Assembly (NCBI GenBank): GCA_016748015.1
Contig: JAAOMT010000239.1
Coordinates: forward strand, 256,218 to 320,217
Source of the DNA: Geosiphon pyriformis
Lineage: Eukaryota; Glomeromycota; Glomeromycetes; Archaeosporales; Geosiphonaceae
Direction of reading: 5' to 3'
Length of the DNA: 64,000 nt
In this document: one piece after another, positions 1 through 64,000 of the stretch
Layout of the letters: every line of letters begins with the position of its first letter
Numbering within the stretch: position 1 is the stretch's first letter
The notes under the pieces: model-generated
What the model was told of the DNA's origin: nothing
Database searches by the model: none
What the model saw: only the letters and a program-made list of their open reading frames with translations
Made by a program: the position numbers and the translations under genes

Positions 1-11
1 GCGATTCTTAG

Positions 12-1623
12 GCTGCATCAACTGGGTTGTTATTAAATGGCCGATGTCAAAAAATGCTCCAAAGTCGAGCTGCCAAAACTACATCTGGATATCATCAAGA
101 CCGCAATCAATGTCACCAATGCCAACGAAAATACTTTGGCCAGGATATATGTCAAGAATGCCGTGCATTTTTAATATCAGAAAATTTAGCAACTTTGCGT
201 TCAAGTGGGAACCAAGAGATAGATGCGTTTTTAAAAGAATCAAACGCTGAAGCTATACATCATCTGGGGTTGTTTATTTGGATTCCGTTTGCCGAATTTG
301 GAAATAAGCAACATATTGCAAATGGTGGATTCGGGTCGGTTAGTTTTGCTATATGGTATTGTGGAAAATATTCTTCATCAATTGAGGAGTCGTCAAATAA
401 TTACACACAAGAAGTTGTTTTAAAATCCTTGAAGAATTCACAAAATATTACTAAAAACTTTTTGAATGAGGTCAGTAAAATTGAAATTAAAAAATTTATG
501 ATTTGGAAATTAATGATTTGAATCAATTCAACAGATCACCGCACATCGACATTGCCAAAAAAGTGCTCGCGTTGTAAGGTGTTTTGGAATAACTCAACAT
601 CCTGAAACCATGGAATATTTAATAGTAATGCCATTTGCTCAATATGGGAATCTTCGAGAATACATAAGAGAAAGAGGAGAAAAACTCACTTGGGAACAGA
701 AACTGGAAATTCTTCGAGACATTGCTGAAGGTTTAAAGGATATTCACGAAAGTAATCTTATCCATTGTGATTTGCATAGTGGTAACGTTCTACATTTTCA
801 CAATCCAGAAGACCTTACAAAAAGTAAAATATTAATTAGTGATTTGGGAATGTGTCGACCTGCAGATGTTCCATCAAAAGGATCACGAAAACAAATTTTT
901 GGTGTCATTCAATTTCTAGCCCCGGAATTATTACGTGGATGGGACTATTCAAAAGAATCAGATGTATATGCCTTTGGAGGCATCATGTATGAAGTTTTGA
1001 TGCACAAAGTTCCATTTTGGGAACATTTTGATCCTCATTATTTGCAACTTGACATTTGCGATGGTGTTCGTCCAGAGATTCCGCAATACGCACCTAAATG
1101 TTACGTAAACTTGATGAAAAAATGTTGGGATGATGATATTCGATTTCGACCATCAGCTTCTAATTTATATTGGACACTTTCTCAATGGTTAGCTGAGTTC
1201 TCATTGACAAAATTTGGCCGTAAAGGAACCTTTCACCATGGCAAGTATATATATGATTTCGAAGGGGCTCAACACCTCAGGCGAAACCAAAATGAGGAAC
1301 AAGAACCATGTGGCATGGATGAATTGCCTTTCCTTAATTTACCTGAAGCTCAGCATACTAGCTGTTTGATTGGTCTTACAAGCGATAGTAAACCTATTTT
1401 TGGAATACGTGTAGATGATAAAAGAAATTCTCCTAGTTTTGATGGTAAGTAAATAAATTGACCTTTTGCAAACGCGATTAAATAGCAATTTTGATTGATT
1501 TCTCGAAAATTTATTTTGATAGAATACGAATCCCGTCAGAATGAACTTACAATTAGTATCCAGGATCTTAACTGTTTTCTTGATTACGAATTTGACGGAA
1601 GAAACATGTCGCGTAGTTTTTGA
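12..1623 (+). CDS. TKL-type protein kinase, 5' exon(s) outside window
   Basis: Cytoplasmic-type kinase of the expanded fungal TKL group. The visible reading runs 12-470, 535-1444 and 1523-1623, with introns 471-534 (GTCAGT...ACAG) and 1445-1522 (GTAAGT...TAG); all phases fit and it ends in TGA at 1621. An in-frame TAG overlaps a TTAG acceptor at 8-11, so the coding start lies upstream of the window. The N-terminus has a C-x2-C...C-x2-C pair (CHQC, CQEC) typical of these kinases. Next come a glycine loop (NGGFGSV), the ATP lysine (VVLKSL), the catalytic loop LIHCDLHSGN, DLG for DFG, and an APE-like APELL. The loop has HCD instead of HRD, so it is a non-RD kinase, but Asp, Asn and Lys are kept and activity is possible. 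The tail after the kinase lobe is short and acidic. Substrate is unknown. Confidence in the gene model is high; the 5' end is missing. Confidence 0.9.
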
Positions 1624-2507
1624 CTTCTTGTATATGTGTGGAGCTTTCGAGTAAAACACAATTTACAATGTATAAATTCCTATAAGATATATTTAGCAAA
1701 TCAAGTTTTTATTTTTCATTTTCAGCATAGCTTATTCAACTACATTAACAAACAGACTTGCAGCATATGAACAAGTTCCATATTATTGTGTATAAATGAT
1801 TCATTATAATTTTGAATGTTGTCAAAATTATTAATATGAAAATTAAATAAAAAAATTCAGAAAGCTAAAATTGTTTTTTTGAAAATATGACATATAAGTC
1901 AATAGCTGATTGGTTTACATTTTATTTAAAACATTTTCCTATTGAAAAAGATCTTTAAAAAGATTAAAATTTCTAAAAAACTATTTTAGAACAATTAATA
2001 ATAAAAATAATGATATTGAGAATAAAAAGTTTATTTCACAAAAATTTTATTCAATCTAATCAACAATAGTGTGTGAATTTAAATATTTTCATTTTTATTT
2101 TTTCTTTTCCCTTTTACTGAGCTTAATATAAGTGTGGCTCATGCGGTTTCAACACGTAATCAGCCACCCTTATTTGATAAATCATAAGGATTTGTACATT
2201 TTAATAAAATGATTTTTTAAGATTAAAATTTTTAATTTTAACTATTGATTTCAACAAATAAAAAAAATTAAAATATTTTTAGATTAATATAAAATAATTT
2301 ATTTATTTATTTCCATTTTATCATAATCTTTTAAATGTAAAAACCACAGTGATTCTTATCTTTTGGTTTGAGTTAATAAAAATAAAACGAGTCACACACA
2401 AAATTAAACCAATTTCCTCAAGATAACAACAGCAACAATAATAATAATAATAATAATAATAATAATTTTTTTCACTATAACTTTATTGTTAAAAAAACAA
2501 ACTTCTA
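1624..2507. other. AT-rich intergenic stretch with an (AAT)n run
   Basis: I see no gene. It holds one copy of a conserved 42-base motif (2135-2176, listed separately) and an (AAT)n microsatellite at about 2437-2465, directly downstream of the Tc1/mariner remnant. Confidence 0.6.
2135..2176. repeat. Conserved 42-bp motif, copy 1 (GGYTCATGC...ACACGTRATCA)
   Basis: TAAGTGTGGCTCATGCGGTT... ending in CAGCCACCC. It closely matches a second copy at about 29046-29087 inside otherwise unrelated AT-rich DNA. This copy also carries an imperfect inverted repeat, GTGGCT...AGCCAC. It may be a regulatory site or the conserved core of a dispersed repeat; function unknown. Confidence 0.5.
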
Positions 2508-2872
2508 CTAATGGGTCATATAACCCTTTCTTTTTATAACTTCTTTAACATTGTTAGACATCGAGTCAATAAATTGAGAAATTGTCTCTAATAGAAAAGA
2601 ATTTTCATGCACTAATGACTGCCTCTTCCAAGTCAGTTTATGTTCGTAGCTTTTGGTTCTGGTGAATCGGGATTTTTAACTTCCCTCCACATATTTTCTA
2701 TTGGATTGAGATCTGACGATTGTGGAGGCCATTATCTTGGATTTCTTTCATAAGCTTGCACTTATGAATTAGAGTGTAATCTTTCTGGAATATTGCTTCT
2801 TTCGTCATAATGATTGGATAAACTATATCCAATATATGCTTCTGTGAGGAGTATGAATCAAATGATTCAAAC
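2508..2872 (-). pseudogene. Tc1/mariner transposase, C-terminal remnant
   Basis: Read on the minus strand, the segment gives the DD(E/D) hallmark PPQSSDLNPIENMWREVK. In the family this surrounds the third catalytic acidic residue (PPQSPDLNPIENLW). Upstream, in another frame, is a decayed IFQKDYTLIHKCKL, corresponding to the family's IFQQDNAPxH. Downstream is the usual C-terminal end, ETISQFIDSMSNNVKEVIKR, then a stop at 2508-2510. At least two frameshifts separate these parts, and the N-terminal half is absent. The fragment stops at the left end of the hAT element, so the hAT may have inserted into it. I could not recognise the missing half on the other side (after 5744). Inactive relic. Confidence 0.8.
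2861..2872. repeat. Flanking direct repeat (left) of the hAT element
   Basis: AATGATTCAAAC, matched 11 of 12 by AATAATTCAAAC at 5745-5756 on the other side of the element. A likely target-site duplication, but longer than the 8 bp expected of hAT. Confidence 0.6.
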
Positions 2873-3109
2873 TAGTGTTCCTCACGGTCCAGTTTGGTCC
2901 GGGTTTTAACAAAGAACCGGACCCGAACCGGAAAACCAGTTCGGGTCTAAGAATAGACCGGACTCGACTGTAGTAGACCCGAACCGGACAAAATTATAAT
3001 TAAAGATCTGCCGGAAGCCCAATTAATGAAATGTACTCGATATTTTAAACATAAGACTTACGAACTATTATTAAAATCAATTAAACTTTAAGAATTTATA
3101 TAAATATAT

Positions 3110-5339
3110 TTAGCCATCTAGTTCTCTCCACCATGATCTTAAGCACATTGCTATTCGCACCGTCTTGCCCATCAATCGATTTCGCTTATTGGTTATCATA
3201 TCACCGCTAATGCTAAATACTTGCTCACTTGGGACACTTGTTGCTGGTATTGGAAGGCAGTCCCGAGCGAATTTCGCGAGATTTGGATAACTTGCTTCAT
3301 TCACTCGCCACCACTCTAATACATCTGTGTTTCCATTCACAGTTGGCATCAACAAATACGTATCTAATTCACTTCGTTCTTCAATACGTGGTCGTTTGTA
3401 AATTCGTGTTAATATATTTGTTTGAGGTGATTCTACAGTCGAGTAAGTTGTATTTCGACCAGGAATAGGTGCATATTCGCTTTCATACTTGCTAATTATG
3501 CTAAAAACAATTTATATATTAATATTTTAACTCTTACAAAAATCAAATAATTATACTTCAAACTTACATATCCTTGATTTGAATGATAAGTTGTGATGAC
3601 CAGCCAAGTGCTTCGAAATACTCCAGTTTAAGCCGTGGATCAAGTAAAACTGCTGCAATATTTAGTACGTTCGTTTTCTGATAATAATCTATAAGCTTTG
3701 CAATTGCAGTCTCACATCCTTGATCAAGCCATTGTGGTATGTTTTCCTTCTGCCTAGTCTCTTGAAGTGTTTCAATTAATGTATGGTAGAGTGGAATAAC
3801 CATTGATAATGTTGGATATTCTTGTTTTGACATCTCAATTGTTGCTAAATCAAATATATAATTAATTAAAATAAATTACAATTACAATTTCAAATAAAAA
3901 ACACCAACCATCTTTAAATGGAAGTAAAATTCCAATAAGAATTTCGATTTTTTCCCAGTCTTCTTGAGAAAGTGCATATTGGCGTAAGTCCAATTCAGAA
4001 TGGGAAATGCCATCCAAAACCATTCGTAATGTTATTGCTCGTTTACACATGTCATAGGTAGAATTCCATCGAGTAGTAACATCCAAAATTGGCTTTAATA
4101 TTTCCATATTTTGTAATAGACACATTATTTTCAACTTTTTAGAGCGTATTTTTGATGCTCTAATGCCTTTAATTAATGCACGTAACTAAAAATAAAAATA
4201 TAATAAATAAAAAATTCTACAAATATTTTAATAAATAAAAACTACCAACCTTTTCTAATTCATTTCCTATATCTTTAAACATGCTTTGTACAGCAATATC
4301 TAAGATATGACCAAAGCATCGTATTGACTGTTGTATACTATCAAATTGAATACCAATTTGTAGAATTAGAAAAATCTTGTAAAAATTTATCATTAGCAGA
4401 TGCATTATCACGTGTGATTGATATTATTTTTGAAATAATTCCCATTGAACAAAGACAATCTTCCATGGCATTGGCGATTTCAGAGCCATTATGTTGTCCA
4501 TCCATATGAATAAAATCGAGCAAAAGATGTTTCATCATCCATGATTCATTTAGATAATGAATAGTAATTGCCATAAAAGATTTGTCATTGGTATTAGTTT
4601 TCCAGATATCTGTAGTTATTGCAATACGTCCTGGAATCTGTTGTAATTTTTGTTGTAACCGTTCACGTTCTTTTTCAAAATCACTTGTAATATGTCTTTT
4701 TATTAAATCTGATGATAATGCTATAAAATTTTAAATAAATAAATAAAATAAATAAATATAATTCTAAAATAAAATATTAAATATTATACCTGTTGTATGA
4801 GGTTCCAAATATGTAAATATTGATCTAAGTCCATCATCTTCAATTATATGAAATGGTCGATTATGTTTAATAATCCATTGTTTAACAAGATTAATAAATT
4901 CTTCGGAATTGAATGATTCATGATGTGATTTATAGTCTAATAATTGTATATAATATTATAAAATTATATTAAAAATATCAAATTGAAAATATAATTTAAC
5001 ACTTACAGCTTTATTTTTTGAAATATCTAAAACCGAATCTTTCTGTTTTATACTTGATTCTTTTAATTCAGGTACTTTGTTTTTATGGAGAGATTTGAGA
5101 TGTTTTCGAAAGCTTGAAGTTGATCCATCAACTTGAATTTTTAAACTTTTGCCACAATATTCACATAATGCAACTAATATAATTAATCCATTTTTATCTT
5201 TAATTTTTTGTTTTTTAAAGTGATTCCATACGAATGATCTATAAATAAATATAATTAATATATATACAAAGTAAATTTAATATAAAATTTTAAAATAAAA
5301 ATATATTACCTATTAGAAGCTGTTTCACTTGATAGTAAT

Positions 5340-5379
<40 letters not shown>

Positions 5380-5476
5380 CTTCTTCCTCTTTAGATTCAT
5401 TCAAGTAAATTATATTTGTTTGTTCTTGAGTTTCATTGTAAGTTTCATCAAAAGAAATTGTAGATGGGCTTGACAT
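3110..5476 (-). pseudogene. hAT transposase (BED finger, RNase H-like core, hAT C-terminal dimerisation domain)
   Basis: DDE-type transposase of the hAT superfamily. Exon 1 (5476-5310) starts MSSPSTISFDE and contains an Asn run coded by an (AAT)n microsatellite. Exon 2 (5238-5007) carries a BED zinc finger (LCEYCGK...FRKHLKSLH). Exons 3 and 4 start near 4936 and 4720 and give the catalytic core (IAITTDIWKT, TRDNASANDKF). Later exons carry LDVTTRWNSTY and AAVLLDPRLK. The last exon (to 3110) holds the dimerisation domain with WWRVNEASYPNLA and IPATSVPSEQVFS. Between DNASAND and IQFDSIQQSIRCFGH (about 4345-4375) the frame changes without an intron. The phases of exons 2 and 3 also do not fit. 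It therefore appears inactivated by one or two small indels, unless these are assembly errors. All other family landmarks are present. Confidence 0.88.
5341..5376. repeat. (ATT)n microsatellite inside the hAT transposase
   Basis: On the coding (minus) strand it reads (AAT)n and encodes a polyasparagine run between the acidic N-terminus and the BED finger. Confidence 0.85.
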
Positions 5477-5744
5477 TTTTTTATTATTTTAAAGCAGTAT
5501 GTAAAAAATTTTATAAAATAAAATAAAAAGAAACGAAAAATAACTAGTTTAAATTTATGACGTTAGTGTATTATGAAAAGGATGTAATCTATATGAAAAG
5601 CAGCCAATCAGCTTCATATTATTATTTTACAAGTTCGGGTCCGGGTCTCTATTAAGGCCCGGGAACCGATTAGATCTGCAAAACTAGAGATCCGAACCGA
5701 CCCGTTAGGTCAGGTCCGGTTGGGTCCGGGTCTGCGGAACACTA

Positions 5745-5756
5745 AATAATTCAAAC
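5745..5756. repeat. Flanking direct repeat (right) of the hAT element
   Basis: AATAATTCAAAC, partner of the repeat at 2861-2872, directly abutting the right terminal inverted repeat. Confidence 0.6.
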
Positions 5757-8002
5757 TTTGTCTATGTATTGAAAAATTTTTTAAGGTATATATTTTATCA
5801 CTGTCAGATTGTACATGTACTACCTACGAACACATGATATCAAAAAGCATTTTAGAAAATAATAATGGATTTGAAGGTTATTCTAAAAAAAAAGTATGCT
5901 CAGAAGACTGGTCCAACATTTTATAGAAAATTATCAGCTCTTTAAGTTTACTCGAAATCATTCTATTTGAATGGTTTTAATTATGTATTCCTCAGAATGA
6001 CTAAATTCTTTATACCATGGATTCGGATCCGATTCTCCCAAACATAGATCAACAGTTTTGTCAGCATTCAAAAAATTTTCAGAGTACTAAATCATTTTTA
6101 GTTGTGGGAATATGTTCATTTGTTAGGTTTTTGCTTATTACAATTATTCCAATTATTTTAATGCACCTAATATTGACCGCACTCCATATACCAATTATTG
6201 ACGAAGAGAAGTTTTAATTAAAATTAAAATTTACAATTGCTTTTCGCAAAAAATATAATATACTGTAATCTTTATATATTGATATTTCTGCTCAATATTG
6301 TTCAAGCTCATAAAAATTTTTTATGGATTTTTAGTGTGTGTAATATTCTTTTTTAGAAAATTAACCTTCAACTTGAAATTTATATCTTGGAGTTTATTAA
6401 GTTTCATGTTTGACAAAATTATGTTTTCTAATCGTAGAAAGAGTTAATTTAAGGGAATTGGTTAGAAAGTTTCAAGAAAAACATCAATCTTTTTATATAT
6501 ATGTTTTTCATCTTTGCATTCATGATCCCATTTTTTTCAAATTTTCTCAATTATTTCTAAAGTAAGGGTCTTGAAAAATATTATAAATTAACGATTAGAA
6601 CTTGATATTGAATATAATTTACGCAAAAAATAATCTTTCTTTCGATTAGGGTTTTGATTAATGGCAGCTATACATAAAAATGTCATTTAAATTTGATTTT
6701 GGCTGTGGAAATTTTAAAAGCTCCAGTATTTTCCTAATATTGATGTGTTCAAGAATTTCTTTCTTTTTCAATCCACCATAGCTTCACAAACATCAGGATA
6801 ATTGCAGTAATCGATATGATGATACATGTTTAGGTTTTCACAAAGTTATAAAACAATTCAATTTTATTACTTGCTGGATAAACTCATGATTAAGGAACAA
6901 AAGTTGTTTTAATTCTCACTATATGACAAAAAAACAAAATTACCGCGATTTCCCACTGTCAACCGATGTTCTACAATGGTGAATAGTAGATTCTTAAAAA
7001 ATGAATAAGATCTTTGTAACTCGAAGACTGAATAATTCAATTATTTATCTTCAAACTTCTCTTGGCACAAAAAAGTTATTAAATATATATTTCTGTGTAC
7101 AGTGAATAATTAGAAATCTCATATTTCTGAAAAATTTCATTCAATTATAAGCTGAAATTTTGGCAACTCCAATAGTGTAATAAAAATTGCTTATCATTTT
7201 TACTATTGCAATCTGGGCCATAGGTTATTTGTGCACTAAGGTAAATCTAAAATGATTAAGAGTGTTCAAAAAAATCATGACACAATAGCAATTCATTTCT
7301 TTAAAATAAATTTTAATTTATATTACAATAATGAAAATTGTGTTTTTTTTTTCTCTCTTTCATGTGAAGCCCCACATCAGAGAAATAATCTCGAAAGAAT
7401 TTATGTTTATTCTTTTCTTCATGTACATGCTTTTCTATCATGTTTGAATTTCCAGGGAGGGTCTTAATGCAACACAAAAATCTTTCAGAGTTTGGTAATA
7501 CTACATATTTTCCAAGCGGCATTTAATTAGCTAAACCTAATTTTAACAACAGTTGCAGATTTTTCATTAAATTCAAAACTTTTTCTTTTACAATAGCTGT
7601 TGGCTCAGTAATAATTTTGCAGATAAGGTTTCCAACTTGGACAATTTTATTAGTCATTTAGAACCACTTTATTTACCCGCAAAAATGTTCAATGCCTTCT
7701 TCTAAGTCATGAAAATATTCTTGACTTTCGCATCATCGATGGCAATTGCTTATTGAACATTCAATAAGGCAAACATCATTTTCACATTATGCACTGAATG
7801 AATTTCCTCATATAGAATATATTTGATAAATTAAATTAAAAAGAAATACTTGTAATAAACTTTTAAAAATTAGGAAAATATTTTAAAGTAGAACTTAAAA
7901 TGCAAGTATAATAAAATTTGTATTTCCTTTTGTGTCTTGGTGAACAGGATCTTATTTTCAATACTATCACTCATGAGATCGTAAATTCCCAGTAGGAGAG
8001 GT

Positions 8003-8080
8003 TTTTGTACAGTGTACATTCGAATATTCCTTAATGATTGACTTAAACATCTGGCAAGTGGTACAGTGAACTATGCAAAA
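8003..8080. repeat. Degenerate direct repeat, copy A
   Basis: The core GATTGACTTAAACATCTGGC followed by AAGTGGTACAGT matches GATTGACTCAAACATTTAGT followed by AAGAGGTACAGT in copy B (about 8612-8690). Both are preceded by GTGTACAATTG-like sequence. On the minus strand both can be read as MFxSIxK. Possibly a duplicated relic coding segment; identity unknown. Confidence 0.45.
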
Positions 8081-8611
8081 TCGAGTTATGCAGACATTCT
8101 TATACATTATAAGTTAATAGAAAAACCATATTCCAGTAATACATAACGCACCCTGGACACTGGCATTCAGGGAAAGGCCTGGAGACCAACGCCAAACATC
8201 TAAATGCAGGACTTAATGACCATACGATATTCGAAATGTGAAGACTGGTAACAAAGAATGAAATGAAATCAACCACTTTCCTAGAAATTTTTCAATGTTT
8301 GTAGCTTTAAGAAGGGATAAATAATCTATGAAGTTACAATTGTGATGTCTTGATCAATATTCTTGTTTTTTTTTTTTTAAGAAAACTGGTTATTAACTTC
8401 TTCATTATTCCCTCATCTCTTTTTTTTTTAGTTAAGATTGCTTGGAGAAAGCGTTTTTCAAAATTTAATAACATCTTCTTTGCCTTGTTTTAGCGTTCTC
8501 GTGAAAATTGGATTTTCAATCAAGAGTCTGCAGCAGCACCGAATATAGATCTTTTTTGAAGTCGTTAATTGTTTCAACAAATAATTTTGCTTTTGATGCA
8601 GTATATTCAAA

Positions 8612-8690
8612 GCTGGGTAGGGTGTACAATTGAAAAAATCTTTGACGATTGACTCAAACATTTAGTAAGAGGTACAGTTAGATGTGGAGA
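8612..8690. repeat. Degenerate direct repeat, copy B
   Basis: Partner of the repeat at 8003-8080, about 610 bases away in the same orientation. Confidence 0.45.
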
Positions 8691-9710
8691 CAGTGACAAT
8701 TTCTATTTAAATTCTTTTTTTTTTTTACAAATTGAAAATTCAACTTTCTTGTTGTTAAAAATTTATTTCAATATAAAGTTTTTAACATAAAATTTCATGA
8801 TTTACAAAAAAAAATCAAAGGCCAAAATCTTTGATTAATAACAATATTCACATCTCAAACTTTCTTTTGATCCAAAATTTATGAGTATTCATAATTACAT
8901 GCATCTGAATTTTTCATAAAAACAGTCAGTCAGTCAATAGAACTTAGAAAATAATCAACTACTAGATATTTTTTCCCTAGTTCAAAGCCACATACACTTG
9001 AACTCTGCATATTTGTTTCTCCGAAAATTAATCGGGATGTTTTTCAGTGCACAAGTTTATGTTCGGGAAACAATCTAACTTGTAATGAACAGAAATGCCT
9101 ATCGAAAATAGATCACTGCATTGATCTTTGATAAATAATTGTAACCGTTTCAAAAATTTCTTGTTTTATTATCCATAGAAATTGTATGTCAGCGGTATTT
9201 CCATTATTAGCAATAAATTTAGGTTTTGTGCATCCGAAATTTGGTAAAGAATTTTTGTATTCAAGAACTAATTCATTAACCTAAATTTTAAAGAAAACCC
9301 TTTTTTAGGATTTTAATCTCTTTTAACTTCTCTTTTAGTACCCCCTGTTCTAACATATGTCTTTGCGATAATTTCCCATAAGAGGAATGAAACAATTTTT
9401 GGTGTCATATGTACTGTTGTATGAAAATAGTAGTTTTACTCTTTGTTTAATTTTTTTGGATTTTCGAAATGTGAAAATTATTTTTGTTGTTGTGTTTGTA
9501 TCCTCCTCGTGACACTAATAAAACGAAAATATTACCAAATTTTTTTTCTAGTAAAGACTAGATCGTCGAAGCTGGAAAACGATCTGGCTGAATTAGTTTA
9601 AATACCCAATTAAGGTAATCAGTTTAACAGCTCCCCATGTCGGATGACAACAATCAAAGTTTAGCTCGTTGTTAGTCTCCTAAATTCATTAATTCGTGTA
9701 AGTCGGACAG

Positions 9711-9712
<2 letters not shown>

Positions 9713-9746
<34 letters not shown>
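9713..9746. repeat. (ATT)n microsatellite
   Basis: A run of ATT units in the region upstream of the small secreted-protein gene. Confidence 0.85.
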
Positions 9747-9749
<3 letters not shown>

Positions 9750-10546
9750 AAATCATAACTGATAATCTAAGGCTCTAGAATTAATTCCACAAAATAATTT
9801 ATTTTAAAAAAATTTGTAAATGCTTTTAGAATCATTTTCATAATTTTTGGTGAAAATATTTTCAAGGTTCGTTCTCAAATTGTTTGTTGCTTAAATAAAA
9901 AAATAAAAAATAAAAAAAGTAAAAATGATCAGAAATCTACTTGAATAAATGATCGCCTTTTAAAAAATGATTTGACAAGCTTACTCTTATTTATGTTATC
10001 AGGCGTCATTCAATTTTTTCGCTGGTTTGTGCGAGTCGTGTTCAAAACACTTGTGTATAAAACGTATCAGGAGCCAATCTACATTTTTCATTCCTAATTT
10101 TGATGACTCGAGCTGTCTCCGGTCAATATTCATCATCATCCTCATCATCATTTTGTAAATCGACCAGGCACAATGCAGCAAGGAGTAGACCTCCTACATT
10201 CAGTCAGTCATAGTATTACAAACTAGATTTCATTTATTTCGATTAGAAAATTCTTTCGTGTGCCCTGAATCAAATTAGGGTGACGAAATTTTTTTTAAAT
10301 ATATGAAGCCAATTTAAATTTTTTTTACTAGTAATACTAATTAAACGATTAAACAATTGATAATCCCTTTCGTTACTTATATATTTAACTAAAGACTTCC
10401 AGACAACTTTTCCATCCTTTTATTCTTTTCTTTTTTTTCTCTTTCTTCACTGTTCTTTTAATCAGTTATCTTAAAATCTATTTCTAGTCCCTAAACGAAA
10501 CGCTTTCTCTCAAAATAAATTATTTCATAAAGCAATTTGATACATA

Positions 10547-11333
10547 ATGAAGACCATATCGTCACTTGTATCTTTTCTGATTGTCATTATTACCTTTTCG
10601 TCTTTGGTAATTCTTGTACCGAGCGTTGAAGGCGCTTGTGGCGCTCTAAACGTTTTCCAGACTTGTAAAGCAGGACAAGCTGCGGAATTAGCAAAATGTC
10701 CTCCAGCTGATTGGGCTTGTCAGTGCCAAAAGAATAAAGGTTAGTTATCTGTAAAAAGAAAGAAGAGAGAATGAAAAGAAAGATGATTTAAAAAAGATTA
10801 TTGAGCAATGAACAGAAAAATTTTATTCCAATCATTTAATCTGAAATTTTCATATTTTTTTCTCTCATTAGATCTATACACTTGTTACCTACAATGTCCC
10901 AATGACCCGACCATTAGTGCCGAAGGCCAAGCTCTTGTGGTATTTACAACAAACACTATAGAATTGTGAAATTTGAATTATAAGTTTTGATTTACATACT
11001 AAAAACATTGAATTTAAACTTCTAATATCACTCTCAACCCAATAACAGGGATCAAACATTGGTATCTGTAATGCTGCCGATAACGCATCCTCAATCTCAG
11101 CTGCAAAAACCAAAACCTCTACTTCCACTACTTCTACTAGTTCCACCACAACCACCGGAACCTTAACTTCAACCTCGTCTAGCAGCTCGTCGAAATCTAC
11201 TTCCACTGAATCTAGTTCCTCACCAACCCCTACAAAGAATGCAGCTCCTAGTTTCCTTAAATCTGGAAATGGCTTCTGGTTTGGTGCTAGTGGTCTTTTC
11301 CTTGCTGGGATTCTTCCATTTTTGATGTTGTAG
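10547..11333 (+). CDS. Small secreted eight-cysteine, Ser/Thr-rich, GPI-anchored protein
   Basis: Three exons, 10547-10739, 10872-10939 and 11049-11333, with GT-AG introns in phases 1 and 0, give a protein of 181 residues. Residues 1 to about 29 form a signal peptide (basic start, long Ile/Val/Leu core, ending near SVEG-AC). The next roughly 75 residues contain eight cysteines (ACGAL, QTCKA, AKCPP, WACQCQ, YTCYLQC, GICNA). This is reminiscent of CFEM and related fungal cell-surface modules, but the spacing does not match CFEM exactly. A Ser/Thr run of about 50 residues follows, probably O-mannosylated. A C-terminal hydrophobic segment (GFWFGASGLFLAGILPF) after a small-residue site looks like a GPI-attachment signal. 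Probable location: plasma membrane or wall. Binding partner unknown. Both introns interrupt the cysteine module; the Ser/Thr region and GPI signal share one exon. Confidence 0.85.
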
Positions 11334-14300
11334 GTAGAGATGAAGAAACAAGAGAAATTTAAAAGAAAATGGAGCTATAATTTTAGAGGGATCAAAATAT
11401 CTACCATATAAATCGCGACAACTTTAAAGATTGAGTTAATATTGGTTTTTCACTAATGGCGTTAAATATTCGGATACTAAAAAGATAAACTAGATTATAT
11501 AGAATTTTAATGGGGATGAACATTATGTTTTGCCTTTTTCTAATTTTTAATATAACCCTCAAAGATGTTTGTTTTAAATTTTGTTTGCTCTCCTTTATAA
11601 ATGTGAAAATTAAAATTAAAAGGACGATCGCAAAATAGATAATAGGTTTTTGTATTTTTGAATTGTATCAACAAAACGATATTATTAAACTCATTTAAGA
11701 AAAATTTAATGGTTGAATTTCCAAATAAAATTTTCTCACTACTTAGTATATTGATTTTTTAGGCACTTTGTAACTGATAAAATTTTAAAGAAAAATATTT
11801 CATTAATTAAAAGTTTCATAGATGAGACCGAAAAATTGAATTCAATAGACCTAGTGGTTTAAATCTTTATTAATTCTAATCCAGTTTTCTTAACAATTAG
11901 AATTGTATGGAATAGAAGATTATTGATTTGATCGCATGAAATCTAAAATGATAACTATTTTGAAAAATTTAAGAGGATAAAAAAGAATCCAATTTTTTTT
12001 GAAAAAGAACATTTAAAGAAATATTTATTCACTTGGTTTTACCAATTTCAAAAAAGGATTCATATTCTAACTTTTTTTCATTAACTTGATTTATTTTCTT
12101 TAATACTGACTAGAAATAAAATATATTATATTATAATAAATAAAAAAATTATATTAAAAATAAAAATTTTTTTTTATTGAATAAATATTAAATTTAATTA
12201 TACCTTGTTTCAAATCCAAATCCAAATCCAAATTCAAATAATATTTTAATATTACCAAGAATTATTGAGATACGATAATTGTAAAAAATTTTGTGATTCC
12301 AAAAAAAAAATTTATACGACTAATTGGTTTGTTATTAATCAAAATTTTCATATTAGTAATTGAAGAACAAAATTAGATTTTTTGCCTTTAATCATATTTT
12401 AAAATTTCAAAAAATATAATAATTAATAATTCTTTTTTTGTTGCTATATAAAAAATTTGGAAATAATATTTGATTTACATGTTTAAAAATTTACGAATTT
12501 AGCCGTTACTAAAAACTAATTAATATATATATATATATATTAAATATTTTAAATATTTTATCGATGTAAGGCAGATATATTCTTTTTTCCATAAAATTTT
12601 CATTTGACATTTTCGAAGAATCATTGCTTAATTAAAACTATTTTAAAACTAATTTAAAACTAATTTAAAACTATTTAAAATCGAATAAAAATTAAACATA
12701 TATTTAAATAAAACTTTTTAGATTTTACAAAAATTAAAGAAATCAGTTCAATAATCATTAATTTTAGTTTTAAAAAGATTGTGTATTTGACTAATTTAAA
12801 CAAAACCTTTTTAATATTAAAATTTTGATAAAATGCTTTAAGAAAAATTTTGTTTTACTCAAATAATACCACTGAATATTTGTTTAATGACAAGAATTTC
12901 TTATAATCCTTCTAAATCCAATATTATCAAATGCTTTAAAATTTTCAAAATAGTTTCAATTAGTTAATTATTAATATATATAACCAATATATATATATAT
13001 ATATATAATTTTAAAAAATTCAAAATTTTTCAATGAAAAAAAGTGTTTTTTTATTTACATATATTAGAATAAAAAATTTAAATCAAACTTGTATTTTTCT
13101 TTTGATTAAATAGTTTTTATATATAATAAGACTAAAATAAAATGTCAATTTAATAAAAAAATTTAATTTTATTAAATTGTGATAAAGGAAATTTTTGGAC
13201 AAACACTTTGATTAAGTTTTTCAAAAAAAAAATTGGTAAATATTAACACATAATAATTAAAGTTATGAAAATTATGATTAAAATTTTAAGTTGATCTTTT
13301 TGAAAAAAAAAAAAAAAAATGTAATACTATTTATAGTTTATAAATTTTTTAGACACATGAAAAAAGAAAATTTAATAATATGCTAATTTTAAAATAATTC
13401 AATTATTAACGACTATTTTCGTTAATTTTGATATTATTTATAGAAACACGTATTAACATTAAATAGTCATTTTAATATTTTTATTAATTTTTAAAAACTA
13501 AATATACATTTTTATCTTGACTTTAAAAATACTAGGTGTTAAATATTTTGATTAATCTTTATTTCAATGACAAAACAGTTATATATTTAAAACGTAAACT
13601 TTCTTTTATATCATTATTTTCTATTAGATTTAAAATAATTTTCTGATAATCAAAACTCTTATAGAATTAAAAAGCATATAGTGCTTTATTGCATATGTTT
13701 AATTAATATTTATATTGTTCGTAGCTTATATCAATTCCCTTTTTGAAAAAAATATTTTCTTACTGATATGTTGATATAATATTTTTAAATAATCATATTA
13801 TAATTAAATAGTTAACCACAAATATTAGGGAGCTTATTAGGTTATCAAACAATATCCCGAAAAAAAATTATTATTAATCTAAAAATATTTATTTTAATAT
13901 TTTTATTGGATATTATAAGTAATTAAAGAGTTAAAAGATAAATTTAATTTTAAAAATACTTTTTTCTAAAGTTCAGTCATATCACATTCAACTAATTATT
14001 TAAATATCTTTAATCCTAAGCTTTTGTAGTTTTCTTTAAAATCTAAATTCATTGCGAATTCAAAAGATTTATTCAAATTCTGCTAAAATTTTATTAGTTT
14101 TTTTTTATTACAATTATATTAATATTTCTGGGAAAATTATAAATTCATAAAATTTTGTTTGAATTCAATTAGTCAAGTATGTAAACAAATTAATATCAAA
14201 TTTATAATTTAATTTAATATAAAGAGTTAGAAATTTACAAACAAACATTGAAAAATTCATTTGATAAAAGTAATATTTGTCTGATTACTTTTTTTGAAAA

Positions 14301-17047
14301 AAATTTAGCCGACGATTATGTTCCACATGCAAAATAAAATAAAATATTTTGGTCTCAAAATCGCAAAATACGTCAAGTTTATACCAAGAAAATATTGGGA
14401 GAGACAAATTATTTTACTTAAAATAACAAAAACTAGACCATTTTATAAGGCCTCATATAAACAATAAAAATAAACATTCCGAATTAATGTTTTAATTTTG
14501 AAAATATTTGAATGCTTTATTAATTAATTTTTTTTTTGAAGATTTATAGCTTCCAAATATGTATCTAATATTGATTATATTTTTTGTAGATTTCCAAATT
14601 TAGAAACTGGTTGGGAATCAGTTTTTTACAATATTTCGTAGTGTTATGTACAGTTTCAGAGTGATAGTCTAATTTGTTTTAATTTTATTTCCTGTGTTGA
14701 TGAATTCAAAAGATTCAAAAAAAACTCGGTTTAAAATGGTTTTCCAAAGGGTGATGTTGTAATTGTATAATCTGTATTTTATTAAATAATATGTAAAATA
14801 TCTTGCTCATTTTTATTTTCAAAAGATTGATACTTTAATCAAAAACATGAAAACAAAATTTTTAAACCATAAGAAACCACTCTATCGATTACTAAGAAAT
14901 GCCTTTTATCTGCAGGATCACAACATTTTTTAAATTATTTTGAAGAATAACTTTTTTAAGAAATCTTTTCGACTAGATTGAATCATATAATAATTAATTC
15001 ATTTTTGCCACTTTATTTAGATCTTTAATAAAATTGTCATAATGAGTCATTGACTGGGTGTCACATTTTTATTTGAATTTTATCCTTTTCAAATGAAAAG
15101 TTGTTAATCACACTGTGACTACCTTTTAAAAGTAAAACTCGACAACTTTTTCTTCTAGTTCCAAAGCTTTTTGTTTCTTACATACTAAAATTAACTTTAC
15201 TAATTAATGAAAGTTCATCATTATCGGACCTAACAACTTTTGTCTATGCTTGCTCAATTTATGTCAGTGTTTTAACAACTTCTAAATTTCTAAATAAAAA
15301 AAAACTACCTTTAAATGAAAATGATTTCTATTTTGAAAATGTTTCAAGAAAAGTCAAGTAGAATGTATAGAAAAATGAACAGTCCAAAGAAAAGGATAGG
15401 TCAGAACTTGGAATGTTTTATAAAATAGTTGTTTTGAGACCGTGTCAAAAAAAAAACTTTTTTCTATTAAAATTTTGTTTTCTCTTACTTGATATTTGAA
15501 TCTGACAATTTAAATGCTTTCTAGAATTGTTTTCTACTTGCATTACGTAGCGAGTTTTACCTATCATACAACTTGATAGAATTCTAAAAGACTCTTGAAA
15601 TTTGATTTATATGGTTAGAAATTTTCTGATTTAAACTAAACTTTTATTTATTTTAAAAATTTTCGATTCAGCCGCCTAATGAAAACTTTATTTCATTTTT
15701 AATTGTTTTGTAATTTTTAAAATGAGATTAGGGAAAAGCTGTTGAAAAACTAGACAGCCTCATCGATTAACACTTCGCTTGATAGAATCATTATTAAATG
15801 ATTAAATTTCAATTTGAGAATACCCTCGAAACCCCATTGGGAAAGTCATTTTTTTTTATGGTTAATTGGATTCGCATTTTTTGCAATTTTTTTTGAATGT
15901 CAAAACATAAGATTTAAAATTGTGTAATCAATTTTTTGAAATCTTTATCTTGAATCTATATCGAAGTAGAATATAAGGTTGAACTTTAATAGTTAGAGGA
16001 TATCTAGAATCACCCATATCAGATTTAGGAAAAGAGACCAGAACAAAATAATTCTAATCATGTAACCATAATAAAAATATTGTTTCGATCGATCCAAAAC
16101 ATCTACATCGCTCTAAGACTTATGTGATTTCTAGATTTAGTATTATTTTCTTCAATGAAAAAACGGTTTTTTTTAATCTAAAAAATGAATAATTTTAATT
16201 TAATCCAAATATCAGTCTAGAAATTTGTAGAGATTTAAAACAAACAATTTCAAAAATTTGAATTCTTATAAAAAATCTTTCACATTCTTTTCTGAAAATT
16301 ATATGAATTAATTTTTTTATATTCAGAATATTTCTGACAATTTTTTTTAATCAATTTTCAACATCTTTTGGTCAATAATTACCAATTTAACCGATTGATT
16401 TAATTGGAAACAATTATTTCTCGTTATAAATTTAACTTGGCTCATACCTCTCATTTGAGGTATTGACAATCTCAGCTACAAGACTAAAGGGGTTTTTTCC
16501 TGTGAAAAGAAATTTTTTTTTGAATCAATTTATATTTTCTCTTCAAAAAAAAAAAAAGTTTTCATATGTAATTGGGATCATCTTGAATGTGATTGATTTT
16601 AATTTTTGCAATTGAATTCGACATCATTCAAATTACAAAATCTTATTTTTATATTTCCTTTCCATTAATAAAATAATCCAATAATTTCGAGCTTAAATTC
16701 TTTAAACATGAGAAAATTTTCACTTTATAACCCAATCATCCTCTACTGAATATTGCATTTAATTAAAAATTGCTTTGAAAATTTATCTTCACAATGAAAT
16801 ACGGGAGAAACCTTATCGGAGAATATTTCTCAAACGAGAAAAGTTAGACCCTTGAGTGTCATATACCAAAACACCCCACTATTTAATTAGTTACTTAATT
16901 TATGATATTCGCGCACAACTCTAATTCGGTGAACAAGATTTTTATCGACCAGCTCAAACCCAACTCTCCACAAGATTAAAAGTTTTTTTTTAAGCTTTAA
17001 GTAATGAGCAAACAGAAACTGATGATAATTTAAATCCAAATAAATAA

Positions 17048-17050
<3 letters not shown>

Positions 17051-17090
<40 letters not shown>

Positions 17091-17091
17091 T
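17051..17091. repeat. (ATT)n microsatellite
   Basis: About 13 uninterrupted ATT units. Confidence 0.9.
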
Positions 17092-18173
17092 TGGAACTAT
17101 CTTTTACATGAAAAAAAGTACAATAAACCGGAAAATAAATTTTTCCCTGCATCACTACGCTTTTTTCCCTAGATTAACCAAATAAAGAAGTCGAGACAAA
17201 ATTTTATTTTAAATTTTGATTGTTGATTCTTCTAGATTGTGCGGTTTCTGAACTTTTAGGGTGGTTTCTAGATATAAAATATGGGTTAACGATGTTAAAT
17301 CATTATCCACTCCTTTTTGAATGCTTTTCAACTATCCCAAAAAAGTTATATTATGCATTGAGCTTGAGCAAAAAGATATATCAGCTCAAATGGATTGCAT
17401 AAAAAATATTATGATTCATTATGCCTCATTAAAATAATTACAATCATGATAAGCCTTTTTTTTTTTTAAAAAAAAAAAACTTTCTTCATGAATCTTAATC
17501 TTAATCAATTTAAGCAAAAAAAAATCTTGGAAGCCAAACTTCTTTCATGGCTCTTAGTTATGTTGCTGCTGCTGCTGCATTTACTTATCAAAGTTGACTT
17601 CTTTAATTAGTTGTTGATTTTTTTTAATCAGTATCTACATGATAATACGATTGCATTCCGATTCGAAGCCTAATCTTTTCATAAGCAAAAATCAATTTTA
17701 CGTTTAAAGGTAAATGAGCGCTTTTTCCCATGCTTACTTTCCAAATCGATGATCTCATTAAAAGGTGTGGAAAATATTGAGACCAGCTGACCGATAAAAA
17801 TATCGATCTGTCAAAAAAATATAGGAATTTCATCGATTTCGCCCAGTCAAAATGCCGAGAAGATCGATGATAATGGAAATTGACAACCTAAATGTAAATA
17901 TTTACATTTTCCTTAACGTGTAAATCGCTAATACTTAAAAAATTTAGTGTGTATATTTTGATGAATTTTGATATTAAGAAACATAAAATATTCTTCAAAG
18001 ATTCTCATATTCTAAGTTCGCTCAGAAAGCAAAAATCGACAACTTTGTGGCTTTTTATCGGAATGAAAACCCGTATCTTAACAATTTATGTCAATTGACG
18101 TTATAATGTAGAATCAATAATACATACTCTTCAAAAGAATATTACAATGATTTTTAAATGAATAAATGAATAT

Positions 18174-18291
18174 ATACATACATATATACATACATACATA
18201 CATATATACATACATACATACATATATACATATATACATACATACATACATACATACATACATACATACATACATACATACATACATACAA
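18174..18291. repeat. (ACAT)n tetranucleotide tract
   Basis: About 118 bases of CATA/ACAT units with occasional CATATATA interruptions. It produces spurious Met-Tyr-Val-Cys and Ile-His-Thr-Tyr open frames on both strands. Confidence 0.92.
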
Positions 18292-18650
18292 TTGCAGACA
18301 TGGAAGAGTCTTTTTTTCGATCTATTGTTTTTAGTTTATACCCCCATTCAAAGAACAAAGTTTCCTAGTCATGAAAATAATTATTAGTGCATCAATAAAT
18401 AGTTGAATTCGGCTTTAAATGGATGGTTTACTAATGTTATTGAAAAGCTATACCTGTTAACCACCTGGTCATTATAAGGAGTTAAATTGCACTTGGAATT
18501 TTAATACAATTATATACCACGAGTTCGTCGTGATCGACCCAATATTTTCCTCATCAATACCCAAGAAATTATATTTAACCAAGAAAAATTGTGATGAATT
18601 CCTGAAAACCTGAAAAAAAATTTTATCAAGTTTAAATTTAGATTAATCAA

Positions 18651-19287
18651 ATGTCCCCCAATTTGCGCTATGACTTAGTTTATAAGGCAGTAGAAGAAGC
18701 TCATATAGAAAATCCTGGAGAGACGAATGAACAATATGAAATACGTCTTCGTCATATTAATCGAAACATATTTTTAACCGAACAAGAAAAATCATGTGCA
18801 AAGGCTGTTTTTACAAAGAGTAAAGATCAAGAAAACCTTCTCAATCGTACAGGACAAACCTATAAATGTAATTTGTGTGGACGTGCAGGGTATACGGTGG
18901 AATTTTGTGAAAATTGCGCAAGAGATTGTCTTGAAAAAGATTTTCCATATTGGAGTTCTGGCGATGAAATTATTGATACCATGATACGAGATTCACAACT
19001 AAACCTCCCTTTACCAGGATTTTTAATTGAATGGATAGAATATAAAGATCTTAGGAATATTTCCTTTAAGACGAAAGGTAGTTGTTCATCTATTTATACC
19101 GCAACGTGGAGGAAAGGTTGTTTGGAATCATTTGACAATGTTGGAAAAAGATTCAAAAGAAGTCGACCAAAGAGAGTGGTTTTAAAAGTTCTCAAAAGTT
19201 CAAAGTTCACAAATCAACATTTTCTTAATGAGGTTAGTGAAGATTATTTTAAAGCTTTACAGACGAGATATTAACACTATTATTAGT

Positions 19288-19344
<57 letters not shown>

Positions 19345-21463
19345 CATAATAATAATCATAATCATCATTTATGCATAACAGTTGACGACACATATAAATT
19401 TACGAGCTCATGGTTACCAAGTTGTTCATTACTACGGAGTTTCAAAAGCACCCGTGACTGATGAATACATAATTGTCATGAAGGAAATGGATCAAGATTT
19501 GAGGAGTTTTTTGAATAATGGAGCCGGATCTCTTACATGGACCACCGTTTTCAAACTTTTCTCATGTTTAGCTCTCACCCTAAATAATATACACAAAGAA
19601 AATATAATCCATCGAGATCTTCATAGTGGTAATATTTTAGTTGGTCAAAGCGATTATTGGTTTATATCAGATTTGGGATTTTTCGGACCACCTAACAAGC
19701 CAACCACGAGTATATATGGCAATCTTCCTTATATGGCCCCAGAAATAATATGTGGCAACCCTTATACACCTGAAGCAGATATTTATTCCATGGGAATTTT
19801 AATGTATGAGGTTACATGCTCGACACCGTTTGGAAACAGACCACATAATTTCGAGCTTGCAATGGATATTGTTTTGGGTATAAGGTAATATCCATTAAAT
19901 ATATGAATTTAAATCGTATAAAATATATGTTATTGACAAAATTTATTCACGTTGGTTAGGCCAACTATCCTTACAAATATCCCTGAAGATTACGAGGCTT
20001 TGATGAAACGTTGTTGGGATGCAGATCCTTCAAAACGACCAACGGCAAAATATCTTCGAAAATGGTTTTATATACATTATCAAATACGTTCAAAAGAATC
20101 TATATTAATCTTCGAGTCGGAATGCAAAAGAGAACCAATTTCAATGACAAGTAAAAGTGCAATATATCAATTCAATGAATTACCAATACCAAGGAATGCA
20201 ACCTATGGTGAATTGTGTTTTCTTTGAAATCTTTATTAATATTTTTCATCCGTCTTTTCTTGTATTGATTATTTCTCTATTTTTTTCTTTGAATTTAGAG
20301 GAACAGCAAGGTATTTAATATATTTTTGGATTTAGAAAAGTATTCGAATTATTTATAAATCATTATGAAAACAGAATATGATTCAAGGATCCAAAACCTC
20401 GCCCTATCTGAAGGTAAATACTAAAGATATTTGGCTAATTTCCATTTATTTTTGTACAAGATAATCGATCCAATTCTTCTAATCTTTTAGAAGCTGAAAG
20501 TCATGAAAAATCCGAACAAGGTATTTTTATTGGTAATTTTTTTACTCTCGACATCTCTAAGGCTTTAGGTTTTGAATGAAAAAAAATTCCATCAAAACTC
20601 TGAAAGATGATTCACAAAACGAGGAAATGGAAGATACCCAATCCGAAAGCAGAACCGAGTATTCAAAATCTCCTAATTTACAAGGTATTGAATATATATG
20701 TTAAATTGTTACAATTTCTTTATTTATGTCTTAATCGATTATTCTTTATATTTTAATCGATTATTCTTTATATTTTAAAAGGTGATTTTGATAACAAAAT
20801 ATTCGAGTTTCCCACGAGTATTTTAATAGGTAAGAATTAATCAATTGTTTCACTAGTTTAAGTGGCTATTTCAAAAAAGTTTAATTAATTATATATTTGA
20901 ATATAAGCTCCACATCGAAAATTAGCGTCGCGATCAGAATCACAATCTCGAAGGAGCTCGATTACTGACATATCAACGAGTAATGTCTTTTATATTGTGC
21001 CCACTGAATTTTTAGATCCTTTATTCCCCCTTCTTCAAAATTGGCTGTCTAATATCTTCTCTCTTATTTCTTAGCTGTAACCTTCCGTCCATCAATTCCA
21101 AGACCTAAGACAGTTAACGTTGTAACACCCGGTAATTTCAACCGTTATTTTCAATTTGTTTCTTATTTAGGATTAGAATTCATTCAAATTAAAAATTTTT
21201 GGGTCGAAATTTTTTAGACCGTATAAATAATAAGTTAAAATCCGAAAAAATGTCTAAATTAAGGTTTCAAGGTAGTATTTTCTTTTCCAACTTTGAATTT
21301 TTATTTCAAAATCTAATGGAGCTTTAAAAAATTTTTAAAAGATCTCTTAAACCCCAGCGCAAAATTGAAAATAGGACTAATGAAGAAACCAAAATTTGGT
21401 AAAAAGGGTAATTTCTTGTGCAAAATATTCAAATATTTAAAACGAAAACCGCAACTGGATTAA
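18651..21463 (+). CDS. TKL-type protein kinase with a mini-exon tail (12 exons)
   Basis: Exons: 18651-19232, 19382-19884, 19960-20207, 20299-20310, 20375-20413, 20491-20520, 20607-20684, 20782-20829, 20908-20979, 21075-21131, 21218-21271 and 21342-21463. All phases agree, giving 614 residues. The N-terminus has CNLCGR...CENCAR, the Cys-x2-Cys pair of this kinase group. The kinase domain follows: an atypical glycine loop (KGSCSSIYTATW), ATP lysine in VVLKVL, HRDLHSGN, DLG and MAPE, with an intact catalytic Asp. It ends around CWDADPSKRPTA. The tail begins EEQQEYDSRIQNL and is acidic and Ser-rich. It later turns basic, with a SRRSSITD segment and a Lys-rich end (KYLKRKPQLD). Intron 1 contains an (AAT)n microsatellite. 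The first three exons are certain. Exon 7's acceptor (20606) is the weakest choice, and a read-through end at 21463 was preferred to splicing into 21481-21668. Confidence 0.85.
19289..19344. repeat. (AAT)n microsatellite in kinase intron 1
   Basis: A run of AAT units between the donor at 19233 and the acceptor at 19381; it makes up more than a third of the intron. Confidence 0.9.
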
Positions 21464-22091
21464 AGTTTCTGGCAATTTAGAGTTGAATTTTCATCACATT
21501 TCTATTTCAATTTTGCTAATCTCATCTCTTTTAAAGCTTTTTTATCTTATTATTGTATTTTTAATATATAAGTTCATCTCAAAAGTTTTATATTATTTAC
21601 ACACGCCTAAACATAATTATTACTGCAATCCTACTACATTGTATTATACTACTTTAATAATTCTTTAAATTTAAAAAGACTACATAGATGCCGGCCATTT
21701 AAAGTCAAAATAATAAAATATTCAAAATAACATTTTATTATTTTGAAAGTATTAAAAGAATTTAAAAAAAAATCGATTTCCCTTGGAATAAATAAAATTT
21801 GAAAATTTATTTTTTGTTTCTTAATTTATTATTCCAAAACTTGATATAATGTTATTTTTCATGTACAAAAAATTATCTTTGATTTGATTCATAATATTAA
21901 AGTCAAATTATTACATATATTTAATTGGAAAAAAATATTTTAATAAATATTATAAATTTTTGAGATAATGAATTAGGCTTTGAGTCTTTTGATAAAAGCT
22001 TTAAAATAGATTTTTATTAATAATATATTTTGATTTATAATTATGTAATATTTGATTTTAAAAATTTAATATTTTGTTAAATTTATAAACA

Positions 22092-22129
<38 letters not shown>

Positions 22130-22506
22130 TTTAAATTGTTTTACATTTATTAATTTATTATTTATAAATAAAATTTAGTAATGATCTTATATTTTATTTT
22201 AAATTATAATTAAAAATTTAATTTATCAAAATATTTCAAATTGATGAAAAAAATTTTTTGATTAAATACTAATATTATTAAAGATGTTAAATTGTGTTTT
22301 AGTATTACAATCACTTATACTTTTTGAGTACCAAGACAAATTTTATGTGTATGACTAAATAAAGTTTAAATCATAATGTTTTTGTATTTAATTAATTTTA
22401 AGCAAAGACTAATAATACCTAATAATAACAATTTTATAGTTGATAAATAAAGTTATAAAATAAATGATTATATTAATTGATTTATTAAACTATATTCAAC
22501 ATTAAG
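21464..22506. other. AT-rich intergenic region
   Basis: It includes an open frame at 21483-21668 rich in hydrophobic residues that is phase-compatible with the preceding kinase but probably not used. It also holds an (ATT)n tract at 22094-22126. The last roughly 200 bases (around 22365-22500) resemble DNA upstream of the kinase relic at 57.4 kb, so the duplication of that family extends into the promoter. Confidence 0.5.
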
Positions 22507-22512
22507 AAATAG

Positions 22513-22520
22513 TATAAATA
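22513..22520 (+). promoter_or_regulatory. TATA box of the kinase paralog at 22.6 kb
   Basis: TATAAATA in the context GAAATAGTATAAATA...TTCCACCC, about 105 bases before the ATG. The same context precedes the intact minus-strand paralog (60443-60450) and the copy at 62.7 kb (62600-62607). Confidence 0.6.
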
Positions 22521-22622
22521 AATAAGAATTCCACCCTTTAAATTATTTATCTTCTAAACGTCCTTTTATATAAAGTTAACCTCTTAAACTATCGTAATAG
22601 CTTATTCAATTTTATTCACAAC

Positions 22623-23943
22623 ATGGAAAACCTTGGAATTAAAAGAACTCGTCCAGAAGTTCATGATTGCAACGAGTGCAAAAAATGTCAAAAGAGCATT
22701 AGAAAGAATGAGGATAATGAATGTGCAGCATGATTGTTCTTATTTTTTGAAAAACTTTATAAAGATTTTTCAAGTGGTGATAAATTGGTTGATGAACTAT
22801 TAAAGAATCCAATCTATATTCCACCCAATATTCATGATAAATATGATATTGGTAGAGTTAATTATTATGAATGGATTCCATGGGAGCGTCTGTCAGATAT
22901 CAAAAAAATTGGGGAGGGAGGGTTTGGTATAATTTATAAAGCAACCTATATTGAAGGACTAATTGATATGTGGATTAAACCTCATGGTTCAATGGAAGAT
23001 AAAAGAAGTAAATATGATGTAATTGGAAAAAAGAGGGAATTTGCAATAAAATTTTTAATTCTTATTTATATAAATTATTAAAATTAATTTAATTTTGTGT
23101 AGTTAAATATTCATAGAACCGTGTTCATTGAGAATTATGGACACACAGTACTTCTCACTCAAATAAGGGGAATAACACAAAACATTAAAACACTCGAGTA
23201 TGGAATTGTGATGGTATTTTCCGAACATGGAGACACGCGAAAGTATTCATCAACAAATTTTCATTCTACGAGTTGGTTTTATAAATTATGGATCGCGTGG
23301 GGTATAGCTTATGAACTTAATGATATTCATAAAGCTGGTATGATTCATCGTGATCTACACTCAGGCAGCATCCTACAACATAGTAAGTATTGGAGACCTT
23401 GGATTATGTCAACCTGCAAATCATGAAACACCAATAGAAAATTCAAAAACAACAAGAGCAACAGAGGAGAAAAAGATATTTGGAGTTATTCCATACATTC
23501 CGCCAGAAGTTTTAAGAGGAGAAAAGTTTACAACGGCTGGTGATGTCTATAGTTTTGCCATGTTATTATGGGAATTGGCAACGGGAAAGCCTCCCTTTTA
23601 TGATTATTCTCATGACGCCATACTTATAATGGCTATTTTAAATGGTGCTAGACCCGAGATTAACTCCCCACTTATTCCACTTTCTATCGCTGAAATAATT
23701 GAAAAGTGTTGGGATAATAATCCTGATAATCGTCCTGCTACCAGAGAAGTTGAGAGGAAATTGTGGGAACTTAAAGATAAATATAAAAATAGGTTTAAAA
23801 GATGGATATACTTTGGAAAATCAAATAAACTCCTAAGAAAATTGGTAGAAAATGACGAGATAACAATTCATCCAGGAGCAATTTATACGAGTCGTCTTTT
23901 AACTGCTCAAATGGTTAATTTTTCAACAGGTTTGTTATTTTAA
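22623..23943 (+). pseudogene. Broken TKL kinase (paralog of the 58.9-60.3 kb gene)
   Basis: Starts MENLGIKRTRPEVHDC like its paralogs, but an in-frame TGA at 22731-22733 falls where the intact copy has TGC. The glycine loop (GEGGFGIIYKATY) and AIKFL lysine are present. The sequence after AIKFL, including the intron donor, is deleted. The acceptor and following exon (LNIHRTVFIENYG) remain from about 23103. A frameshift at about 23385-23395 separates IHRDLHSGSILQ from GDLGLCQPANH. The C-lobe is then open to 23943 (PYIPPEV, CWDNNPDNRP, tail IHPGAIYTSRLL). Three independent lesions make it non-functional. The C-terminal reading frame is well kept, suggesting recent loss. Confidence 0.85.
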
Positions 23944-24427
23944 TTACTATATAAATTTCAATATGAAAGAATTAATCTATTTAAAATTTTGAGAATACAC
24001 ATTTATTTATTTATTTTATCTATATATTTAGACAACTCTTAATAGATTAAATTTGCTCGTGATATAATTTTAGACGACCTTTTATTATATTTTAAATAAT
24101 AAATTATATTAAAACACAAAGATTTTTATATTTATTTTAATATTTTAAAATATATTTTTTCATTTTCTTCATTATAAATGGTATTATTCTTTCACAAATG
24201 AAAAACTATATTTAAAATGAAATTTGCAAATTTGGTATAAATTTACAACTATTTCAATTAATGTAAATTTTTGTTTTTGAAAGTTTTAAATATGAAACGT
24301 TATTTTATTTTTTAAATTTTTTCTATTTAAAATATTTAAATAAAGTTAATATTTCTTGTTAGTGATTAAAGTATACTTTGCTTTAAAAATATCTCGCTAA
24401 ATGTATATTTTTTAATAAAAACAGTTC

Positions 24428-24502
<75 letters not shown>

Positions 24503-26059
24503 TCTTAAATAAATAGCTATTTGATCATTTGTTAAAAGAACAATTTAAATTTTCTAAATCATGTTATATTAATTATAGTGTATTTTATATAATTATTTTA
24601 TCAAATTAAAATAATGACACTTATATATACAAATAATTTAGGTTACTTACAATGAATTTTTATATAGTTTCAATAAAATCTGAATAAAAATTTGCAATTA
24701 ATTGATAAATTATAAATTTTTAAATAAGCAGAAATGTCTATTGTAAAGCTGGAGCACCTAGTCGTAAAAGAACTTAACTGAGCGTTTTCTTTTAGCATTT
24801 CGACCGGGCAAGAATCTTGAATATTTTCATGGGAGACGTGTTTTAAAAATTATCAGTATTATAGTGTTCATTTACAAAGAATTGACATTACGATATTCTC
24901 GTAGATAAAAAAAAAAAAAGAACAGGTTTTGGGAATTGAAGTCTTGAGATATGCCTTGCTTGAAGGGAAACGATATTATGAAGTTTTGAGGTGAGTGATT
25001 TTGCAATGGTGAAAAAAAGTGAGGAAAAATTTATCACTCTTCAATGAGTGTGTGTACATGTGAACAAAAAAATGTGCATTTCGTCATTCTAACCACTAAT
25101 AAATTTGCTTTTCGATTTTTTTTTTATATCACCCATACATTTTTGGCTAGCATTGTGGGTCTTTGCACTTCAAGATAATAAATGTTTGGAAGTTAAATTC
25201 ACAATTTCAGTATTGATTAATTCCAATTATGACATTACAAAGCGAATATCATTTTCTTTACAAGGGGCAGTACGTCATTCGGGCAGAAGACTACACAGTC
25301 ATAGAGTTGTGATGGGGTATAGAAGGGAGGCAAAACGCAGTTATAACTCCTTGACATTTCCTTGGTTCATTTTAGTATAAACGTACATAGAAGTCCTGCC
25401 GTGCATTTACAAAGATGTCCTCGCCTGTTTGTCATTATCGTACTTCTTACAGGTATAAATTTTCCTAGATATCGCTTCGCTTAGAAAATCATACTCAAAC
25501 TACGTCCTTCAAGGAACTGGAACTTGAGTAAAGAAACGTTATTGATTTGGATGACTTGAAATCTTTCATATTGGAAAAATACACCTTTGATTGAAAGACG
25601 TAAACGTTGCTAATATCTTCCTCCGCCCCGCCCCCCCCCCCAATTAGAAAAACGATTTGGATGAGTCACAAGCTTATCCAATCAAAAAAAGGGGTGCATT
25701 GATCATTGTAGAGAAAGAAACAGGGGAGTTCAATTTTTTGAACAAACATAATGTATATCGTTAATGTTTAAGACTCCATATCCTCCTTTGCTTAGTGTAG
25801 CTTGATAATAATCTCTCTCTAATATTTGTTTTCCACCGCGCGTACTTTTTTAGAAAAACTCGAATATTATCCCATTCTGTCGTATCTTGCAATGTTCTTA
25901 TACGCGTCTATTAACCCATTGTATTTTTGCTTGACCCTTCCAGGCTATCATATTCTGACCTACCTTTTTTTTTTACTTTACCGTCATCGTCATTAGGGCC
26001 TGTAATTATTTGGATTTCTATTTCTGACTTGCAACATCCCTGCAAGAGTTGACTCGACC
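23944..26059. other. AT-rich, then mixed-composition intergenic region
   Basis: 23944-24720 is AT-rich and contains a long (ATT)n run at 24434-24500. From about 24740 the composition becomes more balanced, but I recognise no protein; an open frame at 25105-25380 has no identifiable features. A C10 run lies at about 25630-25641. Confidence 0.5.
24434..24500. repeat. (ATT)n microsatellite
   Basis: About 22 ATT units in a row. Confidence 0.92.
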
Positions 26060-26067
26060 CCTCAAAG

Positions 26068-26224
26068 TGGTATTCCGATCGGGTCGGGTCAAACCCGAAT
26101 TTGAATCCGACCCGATCCGACCTAATCCAATAATAAAATTTGCACATCTGACCCGAGTAAATTAATCAGGTTGCAGGTCGGCAATTTGAAAAAAATTATC
26201 CGACCCGACTTATTCGGAACACTA
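26068..26224. mobile_element. 157-bp non-autonomous hAT element (MITE)
   Basis: The left end TGGTATTCCG and the complement of the right end, TAGTGTTCCG, form imperfect terminal inverted repeats of the same type as the 2.9-kb hAT element. The interior is filled with CGGGTCGGGT / CCGACCCGA subterminal repeats. The flanks CCTCAAAG (26060-26067) and CGTCAAAA (26225-26232) agree at six of eight positions, fitting an aged 8-bp hAT target duplication. No coding capacity. Confidence 0.75.
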
Positions 26225-26329
26225 CGTCAAAAGCGGCAAAAGTTTGACTTTGCTGTAGATTCTATTTCATGCTGAGAACACGTGGCCATGATCTATCGGC
26301 ACTTTTCAAATAAAGAAACGCACTAGCTT

Positions 26330-27440
26330 TGGTATAATTTTGAAAACTCAGCATAATTTTGGGTGCACGATACCATCGAGTTGCATTTCTATGCCGACAA
26401 GACCAAATACATCAAACAAATCGAGGACTCTAGATCAGTTCTAATGTTCAAATACTTCGACGATATCAACGAGGCGCCGTATTTCTGATCGCTGTTTAGT
26501 TCCTCATCCTCGAGTGGAATTTTTCTATGATGGAAAAGTATCTTTGTCGAATATACTTTATTGATTATTATATGCCTTATTGCGTTCGTCTGCTGCCAAA
26601 AAGGTCTTCAGATTTTAGAGAAATGAACCATAATCTCAGAGACCACATCAATTTGTCGATTGAAAAGTTCAGTTTCTATTACGCCAATCTGCGAAGATCG
26701 GTTATTAATTCAGCTAATTGCATTGCTTCCCTTGAGACTTTTTCTTCGATTTGGAGTGTGTGGATAAAAAGTGATTCATTGATGATACAAAGAATATTCT
26801 CAGCTATTTTTTATGATAGTTAATAATCAGGTCTCCTAGGTTTACGTCTGATTGATGAATACGATACAATCATCAATGATTATCTCGACCCCGCATTCAA
26901 AGATCCTTATGTACAGCTCCGTGAAAAGGAGAGTCTTTATAAAGCCATCTTTGCAATTTTGAAGGATCATTGCATCAAAGAAAAATGAGCGTGTTTTCAT
27001 GACCGGTGAGTTCATGGATTTAATGTATTACACAACAATCAATGCGCTCAATAACACGTCATTATTTAATATGCATCTCGAAAGGGGTGTCGCAACTCGG
27101 TTAATGATCTCAAATTTCGATTCGACATTACCCTTGTATCATGATTCGAGAACATGTGCGGACTCACTGAGGGGATATTCGAGACGCTCTCACGCAAATA
27201 TTTGCAGAAAATGAGTTCATGATTAATGAAGAGCAGCATCATACCTTAACGAGATTCGCGAGAATTACAGCGGGTTCAAACATCGGTGTATGCGGGATAA
27301 TAGAGTTTATTGCATCAGCCTGTCTGGATTGTCTACAGCGTCGGTTAGATGGTGACCCAAATGGGTGTATCAAAGCTCCAATAATGAGTTGAAAAGGAGC
27401 GTGCTAAGGTTTATTTGGAGACATCCTGGCTCAAAATTGC
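26330..27440 (+). pseudogene. AAA-ATPase-like / PD-(D/E)XK nuclease-type gene relic
   Basis: Fragments in several frames can be ordered along one ancestral protein. They are FYADKTKYIKQIEDSRSVL (about 26369-26440), DFREMNHNLRDHINLSIEKF (in the frame 26527-26823), LIDEYDTIINDYLDPAF (about 26845-26900), a segment around CGLTEG (about 27155) and an acidic NEEQHHTLTRFARITAG. The YxDKT start, the LIDEYD Walker B-like box and the order of parts match the AAA-ATPase_like (PF09820) plus DUF1703 nuclease architecture, common in these fungi and probably mobile or acquired. The Walker A motif (GKS) is missing where expected. Several frameshifts and stops make it inactive. Base composition is more balanced than its surroundings. 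The family assignment is from memory of motifs. Confidence 0.6.
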
Positions 27441-30051
27441 TCGTCAGTGGGGTTGGATCGGTCGAGTAAGACCAGTTAAGATCGGATGGGACACTTTGTC
27501 AATGTGTACACGAATTACCCAGCGATAGTTATAATAGACAACTTGGAAAATGACAACTTTGCCACAATTTTAACATGTGCCCGGTAATTTTTATAATGAA
27601 CGGCCTTGATTTTTTTTACTTGTCCTTTTTAGGACCTGGCAATTTTCGGTATTCAGTTCTGCCAACGAATTATAATGTGCAATTTTTACTGGCGATATAA
27701 TGGAAGATGACAAGGAATATAATAACCTTTCAGATAACGGATGATCAGGTTAGGTCTTCAAAATAACAAAACAACCAAAATGACATTGACTCAGACCTTT
27801 CAAATGACAAAAATGACCAGATCAAAGCTAAAAACTCAACTTCAAATATTCAAAATTCTCAAGATGTGTTATCAAGTTTATTTTATCATATTATGTTCTA
27901 CTGGATCATGGTTATGGTCACAAACCAGAAACAAGTTAAATTTATTATAAATAACACTTTAACACTAATACATCAAATTATTCAAATAAATTTGTTTGTT
28001 AACAGTGTAAAAGCTGTTTTTGTGCCTATAATACAGATAAATGTGTTATAAAATGAATGATATGTGATATACAGTCAATGAATATTTGATAAATAATTTT
28101 TTCTGCATTTAGTTATTTAACACATGATAAGAATTATTTTGTTTTTTTGGCCTTTAAAAGTGTTTGACTTAACAGATGAATAATAATTTTTATAAAGGTT
28201 ATAAGCAAACCATCAAAAATTTGATTATTATTAAATTCAAGAATAAAATTATTTGCATTTAAAGTTCAAATGAAATAAAACAAGACAAAAAGTTTAATTT
28301 CAAATCTAAACTAAATATTTTTTATTAAAACGAATTGTAAATACAATCAATTGCATAAATTTTTTACAGAAGACAACTTAATAATAAAGTTTTCCAAAAA
28401 AAAAATGATGAATTTAAAAAAAAATATTAACAATATATTGTTTAAAAATAATACTTTACTAGAAAATTTGTTTTTCAACTGATTTATTATTTTAATTGTT
28501 TAATTATTATATATATTAAATATTTAAATTACTTTATAAAATTGAAATTTTAAAAAATTAGTATATTTATTTAAAATTATTTATTTTATTATTTATTATA
28601 TTTAGAAAACTTTGAATAAATTCAAATATGATTGGGAATTTAAATGTATAATAATCGATTTTAATCGATTTTTTTTATTTTTTGCAGAATTTTCAAAAAG
28701 AAATAATTATTTTTCACTAATTTCAAAACACAATTTTATTTATAAAAGCTAATTCTTTTATAAAAAAAAATATTTAGAACTTATAATAATTATTTTTAAT
28801 TACTATAGTTATGTATTAGTTATTAATATCACATATTTTAGTTACACTCTTTTTAAAAATAGTTATTAACTTAATTATTGACTGGCTGCTAAACTTTTCA
28901 TTTGATATATAAATAAAATTTTTCAAATCTGTAAACAATATCAATTACAATTTAATTAATTATATTCTTTTTTATTATATTTTTTTATTTACGTTAACGA
29001 GTGTGACCTAACCATTACTTTTTACAGCAAAAAAAGCTCCAAAATAAGTATGGTTCATGCATTTTCGACACGTGATCACCCACCCGTTTATATCTTTAAA
29101 TCAAAATAATTATAACTTAAAAATAAAAAACTGCTGAAAAATAATTATCAAATTATACTGTTAATTTAACATATTACAAATATAATTTTGCTTTTTTACT
29201 ATAACATTTTTTTTATTGCTTTTGTTTAAGTTTTTCAAAGTTTTTATAGTTGAATTTTAATATTTTGTGCAATTTTTTTATGTATTTTTATTGTTGATAT
29301 TTTTTCAAATTTAATTGTAAAAGAATTTTATTTTGTAATTATATTTCTTTAAAAATATTCTAATCCAAAATGACAAAATAAAAATTTTCAACAATATTAT
29401 AAAAAATATTTTATCTAAGTTACTATATATTTATTCAGCAGCCCTCAACCATGTTAAATATAATATATCGTGTTATTTTTTATGTATTTAGGTATGTAAA
29501 TTGTTGTTTTGTCTGGATGAAAACAAGCATTCATTTGAGAAAGCTTTTTTGTTTAAATTGGTAATTTGTGATTATTAATCGAACTAATATAAAATTGTTG
29601 ATTGCTTTTATTTTGAGTTCAAAATTATCTGTGCAAGTAATTTCAAAAACAGACTTTTCTTCCTCTTCAAAATTCAGATACTGCGAAGCTAATCTAAAAA
29701 TAAAGATATGATTGAATTTAATGTGAAAATAACATTCACCGATAAATATATATGAGCTTAGTTTTAAGAATTCAAAGAAAAAATTGCCTACTAATTGGCT
29801 TAACTTTGTAAGCTTATGTTTTATATGTTCAGCCAATTACTACAACCCCATACACTTTTAAAGGTAAAACTCCTTTAATTATTGGCCTTTTAATTCCACG
29901 TATGACAAGTTAACAATGGTGTTAGCTTGGAACTCATCGAAATACCGAAATTTTCTCTAAATTCTGGATTTTTGAATATTCAAACAAGGATATTAAGAAT
30001 TCAAGCCTTTGAAACAAACAAACATAATTTCCACGAACCTCGAAAGTGTGT
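27441..30051. other. Intergenic region, mostly AT-rich
   Basis: 27450-27960 has higher complexity, with overlapping short open frames that I cannot assign (around SNIQNSQDVLSSLFY). 28060-29500 is AT-rich low-complexity DNA apart from the conserved 42-bp motif at about 29046-29087. 29531-29836 (minus) is an unassigned open frame. Confidence 0.5.
29046..29087. repeat. Conserved 42-bp motif, copy 2
   Basis: TAAGTATGGTTCATGCATTTTC... through ACACGTGATCACCCACCC matches copy 1 at 2135-2176 at most positions. It includes the CACGTG palindrome, which copy 1 has as CACGTA. It sits in AT-rich DNA with no adjacent gene. Confidence 0.5.
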
Positions 30052-31425
30052 TCAGAAACCACGTTCCAGAAGAAATTCGTCTATTTGCTCTAGCTTAGAT
30101 TTTAGTTCATTCTTATTCATCTTAAACGTTCTTCCCCATTTGGCTTTCACTTGCGAGACCTCTCGAGTTGCAACAATTGCAGTGATTTCTTTCCAATGAC
30201 CAGATGCGCCATATTTGCGCACACCTTGAAGTAATCGATCTTCTTCCTCCTTTTTCCAGAACGTTTGTCGATACATATTTTTTTGAGGAGCAGTTTTTTT
30301 TGGCTGTATTTTGGCCCACTGCTCACTTAAATCCCCTTGATTTTTTTTTGAATCAAAGTATTGAGAAGATGCAAGAGCCCAACTTTCATCATTCTTTTCG
30401 ACGGTTTTTTTCAAATTTTCTTCTACGGGTTTCCATCGTCTATTATATACTGGAGTTGAAGATTTCTGAGATGCCATCTCCAGTGGTTGCGGTAAAAATA
30501 TATTACTTTCAGGTAACACCGATTGGATTTGTGTTAATGACCCAGAAGCTTGGGGAATTTATTTGTTTTTAATAAAATAATTTTCGAATGAGCCACCACA
30601 TTCAGAGTCGATCTAAAGATACCTACCCAAGTTATTTTGTAATCCCAGACGTAATTTCAACAACTTTTGTTTTGTGATAAGGTTCCTCATTTCTAGTAAA
30701 TTCCAGCTGGAAAACGGGGCGCTCATAGGTTCATCTTTATTGAACATCTTCACAGAATTTAGATCAATATAACCAGGATGACTGTTTTTTGTTAAAGAAT
30801 CACTATCAACAAAGGCACTTCTTGAGAGATCCTTTGAGTCAAAATCGTTTATATAAGGCTGCTGGCTGGGAGATTCTATTTTGTTGGCTTCGTTTTGATT
30901 AAATATAGTTTCTTGGGAATTGTTTTCTTTACAGTTAGCTTGAGTAGATTTTATTTCTGCGTAGTTATCATGTATAGGATCAATATCAATGCTTTCGTTC
31001 CTCACAGAGTTTTTTGCCTCCAGCTCTATATTTGGGTTTATAGGCAACGTTGATATAGGGTTTTCTGGTTGATTTTCCTCTCCATTATGTGACAAGGGAT
31101 TGTAATTTTTATTCGCAGGTGCGTTAAAATCTGATGAGGTTGGGGTGAGCTTCTGTTGAGCAGATTCCTCATGTTCAAAATCCAAGTTTCTCGGGATATT
31201 TTGTTCCTGATTAAAATCTGGGGATGGTATTTCGAAGGACTTTTCTCGAGGATGATATATATACCTGGATAAGCGCTCTCTATCATTTTTTCGGACTGAA
31301 ATTAAAACTTCAAGAAAAATTTCACGCTGTTCCTGTGCAGTTTTGACATATTGAGATGAAAATTTTTGTTGGTTTTTTCGATTGGCTATTTTTCCTTGTT
31401 TCCTCAAGCTGGTACTTTTCTTCAT
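30052..31425 (-). CDS. Two-SANT (Myb-like) DNA-binding protein
   Basis: Probably nuclear. Exon 1 is 31425-30627 and exon 2 is 30548-30052. The donor GTAGGT follows AACTTGG, the acceptor is CCAAG, the intron is phase 1, and the product is 431 residues. The first roughly 265 residues start with a basic stretch (MKKSTSLRKQGKIANRKNQ) and are otherwise polar, Asn/Ser/Pro-rich and probably disordered. The C-terminal part carries two tryptophan-spaced helical repeats. One is RRWKPVEENLKKT...SWALASSQYF. The second, clearly SANT/Myb, is FWKKEEEDRLLQGVRKYG...HWKEITAIV...VKAKWGRTF. This end resembles Myb-type factors and SANT subunits of chromatin complexes. Targets unknown. Three copies of a TGATCACATG-type palindrome lie 150-250 bases upstream of the start. 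A related two-repeat protein is encoded at 36.1 kb. Confidence 0.85.
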
Positions 31426-31577
31426 TATGCTGAACGGCAGCTAGATAATATAGAAAATTGAAAAATGATGTCATCAAAGGTTCTTCTAACTAAAAATGCA
31501 TACCTAAAAGTACACTCAAGGTTGTATGGTTAAATTTAAAAAAACTCAACTATTTATAATCATTAGTTACGAAAATT

Positions 31578-31671
31578 TGATCACATGATGTTGGCCTATT
31601 GCACAAACAATGAAGAGCGTCATGATCACATCATATACATTTATGGGATATTTTTTCTTCATGTGATCATG
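31578..31671. promoter_or_regulatory. Cluster of TGATCACATG palindromes upstream of the SANT gene
   Basis: TGATCACATGATG (31578-31590), TCATGATCACATCAT (31620-31634) and CATGTGATCATG (31660-31671) are three near-palindromic versions of one site within 94 bases. They lie 150-250 bases upstream of the minus-strand SANT gene start (31425). A plausible factor-binding cluster; unproven. Confidence 0.45.
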
Positions 31672-33555
31672 CTTCTTTTGGTTACGAGTAAATATAAATC
31701 CATATATATTTTGGTATGTGGATTTTAACAAAACCAACAAAAATAAATTTATTTACAAAAATCAAATATGTTATGATCATAACTGCAAATAATAATAAAA
31801 ATAATACTGTAATAATTTGCAAAAATATGAACAAGTATTACACTGTTTACAGATTAAAAGCTAAAATTTAAATGAATAATAAGTTTTGAAAAACATGTAA
31901 ATTTAAGATATTATTATATATTATTTATTTATATTATAATTTATAATGTTTTAACATAATTATATATATATATATAAATTATTTTTTATTAAAATTTTTT
32001 TAATTTGATTAGAATTAATTGTTATTTTTATTTCATTTATTTTAAAATAAAAACTTTTCATTTGTAATAGTTTAATTAAATTGTTTTTTATTATTTAATT
32101 AAGATTTTAATTTTTTTAATATAAAAAAATCATAAATAAAATTATAATATATGTTCAAAAATTTTTAATTAATCAGTTACATATTACTTAATATTTTTTT
32201 TGTTGAAGTATAAATTTATTATATTTTTTAAAATCCGACTGCAATCAAAATCCAAAAATAAACAACATTCTGAATTAAATAATGTATTTTATCAATTTTA
32301 AAAGTAGATGCAAGTTTTTTTTGAAACAATTATTATTGAAAAGCTTATTTATTTTTGTATAAGACCATATTTATATATTTCTTTTTTTATATTAAAAAAT
32401 TATATTTTAATTAGCATTTTTCATAGCAAATATTTAATTTACAAATAGTTAAACAAAATTTTATTTTGTAATTATTTATATTATTATTATTATTATTACA
32501 AAATAATATTTTATAAAAAATTAATTTAAAATAAAAACCAAACTTTTTGGTTTTTTTGAACTATAAGCAAATTACCAATATATAAAAATCCATTTTTAAA
32601 TTTAAATATTTTATTACAACCTGTTTTTTAAATTAGAAAAATTAACCAAAAAGCTTAAATTTTTTTTAGTAAACTTAGAATATAATAGAAGCTGAAATTC
32701 TTTAATTTTTTTCCTTCACCTCTTCCCCCTTATTTTTCCTAGTTTTGATTGGCTCGGATGACTGTCACACATCAAAAAGCTTCTACTATGTGATATTTCT
32801 TGTAGATCACACTTTTGTGAAAGCATCAAAATAAAGCATTTTTTTATTAAATTTTTATTTATGAACAAACACTTTAAATAAGACTATATTTAATTTTTAT
32901 TTTTATTATTTCTGTTAAAAATTTCATAGCATCCAATTATTTTATTATACTTACTAGACAATTTGAAAGGAGTTCTTTTTGTTTTCAAAAGCTTCAATAA
33001 ATTGAAATTAAGCCTGATAATGAGAAATTTTTATTTCAAGTATTTCATTTTATTTTTTCAAAGTAAATCGGACGAAATTAACTCTTTTTCCTTGTCATTT
33101 GAAACTAGATAAGCTTATCGCTTTAAAAACTACGGTTGGCTCATGCGTAAAGGTCCATTTCTTCACATAATTAAGCCCAGAGACGCTGTAATTTCATTTC
33201 CATTGGAGACACTTGTTGAATCTTTTTCAATGAATAACGCACATCGAATATTCAAAATTTTAGGATTTTCGCGAAATACTATAAACTAAAATGGGAAAAA
33301 TCATTTGTCCAGGTGTATATATTTAAAATATTGAGATAGGAAACTGGTGAACAGTTAAAAATAAGTAAAAAGATTATGCAAATAATTTATTATTAAGAAA
33401 CTTCGAAAAGGGATTGCCACATTGATTTATCCGAAAATTTTCTTATCATGCCTACCCATGAAACAAATTATAATTTATAAATGGATTATACAATTTAAGC
33501 TGTAAGAACATTTAAAAACTCTAGATGAGAAATATTTAAACATCTAATTTTAAAA
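31672..33555. other. AT-rich intergenic region
   Basis: Low-complexity A/T sequence with short ATT runs (near 32478-32498). 32720-32830 and 33100-33260 are more complex; the latter includes GGTTGGCTCATGCG, a partial match to the start of the conserved 42-bp motif. No gene seen. Confidence 0.5.
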
Positions 33556-34978
33556 ATGTGGAAGAACCTGGGCTCATTTCACCACTTATTATTAGTGTGT
33601 TCAATTCCACTGTTATTCGCTTTATTGGGCATTTTTTTGGTTGTTTCAAATCAGAATTTTTTTCAAAGTTGTGTGAAATCTTTGCGGTTCGAGCTAGATA
33701 ACTTTAAAAATAGGAATATCTCTAAAATAGAGCGCGAATTCTGGATACAGCTGAAAGATACTGGTAAACTTAAAAAGATGTCAAATTTTTTAAATACTGG
33801 GCCCTTGAAACTTTTCAATCAAATATTCTCTCTAAAGGTCAAAGCATTCAATCAAAGCAACAATACCCTATCAAAACTTCTATTTATAAACGGGATATGA
33901 AAAATAAAATATTAATACCACCTAATGACCCAATAATTCAGAAACTAAAAACAGCTGCAATATATGCTGCAATGGACAGAAAAGCTCAAGGTGCGAGGGT
34001 TTGAGCTTTAAGTCTTTATTATTCAGAATATTTAATTTATTAAAATTTTAATGTATATCGCCGCTGAAAGATATGGCTACATTTCATAAAAACAGCGATA
34101 TACTTTTTTTAGGATTCAGTGGAAAAGGAACAGTAGGAGCTTGGTTTATTGCACACAGCACAGTAATTGGTGCAAAGAGCAGATTAATTAAATATCGACA
34201 AGGTATCAATAATGAGAAAGTTGATCCAACTATTTTTCAGCCTTTTCTGCAGAGGCGAAGAGAGATTATCGCTCGTATCGAAAGAACTTTAAGGAGCGAC
34301 CAAACAATCAAGAAAATCGTATTCACTGGACATTTTTTTGCGGGTGGTATGTTGTGAATATTGCCAAGGAGAAAATTATCTTTTACTCATGCAGCCTTGA
34401 ATTTTATAATTTTCTTCAAAAATTGATTCTAAGATACTTCCTCTTTCAATTTATTAGCCTTGGCAGTTCTTTTCGCACTCGATATAAAAAATGCCCTAGA
34501 AGAAGCAGGTATCTCCTTAAAGTATGACATCGAAGCTATAACATTTGCCTCACCAAGAATTGGCAACCTTCAGTTTGCTCAATATGTAAACTTGGAATTA
34601 AGAGATAAAACTTTTCGTGTCACGCATGGTGATAGTCTTTATCCTGAAATTTTTAAAACTACTGATACTTTTCATCATGAACGAGAGTATTGGATTAATG
34701 ATCAAGAATCTTGTCTTTGCGCTGCTGAGGGGGAGAATAATTTATTACCAAAAGTTTATGAGTGTTTCGGAGTTGTGAATCCAAATGGAATTTATATTGG
34801 GGAGTCAGAGGTATGTATACAAATTATATCCCTTGAAGCTAATAGGATATTCAAACTTTTATAATCAATTTTTTTTTCAAACAATTAGGATTGTAATAAA
34901 AGAGCATTTAAAGAATCCTCGCAAAAACTCCAAACTCATGAAGAAATTGAGCGAAATTATTTTGGTCACTGGATGTAG
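33556..34978 (+). pseudogene. Class 3 (alpha/beta hydrolase) lipase with lost nucleophile and a frameshift
   Basis: Exons 33556-33990, 34071-34346, 34458-34810 and 34889-34978, all with GT-AG introns, ending NYFGHWM. An N-terminal hydrophobic segment (HLLLVCSIPLLFALLGIFLVV) looks like a signal anchor. Fungal lipase_3 landmarks follow: ILFLGFSG, VFTGHFFAGG, TFASPRIGN, a VTHGDSLYP acid region and an FHHEREYW histidine region. The nucleophile elbow, normally GHS, is GHF, a single TCT-to-TTT change at about 34332-34334, so the protein cannot be a serine lipase. In exon 1 the frame changes at a T6 run (33784-33789): before it reads KLKKMSNF, after it continues as YWALETFQ...RDMKNKILIPP. Either a one-base loss or a sequencing error. 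The rest of the protein is intact, so recent loss or a non-catalytic role are both possible. Confidence 0.8.
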
Positions 34979-36094
34979 CTTAAATTAGAACTGATATAAT
35001 GAGAGCAGGTTAAACTTTTTAATTTTATTGGGAAGCGGTAGTTCATTACATTAGAATTTTTTGTATCCTATAATAATTTGAGAACCCAAAAGCAATAAAG
35101 ATTAGATTTAATAGAAAATCTTTTGGTAATAAAGTTAATAATCAATAATAGCAAGTGCCATCTATCAACCTAAATCATGTGAAGCTATTACCGGTAAAAA
35201 AATTACTTTATATATAAAGAGATAAACCCTGAAGAAGATAAAGAATTGCAAACGGCTGTTTAATTTGTGTCAAAATTTATTAGAAAGTCATTAGAAATAT
35301 TAGTCTAGACTCGAGCAATCGAAAATACGGTAAAAATTGTGATAAAAGTTTCAGAGGTTGTTAGAAGGGAATCCCTAAAATGCTATAATATGAGTTGGGA
35401 AGGATAAGATAAACTTTATAAACATTTGAAAAACATAACCTTTTTTTAGTATTGCAGATAATAACAGCAATGTTGAAATTATTTTTTGTTAAGATATTTA
35501 ATTTTTGAAAAATTCAATTGCTAAATTTATAATTTATTTATTTTCAAATCTCTTTGAAAATCAATAGTTAAGCAATTAATCCGTGGATTTTTGCCGAACA
35601 GTATATCATTTAGCCGCTGAAAGTCGCGCGAGGTCAAAAATGCCCTAGTTTTTGGAGAAAATATTCGCAACCGAAAAGGTATTTTTGCTTAATAACTTTG
35701 CTAAACACAAGTTTCCCGTTTATTTCGGGTTTTGGATTTTACGTTATGGTTGTGGCTCGGAATCTTCCGTAGCTACTCGGAATTACATAATAATCAGCTC
35801 ATATTGCCTAAAGATCGACCTTATAACCTTTTAATTAATTAAATACAAGCTGCTGCGTGTGAGTAAGGTGTTTCGTTACTTTGTGATCTATTATGTTAAA
35901 ATGATGGTTAATTCGGAATCTAATAAAGCGACATGCTTCACACTTTGCGTATGGTCGAGTTTAAGGAACTTAAGATTGGATATAATTAACAAGCAGGTAT
36001 CCTGTTGCAAATTTTACTAGGTATCTAAGTTCAAGAAAAAAATTTTAATCACATTGATTTAATACTGTTACATGGACAACCAAAGCCCTCACTG
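34979..36094. other. Intergenic region between lipase and SANT gene
   Basis: No gene. 35580-35830 is relatively GC-rich and complex (AGCCGCTGAAAGTCGCGCGAG, GTTGTGGCTCGGAATC). It resembles neither neighbour and may be a dispersed repeat. Confidence 0.45.
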
Positions 36095-36619
36095 ATGATG
36101 GGTGTAGAAAATAATAGTAAAACCTCATGCCTCAAAAGTTTTTCAAGGTGGACTCTGGAAGAAAAAAAAACAATGATTGAAGCACACAAAATGTATGGCA
36201 AAAACTGGAAACTAATTTCGGCGATATACTTGCCATCACGAACCCCAATGGCTCTATCGAAACAATGGCACCATCTGGAATCTGGGGGAACAGTTGATAA
36301 CAAAGATTCTCATAAATGGACACCAAAAGAAGATATAAAGCTGGAATTAGCAGCTAAAAAATATTTCACCAGTCGTGGAATCAACTGGGTAGCTATAAAA
36401 TTAACAGGCTGTTTCCCAAAAAGAAGTGCTAGAGATTTATGCGATCGATATCACAGAGTTTTAGCTAGATCAAAGAGGAAATTTTTTTTTGAATATAGTA
36501 CACGAATATGGTACAAATTGGTCAAAAATAATTTATTTTTTCAATCATACACGAAACCGTTACATCCGTCACTTGATCCCCCAGGTTCATCAAAACGGGA
36601 TCCTTGGAAGTCTGAATAA
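36095..36619 (+). CDS. Two-repeat SANT/Myb-like protein
   Basis: Single open frame of 174 residues. Repeat 1, at about residues 17-64, has SRWTLEEKKTMIEAHKMYG then NWKLISAIYLPSRTPMALSKQW. Repeat 2, at about 73-125, has HKWTPKEDIKLELAAKKY then NWVAIKLTGCFPKRSARDLCDRY. Both have the spaced aromatic residues and Arg-rich third helix of DNA-binding Myb repeats, so a nuclear DNA-binding role is likely. The C-terminal 45 residues are basic and aromatic (RSKRKFFFEYSTRIWYK) and may contain an unspliced intron, since a T9 run ending in an AATATAG acceptor-like site lies at about 36482-36498. The start MMGVENN is the first ATG of the frame. Confidence 0.75.
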   Translation: MMGVENNSKTSCLKSFSRWTLEEKKTMIEAHKMYGKNWKLISAIYLPSRTPMALSKQWHHLESGGTVDNKDSHKWTPKEDIKLELAAKKYFTSRGINWVAIKLTGCFPKRSARDLCDRYHRVLARSKRKFFFEYSTRIWYKLVKNNLFFQSYTKPLHPSLDPPGSSKRDPWKSE

Positions 36620-38143
36620 TTACAAATAATGGTCAATGCTTTTTTAAATTTTGGTGGGGATTGAGTTGAAATTCAGAAACTGTTTCCCGCACGACTTTGA
36701 CAAAATAAAAAATACATGCCGTTATTCACGGAAAATTCAAGGCTGGCCGATGGAATTCTATTGAAATTCATGTCTAAAATCAAACACTAAATCGATATGG
36801 AATAAAGTTTCAATGGAAGTACTCGCGAGAAATTTATAAAAATGTTCCGATAGAATGTGGAGAAATTCAAGGATCCATTACCAAAGATAAGGTAAAAATT
36901 GATTTTTAAAAAAGTAAATTTAAAAGGATTAGAATTTATCCTGAAAATTAAAGAACTTTTTGGGAAACTAATTTTTAAGTAATTTATCGAATGTTTGAGC
37001 AGTATTTCTTGTTTGAATTCCGAATAGTTAAATTTCACAAAATCTTTCATTTGAACATGAACACTCCCTTGACGATAGTAATGATAAAAGTCTAATAAAT
37101 CAAAAATTTTAAGGAAATATATATATATTATAAACCAAAAATGATTCATATTAAAGTTGAATTTTATATATATATATATAGTTGAATAAAATAATAAAAA
37201 TTTTAGCCGCAATTTTTTGAACATTAATCTTTAAATTATTCATTCAAAACACTTTGCTAAAATATCTTTACATAAACAAATTCATTAATAAAAGCAGGAT
37301 CTAAAAATTTTTTAACAAGACATACATGAAATATCCACTTATCTAATTTTTAATTTATTGTTTGACATTTTAAAATTAGTTTTCTAATCTAAAATGAAAA
37401 CTTCTTACAAAATTATATATTTCAAATTGAACTGAATCCAAATTTATCTAGACACTATTTGTGTTAACAAAAGATATTTCATATAACTCTTTTTTGAAAC
37501 TCTATTTTCTTTTTACTTTCATGCTTATCACGCCAAGTTAAAAGAGTCTTACTACAGAAATCAAACTTCCCTTTTCCTCCAAATTTTATTCAGCAAAAAT
37601 ATTTTTTGTAGAAATAAATATCGCATTTTGAGGCCTTGAGTTGTGATGGGAGTCCAATTTATCTTCATAAATTGATTTAAGAATAATGGTCCCAAGACTT
37701 TATATGGCGTTTTGGCTACTTAAGGTTCAGCCTCCAAATAGATTACATAAAATTCAGCCATTTTTAACACTATTGAAGTGCTTATTGGTATTTTCAAATT
37801 TGATTACTTTAAAATAATATGTCGGAATTCTTCACCCCTTTAAACCCTATTGTTTTTTCAACTAGAAAAACTTGGTAGATTCTAAATTTATTTTCCCTTA
37901 GTGGCAAAAAGATTTTTTGTTAATTTCTTATCTCTTTGTACCCTGAGAATTGATTTCTTTCACTTTTGACCTAGACATATTCATTTAAGCCTTTAAATGT
38001 TTGACCGGTTAGAAATTTCGATGCCATTTACCAAGATATAAAATTTACCTTTGTCTTTATATGATTAGTTTTTCAATTTCCGAGATACCTCGAGAAAATT
38101 TGAATTAAAAAAAAAAACATTTTTTAAATTACTTCCAATATTC
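36620..38143. other. Intergenic region
   Basis: AT-rich, no recognisable gene. The minus-strand open frame 36787-37224 is hydrophobic low-complexity sequence that includes (TA)n runs (37120-37128, 37168-37180) and is not credible. Confidence 0.5.
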
Positions 38144-40021
38144 TTAATTGGTATCGTTAAATGTAATGACTTTAAAATAACTTCTTGCAACTATCAAGGC
38201 TTCTTCGTCCAGCGATGCCAATACCGAAATAGTTAACTCTTTCAGAATCCCACCTAAAGTGGAAACAACGACATCCAAATGATCCTCGTTAAACCCAAGA
38301 AAGTAACCAAACTCTAGTATAGCTAAATTCTTGGTGTTTTTAAGGAATATTTCCAATGATTTTGGTGTAAATCTCCATCCAGCCTCAATTCCAAATCTTT
38401 CCAGTCGATTCATTTGGAGTTTTCCAAACAAAATAAGTAACCAATCGATATCAATCTCAGCTCGGGCACCACTAAGGATTATAGTGCGAAGGTTGGAATG
38501 CCTTTGGAAGAGATTCTCGAGATCCGGAAAATCGACTCTTGTAACGTAAATTTCCAAGTGAATCAGGTTTGGACAATAATCGGCGATTCCTTGTATTAGG
38601 TGGTTGTGAGAAAGTTCAGAGTTATGATGGATAAAGGTTCCCAAGTTTAATGTCTCAAGCGAGTTGCCACAATTAATAATTATTGATTCAAGTATAGATG
38701 AGGGTGTTAATGTATCTCTCAAATTGAGAGTCCGGAGTTTAGGGAATGTAGCTCCAATTAAAGGTTTCATCAATTCCTCTGTAAACCCATAGCAGGATAT
38801 CATGGCGATTTCTCTAAGATTGGTCAAATCCGGCAATACTTGTAGCGATTCCCAATTAAAAAATTTGGTATTTGTGAATTGTAGTCGCTCGAGTGATTTT
38901 GCTTGTGTTTTTAACGACTCCATCAATTCTGTTGCACCTAAAATACCGCAGCTGAGTTCAAGGGATTGTAATTCGTTTTGAGCTTTAATTAGATGTGCCA
39001 AGGTTTTTACTTCTTCTATTCTTTCTTCAATCTCACATTCTAATCTACGTGAACAAACACTACATGAACAGCTGACAAAGGGCTCACGCGTCGGCAGGTA
39101 GACAACCATTCTTCGAATATTTTTCGATATCTTGGCTAGCTCACGAAATAGTTCTGTTTTTTTGACGAGTTCTCGAAAGATATCGGTGTTGGTTGATTTG
39201 ATAATGCACACGAATTCAGCCAGTTGCGACAAGCAAGTGTTCGCATTGGGATAAAGCGGTAATGCAAGAAAACAACGAGGTATGTCACCGTCATCAGTGA
39301 TGCTATTTCCCAAGATTGATGAATTGGTTTCATAACTACTAATATCAATTGAAAGTCGTTTCACCGATGAACATTTGGCGATGAATAGCCTACATATGGT
39401 TGTTGACAACATCTGTTCATCAAATTCAATTGAAATTTGATCATATGAAGGTGCGAGTGAAAGTATATCGACATCGCTATCAGTTGAATTATATTTGCAA
39501 CAACCGAGAAGACGTATCAAGTAAAGAATGGCAGCAGCAGCGCAAGAAAGTAAAGAGAACAACGGCGAAATTTCCGAGTCTGCGACGGACAAATTTTCAT
39601 CTTCAATTAATTGTTGAATGCGTCGATTATATTCGATTGAATCACGAACCGCGGCATGTATATCCACTAAATCCAAGCATCTCAGATAATTGACATAACT
39701 AAATGCGAAAGAAGTTTTGGGAAGATTAGGTTTGGGGGTTATTATGATTTGATTATCTACAAGATCAGAAATTTGTTCAGCTGTTAAGTATGAAAGATAG
39801 GTATGTAACAATTTTGTCGCCCGTATTTGTCGAGACTCTTCTATTGATTTTTTGTGAGAGTCACAAGAATAAAGCAAACGGAAAGGTTGTCGCCAAAGAG
39901 TTGGAATTGCGATTTCACACCATGTACGATTCACAAGGATGCATGAGTGTAACGCTTGTTTATTATCGATGAGGTACCCAAATATTTCCGAAAGACAATC
40001 CGGGGTTAGAAATTGAGCCAT
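38144..40021 (-). CDS. F-box / leucine-rich-repeat protein
   Basis: Intact single-exon gene of 625 residues, likely the substrate-recognition part of an SCF ubiquitin ligase. Residues 1 to about 48 form a fungal F-box: DCLSEIFGYLIDNKQALHSC then ILVNRTWCEIAIPTLWRQPF. This is the usual L-x-EIF...L-x-S-C-x-L-V-N-R-x-W-C...LW pattern that binds Skp1. The central part is less conserved and includes a Cys cluster (SCSCSVCSRRLEC) near residues 317-330. From about residue 345, irregular leucine-rich repeats follow (LQSLELSCG, LTNLREIAMISCYG, FPKLRTLNLRDTL, LETLNLG, LIHLEIYVTRVDFPDLE, LRTIILSG), forming the presumed substrate-binding surface. These proteins are strongly expanded in Rhizophagus. No lesions and no introns. 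Substrate cannot be told from the sequence. Confidence 0.93.
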   Translation of the reverse strand: MAQFLTPDCLSEIFGYLIDNKQALHSCILVNRTWCEIAIPTLWRQPFRLLYSCDSHKKSIEESRQIRATKLLHTYLSYLTAEQISDLVDNQIIITPKPNLPKTSFAFSYVNYLRCLDLVDIHAAVRDSIEYNRRIQQLIEDENLSVADSEISPLFSLLSCAAAAILYLIRLLGCCKYNSTDSDVDILSLAPSYDQISIEFDEQMLSTTICRLFIAKCSSVKRLSIDISSYETNSSILGNSITDDGDIPRCFLALPLYPNANTCLSQLAEFVCIIKSTNTDIFRELVKKTELFRELAKISKNIRRMVVYLPTREPFVSCSCSVCSRRLECEIEERIEEVKTLAHLIKAQNELQSLELSCGILGATELMESLKTQAKSLERLQFTNTKFFNWESLQVLPDLTNLREIAMISCYGFTEELMKPLIGATFPKLRTLNLRDTLTPSSILESIIINCGNSLETLNLGTFIHHNSELSHNHLIQGIADYCPNLIHLEIYVTRVDFPDLENLFQRHSNLRTIILSGARAEIDIDWLLILFGKLQMNRLERFGIEAGWRFTPKSLEIFLKNTKNLAILEFGYFLGFNEDHLDVVVSTLGGILKELTISVLASLDEEALIVARSYFKVITFNDTN

Positions 40022-41485
40022 GAATGATGGTTTTATATTTTTATGGGAATTGAGCAGTGGAAATCTTCATTAAAAGTAAATATTATACAAAATCTGTGAA
40101 CGGATCGTTTAATCTTTAGAAGGACGTGCGAAAGAACAAAATACTGAATAAATACAATTAGTTTTAATCAATTACACAACCGTTCAGTAAAAAATGACTA
40201 CAGAGGAAAACATGTTTCCCGGAAAATTAAATTTCCAAATTTTGAAAGAGTACAAGTGACGCCTCAAAATAATTTTCGTTTCGACCATTTACGGCGCATT
40301 TTTCCCAATTATTCCGATATAAATTGAACTCGGAGCTATTCGAATTTTTCTCGGATCCAATGAACAATTAGGTTGTTAATCAAAATTTTGGTTAAAATGA
40401 GATCGGCTTTACAGAAATCAGCCGTTTGCAGGCCAAGGGGTCAAGTTTCACTGCAGGCGGTCAAAGAGGCTCAATATTTGAAACGTGGAACCGCCAAAAA
40501 CAAAAGCGTAGCAATCCTGGTAGATCTTGGAAACTATCACCTTCCAGATTAATCACGCCAAGCCATTTTCAGATAGATGCATGGGAAACAAGAAAATAGA
40601 ACTTATCTATGAAAAGTGACTAAATACAAAATTCAAATTTCTTTTGAAACTTTGATTATCTTGAGAATAATCAATCTACCATTTCAAGATCTAGAATTAT
40701 TAGTTTGTTGCTTTATTGAGTGTAGTCTGTTCAGATAGAATCATTAACTACCACTACCTATGTAATCCCCAATCCCCCAATTCCCCATTTTATGAAGAAA
40801 TCTCACAAAGTGAAAGGGAAATGACAAGGCTGGACTGAATTCATAAATGGTAGAGAGAAATTTGAAGTCTATTTTTTCATATTTTCATTGTTTCTTATAA
40901 CTCTAATATAGGAACATCGCGATTAATCAACTAAAATCCAGATTAAAAATCGCAAGATAAGAGAGTTTAATATTATTATTTCTTGTGCTTCAGATTAACT
41001 TTAGAGCGTTTTAATGCAAATGATAATTAGTCTGGCTATTGTATAAGAAATGATGCTTCTAATGTTTCAAAATTTTCAGAATTTCTACATAATTTTTTTA
41101 TAAAATTTAAATAAGTATTCAATAAATGTAATAAAAATCAATTGTTATTTTATATTAGATCAAAAATTTAAAAAATAAATCATAATAAGTAGTAAATCTT
41201 TGATAAATAGAATATTATTTATCAAAAGACAACTTAATAATATTTACAATTAATAAAATTTTAATTGGTATTTTTCTATAAAACAAAAATTAAAACCAAC
41301 AAATTTGATAATTATATTATATTTAAGATATATATAATGTAAGTTTTTTAAAAATTATATAAAAATAAACAGCTGTTATTTTATTTATTTCAATTTATTA
41401 TTTATTTATAAATACTTTTATTTTATTATTGTTTGCAAATATTTATATGAAATAAATTATTATAAATAAATTTTATGAGAATATA

Positions 41486-41521
<36 letters not shown>

Positions 41522-41930
41522 TAAAAATTAAATTAAGTAATTCGAATTTTAATAAACAAACAATTTTATAAAATATTTTAAACAAAAATTTATTCTTTAT
41601 AATAATAAATTTAATAAGATTCTTTTAAATTATAATTTTTTTAAAGTTTATATTAAGCTCTAATTTTATATTTATATTTTATATTAAAATTAGTAAACAT
41701 ATTCAATATTTTTATTTGACAATTAATTTAGTTAAAATACATTTTTAATTAATTTAATTTCAGAATTAAAATAGTTGTTTATTTTTTAAACTTTAATATT
41801 TTTAAAAATAATTACTTATTTTTTTTCAATTAAAACTGTATAATATATCTTAAATTTTAAATTAATTTATTTATTATAATTGATTTATACATATTATAAA
41901 AATTTAACTTCTTTTTTTCTATGTCCAAAT
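40022..41930. other. Intergenic region upstream of the F-box gene
   Basis: 40190-40560 is relatively GC-rich (for example GCCGTTTGCAGGCCAAGGGG) and may be an old repeat. From 41040 the sequence becomes extremely AT-rich, with an (ATT)n run at 41490-41518. No gene seen. Confidence 0.5.
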
Positions 41931-41939
41931 TCTTTAAAA

Positions 41940-43854
41940 AGCCAATTTTGAAAAAAAAGTTTTTTGTTTTTTGTTTTTTTTACAATTTTATTTTTACAAT
42001 TTTATAAGACACAAACTCTTTTGTTGCTGTTTTGGCAATCATTACCAGTGGTATTATATTCAAAAAAAATCAACTAAAGATATTGTTTTAGGTTTTATTA
42101 ACAACAATTTGGTGCAAAAATCTAAAGTGTCTATTAACAAGATAAAACACTCAAACAATAAAGTATATTTAAAGTTCAAGTTACTTATGTACAATATTAA
42201 TTAGTTTAAAAACATAGATATTACTTCTAATAATACAAAAAAGAGTTTAACAATAAAAGTAAAAAGCTTTTAGATTTTCATATTAATACTTCTAAAGTAA
42301 AATAATTCAATATTAAAAAAACAATAGTCTTTTTTTTTGGCCTTTGTAATTTTAATATTGATATTAAAAACATATTTTTTTCTTTTTTACTTGATATATT
42401 TTTAAACAAAAAATAGATTGATTTAAAAATTTAAAAAAATCATTAAACTATATTTATATTAGATAAAAATATAAAACAAGTTATAATATTGGCCATTGAG
42501 AACAAAATTCAGATAAATAGCAATCTTAAAAAACAAAAAATTTATTTAGATTAGACTATAATCATCAAAAAAAATTTTATAAATATGTTTAAAAAAAATA
42601 TTATTTTAGTCTTATTTAAATTTGATCAAATAATATTTATTCAATTGTAATTAATTAGATTATAACAAAAAACTTTAATAAAATTTGCTAAATTAAATTA
42701 AGTTGACTTATTTACTAAAAAATAAACAGAAAAAATTTAGTGTATATAATTAAGACTATTTTAGATTAAGTTAATTAGATTTTTAAAAATTAATTTAGAG
42801 TGCTGTTATTTATATTATTAATGAAAACTATAATACATAATTTAAACTTTTTATTAAATAATATAAATAAAAAAACTTGCATAATAAATTATTTATTTAT
42901 TATTAATATTAAGCTTTAATATATAATAGTATGTTTTAAATCTAAAAAAAATTTTGATTATTTATTTTATACTGTTCTTATTTTTGATATAATTAAATTT
43001 TTTTGGGCCAAATTGAATTTAATTTGTTGTAATAAATGTAGTTATTTTAGATATTTAATTCTAAAGTATAATAAAATTATTTGTTCTTGTTTTACTGCTA
43101 AAAAAGCTTTTAAATAACTACTTTTTAAAAAAAAAAGTTGGATTTTGTTTGTTTTTATGCTAAAAAACAGGTTTTTGTATTTTGTTTTCTGGTTTTGAAA
43201 AAATATTATAGACTTAAGTAATTAACAAAAAACAACAAACTTTCAATTTAGTGTATTTTCTTATTAGAATATATTTTTTAATATTTTAATAAGTTCTGTT
43301 TCTTTTATTTTCTTTTTTTTAAATCTTAGTTAAACTTACTTAAATATTTATTAAAAATTTTTGTCCATGTAAATATATTTATAAGGATTTTTTTAATTAA
43401 TTATTAGTTTTGCTAATATAATCAGGTTTAATATAAATGTTTTTAATTTGTTTTCTTCTGTTATTAATTTAATTATTAATAATACTTTTCAATTGGTTTT
43501 TAATAATAATAAAATTTTTACTGTCAATATTAATAATCTAAAATTCAAAATATTAGCTTTAAATATAAGTATTATTTTAACTTATTTAGACTTATTAATT
43601 TCTGGTTATAGCTTTTTGTCTTTTTTTCTCTTAATGACTAGTTTTATTTAGAAAATTACTATGTGTAATATTAAAAAAATAAACAATTTTATAAAACAGA
43701 AAGATATTATTAAGTAATATATATATATAAACAATTTAGTTTTAATAGTCTTGAAAACAAAATTACATAATAAGATTAAATTATAAAATTATAAATAAGT
43801 TTAATGGAATTAGAATTTTTATTTCTAATATTAATTTTGATTATTTTAGTTTAG

Positions 43855-43886
<32 letters not shown>

Positions 43887-46130
43887 AATAAAGCAATAAT
43901 TAAGTATATATATAAGATTTTGGAAGTAATTAATTATATTGTTAATTTGCTTTTTGTTTAAAAACTGTTTTTTAATTATAATTCTAAATTATATGTTAAT
44001 ATTATGCTAAAAAAACTAATTTAGGCTTAGAAATTTAATTTAATAATAATAATAACTGTAAATATTAGTATATTTATAATATTTAAGAATAATTTCAATA
44101 AAAATAAATCAGATTATAATATAAGTTTTAAGAAATTTTTAAATTTAGATTTGTTTGATGTTTATTGTAATTTTTTTATTTGTAAAACTTTTATTTAATT
44201 TAACTTAAGAAGAATACAAAAGTGTCTGAATTTTGTTTTAATTAATAATAATTTTTAGAATACTGTATTTAATTAACTAGTGTATTGTTTGATGAAATTT
44301 TTTGATGCTAACTATTTAATTGTTTTAATAAATATTAGTCTAAAAAACTTTTTTAATCTTTAAATTAATTTAATACAAAAACAAATTAATAGAAATTACT
44401 AAAAGTATAAAATAAAAAATATTAACAAAAAAGTTTGAAAAAAATTTAATGTTTTATCTTTAAATATTGTATTAAATACTATTAAGAACTTTAATACTAA
44501 TAAAAAAAACAATAATTTTAATAAAATATAGAGTCTAATAAATTATACAATAATTTTTATAGTTAATACTGCTTTTTTAAAAGTTAAATTTTAAAATGAT
44601 AAAATTACTTATAGTATTACTTTGTTTAAGTTTTATAAATTAAAACAGCTGGTTTTTAAGATTCTGAAAGTATTTTAATTAATAAATATTAAACAGTTTT
44701 AAATTTTGTTAAACAAGTAAATTTAATTAAACTTGAATTTGACTAAGATTTTTAATAATATTTTAAATAATAATTCTGATATAAGTAATATAAAGCAAAT
44801 ATTAATTTAACCTAAAAAAATATACAAATTTTATAAAATATTGAAACCAAAACAGTTGAAATTATATCATAAAGACAGTTATTAATAAGTGCTTGAATTT
44901 TTTTTTATTAATAATAAAAATTAAATAATTAATAATATATTAAAAAAATCTTTTAAAAAAATAATACTAAACTATTTAATTATTAATAATAAATTAATTT
45001 TGAATTTTAATTTAGTTAAAAGCAAAGTTAATCTAATAATAAAAGATTAAACTAAGAAATATAAAATTAAAAACAGCATAGTTTTTTATTAGCAATAACA
45101 ATTTACTTTTCTTAATTATATAAATAATAATATTTTCTCTAATATTATAAAAAAAATTAGTTTTATTAAGTTTTTGGTAATTATTAGGGATCTTTTAAAT
45201 AAAAAATTGACTGGTTTGTCTTAAATTTTTAATAAAATATAGAAATATTACAATAAGTTTATTTTATATTAGTTTTTAAATTTGCTTAATAAATATTTTT
45301 TGATAAAAAAAGTTTATAATACTTAAAAAAAACATAAATATCAATAATCTCAAAACTATATAACTAAAAAAATGTTTTAATTAAAACTACAAAAAAAAAA
45401 TTTTTTAAAATTTTGTTTAATCATATTTTAAGAGCATATAATAAATTTGACATTTTAATAAGTGATAATTTTTTAATTTTTAAGGATATTTCAATTTAGT
45501 TTCTTATTTTTACTATTAGTTTGATTATTAAAAATACATTAAAAAAGAACAAAAAAGTTTAATTAATATTTTAAGACATGTACAAAATTTATAACTTAAT
45601 AAATTGAAAGTATTTGTATAATAATTTAAAGAAAGTAAAAATATATAGCAAATTTATCAGATTTTTTGGCCATATTTACAATAGTTACACAAATAAAATT
45701 ACAATAAATTTCAGTTTATTTACAGAATACAAAATTTAAAATAAGTTAAATTAGAGTAAAGTGTTTTTGTTTCTTTTATAAAAAATTTTTATGATTTTTT
45801 CTTGTGTAAAATAAAGAAATACAAATTATTTTTTAAATATTAAGTAAATTTTAGATTTGTTATATGAATTAGCAGAATTAAATTTAATATTAATATAACT
45901 TTATATCTGTTTTCAAATGTTTTCATTGATAACATAATTTAAATTAACAATTGCTATATAGTAATACAAAAAATATTAGATATTACAAATAAATTTTTTG
46001 AAATTAATAATATTACTATTTTTTTATTAACTATTTAATAAGTAAAGTCTAACAGCTATTTAATAGATAGAATCAAACTAAGTAGCTTAAACTAAATACT
46101 ATTTATGTTTTTATTATATGTGGTTAACCA
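41940..46130 (+). mobile_element. Hypermutated LINE retrotransposon, plus strand (LINE-A)
   Basis: The plus strand reads as a stop-riddled LINE. A decayed ORF1 region (around 41971-42204) leads to a zinc-knuckle remnant, LICCNKCSYFRYLILKY, at about 43020-43080. An endonuclease start (FTVNINNLKFKILALNI) follows at about 43518, then an endonuclease end (KTFI*FNLRRIQKCLNFVLIN, family TWSN...SRLD) at about 44185-44260. Reverse transcriptase lies at about 45480-46090, with STQSPIF-like and KAYD-like (YKIYNLINW) boxes and FFGHIYNSYTNKI. The catalytic FxDD box is now FIDN (45922-45933), followed by TAA where Trp is expected. Gln codons are frequently TAA/TAG, and CpG is absent over most of it. The 3' end meets the minus-strand LINE near 46130. 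No terminal structures could be defined. Confidence 0.78.
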
Positions 46131-46979
46131 TTCGAATTAGACAAGACAATACTAAATATTTATACTAATATATGTATTTTTACTTAAACCAAAAAAGAAA
46201 GAATACTGTTTACACTTATCAAAACTAATTATAAAAAACTTTACTATACCAAACAACTAAACCACCTTATTTAACAACATAAATACTATACAATAAGACA
46301 AACCTAAAATCATGTCACCATTTTTGATTAACTTAGCTTTTTTTATATTTATTTTATATTTTAATCTTACAAGTTATATCTTAGTTTAATGCAATTTTAC
46401 CAAATATTTTACATATTTAACAAGAGCAAAAGCCATTTTCACTCTTCTATTAAAAACTGTAACATTTTTAGCATACTAGTTTTTTAGCACAAATTTCTTA
46501 CAAATTGTCATATATAAATCTATGTTTAATAAACACTGAAAAATATTTACAGAATAATAAAAGAAAACAGACAGCAAGCACCTATTAATAATACTTATTT
46601 TTCAAAAACTTTTGCCAAAATATTCTCTTGAATACTACTATTCTTAGCATAAGCAAAAACATAATTAGATAATTTTACTTTATTACACAATAAATACAGT
46701 ATACTAGAATATAATTTATTATACAATTTTTTTCTAACTGTTATTAATAGTTACCTGTATACAGCTTTTATTAAGTATCTACACATATTTGCAGACTTTT
46801 TACTAGTAAACCCAAAAAGCATATGCAAGTCAGAATACCAGACTCTTATAGTAACTAGCCAATCTATTTCTTTAATTAGCACACTTGGAATTATATTAAA
46901 ACCAAAACCAGTCTTTTATTGAGCATAACAAACAAATCTGTACAAATTATGAACAAAATAATAAGTATTGCCAGACATA

Positions 46980-47480
46980 GCCATATTTTTAGTTATTATA
47001 AAACATTTCTGAATTCCAATTGGTAGAAAAAAAGGAGAGTAAGCAGTTTTATTCACTATTTTATTAGCTTAAATATTGTCCAAAATATCTAAATGATCTT
47101 TAAATTTTACTCATATAACAAAAAGCTTTTTATCTTTAATCAAATTAGCAATATGTTTTCTTTTTATCTAACACTAATTGCAAAAGTCTGGTACAGCAAA
47201 AAAAACCTCAGAAATACACATATCAATAACAAATTGTTTATTCAGATATAAAACTATTGAATAAAAAGATAGAATACACTCCAAAAACAGTACAATAGTC
47301 TGTAATTTAACTATTGTAAAAAACAAAAGACCATATATCTAAACACTAAAATTTGTACCTATAGTTGGAAAGTAAACAGCCACTCTACTAGCAACTTTAG
47401 CAAAACCAGTATACTTTAAAAAACTATCTGTGTAAATTTTAACAGAATTAGATTAAGTCTCAAATAAATCTCTTTACATA
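46980..47480 (-). pseudogene. LINE-B RNase H domain remnant
   Basis: VKIYTDSFLKYTGFAKVA corresponds to the first catalytic Asp region (YTDGSL). TIVKLQTIVLFLEC corresponds to the catalytic Glu region (AELQAIxxALE), with Glu now Lys. VKFKDHLDILDNI*AN corresponds to VKGHSG...AD, with Gly now Asp and Asp now Asn. All the changes are G-to-A or C-to-T. Confidence 0.8.
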
Positions 47481-48099
47481 TCAAAAAACTTTTTAAACTT
47501 CAAAATATTCAAACCAAATAATCTACCAGCATTAGCAAAATCAACCACCAAAGAATCTTTATCAATCAAAAATTTAAACACTAATTTAAACTAATAAGAT
47601 ACAGAACTTTTTAAATCTAATCTCTTCTATTGACAAAATGTTTTTCAACTTATCACATTTTTTTTTGTCTAGAAGTTTGTTATCAAAAACAACTCTAAAC
47701 TATTTCAAAAAAAGAACAAAGCTATAATATAGGAACTTCTTCAAAATATTTAACATTAGAAATTTACCAGAACTATAAAATACATTGAGTAAATTATTTA
47801 CTAAAGATAAATTATTGTTCAAAAAAAATTTTATCACTTTAGCCAAAAAATTGTTCATTAAATTAATATACAACTTAATAGAAAACTGCAGAAAATTCAA
47901 AGAAAACTACCTTAGAATCTGCAAATCCAAGAATTTATGTTTAAACAAATATCTAAAAATACCTAATATATTGAAAAAAACAATCAATAAAGCCATTTTT
48001 TTTGATTGTATTTACTCAAAAGACTTTAGACCATATAAAAATGGATAATACAAAGTCTTATTGAGAAAATCACATGGCAAACTGGCTTTGGCTTTAAAA

Positions 48100-49073
48100 C
48101 TTTTTTTGATTATTACATTCTATTTACAATATATATTTAATAAAACAAAATTAAACTGTAACTAATAGCTAATTATAGGCTGCAAAACAGCCAAGACCAA
48201 ATAAAAAAATTGTTTATTTATAATTGTTTTCTTTAATACTACATTAGAAAAAAACCTAATATTAATATAAGCTTAAACCAAACTAGATTTAAAGAGACTT
48301 TTAGCTAACCAAAAAATTTTTAAATATCTGTATAATTCACTTTTTTTAGCAATTGAAATTGACAAATCACTAATTATTAATAAGGCAGTCTTAATATCCT
48401 GATTAATAAAAATAGCTACTGTCTTTTTATTATTAATTAAAATATTATTAACATCAAAAAACTTACTAGCAATATTTAAAATATATTGAGTAGAAGTTTG
48501 TCTACTCTTAATTTAAATTGTGTTGTTAACAAAACACCAGCAACAAAAAATAATGTTTTTTCTTCAATTTTCTCAATTTTGCCAGTCTTGGCCACAAACT
48601 TTATATTAATTTAATATTTATACAAATGTTTATGTCTTTTGACTTTACATAAAAGTAGATTATAAAAAATTTTCCAGAAGAAAGAAAATCTTATCTTAAT
48701 CCAACTTATTATGCATTTTGTAATTATCTAAAAATTTAAAGTCAGTTATTATCTTATTGATCCAATTTTCATATATGTTAACAAAAAACTCAATAAACTA
48801 ACTATTTATCTTGATGTACTATAAGCCAGTTCTCAAATAATGTCTTTTTATTAAATCATAAGTCTTATATATATTTTGTAAAATCAACCAAAGTTTTCTA
48901 TTTTTTTTTAGTGCATCTTTAACAATTAATCTAATAACAAAAATAGAAAACTGAGTTGAAATACTTTTTAATACTAAAAAGTTATCACTACAAAAAATAT
49001 TAAATTTGCTATATGCTAAGAATATCCAATCAGAAAAAATTTTTAACAGAATTTTCTTAACTGTTTTAATCAA
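48100..49073 (-). pseudogene. LINE-B reverse transcriptase domain remnant
   Basis: Contains the fingers/palm boxes of a non-LTR reverse transcriptase, including the KAYD-like segment, QGEVFSPLL-like segment and catalytic F-V-N-N. Both catalytic Asp codons have become AAC, and the following Trp has become TAA. Further on it reads STQYILNIASKFFDVNNI, a well-kept conserved region, so the identification is secure despite stops. Confidence 0.8.
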
Positions 49074-51443
49074 TATAATAAGTTAAGTATTTATTAAAAT
49101 GCTATTTCACTTATAAAATTTAGAGATTATTAAAATCTATGCTTTCTTCCAAAAAATTAGAACTATATCTAAAGTCAAGCATAAATTCAACAATTTTAAA
49201 AGACATTTTAATATTTTGCTTATAAATACTATAAAATAAATATTCAGAAAACTACTTAAACTAATTGAAACTAAAACTGTCTTGTGATCTATATCAAAAA
49301 ATTTTAACACAATATTAATCTTATAACTTGCAATTATAAATACCAAATTTTTATTCATAAATATAAAATCTAATACTTTTTCAACACTCTTAGAGTTGCT
49401 TTAAATAGAAGCTTTGGTTAATAAATGTTTATCAAATATATTAACAAATTCAGATCTAAACAAAACTTGAAATTTGCACTTCTTTTTGATCTATTTTTAT
49501 TGAAATTTTTATCTAAAACCACAAAAGTATTGGAATTGACTGTTTTAACAATAAAAAGTGATTTTTAATGTTTATTCAAATTTAACCTTAGAAAAAGCAC
49601 TAACATACAACCTCAAAATTGTTATTGAAAGTTTATTTTTAAATAAAAAACAAACTAAAATGATTTTGCCCAAAATCTCATCAACTTTTAAGATATATTA
49701 AGCCAAAAAATTGTTCATATTATAGTTATTTAACACAAAAAAAACTTTTATCTAAATCAAATATAAAAATTCATATTTTTTTAAACTTATTTATTATCTA
49801 AGACCTAATATTAGACTTTAATTTAGTTTCTGTAATAATAAAAATCATATTACTCAAATTAATATGTTATCAAATAACATCAGCTTGTTTAGTAAAAATA
49901 TTAATACTTTTAATATTACATATAGTAATCTTCTATACAAGATTAGTTATTAAGAAGAAAAAATGTCTAAACCAAAACCAATATTGTTTATTTTGGCCAT
50001 AAAACCCAAAATTATATCTAAAAAACTTTTTAAATTGTCTTCCAACTTAAAAATTACTAATAAATCCAAAAATGCCACTTTTATAACAGTTTTATTACTA
50101 ATAGTTATACTTAAACTCTTACTCATTACTATATTTATCTCTTAATTCTGTGATAAAAGAGTTACCAATAACTGATATTCAAGATTAGACTAAAAAACTA
50201 TTGGTCCAAGTATATTTAACCTCTTAGTTAGCTTTTTGACTTGCTCTGTAAGATTAATAAAACCATGCTTAAGAATAGTAAACTTATTATTTATTTTCAC
50301 AGATACTAATAAAAAAAATTTAATATCTGAAGACAAACTATTACCAAAAAAAACTAGAGAAACCATTTAAAAAAAAGAACTACTAGCAATTTGTGCTTAA
50401 GTTTTCTCACTAAAAAAAACTGAGTAAGCAATTAGTATTTGTTTTTTCTTATATATATTTACCAAATAAATTTGATCTTAAAAATTAACTATCCTCTTAA
50501 TGTAATCATTCAAATTTTTATTCTTTAAACAATCATTAAAAACATAATTGAATTGTTTATACTGAGCACAACAGACCAAAAAAAAACCAGTCTAATATAA
50601 ATTTTCACTTTTAAAGACTAGAATAAAACCAATAACAGCTTTTTTGGATATCTTATTAGCAAAATAAATTACAGCACATCTATTATGTACATATAAATCT
50701 GAATTACAGTCAATGAAACAAGTTTTCTCATTATATGAAACCAATAATTCAGAAAAATTATAAGCAATAATACAAATTGGCAAAGTATATAGTAAAGTTT
50801 AATGTTAATTTTTAAGTACTTATATTTGTTTATTATTAACAGTCTTTATAATACAAACAGAATCCTTTCTTAGTAAAACAAACTATTTGGTTATAACCAA
50901 ATTGATAATCTTAATCGATTCAAATTCCACCAGAGTCTTTTGCTAAAGACTAATTAACTGTATTTTAATAAACACAATCTTGTCAAATTTAAAAAAAACT
51001 AATTTTACAGCCAATTTTGAAAGATTTACCAAAAAATTTTTGATTATTATTTCTCAATCTGTATATTTGTTTGCTATTTTGATATTATTATTGACTAAAA
51101 TTTTTTTATTAATTGTTAACTCTCTAGTGTTTTTCAAACTAAACTTAGATATAAAAAATAATCTAATTATACCAGAAAATTTTAAAGAAGTTGATGTTTT
51201 TTCAAAACTATCAACACAATAAAAAATTTTTTTCACTATTATTAACTTATTACCAAAAAATTTCTTAAACATAACAAAAAACTTAATATCTAATGCAAAA
51301 AATTTTGTTGAATTAAAACTCTATTTTTCTAAAACACATAATTTAATCAATAAAAGTTGCTTGAAATTGTCAAACTTAAGTGACAGAAACATTAAAATTT
51401 TTTTATTATTGCTTAAATTTATGAATAAAGGAGCTTTTGGTAA

Positions 51444-51761
51444 TTAATCTAATATATATGTTTGAGTGTAAGTTTTCTGCAATATGGTATTATTTATATT
51501 TTTATTAACCACTAAAGTATCTGAATTTACATAGTTAGTCTTTTTGGCAACTGTGTTTTTCATATTTTTTACATTTAATAAACTGCTAATATTATTGGCT
51601 TTACTGCCAACTTTGTTATCCCAAAATACTATAGACTTTTTACTATAGACACTAATATTTTTAAGACTTAAAAGACCAGCAGACAAGTTAACTATATTAA
51701 TGCTTATATTAAGTTTTTTTGGCTTTTTGTAAAATGCACTGTAAAAATATACACTCTCCAT
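51444..51761 (-). pseudogene. LINE-B ORF1, N-terminal part
   Basis: The longest open piece of the minus-strand LINE (105 residues), Lys/Ser/Asn-rich and unstructured, as expected of the ORF1 N-terminus of these retrotransposons. It probably survives because it is poor in Gln and Trp codons, which become stops by C-to-T and G-to-A changes. A purine-rich (poly-A on plus) tract at 51869-51943 lies just before its start. Confidence 0.6.
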
Positions 51762-51868
51762 TTGCTTTTTTTTAATGCTTAATTATGTTTCTAAACCAGC
51801 CAAACTTAAATCAGAGCTTACTGGTTTTATCACAATAAAAAAAAGTAAGTTGAAAGAAATAACTAAGA

Positions 51869-51910
51869 AAAACAAAGAAAAAAAAAAAAAAAAAAAGTTA
51901 AAAAAAAAAA

Positions 51911-51943
<33 letters not shown>
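51869..51943. repeat. Poly-A / purine tract
   Basis: About 75 bases of almost pure A with scattered G and C on the plus strand, upstream of the LINE-B start. It creates a spurious polylysine open frame (51775-51978). Confidence 0.85.
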
Positions 51944-51947
<4 letters not shown>

Positions 51948-52379
51948 TTTCTTTGATAAATTATTGTTTTTGTTATAACCAAAGAATTGACAAAAAAAAA
52001 TTTTTTTACTATTAATATAAACAAAACAGTAACTATTTAAATTAACTTTTAAATTAAAAATATTTTTTTAAGTATAAACAATTCTTTAATTTTGTTACTA
52101 AATCAAATAAGTTTTATCAATATTTAGGAATTTTTTTGTTAATTCAAAATTTTTTTGTATTTAACTTAAAAAAAACTAATTTGAATATCAAATTTTTTTT
52201 TCATAGTGTTATGAAAAACCATTTCTAATAAACAATTTTTTTATTTAGTTTTAGTTATTTTACAACTGATTATTAATTATAGAACTCAGTTTAGTTTTAT
52301 TAATAAGAGTATATATAAAAAATAAAATTAGCTAATCAAAAAAGACTTAAAATTTAAGACAAATTTATTAAAAAATTTT

Positions 52380-52946
52380 CAAGTAAAGTTATACACCATT
52401 TTTTTTAGTATAATCTAAAACTATTTGAGCAAATTCAAGCTAAAAAAAGATGACATTTGTCATGAACTTTGCAAATAATAAAGGCATTCTTGGTAAGCTG
52501 TTTAGATACAGACTTTTAGATTTGCAGATGTTAGATTAAATTCTTTGTAATCTATTTTAATATTCAGTTGGCTTGAAAATCAATCCAAGAAACATTTTTC
52601 TGGCCAGTGTTACAAAAATTTTTTTGAACAATAAGCTAGCCATGATGAATTACATGTTCAATGCTTTTTATTTTAAGCAGAACTTTCTTGTTATGAATGT
52701 TTTAAATTACAAAAAATACTTTGGAGTTGTTAGATTTCTTAAACATTTTGGCATTGTTTTTGCTGATCAATTTCTGAATAGTCATAAAGAGTATTTTACT
52801 TAGAAGAATTTTCACTAATGAAAGCAGTTGGATCTAAAAGAATCTGTGACTTTTTGGTTCTTATATGTTGCTGATTTTGTTTTGGGTGGTGGCTTGGCCA
52901 ATAATCCTTCTTTTTCTAATACTTTGCATGGCTTAAACATTTTAAG
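52380..52946 (+). pseudogene. Fragment of a third LINE (between reverse transcriptase and RNase H)
   Basis: LGKLFRYRLLDLQMLD, INPRNIFLASVTKIFLNN and RFLKHFGIVFADQFL read through with few stops. They are homologous to the LINE-B segment on the minus strand at 47700-47900 (NNFLAKVIKFFLNNNL...NVFY), so this is the linker between the reverse transcriptase and RNase H of a related LINE. It ends at LNILSS exactly at the left end of the hAT-like element. It is less damaged than LINE-A and LINE-B. Confidence 0.7.
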
Positions 52947-53961
52947 TAGTGTTCTGATTGGTTTGGTTAAAACCGAACTGAACCATGATTTGACTCATCA
53001 GTTTTGGTTCGGTTTTTGAAGTAAACCGAACTGGAATTTCAATTCGGTTTTTTTTCAGTTTCGGTTCCATATAAAATCGAACTGAAACCGAATCAAAAAC
53101 CTGGTGATTGCATTCATGTAACATTGTGATAAGCATGAGAATAAATCATGCATCACATTTACATGACAACGTGAGAAATAAATTACAATTATGACGTGCA
53201 ATTTTTTTTTTCGATCAAAAAAAATGCATAGACAATAAAAAAAATTGCCCATTATGTAAACTTTTTGCTTTTAACTCCCAGTGCAATAAAAAGCAACTTC
53301 CAAGATGTTAGGTAAGTGAGCCAGATAAGTGAAAAAGAAACATAATCAGCATATCAAATTTAAGTAAAAAGGCGCAAAGCTGAGTGTAAAAGCATTTTGA
53401 ACTAATAGAAGAGATAAACGGAAAGAAAAGAGAAAAGTCCACCTACTGTAGACAAGTTTTATCTTAATAATAATAGTGAGATAATACATATTTTTATTTT
53501 TATTAATATTCCTATTTATAATAAAAAAATTTATGTTCTGGGAGAAAACAATATGATAAATCGCTTGAAGAATTTAAAAAAAAACCATCTAATCAAACTT
53601 AATAATAAAAATTCTGGAACATTGGATGGTTTTGTTCAGGATAAAAGAATTTCAGTCAGTATATTGATTTTTTTTATTTTATTTTTAATTTAGGAGCCCA
53701 AATGATTCGGACATATATGTGCTTGAAAAGTTGGTAGCAAAGTAGCATCATTAATGATTAAAGTCATTGTAAATAAAATTGTGTGATTTGTCTTTATTTG
53801 TGTATTCAATTTTAACTATTGTAATTTCGGTTTTCAGTTTGGTTCCAGTTTAGTTCAGTTTTTTACCTCAAAAAACTGAACTGAAACTGAACTGAAAAAA
53901 AAAATTGATTCAGTTTTGATTTAAGGAGAAACTGAACCAAACTGAACTATTCAGAACACTA
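52947..53961. mobile_element. 1-kb non-autonomous hAT-like element
   Basis: Ends TAGTGTTCTGA...TCAGAACACTA as inverted repeats, with many subterminal CGGTTTTGGTTCGG / AAACTGAACTGAA repeats. Inside, several CpG dinucleotides and ordinary composition contrast with the CpG-free block around it. No credible coding region. The immediate flanks (ATTTTAAG and GCTGAAAT) do not match, so no target duplication is seen. The left flank is LINE and the right flank is a DUF7869-type gene. Confidence 0.78.
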
Positions 53962-53984
53962 GCTGAAATAAATTATAAATTAGT

Positions 53985-55000
53985 GCACAAAAACTTTTTA
54001 ACTAGTCTAAAAGAAGATAATAATTTAAAATTTTTAAAATATAATACTTTCAAAAAATTATGACATTAATTGATACCAGAAATTCAAATTATGAGTTTTA
54101 AAACTGATTTGTGTAATACTTGTTAACATTTTAGAGATAATTTACATTTTAATGTTTATCAAAAAAAAAGCCAAAGAATTACTTAAAAAATTTAAAGAGC
54201 ATTTGTTTAAAAAAATATTATAATAAAAATATTAAGTTAGCAAAAAAATAAAAAAAATTAGTTAATCTAAAATATTTAGAAAGTAAAATACAATATTATA
54301 GTATTGATATTACCAGATATTATAGTTATAATTAAGTCTAGAATGTTTATATACCCTATTTAAATTAACAAATAAATAAAATCTATTATCTTAGTTTATG
54401 TAAAGCTCATTTATTTGGTATTTAAAATGAATTAATAGGAAAGCAAATTAATTATGTTCTTAATAAAAATAAAATTATAGATAAAGATTTCAATAGTACA
54501 CTTAATATAATCTTTAATGAAATTAAGAAATTGAATAAAAATAAAAAACATTTAAAAATTACTTGGGATAATATAGATAAACAAAATAATAATAATGTAA
54601 CAATTTGATTTTATTTAAATTTAGTAATTTGCGAATATTATAAAAGTGTTGAATTAATTTTATAGTTTCAAGACATATTAAATTTAAATAAAATAATAAT
54701 TTTAACATGATTAAAAAACTTTACAAAAAAACGAAAGTAAATTGTTTAGATTATATAGTTTTAGTAATAAAAAAGTCTAGTTTAATAGAATTAAATAACA
54801 CTTAATGTTATAAAAGTAGAAAATTTTTTTAATATTTAGATATTAATGCTATTTTGGAAATTTATTTTAAAAATTACCAAGTATCCAGAAATATTAATAT
54901 TTTTTTTTGAAGCATTTAATTTTGTTGTAATTAAAGCTTTATTTATTTTAGTATTAATACTACTTTTTTTGAACTACAAAAGACAAGAATATTTTTACTA
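53985..55000 (+). pseudogene. Hypermutated DUF7869-type transposase-like gene
   Basis: Read on the plus strand it gives PEIQIMSFKTDLCNTC, then YYSYN*V*NVYIPY, CKAHLFGI*NELIGKQINYVL, ITWDNIDKQNNNNVTI*FY and, in another frame, IVSRHIKFK*NNNFNMIKKL. These correspond in order to the DUF7869 family landmarks CDTC, HYSxDxAQ, PRKxxIFG...QxNYLI, DNCxGQNKNN and PGHTKFxPDxxFGxIK. This family is frequent in Rhizophagus and probably a DDE-type transposase. Cys to Asp/Asn, Pro-Gly to Ser-Arg, Gln to stop and Trp to stop are all transitions. At least one frameshift lies near 54660. Its 5' end is cut by the hAT-like element. Confidence 0.72.
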
Positions 55001-56750
55001 AAATATTCATATATTTGTTAAAAATAAATTCAAAAATATTATTTGTTTAAGACTATTTTATACTGATAATAAATAAAACATTTAGAATAAAATTACTTTT
55101 ATGACTTTGTTACTTATTAATTTGTTTTTTGCTATTATTAAGTTTTAACAAGTTTAATTTTTTGACAAATATTGTCAGTTTTATCTACTTTAAAATAAAA
55201 AAGTACTAAAATAATTTATATACTTAATATGTTTTCATAAAAAAAATATAAGTATATTAAAAGAATAAAAAAGCAAAACCATAATAAATATTATAAAAAC
55301 ACAAAAAAAGCAAATAAAAAACTATTAAATGAAATTAAATTATTAAAGAAGCAATTAGCCAATAAAAAAAAATTTGAAATTAAGAATTTGAAATATAGTT
55401 AAAAATACTGTTAAAAAATATAAAATCTTAATATTAAAAATCTTATAAAGATTTAAATAACTTAAAAATAATTAAGTAAATTATCTAAAAAGAAATTTAA
55501 CTGAATTTAGAAAAGTGGTTTTTAGTAATAAATTTATTTTTGAAAATATTATTAATAGTTTTGCTAATAAAGTATAATATTATGAGCAATATTTTAATTT
55601 TTATGTTAAAAAAAATACTGAATTAAAAAAAACTAATTAAAAGTTAAAAAAAAACAAGAGAAATTAGAAGCAAAAATAAAAAAAATTAGATAATAAAGTA
55701 TAAATAGAGCAAAAAAAGGCTGAAAAAGCATTAAATAAAGCCATGAAATAAAATAAAATAACAAATATTTGAAACTGTATTATAGTATGATACTATAATA
55801 GACAAATTTTAAGACTAAATAAATTTATTAAAAAATAATTTGTTGGTTAAAGATTGAAAAATAAATCAAAAAAATTATTTAGAAAACAAAAAATTATTAA
55901 TTTTATCAAAACAACAAAAAAAAACGGATTATATAAACTCAAAAAATTAGTAAACAAAATAAAAGAAAACTAAAAAGTTCCAAACTTTTATTGTTTAGAA
56001 AAATAAATAATTTAATATGAGATTAAAATATAAAATTTTAAAAATAATTTAGTAAGATAAACAAAAATATAACTTTTGTTTTCTAGATTTTAATGACTTA
56101 ATTTTTCTTAATTTTAATACTGTTTTTACTATTCATTAAATAATGGCTTATAATATTCTTAATAATTATTTTGACATTGTTTTTATCTGTAGTAAATATA
56201 AAAAAGATTATGATAATAATACTTTTCTATAATATAAAAAATATAATAGATTAAAAATTAAATTACTTTTTAATAAAGATTTACTTTTACAAATTTCCAG
56301 TTTTTATTTAGAAAATAAAACTAAAGAACTAGAAAAAAAGTTATTAATTACCAAAAAAAAATTGAAAATTGAAAGAAAAAAAATAGCCAAGTTTTAAGAA
56401 AAATTAGAAAAGTAAAGTAAAAAACAAAAACAAAAATTATTGAATAAGATTAAACAACAAAAAGCAAAATTATTAAATTAACTCAGAAAATTGAACAATT
56501 GAAAACTTTAATTCTTTAAGAGTTAATTAATAAGTTAAATGCTTATAAGACAAAGAATAAGAAATTAAAGAATTAGTTAAAACAATTACAATAGAATGGT
56601 TAATTAACTACTCAAATTAAAATCAAAAAAACTAAAAGATGATTTTAATTAAAAATAAAGGAAATTTATTCTAATTATTAAAGAAAATGATATTTATTTT
56701 CTTTTTAAAGATTTTTGTTTTTTATTAGGTAATAATATATTATCATGATG
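55000..56750 (+). pseudogene. Coiled-coil, Lys-rich coding relics
   Basis: AT-rich sequence with readable Lys/Leu/Ile/Asn-rich pieces (KANKKLLNEIKLLKKQLAN near 55300; KTKELEKKLLITKKKLKIERKK near 56310) interrupted by stops at Gln positions. One piece starts MAYNILNNYFDIVFICSKY (56142) and suggests a Cys-pair domain (family CSKCKKDY) followed by a coiled coil. Possibly accessory genes of the DUF7869-type element; function unknown. Confidence 0.45.
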
Positions 56751-57309
56751 ATTTTTTTTTCCAATATTTATTATTTTTTTTTCTTCTTAATAAATTTTAT
56801 AGGTAATTCTTTCTTTTCTTAGATAAGTTTCCAGTGTCTAAGTATTATTTATTATAAAAATATAAAAAACAATTTTTTCATTTTGTTCTTTTTTCAAAAT
56901 ACTTCTAATGGTACTGTAATTCTTTGGCTCTATAGTAAATCTAATATAAATAAGTTTTATATTAATTATTTTTATATAGAGATAATTCTATATATCACTT
57001 AATATTAAAAGGATAACAAATAAAAAATTTTAATAATCACATTACTAAATTTTGATTTCTGAAATCTTTAATAATACCAATGTTCACTTTGTCTGGTTTT
57101 GTTGCAGTATGCTCCATATATTAAAATCCACTAAGTTGTAATTAGTAATTTTATTTTATTGTGTTACATTTTTAGTGAGCCTTGATTTAACTTTTTTCTT
57201 ATTTTATTAAAAAATAATAAGGCGTTAGTTTTTGGCTACATAAAGTTTGAATCACAATGTTCCTACATTAATAAATTTTTATAGTTTGATTTTAGAGCGT
57301 GAATCATTC
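56751..57309. other. Border between the AT-rich block and the kinase relic
   Basis: No gene. The last roughly 120 bases (from about 57240, AAAGTTTGAATCACAATGT) resemble 22365-22400 upstream of the kinase paralog at 22.6 kb, so they belong to the duplicated promoter region. Confidence 0.5.
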
Positions 57310-57317
57310 TATAAATT
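57310..57317 (+). promoter_or_regulatory. TATA-like box of the kinase relic at 57.4 kb
   Basis: TATAAATT, 125 bases before the ATG and followed by ACTAACTCCC, the same layout as the TATA box of the 62.7-kb copy. Confidence 0.45.
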
Positions 57318-57441
57318 TATTTCTTAAACTAACTCCCTTTAAAAAACCTACTATTTATTTAATAAAAGCTTTTGAAAAAATTATCTTTTAAAACTTCAAA
57401 AAACATAAATACCTATTCACACTTTATCCTTTATTTACACC

Positions 57442-58446
57442 ATGGAAAACCTTGAAATTGAAAGAACTCTTCCAAAAGCTCATGTCAAGAGGATTTTCAA
57501 AAAAAAATAGGAAATAATTGCGGGGCATACCAATTCTTATTTTATTTTTTATAAAGACCTTTCAAGTGGCAATAGAGTAGTTGATGAAATAATTAAGAAT
57601 CCAATCTATATTCTACCTACTGAAAATTCTTCTAGTAGAGAGAGACTCACGCAAAACGTGAGTGTGGAATTGTGATGAATTTTGCTAAAGATGGAGACAT
57701 GCGGAAGTATTTTTTAAGAAATTTCCCTTCTATCAGTTTGTATACTTCGCGTGGTATATGACATCAGGAATTTTAGAACTTCATTCTGCTGGTATGGTTC
57801 ATCGTGACAATGTAATCATGCTAGTGTAAATAACAGCAGGAGCCGAGAAAAAAGGAATATATGGAGTAATTCCATGCATTCCACCAGAAGTTTTAAAAGG
57901 AGAAAAGTTTATAACGGCTGGTGATATTTATTGTTTTGCCATGAAATTATGGGAATTGGCAACAGGAAAGCCTCCCTTTCATGATCGTTCTCATGACGCC
58001 ATTCTTATAATGGCTATTTTAAATGGTAAAAGACCTGAAATAACCTCCCCTTTTATTCCATCTTGTATTGCCAAAATAATTGAAGTGTTGGGACGCTAAT
58101 CCTGAGAATCGTCCTACTGCCAAAGAAGTTCACAATAAGTTAGAGAAACTTGAGCAACTTGAAAGTTTCAAAATTTATGGGCCTTTAAAGGAAAGTCCTG
58201 AGATCTTACAGTTTGAAGAATCATAAAAGAAACGACGGAACGCGACGACTCGACAACAAAAAAACCATTAGAAAATTTTTCAAAATATATTAAATTCCTT
58301 AAAAAAACTATGAAACAGCAAAACCCTTGAAAATAGATTGTTTAACAACAAATCGTTCAACGGTAATAATTCATCCAGAAGCAGTTTATACAAGTCGTCT
58401 TTTAACTGCTCAGATGGTTGATTTTTCAAAAGGTTTGTTCATTTAA
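57442..58446 (+). pseudogene. Broken TKL kinase, N-lobe deleted
   Basis: Starts MENLEIERTLPKAH, with a TAG at 57508. A KDLSSGNRVVDEIIKNPIYI segment follows. Then the whole N-lobe (glycine loop, ATP lysine and the intron) is missing, with a jump to TQN...GIVMNF at about 57650. The catalytic loop is damaged (MVHRDN then lost). The C-lobe is still readable: GIYGVIPCIPPEV, GDIYCFAMKLWELATGKPPF, then a frameshift near 58085, and the family tail (IHPEAVYTSRLLTAQ) at about 58370. A relic of the family at 58.9-60.3 kb. Confidence 0.85.
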
Positions 58447-58933
58447 TTTTTGAATTATTGACTTTGATTAATTAAATATTATATATTTAATTAAAATTAT
58501 TTAAAAACAGAATTAAATAATTTAGAATGTAATAATTTATTTAAATTAAAAAAATCATTTTAAATTTTAATTAAATTTGTTAAAGAGACATGTATGACTA
58601 AACAAAATTTATTATAAATAACGTTTTTTAAATTGAAACAATTTATGCTTTTTATAGTGTTTTTGAAAACACTAAGTTAAATTCATTATTCGGAAATAAT
58701 TTAATTTAATAAAAAGGTGAATCATAGATAAATTAGAACACTAAAAAAATTGATAATAAATTTGACATAAAACATGCTCTGTTATTAAAGCATTAAACTA
58801 ATCAAAGAATTGAGTAATAAATTTTAAAAGAGCAAATAAAAAATCATTACGAACGATCCGATCTTTAAAAATGCCATTAAAAAGTAAAATAAATTTTCAA
58901 TATATGTTAGTTAAAATCAAATGAAAAAAATGC
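58447..58933. other. Spacer between a kinase relic and the intact kinase
   Basis: AT-rich 487 bases between two convergent kinase copies; nothing recognisable. Confidence 0.5.
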
Positions 58934-60336
58934 CTAAGTTACATAAACTTTGATGTTTTGCATAGCTAAAGGACGACTTGAATAAACTGCTTGTGGATGA
59001 ATTATTCTTGACGTTTTCGTTGTCAAGTCGTCGTTTTCTGCATTTTGTTTTATATACTTCTCTGATTCTAAAAACTGCAACCGCTCATTTGAAGACCTGT
59101 TATTATACAAATCTTGAAGCTCAGTCAACCTCGCTTTAACTTCTTTGGCAGTAGGACGATTGAATGGATTAGACTCCCAACACCTTTTAATAAGTTCAGC
59201 ATAACAAGGTGGAATAAGGGGGGAGGTAATCTCAGGCCTTTGACCATTAAAAATAATATCTAATATGAGATCGCGGTCATGAGGACGATCATGAAAGGGA
59301 GGCTTTCCCGTTGCCAATTCCCATAATAACATCCCTAGACTATAAATATCACCAGCCGTCGTAAACTTTCCCCCTCCTAAAACTTCTGGCGGAATATATG
59401 GAATTACTCCATATATTCCTGTTGTTGTTGTTGTTGTTGTTTGATGATTTGTAGGTTGACATAATCCGACGTCTCCAATTCTTACATAACTATTATTGAA
59501 TTGTAAAATGTTGCCCGAGTGTAAATCGCGATGAACCATGCCAGCAGAATGAATTTGATCAAGTCCAGAAGTTATAGACCACGCGATCATCAATTTATTA
59601 AACCAATTCGTTGAATGAAAATTTGTTGACATATATCTCCGCATATCACCATGTTGAGCAAATTCCATCACAATTCCATACTCTTGTGTTTCAGTGTTTT
59701 GCGTAAGTCCTATTACTTCAGAGATAAATGATAGGCCCCAATTCTTCAGAAACATAGATCTTTGTATATTTAACTATCAAAAAGGAAAGAACGATAAATA
59801 GTTAATTAGTTAAAATAATAAGGATTAAACTCAAAGATAAACGCAAATAATAATAGTAATTTGATTACCTCTTTCAAGAGTTCATCATTCTTTAAAGTTG
59901 GTTTTATAAATTTTATTGCCACTTCATTATCTGTTTCTTCCTTCCAATTAGTTTTTCTTCTTTCATATTCACCACCACATTTTATACTATATTTATCAAT
60001 TAAACCATCCACGTAGGTTGCTTTATAAACTGTAGCAAACCCTCCCTCTCCAATTTTGTCAATATTTGATAAACGCTCCCATGGAATCCATTCATAATAA
60101 ACAACTCTGCCATAGTGATCTCCAGATTTCCCATTAGGTGGAAGATAGATAGGAGTCTTGATTAATTCATCAACCACTTTATTACCGCTTGAAAAATCTT
60201 TGTAAAGTCTTTCCAAAAATATAGATTTGCATGCTCCACACTTATTCCATCCATGTCCAACGCTCTCTTGACAGAAAGAACACACTTTACAATCATGAAT
60301 TTGTGGACGATCTCCTTCAATATCAAGGTTTCCCAT
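58934..60336 (-). CDS. TKL-type protein kinase, intact family member
   Basis: Exon 1 is 60336-59869 and exon 2 is 59773-58934; GTAATC donor, TTTTGATAG acceptor, phase 0; 435 residues. The start MGNLDIEGDRPQIHDC is chosen because the broken paralogs begin MENLxIxRTRPxxHDC at the same point; an upstream extension through the (CA)n repeat is unlikely. Order: Cys pairs CKVCSFC...WNKCGAC (about 16-42), linker LYKDFSSGNKVVDEL, YEWIPWERLSN, glycine loop GEGGFATVYKATY, ATP lysine VAIKFIKP, catalytic loop MVHRDLHSGN, GDVGLCQP, PPEV for APE, and CWESNPFNRPTA at the end of the domain. The short tail ends around IIHPQAVYSSRPL. The DFG position reads DVG. All catalytic residues are present, so it is probably active. 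Substrate unknown. Three broken copies lie in the same window. Confidence 0.92.
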
Positions 60337-60361
60337 GTGTGTGTGTGTGTGTGTGTGTGTG
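60337..60361. repeat. (GT)n microsatellite at the kinase start
   Basis: A GT run (CA on the coding strand) directly abutting the ATG of the minus-strand kinase, in its 5' leader. Confidence 0.9.
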
Positions 60362-60442
60362 AATAAAGAATGAAATGTGAATAAGTTATTATGAAAAGCT
60401 TTTATTAACAATATTTCTTTAAAAAGGGGTGGGGGAAATTCT

Positions 60443-60450
60443 TATTTATA
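60443..60450 (-). promoter_or_regulatory. TATA box of the intact kinase
   Basis: On the minus strand GAAATACTATAAATAAGAAT then TTCCCCCACCCC, 107 bases upstream of the start, matching the context at the 22.6- and 62.7-kb paralogs. Confidence 0.65.
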
Positions 60451-61530
60451 GTATTTCTCTTAATAAAAAACAGTTTAACTTTTTCATCAAACAATTGTTA
60501 AAAGTATTAAAGTTACCAGAGATTGATTAAATCATCATTATTACAAGTATTAGTCTGATTAAGATTTGATATTCACAAAAAACGCCCAAGAATATTTCTC
60601 ATTGTCTCGTTATTTTGAGTGTAAAAGGGGTCAGCTATTATATCATAGAAAAACTTTTTCATATGAAATACTTACTAATTATGTGTCAAACTTTCCTCAA
60701 CATTAAAAATAATTACAATAGGAAATAAAATCACCAATCACAAAGTATCTTAAACGCAAGCTTAATATAATGATTTAATTTTTACTGATTTTTTCTCAAT
60801 TCGTAACATGATCATTAATCAGTCTTGAAACGAAAATTTTTTTCCCATACTCTTAATATTTATATTTGCAAATACCATTTATAAGTGATTTAAAATTTGA
60901 TAAAAAAAGTTTCCTTTTGAAACTATAATATAATTTATCAAAACTTCAATAAAAATAATTTTGATTTACTCTATTTTGAGTCTCAATTTTTGTCTAAACA
61001 TCCAGCATATCAAAACATCCAACATATCAAAATATGAGCGATCAAGTATTTATTCATTCCTTACACTAAATTTAATTTTAGAAATCTTACCATTAAAGAT
61101 AATCTGACATATAGATGATGCGAAACATTCCAATTTTTAGTGGCTTATTTTTCAAATTAAAGCCTTAAACAAATTAGCTATTTTTGTACATGTATATGAG
61201 ATCTAGACACCTATTACGAGATAGTATCGTTTTATTGATTCAAATAAGATAAGGAAAGGGCTGAATTAAGAACAATACCAAAGAGTGATCATTATTTCAT
61301 ACCGTTTCGAGATAAAAGGTTACGAATTTGAAACAATGATATCCCTTATCGGAGGATCTAATGAAAACGTGTGTAAGATTAATTATAATTTAGTTTCTTG
61401 AAAAAAAAAAAAACTTTCCTATACTATGATGATCTGGCTTTATGTGCTTTGCCATCTCTTTTGAAGAAAACTACAAAAAAAAATGAAGGCTTCCAGATCA
61501 TAAATCATCTTAGTGACAGATAGCACTAGT
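60451..61530. other. Intergenic region
   Basis: Moderately AT-rich, no gene recognised. A near-exact short duplication, AACATCCAGCATATCAA / AACATCCAACATATCAA, lies at about 60998-61030. Confidence 0.5.
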
Positions 61531-61840
61531 GGAAAGGGAATATTTTTGCGACTTCTTTCGCAAAAGGAAATCTGAGTTTTTAGAGCCGGGATACTTTAGC
61601 GATACCTTCCTTCGCCAAAGGAAACCCGGGTTTTTAGAGCCTATTGCAGAGAGCTGAGCTATGGAGAAAAGATGGGAGGGGCACAGGTAAATTCAAACTA
61701 AGGACACTGCTCAATTAATGCATATTAGCTGCTGGAAAGGGGATACTTTAGAGACTTCTTCTGTCGCTAAAGGAAACCAATTTGAATTGGAGCTCGGTGG
61801 AAAGGTGATACTTTAGCGACAGACATCGCTAAAGGAAATC
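61531..61840. repeat. Cluster of four hairpin-forming 40-bp repeats
   Basis: Four copies (61531-61570, 61588-61625, 61733-61776, 61799-61840) follow the pattern GGAAAGGGGATACTTTAGCGAC, spacer, TCGCTAAAGGAAA. TTTAGCGA and TCGCTAAA form inverted arms with a 6-9 base loop. Copies 1 and 2 are part of a longer tandem unit ending GTTTTTAGAGCC. Copies 3 and 4 share a CAATTTGAAWT tail. The arms vary together in part (copy 1 has TTTTGCGA / TCGCAAAA). Confidence 0.75.
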
Positions 61841-62017
61841 AATTTGAAATTAGTTTAAGGATATGATTATTTACTCTTACAGAGCCACCTGAAGCTATAA
61901 AGAGAATAATGAGAAGAGAACGACGGTGTGATACAGGGCTTCTGGAAATTGCGCTCGGATCAATTAAACTTGCAAATGGAGTCGGCATTCCTTACTGAAA
62001 AACATAAAGCCCTTAAG

Positions 62018-62063
<46 letters not shown>

Positions 62064-62590
62064 GTTATTGCTTCATTTATCATTGGATGCAATCAGGAAT
62101 GCCGGGTCCATTAGCGAGTAATACATTATCTTCCAATAGCAGTCTTTTTGTCTAATCATGGGGAATTTGTGTCAATTTGTGATATCTTTTAAAATGGTTT
62201 GCACATTGATATCGATAATATTGTGTCTTGTAGGGTAGAGATCAATGACTTTTGTTAATAATTGAAAGTTATAATAATAAAATAGGTTTTATTGATTTTT
62301 TACGTTATAGGTGACACTGAATATCAAATGCTCCATAAATATTTTGTTTCTAAAATTACTTTATTTAAAAAAACGTCTCCCTCTTCTATGAAAAGATACT
62401 TTTGCATTGATTTAATTTTTACTCCTGCGTTTCTTAAAATGTAGAATTCAGGATATATCATTGAAAATGGCAACAATATTCTAGAAAACCTTTTAGTTAA
62501 TCAATCTCGATAAGGCTAATACTTAATAATAGAAATTCTAAAAATAATCATGCTAATAAATGATCCAATGTTTTTCTCTATGTTTATTTA
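61841..62590. other. Intergenic region with (ATT)n
   Basis: An (ATT)n run at 62019-62069 lies within an otherwise unassignable open frame. No gene recognised. Confidence 0.5.
62019..62069. repeat. (ATT)n microsatellite
   Basis: About 16 ATT units. Confidence 0.9.
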
Positions 62591-62599
62591 GAGAAATAG

Positions 62600-62607
62600 T
62601 ATAAATA
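62600..62607 (+). promoter_or_regulatory. TATA box of the kinase relic at 62.7 kb
   Basis: GAAATAGTATAAATA followed by CGAACTCCC, 133 bases before the ATG; conserved with the other paralogs. Confidence 0.6.
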
Positions 62608-62732
62608 CGAACTCCCTTCCTTTGAAAATTACTTTCTAAACTTACTACTAATAAAGTTTTAATAAAAGAAAAACTATTTTATCAACATTTTCATAATAGT
62701 TTATTCACATTTCATTCTTTATCGACACAAAC

Positions 62733-63109
62733 ATGGAAAATCTTGAAATTAAAAGAACTCGTCCAGAAATTCATGATTGTAACGAGTGTTCAACTTCTCA
62801 AGAGAGCATTCGAGATTGATAGAATAAGTGTGAAGCATGCTTGTTCTTATTTTTTGAAAAACTTTACAAAGACTTTTCAAGTGACAATAAATTGGCTGAT
62901 GAAATATTCAAGACTCCAATCTATATTCTACCTAATAATGAAGATGAATATAAATAGTTTAAAACATTATGAATGGATTCCATTGGAGCGTTTATCAATA
63001 AAATTGGGTAAGGGGTTCGGCACAATTTATAAAACAACCTATATTAATAGATTAATCGATAAAAGAATAGTGATAAGTTCTTTTAAAGAGATAATCAATT
63101 TATTATTTA

Positions 63110-63184
<75 letters not shown>

Positions 63185-63830
63185 ATTATTATTATTAATA
63201 TTATTATTATATTATTATTATTGTTATTATTTTAAAGGATTTAATTCTTATTTATTTATATTTTTTTTATTATTGTTTCTTTAATTAATTTAATTAAATA
63301 TCTATCATTCTTTAAAGATCCATTTTCATTAATAATATAAACACACTATTTTATATTTAAAATAATGGGAATTACACAAAACGCTAAAACAGTCGAGTAT
63401 GAAATTGTGATGAAATTTCCCCTAACATGACAACACGCGAAAAGTATTTATCAACAAATTTTCATTCTAAAATTGGTCTAATAAATTAGAATTCGCGTGG
63501 CATATCCTAATGAACTTTTAACAATACATTCTATTGGTATGATTCATCGTGAATTACTTACACTCAGGCAACATCCTACAATATGCTTATGATGAATCAA
63601 TTGACACCTCGGATTATGTCAACCTACAAACAATGAAACAAGAGCAAATAGTAAAATATGCATTAATTCCCATACATTCCCCCAGAAGTTCTAAAATGAG
63701 AAAATTTTACGACAGCTGGGAATTAGCAACAGGAATACCTCCCTTTCATGATTGTCCTCATGACGAATCCTAATAATGACTATTTTAAATGATCTTGTTC
63801 TTTTTATTTAGAAGAGTTTTTAAAATGATT
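62733..63830 (+). pseudogene. Broken TKL kinase, heavily decayed copy
   Basis: Starts MENLEIKRTRPEIHDCNEC. TGA TAG stops at 62817-62822 replace the Gly-Trp region of the intact copy (GHGWNKC). The Cys pair (CEAC), LYKDFSSDNKLADE and a shortened glycine loop (KLGKGFGTIYKTTY) remain. The end of exon 1 reads AAAGAGATAATC where the intact gene has AAAGAGGTAATC, so the splice donor GT has become AT. The intron has filled with an (ATT)n array. Downstream, GITQNAKTVEYEIVMKF, a broken catalytic loop (IHRE then LHSGNILQ) and the tail end of the C-lobe (ATGIPPFHDCPHDE) can be read in different frames. The C-terminal third is missing. Confidence 0.85.
63101..63232. repeat. Long (ATT)n array inside the dead kinase intron
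   Basis: About 130 bases of ATT units with a few interruptions, in the former intron of the kinase relic. Confidence 0.92.
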
Positions 63831-64000
63831 AATTGTTAAATTTAAATTGAATATAATCAATTTTCTACTTGTAAATCTTGATTCATTTTAAATATAAAGT
63901 TTTTTATGTTTCTTTCAATATGTTAAAATATATTTTTATTAATTTATTCATTTGATCTATTATAAAAGGAATTTTTCAAATCTGAAACCTCATATTTAAA

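Follow-up and report, generated by a model that had tools for sequence, protein, structure and literature searches.

Transposons in this Geosiphon pyriformis genome (124.7 Mb) are hypermutated from C:G to T:A. The change was observed in one LINE family and two Ty3-type families, on both strands and in all cytosine contexts, and not in a protein-kinase gene family; its ratio to transversions is constant among young copies. The process looks chronic and methylation-linked, and unlike Neurospora-type repeat-induced point mutation (RIP) because the gene family escapes it and CpA is not a favoured context. These data cover one genome, three transposon families with good spectra and one coding gene family as a control, and start from a window of 64,000 nucleotides (C402:256218-320217). 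For a block within this window, the initial annotation had proposed that transposons were inactivated by C>T and G>A changes reaching beyond CpG. That proposal is strongly supported, and extends to the genome-wide copies of the three families.

A CpG-depleted block of nested transposon relics

CpG is rare in the block (41940-56750), as a first reading by eye had suggested, with 20 present against 128 expected (log10 P -31.9). The depletion is deepest on the left, with 2 CpG against 83.1 expected in 42000-52003 and 0 against 19.3 in 42000-46000, and the window outside 41900-57200 is near normal (885 against 947 expected). Normal density returns at the right edge from 57223; the left edge cannot be placed by CpG alone, since the stretch is very AT-rich (last CpG at 41543, the previous at 41007). 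RIP-type indices, proposed as a check by the initial annotation, point in the RIP direction. In five 2-kb bins of 42001-52000, TpA/ApT is 1.05-1.18 and (CpA+TpG)/(ApC+GpT) is 0.86-1.14, the first minus the second being positive in four of the five, against 0.82 and 1.33 outside the block. An equally AT-rich comparison bin outside the block (12001-14000, 15% GC) has a CpG observed/expected ratio of 1.11 and indices of 0.93 and 1.19.

What had been described as one 15-kb block is several nested transposon relics, inserted at different ages, rather than the product of a single event. The oldest layer, F1, is split in two. Eleven copies fetched from the genome match its left part (42000-46020, forward strand, 13-15% GC) at 69-75% identity, mainly across 43400-46000. 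The segment 42000-43400 also matches additional repeat copies, and another element besides F1 may be contained in it. The right part (52014-52881, forward strand) adjoins the left part in other genome copies (L031-L038, L052), and at 52444-52788 it matches the frames of sister LINEs at 38-39%. Together with a sister-LINE frame that matches 44073-44393 at 35% by tblastn, this suggests that the left part is LINE-type as well.

Nested within F1 is a LINE relic (46021-52005, reverse strand, 2 CpG), with a T-run at its 3' end and a candidate 8-bp target-site duplication, the same eight bases being found by eye in the flanks at 46013-46020 (forward strand) and 52006-52013. This 8-mer is present as a single copy in the uninterrupted relative L037, but it is AT-rich, so the candidate duplication is not conclusive. 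The C-terminal region of the relic (46652-47110, reverse strand) is homologous to the open frame L015:226-1179 (31% identity, E 2e-23), another genome relative of which, L072, carries RVT_1 and RNase_H just upstream. Near 49206-49217 the window copy is without 690-870 bp that lie between both matched halves in other copies, probably through a deletion in the window copy, judging by the alignments, in which a few bases overlap at the join.

To the right lies a less decayed and probably younger insertion (52948-53687, no strand assigned), whose transition:transversion ratio (ts:tv) is 113:13 against L047 and 101:18 against L051. Fifteen of the 20 CpG of the block fall within 52974-53828, a short, less decayed stretch amid dead transposons that takes in this insertion and its right neighbourhood. 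It is followed by the relic of a DUF7869-type element (53958-55396, forward strand), with a PF25273 region placed by homology at about 54420-54915; seven genome copies of the 53958-54940 region overlap PF25273 matches (C346, C341, C257, C295, C387, C317, C220). A further decayed repeat, with no family assigned, spans 55679-57120 (no strand assigned) and matches L042 and L048.

Pfam found nothing in six whole read-through frames of the block, nor in ten pieces (six of them window pieces), so the domain assignments rest on relatives. The DUF7869 domain named in the initial annotation therefore stands through the seven genome copies, and its reverse transcriptase and RNase H only through L015 and L072; a direct Pfam match was not obtained for any of them. 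Ratios in the F1, DUF7869 and family-unassigned layers are lower, mostly 1.2-4.7 and down to 0.6 in short pieces, which we read as saturation with age, although a weaker process would look alike. By themselves these layers lend little support to hypermutation, which is clearest in the LINE layer.

The mutation spectrum of the LINE family

The search with 46000-52000 listed 64 matches, among them several pieces per copy and the window itself. Nineteen other loci were retrieved; 14 of them covered enough of the left part (A) to be used, and five enough of the right part (B). Each of the 19 copies has 0-2 CpG in its matched part. The transition excess expected from the initial annotation is plain: ts:tv between the window and the 14 A copies is 4.6-16 to 1 (range 551:34 to 655:141), and 6-17 to 1 against the five B copies. 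Across the 105 pairs in part A, 20.3% of sites differ by transitions and 2.6% by transversions. When a base was counted if present in at least two copies, the 3200 ungapped columns of part A comprised 870 C/T, 525 A/G, 1613 with A or T alone, 56 with C or G alone, and 72 A/T. About 45% of these columns thus appear, from the aligned bases, to have once been C:G; the matched LINE parts today have 21-26% GC.

Losses at scorable C:G columns reach 40-54% in the A copies (15 rows) and 32-42% in the B copies, and are minima because columns changed in all copies are invisible. Losses of C and of G are nearly equal in each of the 15 A rows and less equal in some B copies (30% and 38% in L015). In-frame stops were scored against the open frames of six sister copies, a seventh (L024) having no nucleotide match. 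Changes of Trp and Gln codons to stops had been noted initially. Of the 18 stops listed, in which the same window stop is sometimes counted against more than one copy, ten lie at TGG, four at CAA/CAG, and four at other codons (AAA twice, TAT, TGT). Sequencing error was considered as a source of the changes and rejected, about half of the C:G appearing to be gone in old copies.

Ty3-type families and sequence context

The reverse-transcriptase proteins of L001-L008, found by a family search with PF00078 only, are taken here to be Ty3-type from motifs identified by eye. Neither the window block nor L010-L052 was matched by a profile built from the L001-L008 frames. Two younger families, Y and Z, have ts:tv of 25.6 and 30.8. 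Changes present in a single copy are C:G>T:A in 311 of 335 cases in Y (with 11 A:T>G:C and 13 transversions) and in 272 of 300 in Z (12 and 16), or 92% for both together; in these copies the other transitions are therefore as rare as transversions. Every copy has many C>T as well as many G>A changes, with some imbalance in the Z copy L063, where C and G losses are 7.4% and 3.6%, and in L070, with 7 C>T against 18 G>A singletons. The divergent pair L001/L006 has a ts:tv of 361:70, and pairs between different Ty3-type families are at about 1:1 or below. Some multi-copy Ty3-type elements retain long open frames. For the families of L003 and L002, 40 candidates each were scored; the full-length matches share 90-95% identity with the query, and a single 143-bp piece exceeds this, at 98%. 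This star-like pattern suggests a burst followed by even decay.

Changes outside CpG had also been claimed for the block, and all CpH contexts are indeed mutated, in Y and Z and in the old LINE alike. The fraction changed in Y and Z together is 0.27 at CG, 0.10 at TCH, 0.08 at CCH, and 0.04 at both ACH and GCH. CpG is the most mutated context, its rate in young copies being 3-7 times that of other cytosines, and a 5' T or C raises the rate to about 2.4 times that with a 5' A or G. Part A of the old LINE has the same order of contexts (TCA 0.64, ACA 0.38, GCA 0.35). A CpA preference is absent both in Y and Z (CA 0.06, CC 0.09, CT 0.06, CG 0.27) and in LINE part A (CA 0.45, CC 0.51, CT 0.46, CG 0.67). 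Successive changes are not clustered by strand, the adjacency z being 1.2, -0.3, 0.5 and 0.2 for A, B, Z and Y.

A gene-family control

A protein-kinase gene of the window (58800-61000, reverse strand; PF07714 at 5e-37 and PF00069 at 1e-32 in 58934-59773) served as a control; it has a CpG observed/expected ratio of 0.78 and dozens of genome paralogs. The control comprised this gene and ten paralogs (L053-L062), drawn from 53 rows that include pieces and the gene itself; the copies are 0.7-1.4 kb long and 69-79% identical to the window gene, and the closest fetched pair reaches 92.6% over 1.27 kb. In this one gene family, coding DNA under selection, there is no C>T excess. The 55 alignments of at least 400 bases hold 4300 transitions and 4895 transversions (31:35 in the closest pair), and counting by column across the 11 sequences gives a ts:tv of 0.91 (0.81-1.03). 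The closest trio, L058-L060, has a ts:tv of 0.86 (0.59-1.23), with 23 C:G>T:A, 27 A:T>G:C and 54 transversions. Transversions thus about equal or exceed transitions even at 92.6% identity, a ratio that is low compared with those of other fungi.

Divided by transversions per site, the rate of C>T per C:G site comes to 62, 62, 72, 72 and 75 for five trios of transposon copies and to 1.4 for the kinase trio; both Y trios have one copy in common, and the young trios hold only 5-11 transversions. Relative to transversions, C>T is thus about 45-55 times as frequent in transposons as in kinase genes. A:T>G:C changes called by the two-to-one rule in the transposon trios number 23-111, above transversions; we read these mostly as C>T in two of the three copies, because the larger alignments give only 11-12 such singletons. 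Across an increase in transversions from 0.20% to 0.44% per site, the C>T/transversion ratio remains within 62-75, a constancy that covers a twofold range of transversions in young copies with small counts. Older layers have 20% transitions in the LINE and 13-17% in the long F1 matches, with 2.6% and 5-11% transversions. These kinetics fit a steady decay until cytosines are exhausted, and repeated small bursts are also compatible with them.

Possible mechanisms

We judge it moderately probable that transposons are recognised, enter a mutation-prone marked state, likeliest dense cytosine methylation, and then undergo steady C>T decay. Copies would be recognised as transposons and maintained in this chemically marked state. 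The mark would most likely be dense methylation of CpG plus other contexts, deposited by a fungal DNA methyltransferase of DIM-2, RID or DNMT5 type, and C>T change would proceed steadily on both strands until no CpG and only about half of the C:G remained. Deamination could be spontaneous or assisted by the methyltransferase, rather than a sexual-stage burst. A rise of about 50-fold exceeds what is usual for plain deamination of 5-methylcytosine, so an enzymatic push may be needed. The unequal C and G losses in some copies (L015 in part B, L063 in Z, and L070) argue against methylation-linked decay.

Under classical RIP, any duplicated DNA would be detected through its homology ahead of meiosis, and RID would mutate it in bursts. 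C:G>T:A change on both repeat strands, non-CpG sites included, with rare transversions is what it would leave; the indices of the block point its way, and RID has been reported in the AM fungal clade (PMC8298701). We nevertheless consider it improbable, because dozens of kinase duplicates, which reach 92.6% identity over 1.27 kb, are without C>T excess, CpG leads and CpA is not preferred, strand-coordinated clustering was not found, the C>T/transversion ratio is constant in young copies, loss is even (40-54%) across the 15 A rows, and some multi-copy Ty3-type elements still have long open frames. The term 'repeat-directed' in the initial annotation is accordingly not borne out in the strict RIP sense. 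The C>T-dominated, transposon-limited change and the very large rate ratio would also suit a mitotic RIP-like mutator, in which a DIM-2- or RID-type methyltransferase drives transposon C>T during growth under context rules of its own. Zymoseptoria tritici offers a precedent (PMC8016269), but changes there fall at CA rather than CG, whereas CG is highest here, and a candidate enzyme is not tied to the change; this explanation seems to us rather doubtful.

Plain methyl-CpG decay combined with the mutational bias towards AT in an AT-rich genome would account for the near absence of CpG from old copies (0-2 per matched part in the 19 copies) and for the 3-7-fold faster change of CpG in young ones. 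It is contradicted by the non-CpG counts, which make the combination very improbable; CpG decay alone was rejected, as non-CpG cytosines are also changed. Least credible is an APOBEC-like deaminase acting on single-stranded retroelement cDNA, which we regard as extremely improbable. The 5' T preference (TCH 0.10 against GCH 0.04) and the modest C/G imbalance of a few copies are in its favour, yet the number of changes grows with transversions and hence with the time since insertion, and a cDNA deaminase was rejected because C>T and G>A are both common in each copy and are not clustered by strand.

Comparison with other fungal systems

As in the RID-dependent RIP of Neurospora and other ascomycetes, C:G>T:A changes affect both strands of repeats, transposons are inactivated and transversions are rare. 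Unlike there, CpA is not preferred, CpG is the strongest context, a multi-copy gene family is spared, and the process, within the limits of the tests, looks steady and not burst-like; provided that its host is an AM fungus, it also lies outside the ascomycetes. In Zymoseptoria tritici with a functional dim2, more than 95% of mutations during mitotic growth are reported to be C>T, and more than 95% to fall in regions of 5-methylcytosine (PMC8016269). That system shares the C>T dominance in transposon DNA and needs no sexual cycle, but it targets CA, not CG (PMC8016269), whereas here CG and all CH contexts change with a 5' pyrimidine preference. Microbotryum and Tuber likewise feature transposon C>T with a CpG signature thought to be linked to methylation. 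The signature there is CpG, or CpG with CpA (PMC4352252), while here CpT and CpC are about equal to CpA, and the gene-family control separates transposons from other repeats. The RIP-index signal of Entomophthorales also lies outside Dikarya, with cytosine methylases present, but is based on dinucleotide indices with the authors' own caveats (PMC10515909), where ours comes from aligned copies, directed spectra and a gene control.

The survey of Badet and Croll 2025 reports repeat-enriched RIP-like signatures only in ascomycetes, and its main text does not name Rhizophagus (PMC12543289); RIP signatures were not detected in Gigaspora margarita, as cited by Dallaire 2021 (PMC8647823). Among titles and abstract openings of open-licence papers, we found no report of such a C>T effect in Glomeromycotina. 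A process of this kind may escape screens that use CpA, or k-mers compared with AT-rich non-coding DNA. It is possible rather than probable that AM fungi possess a dedicated, mitotically active mutator that separates transposons from multi-copy genes and acts in all contexts, with CG and YC preferred, without an observed sexual cycle. Such a mutator would be one more variety of C>T genome defence among fungi. If general, the process would explain how large gene families coexist with dead transposons and would provide a clock for transposon age, and the role of a methyltransferase would be directly testable.

Methyltransferases and published methylation

In Rhizophagus irregularis, 32.5-49.5% of cytosine is reported as methylated, and its clade is said to have DNMT1, DNMT2, DNMT5, DIM-2 and RID (PMC8298701). 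CG sites make up 13.8% of cytosines (PMC8647823), so much non-CG methylation would be needed to reconcile these figures, which come from different methods. Methylation at Rhizophagus transposons has been reported, from CpG calls only, and old, degenerated copies are said to be low in mCG (PMC8647823); these last two points count against the methylation reading. In the present genome, PF00145 has ten matches at seven loci on six contigs, among which RID was not identified. Stops in some of these matches may be introns or decay, and one piece resembles DNMT1-type enzymes. Two DNA-methylase genes, or parts of them, lie within about 32 kb of each other (G000:C318:788280-789372 and 820713-821336).
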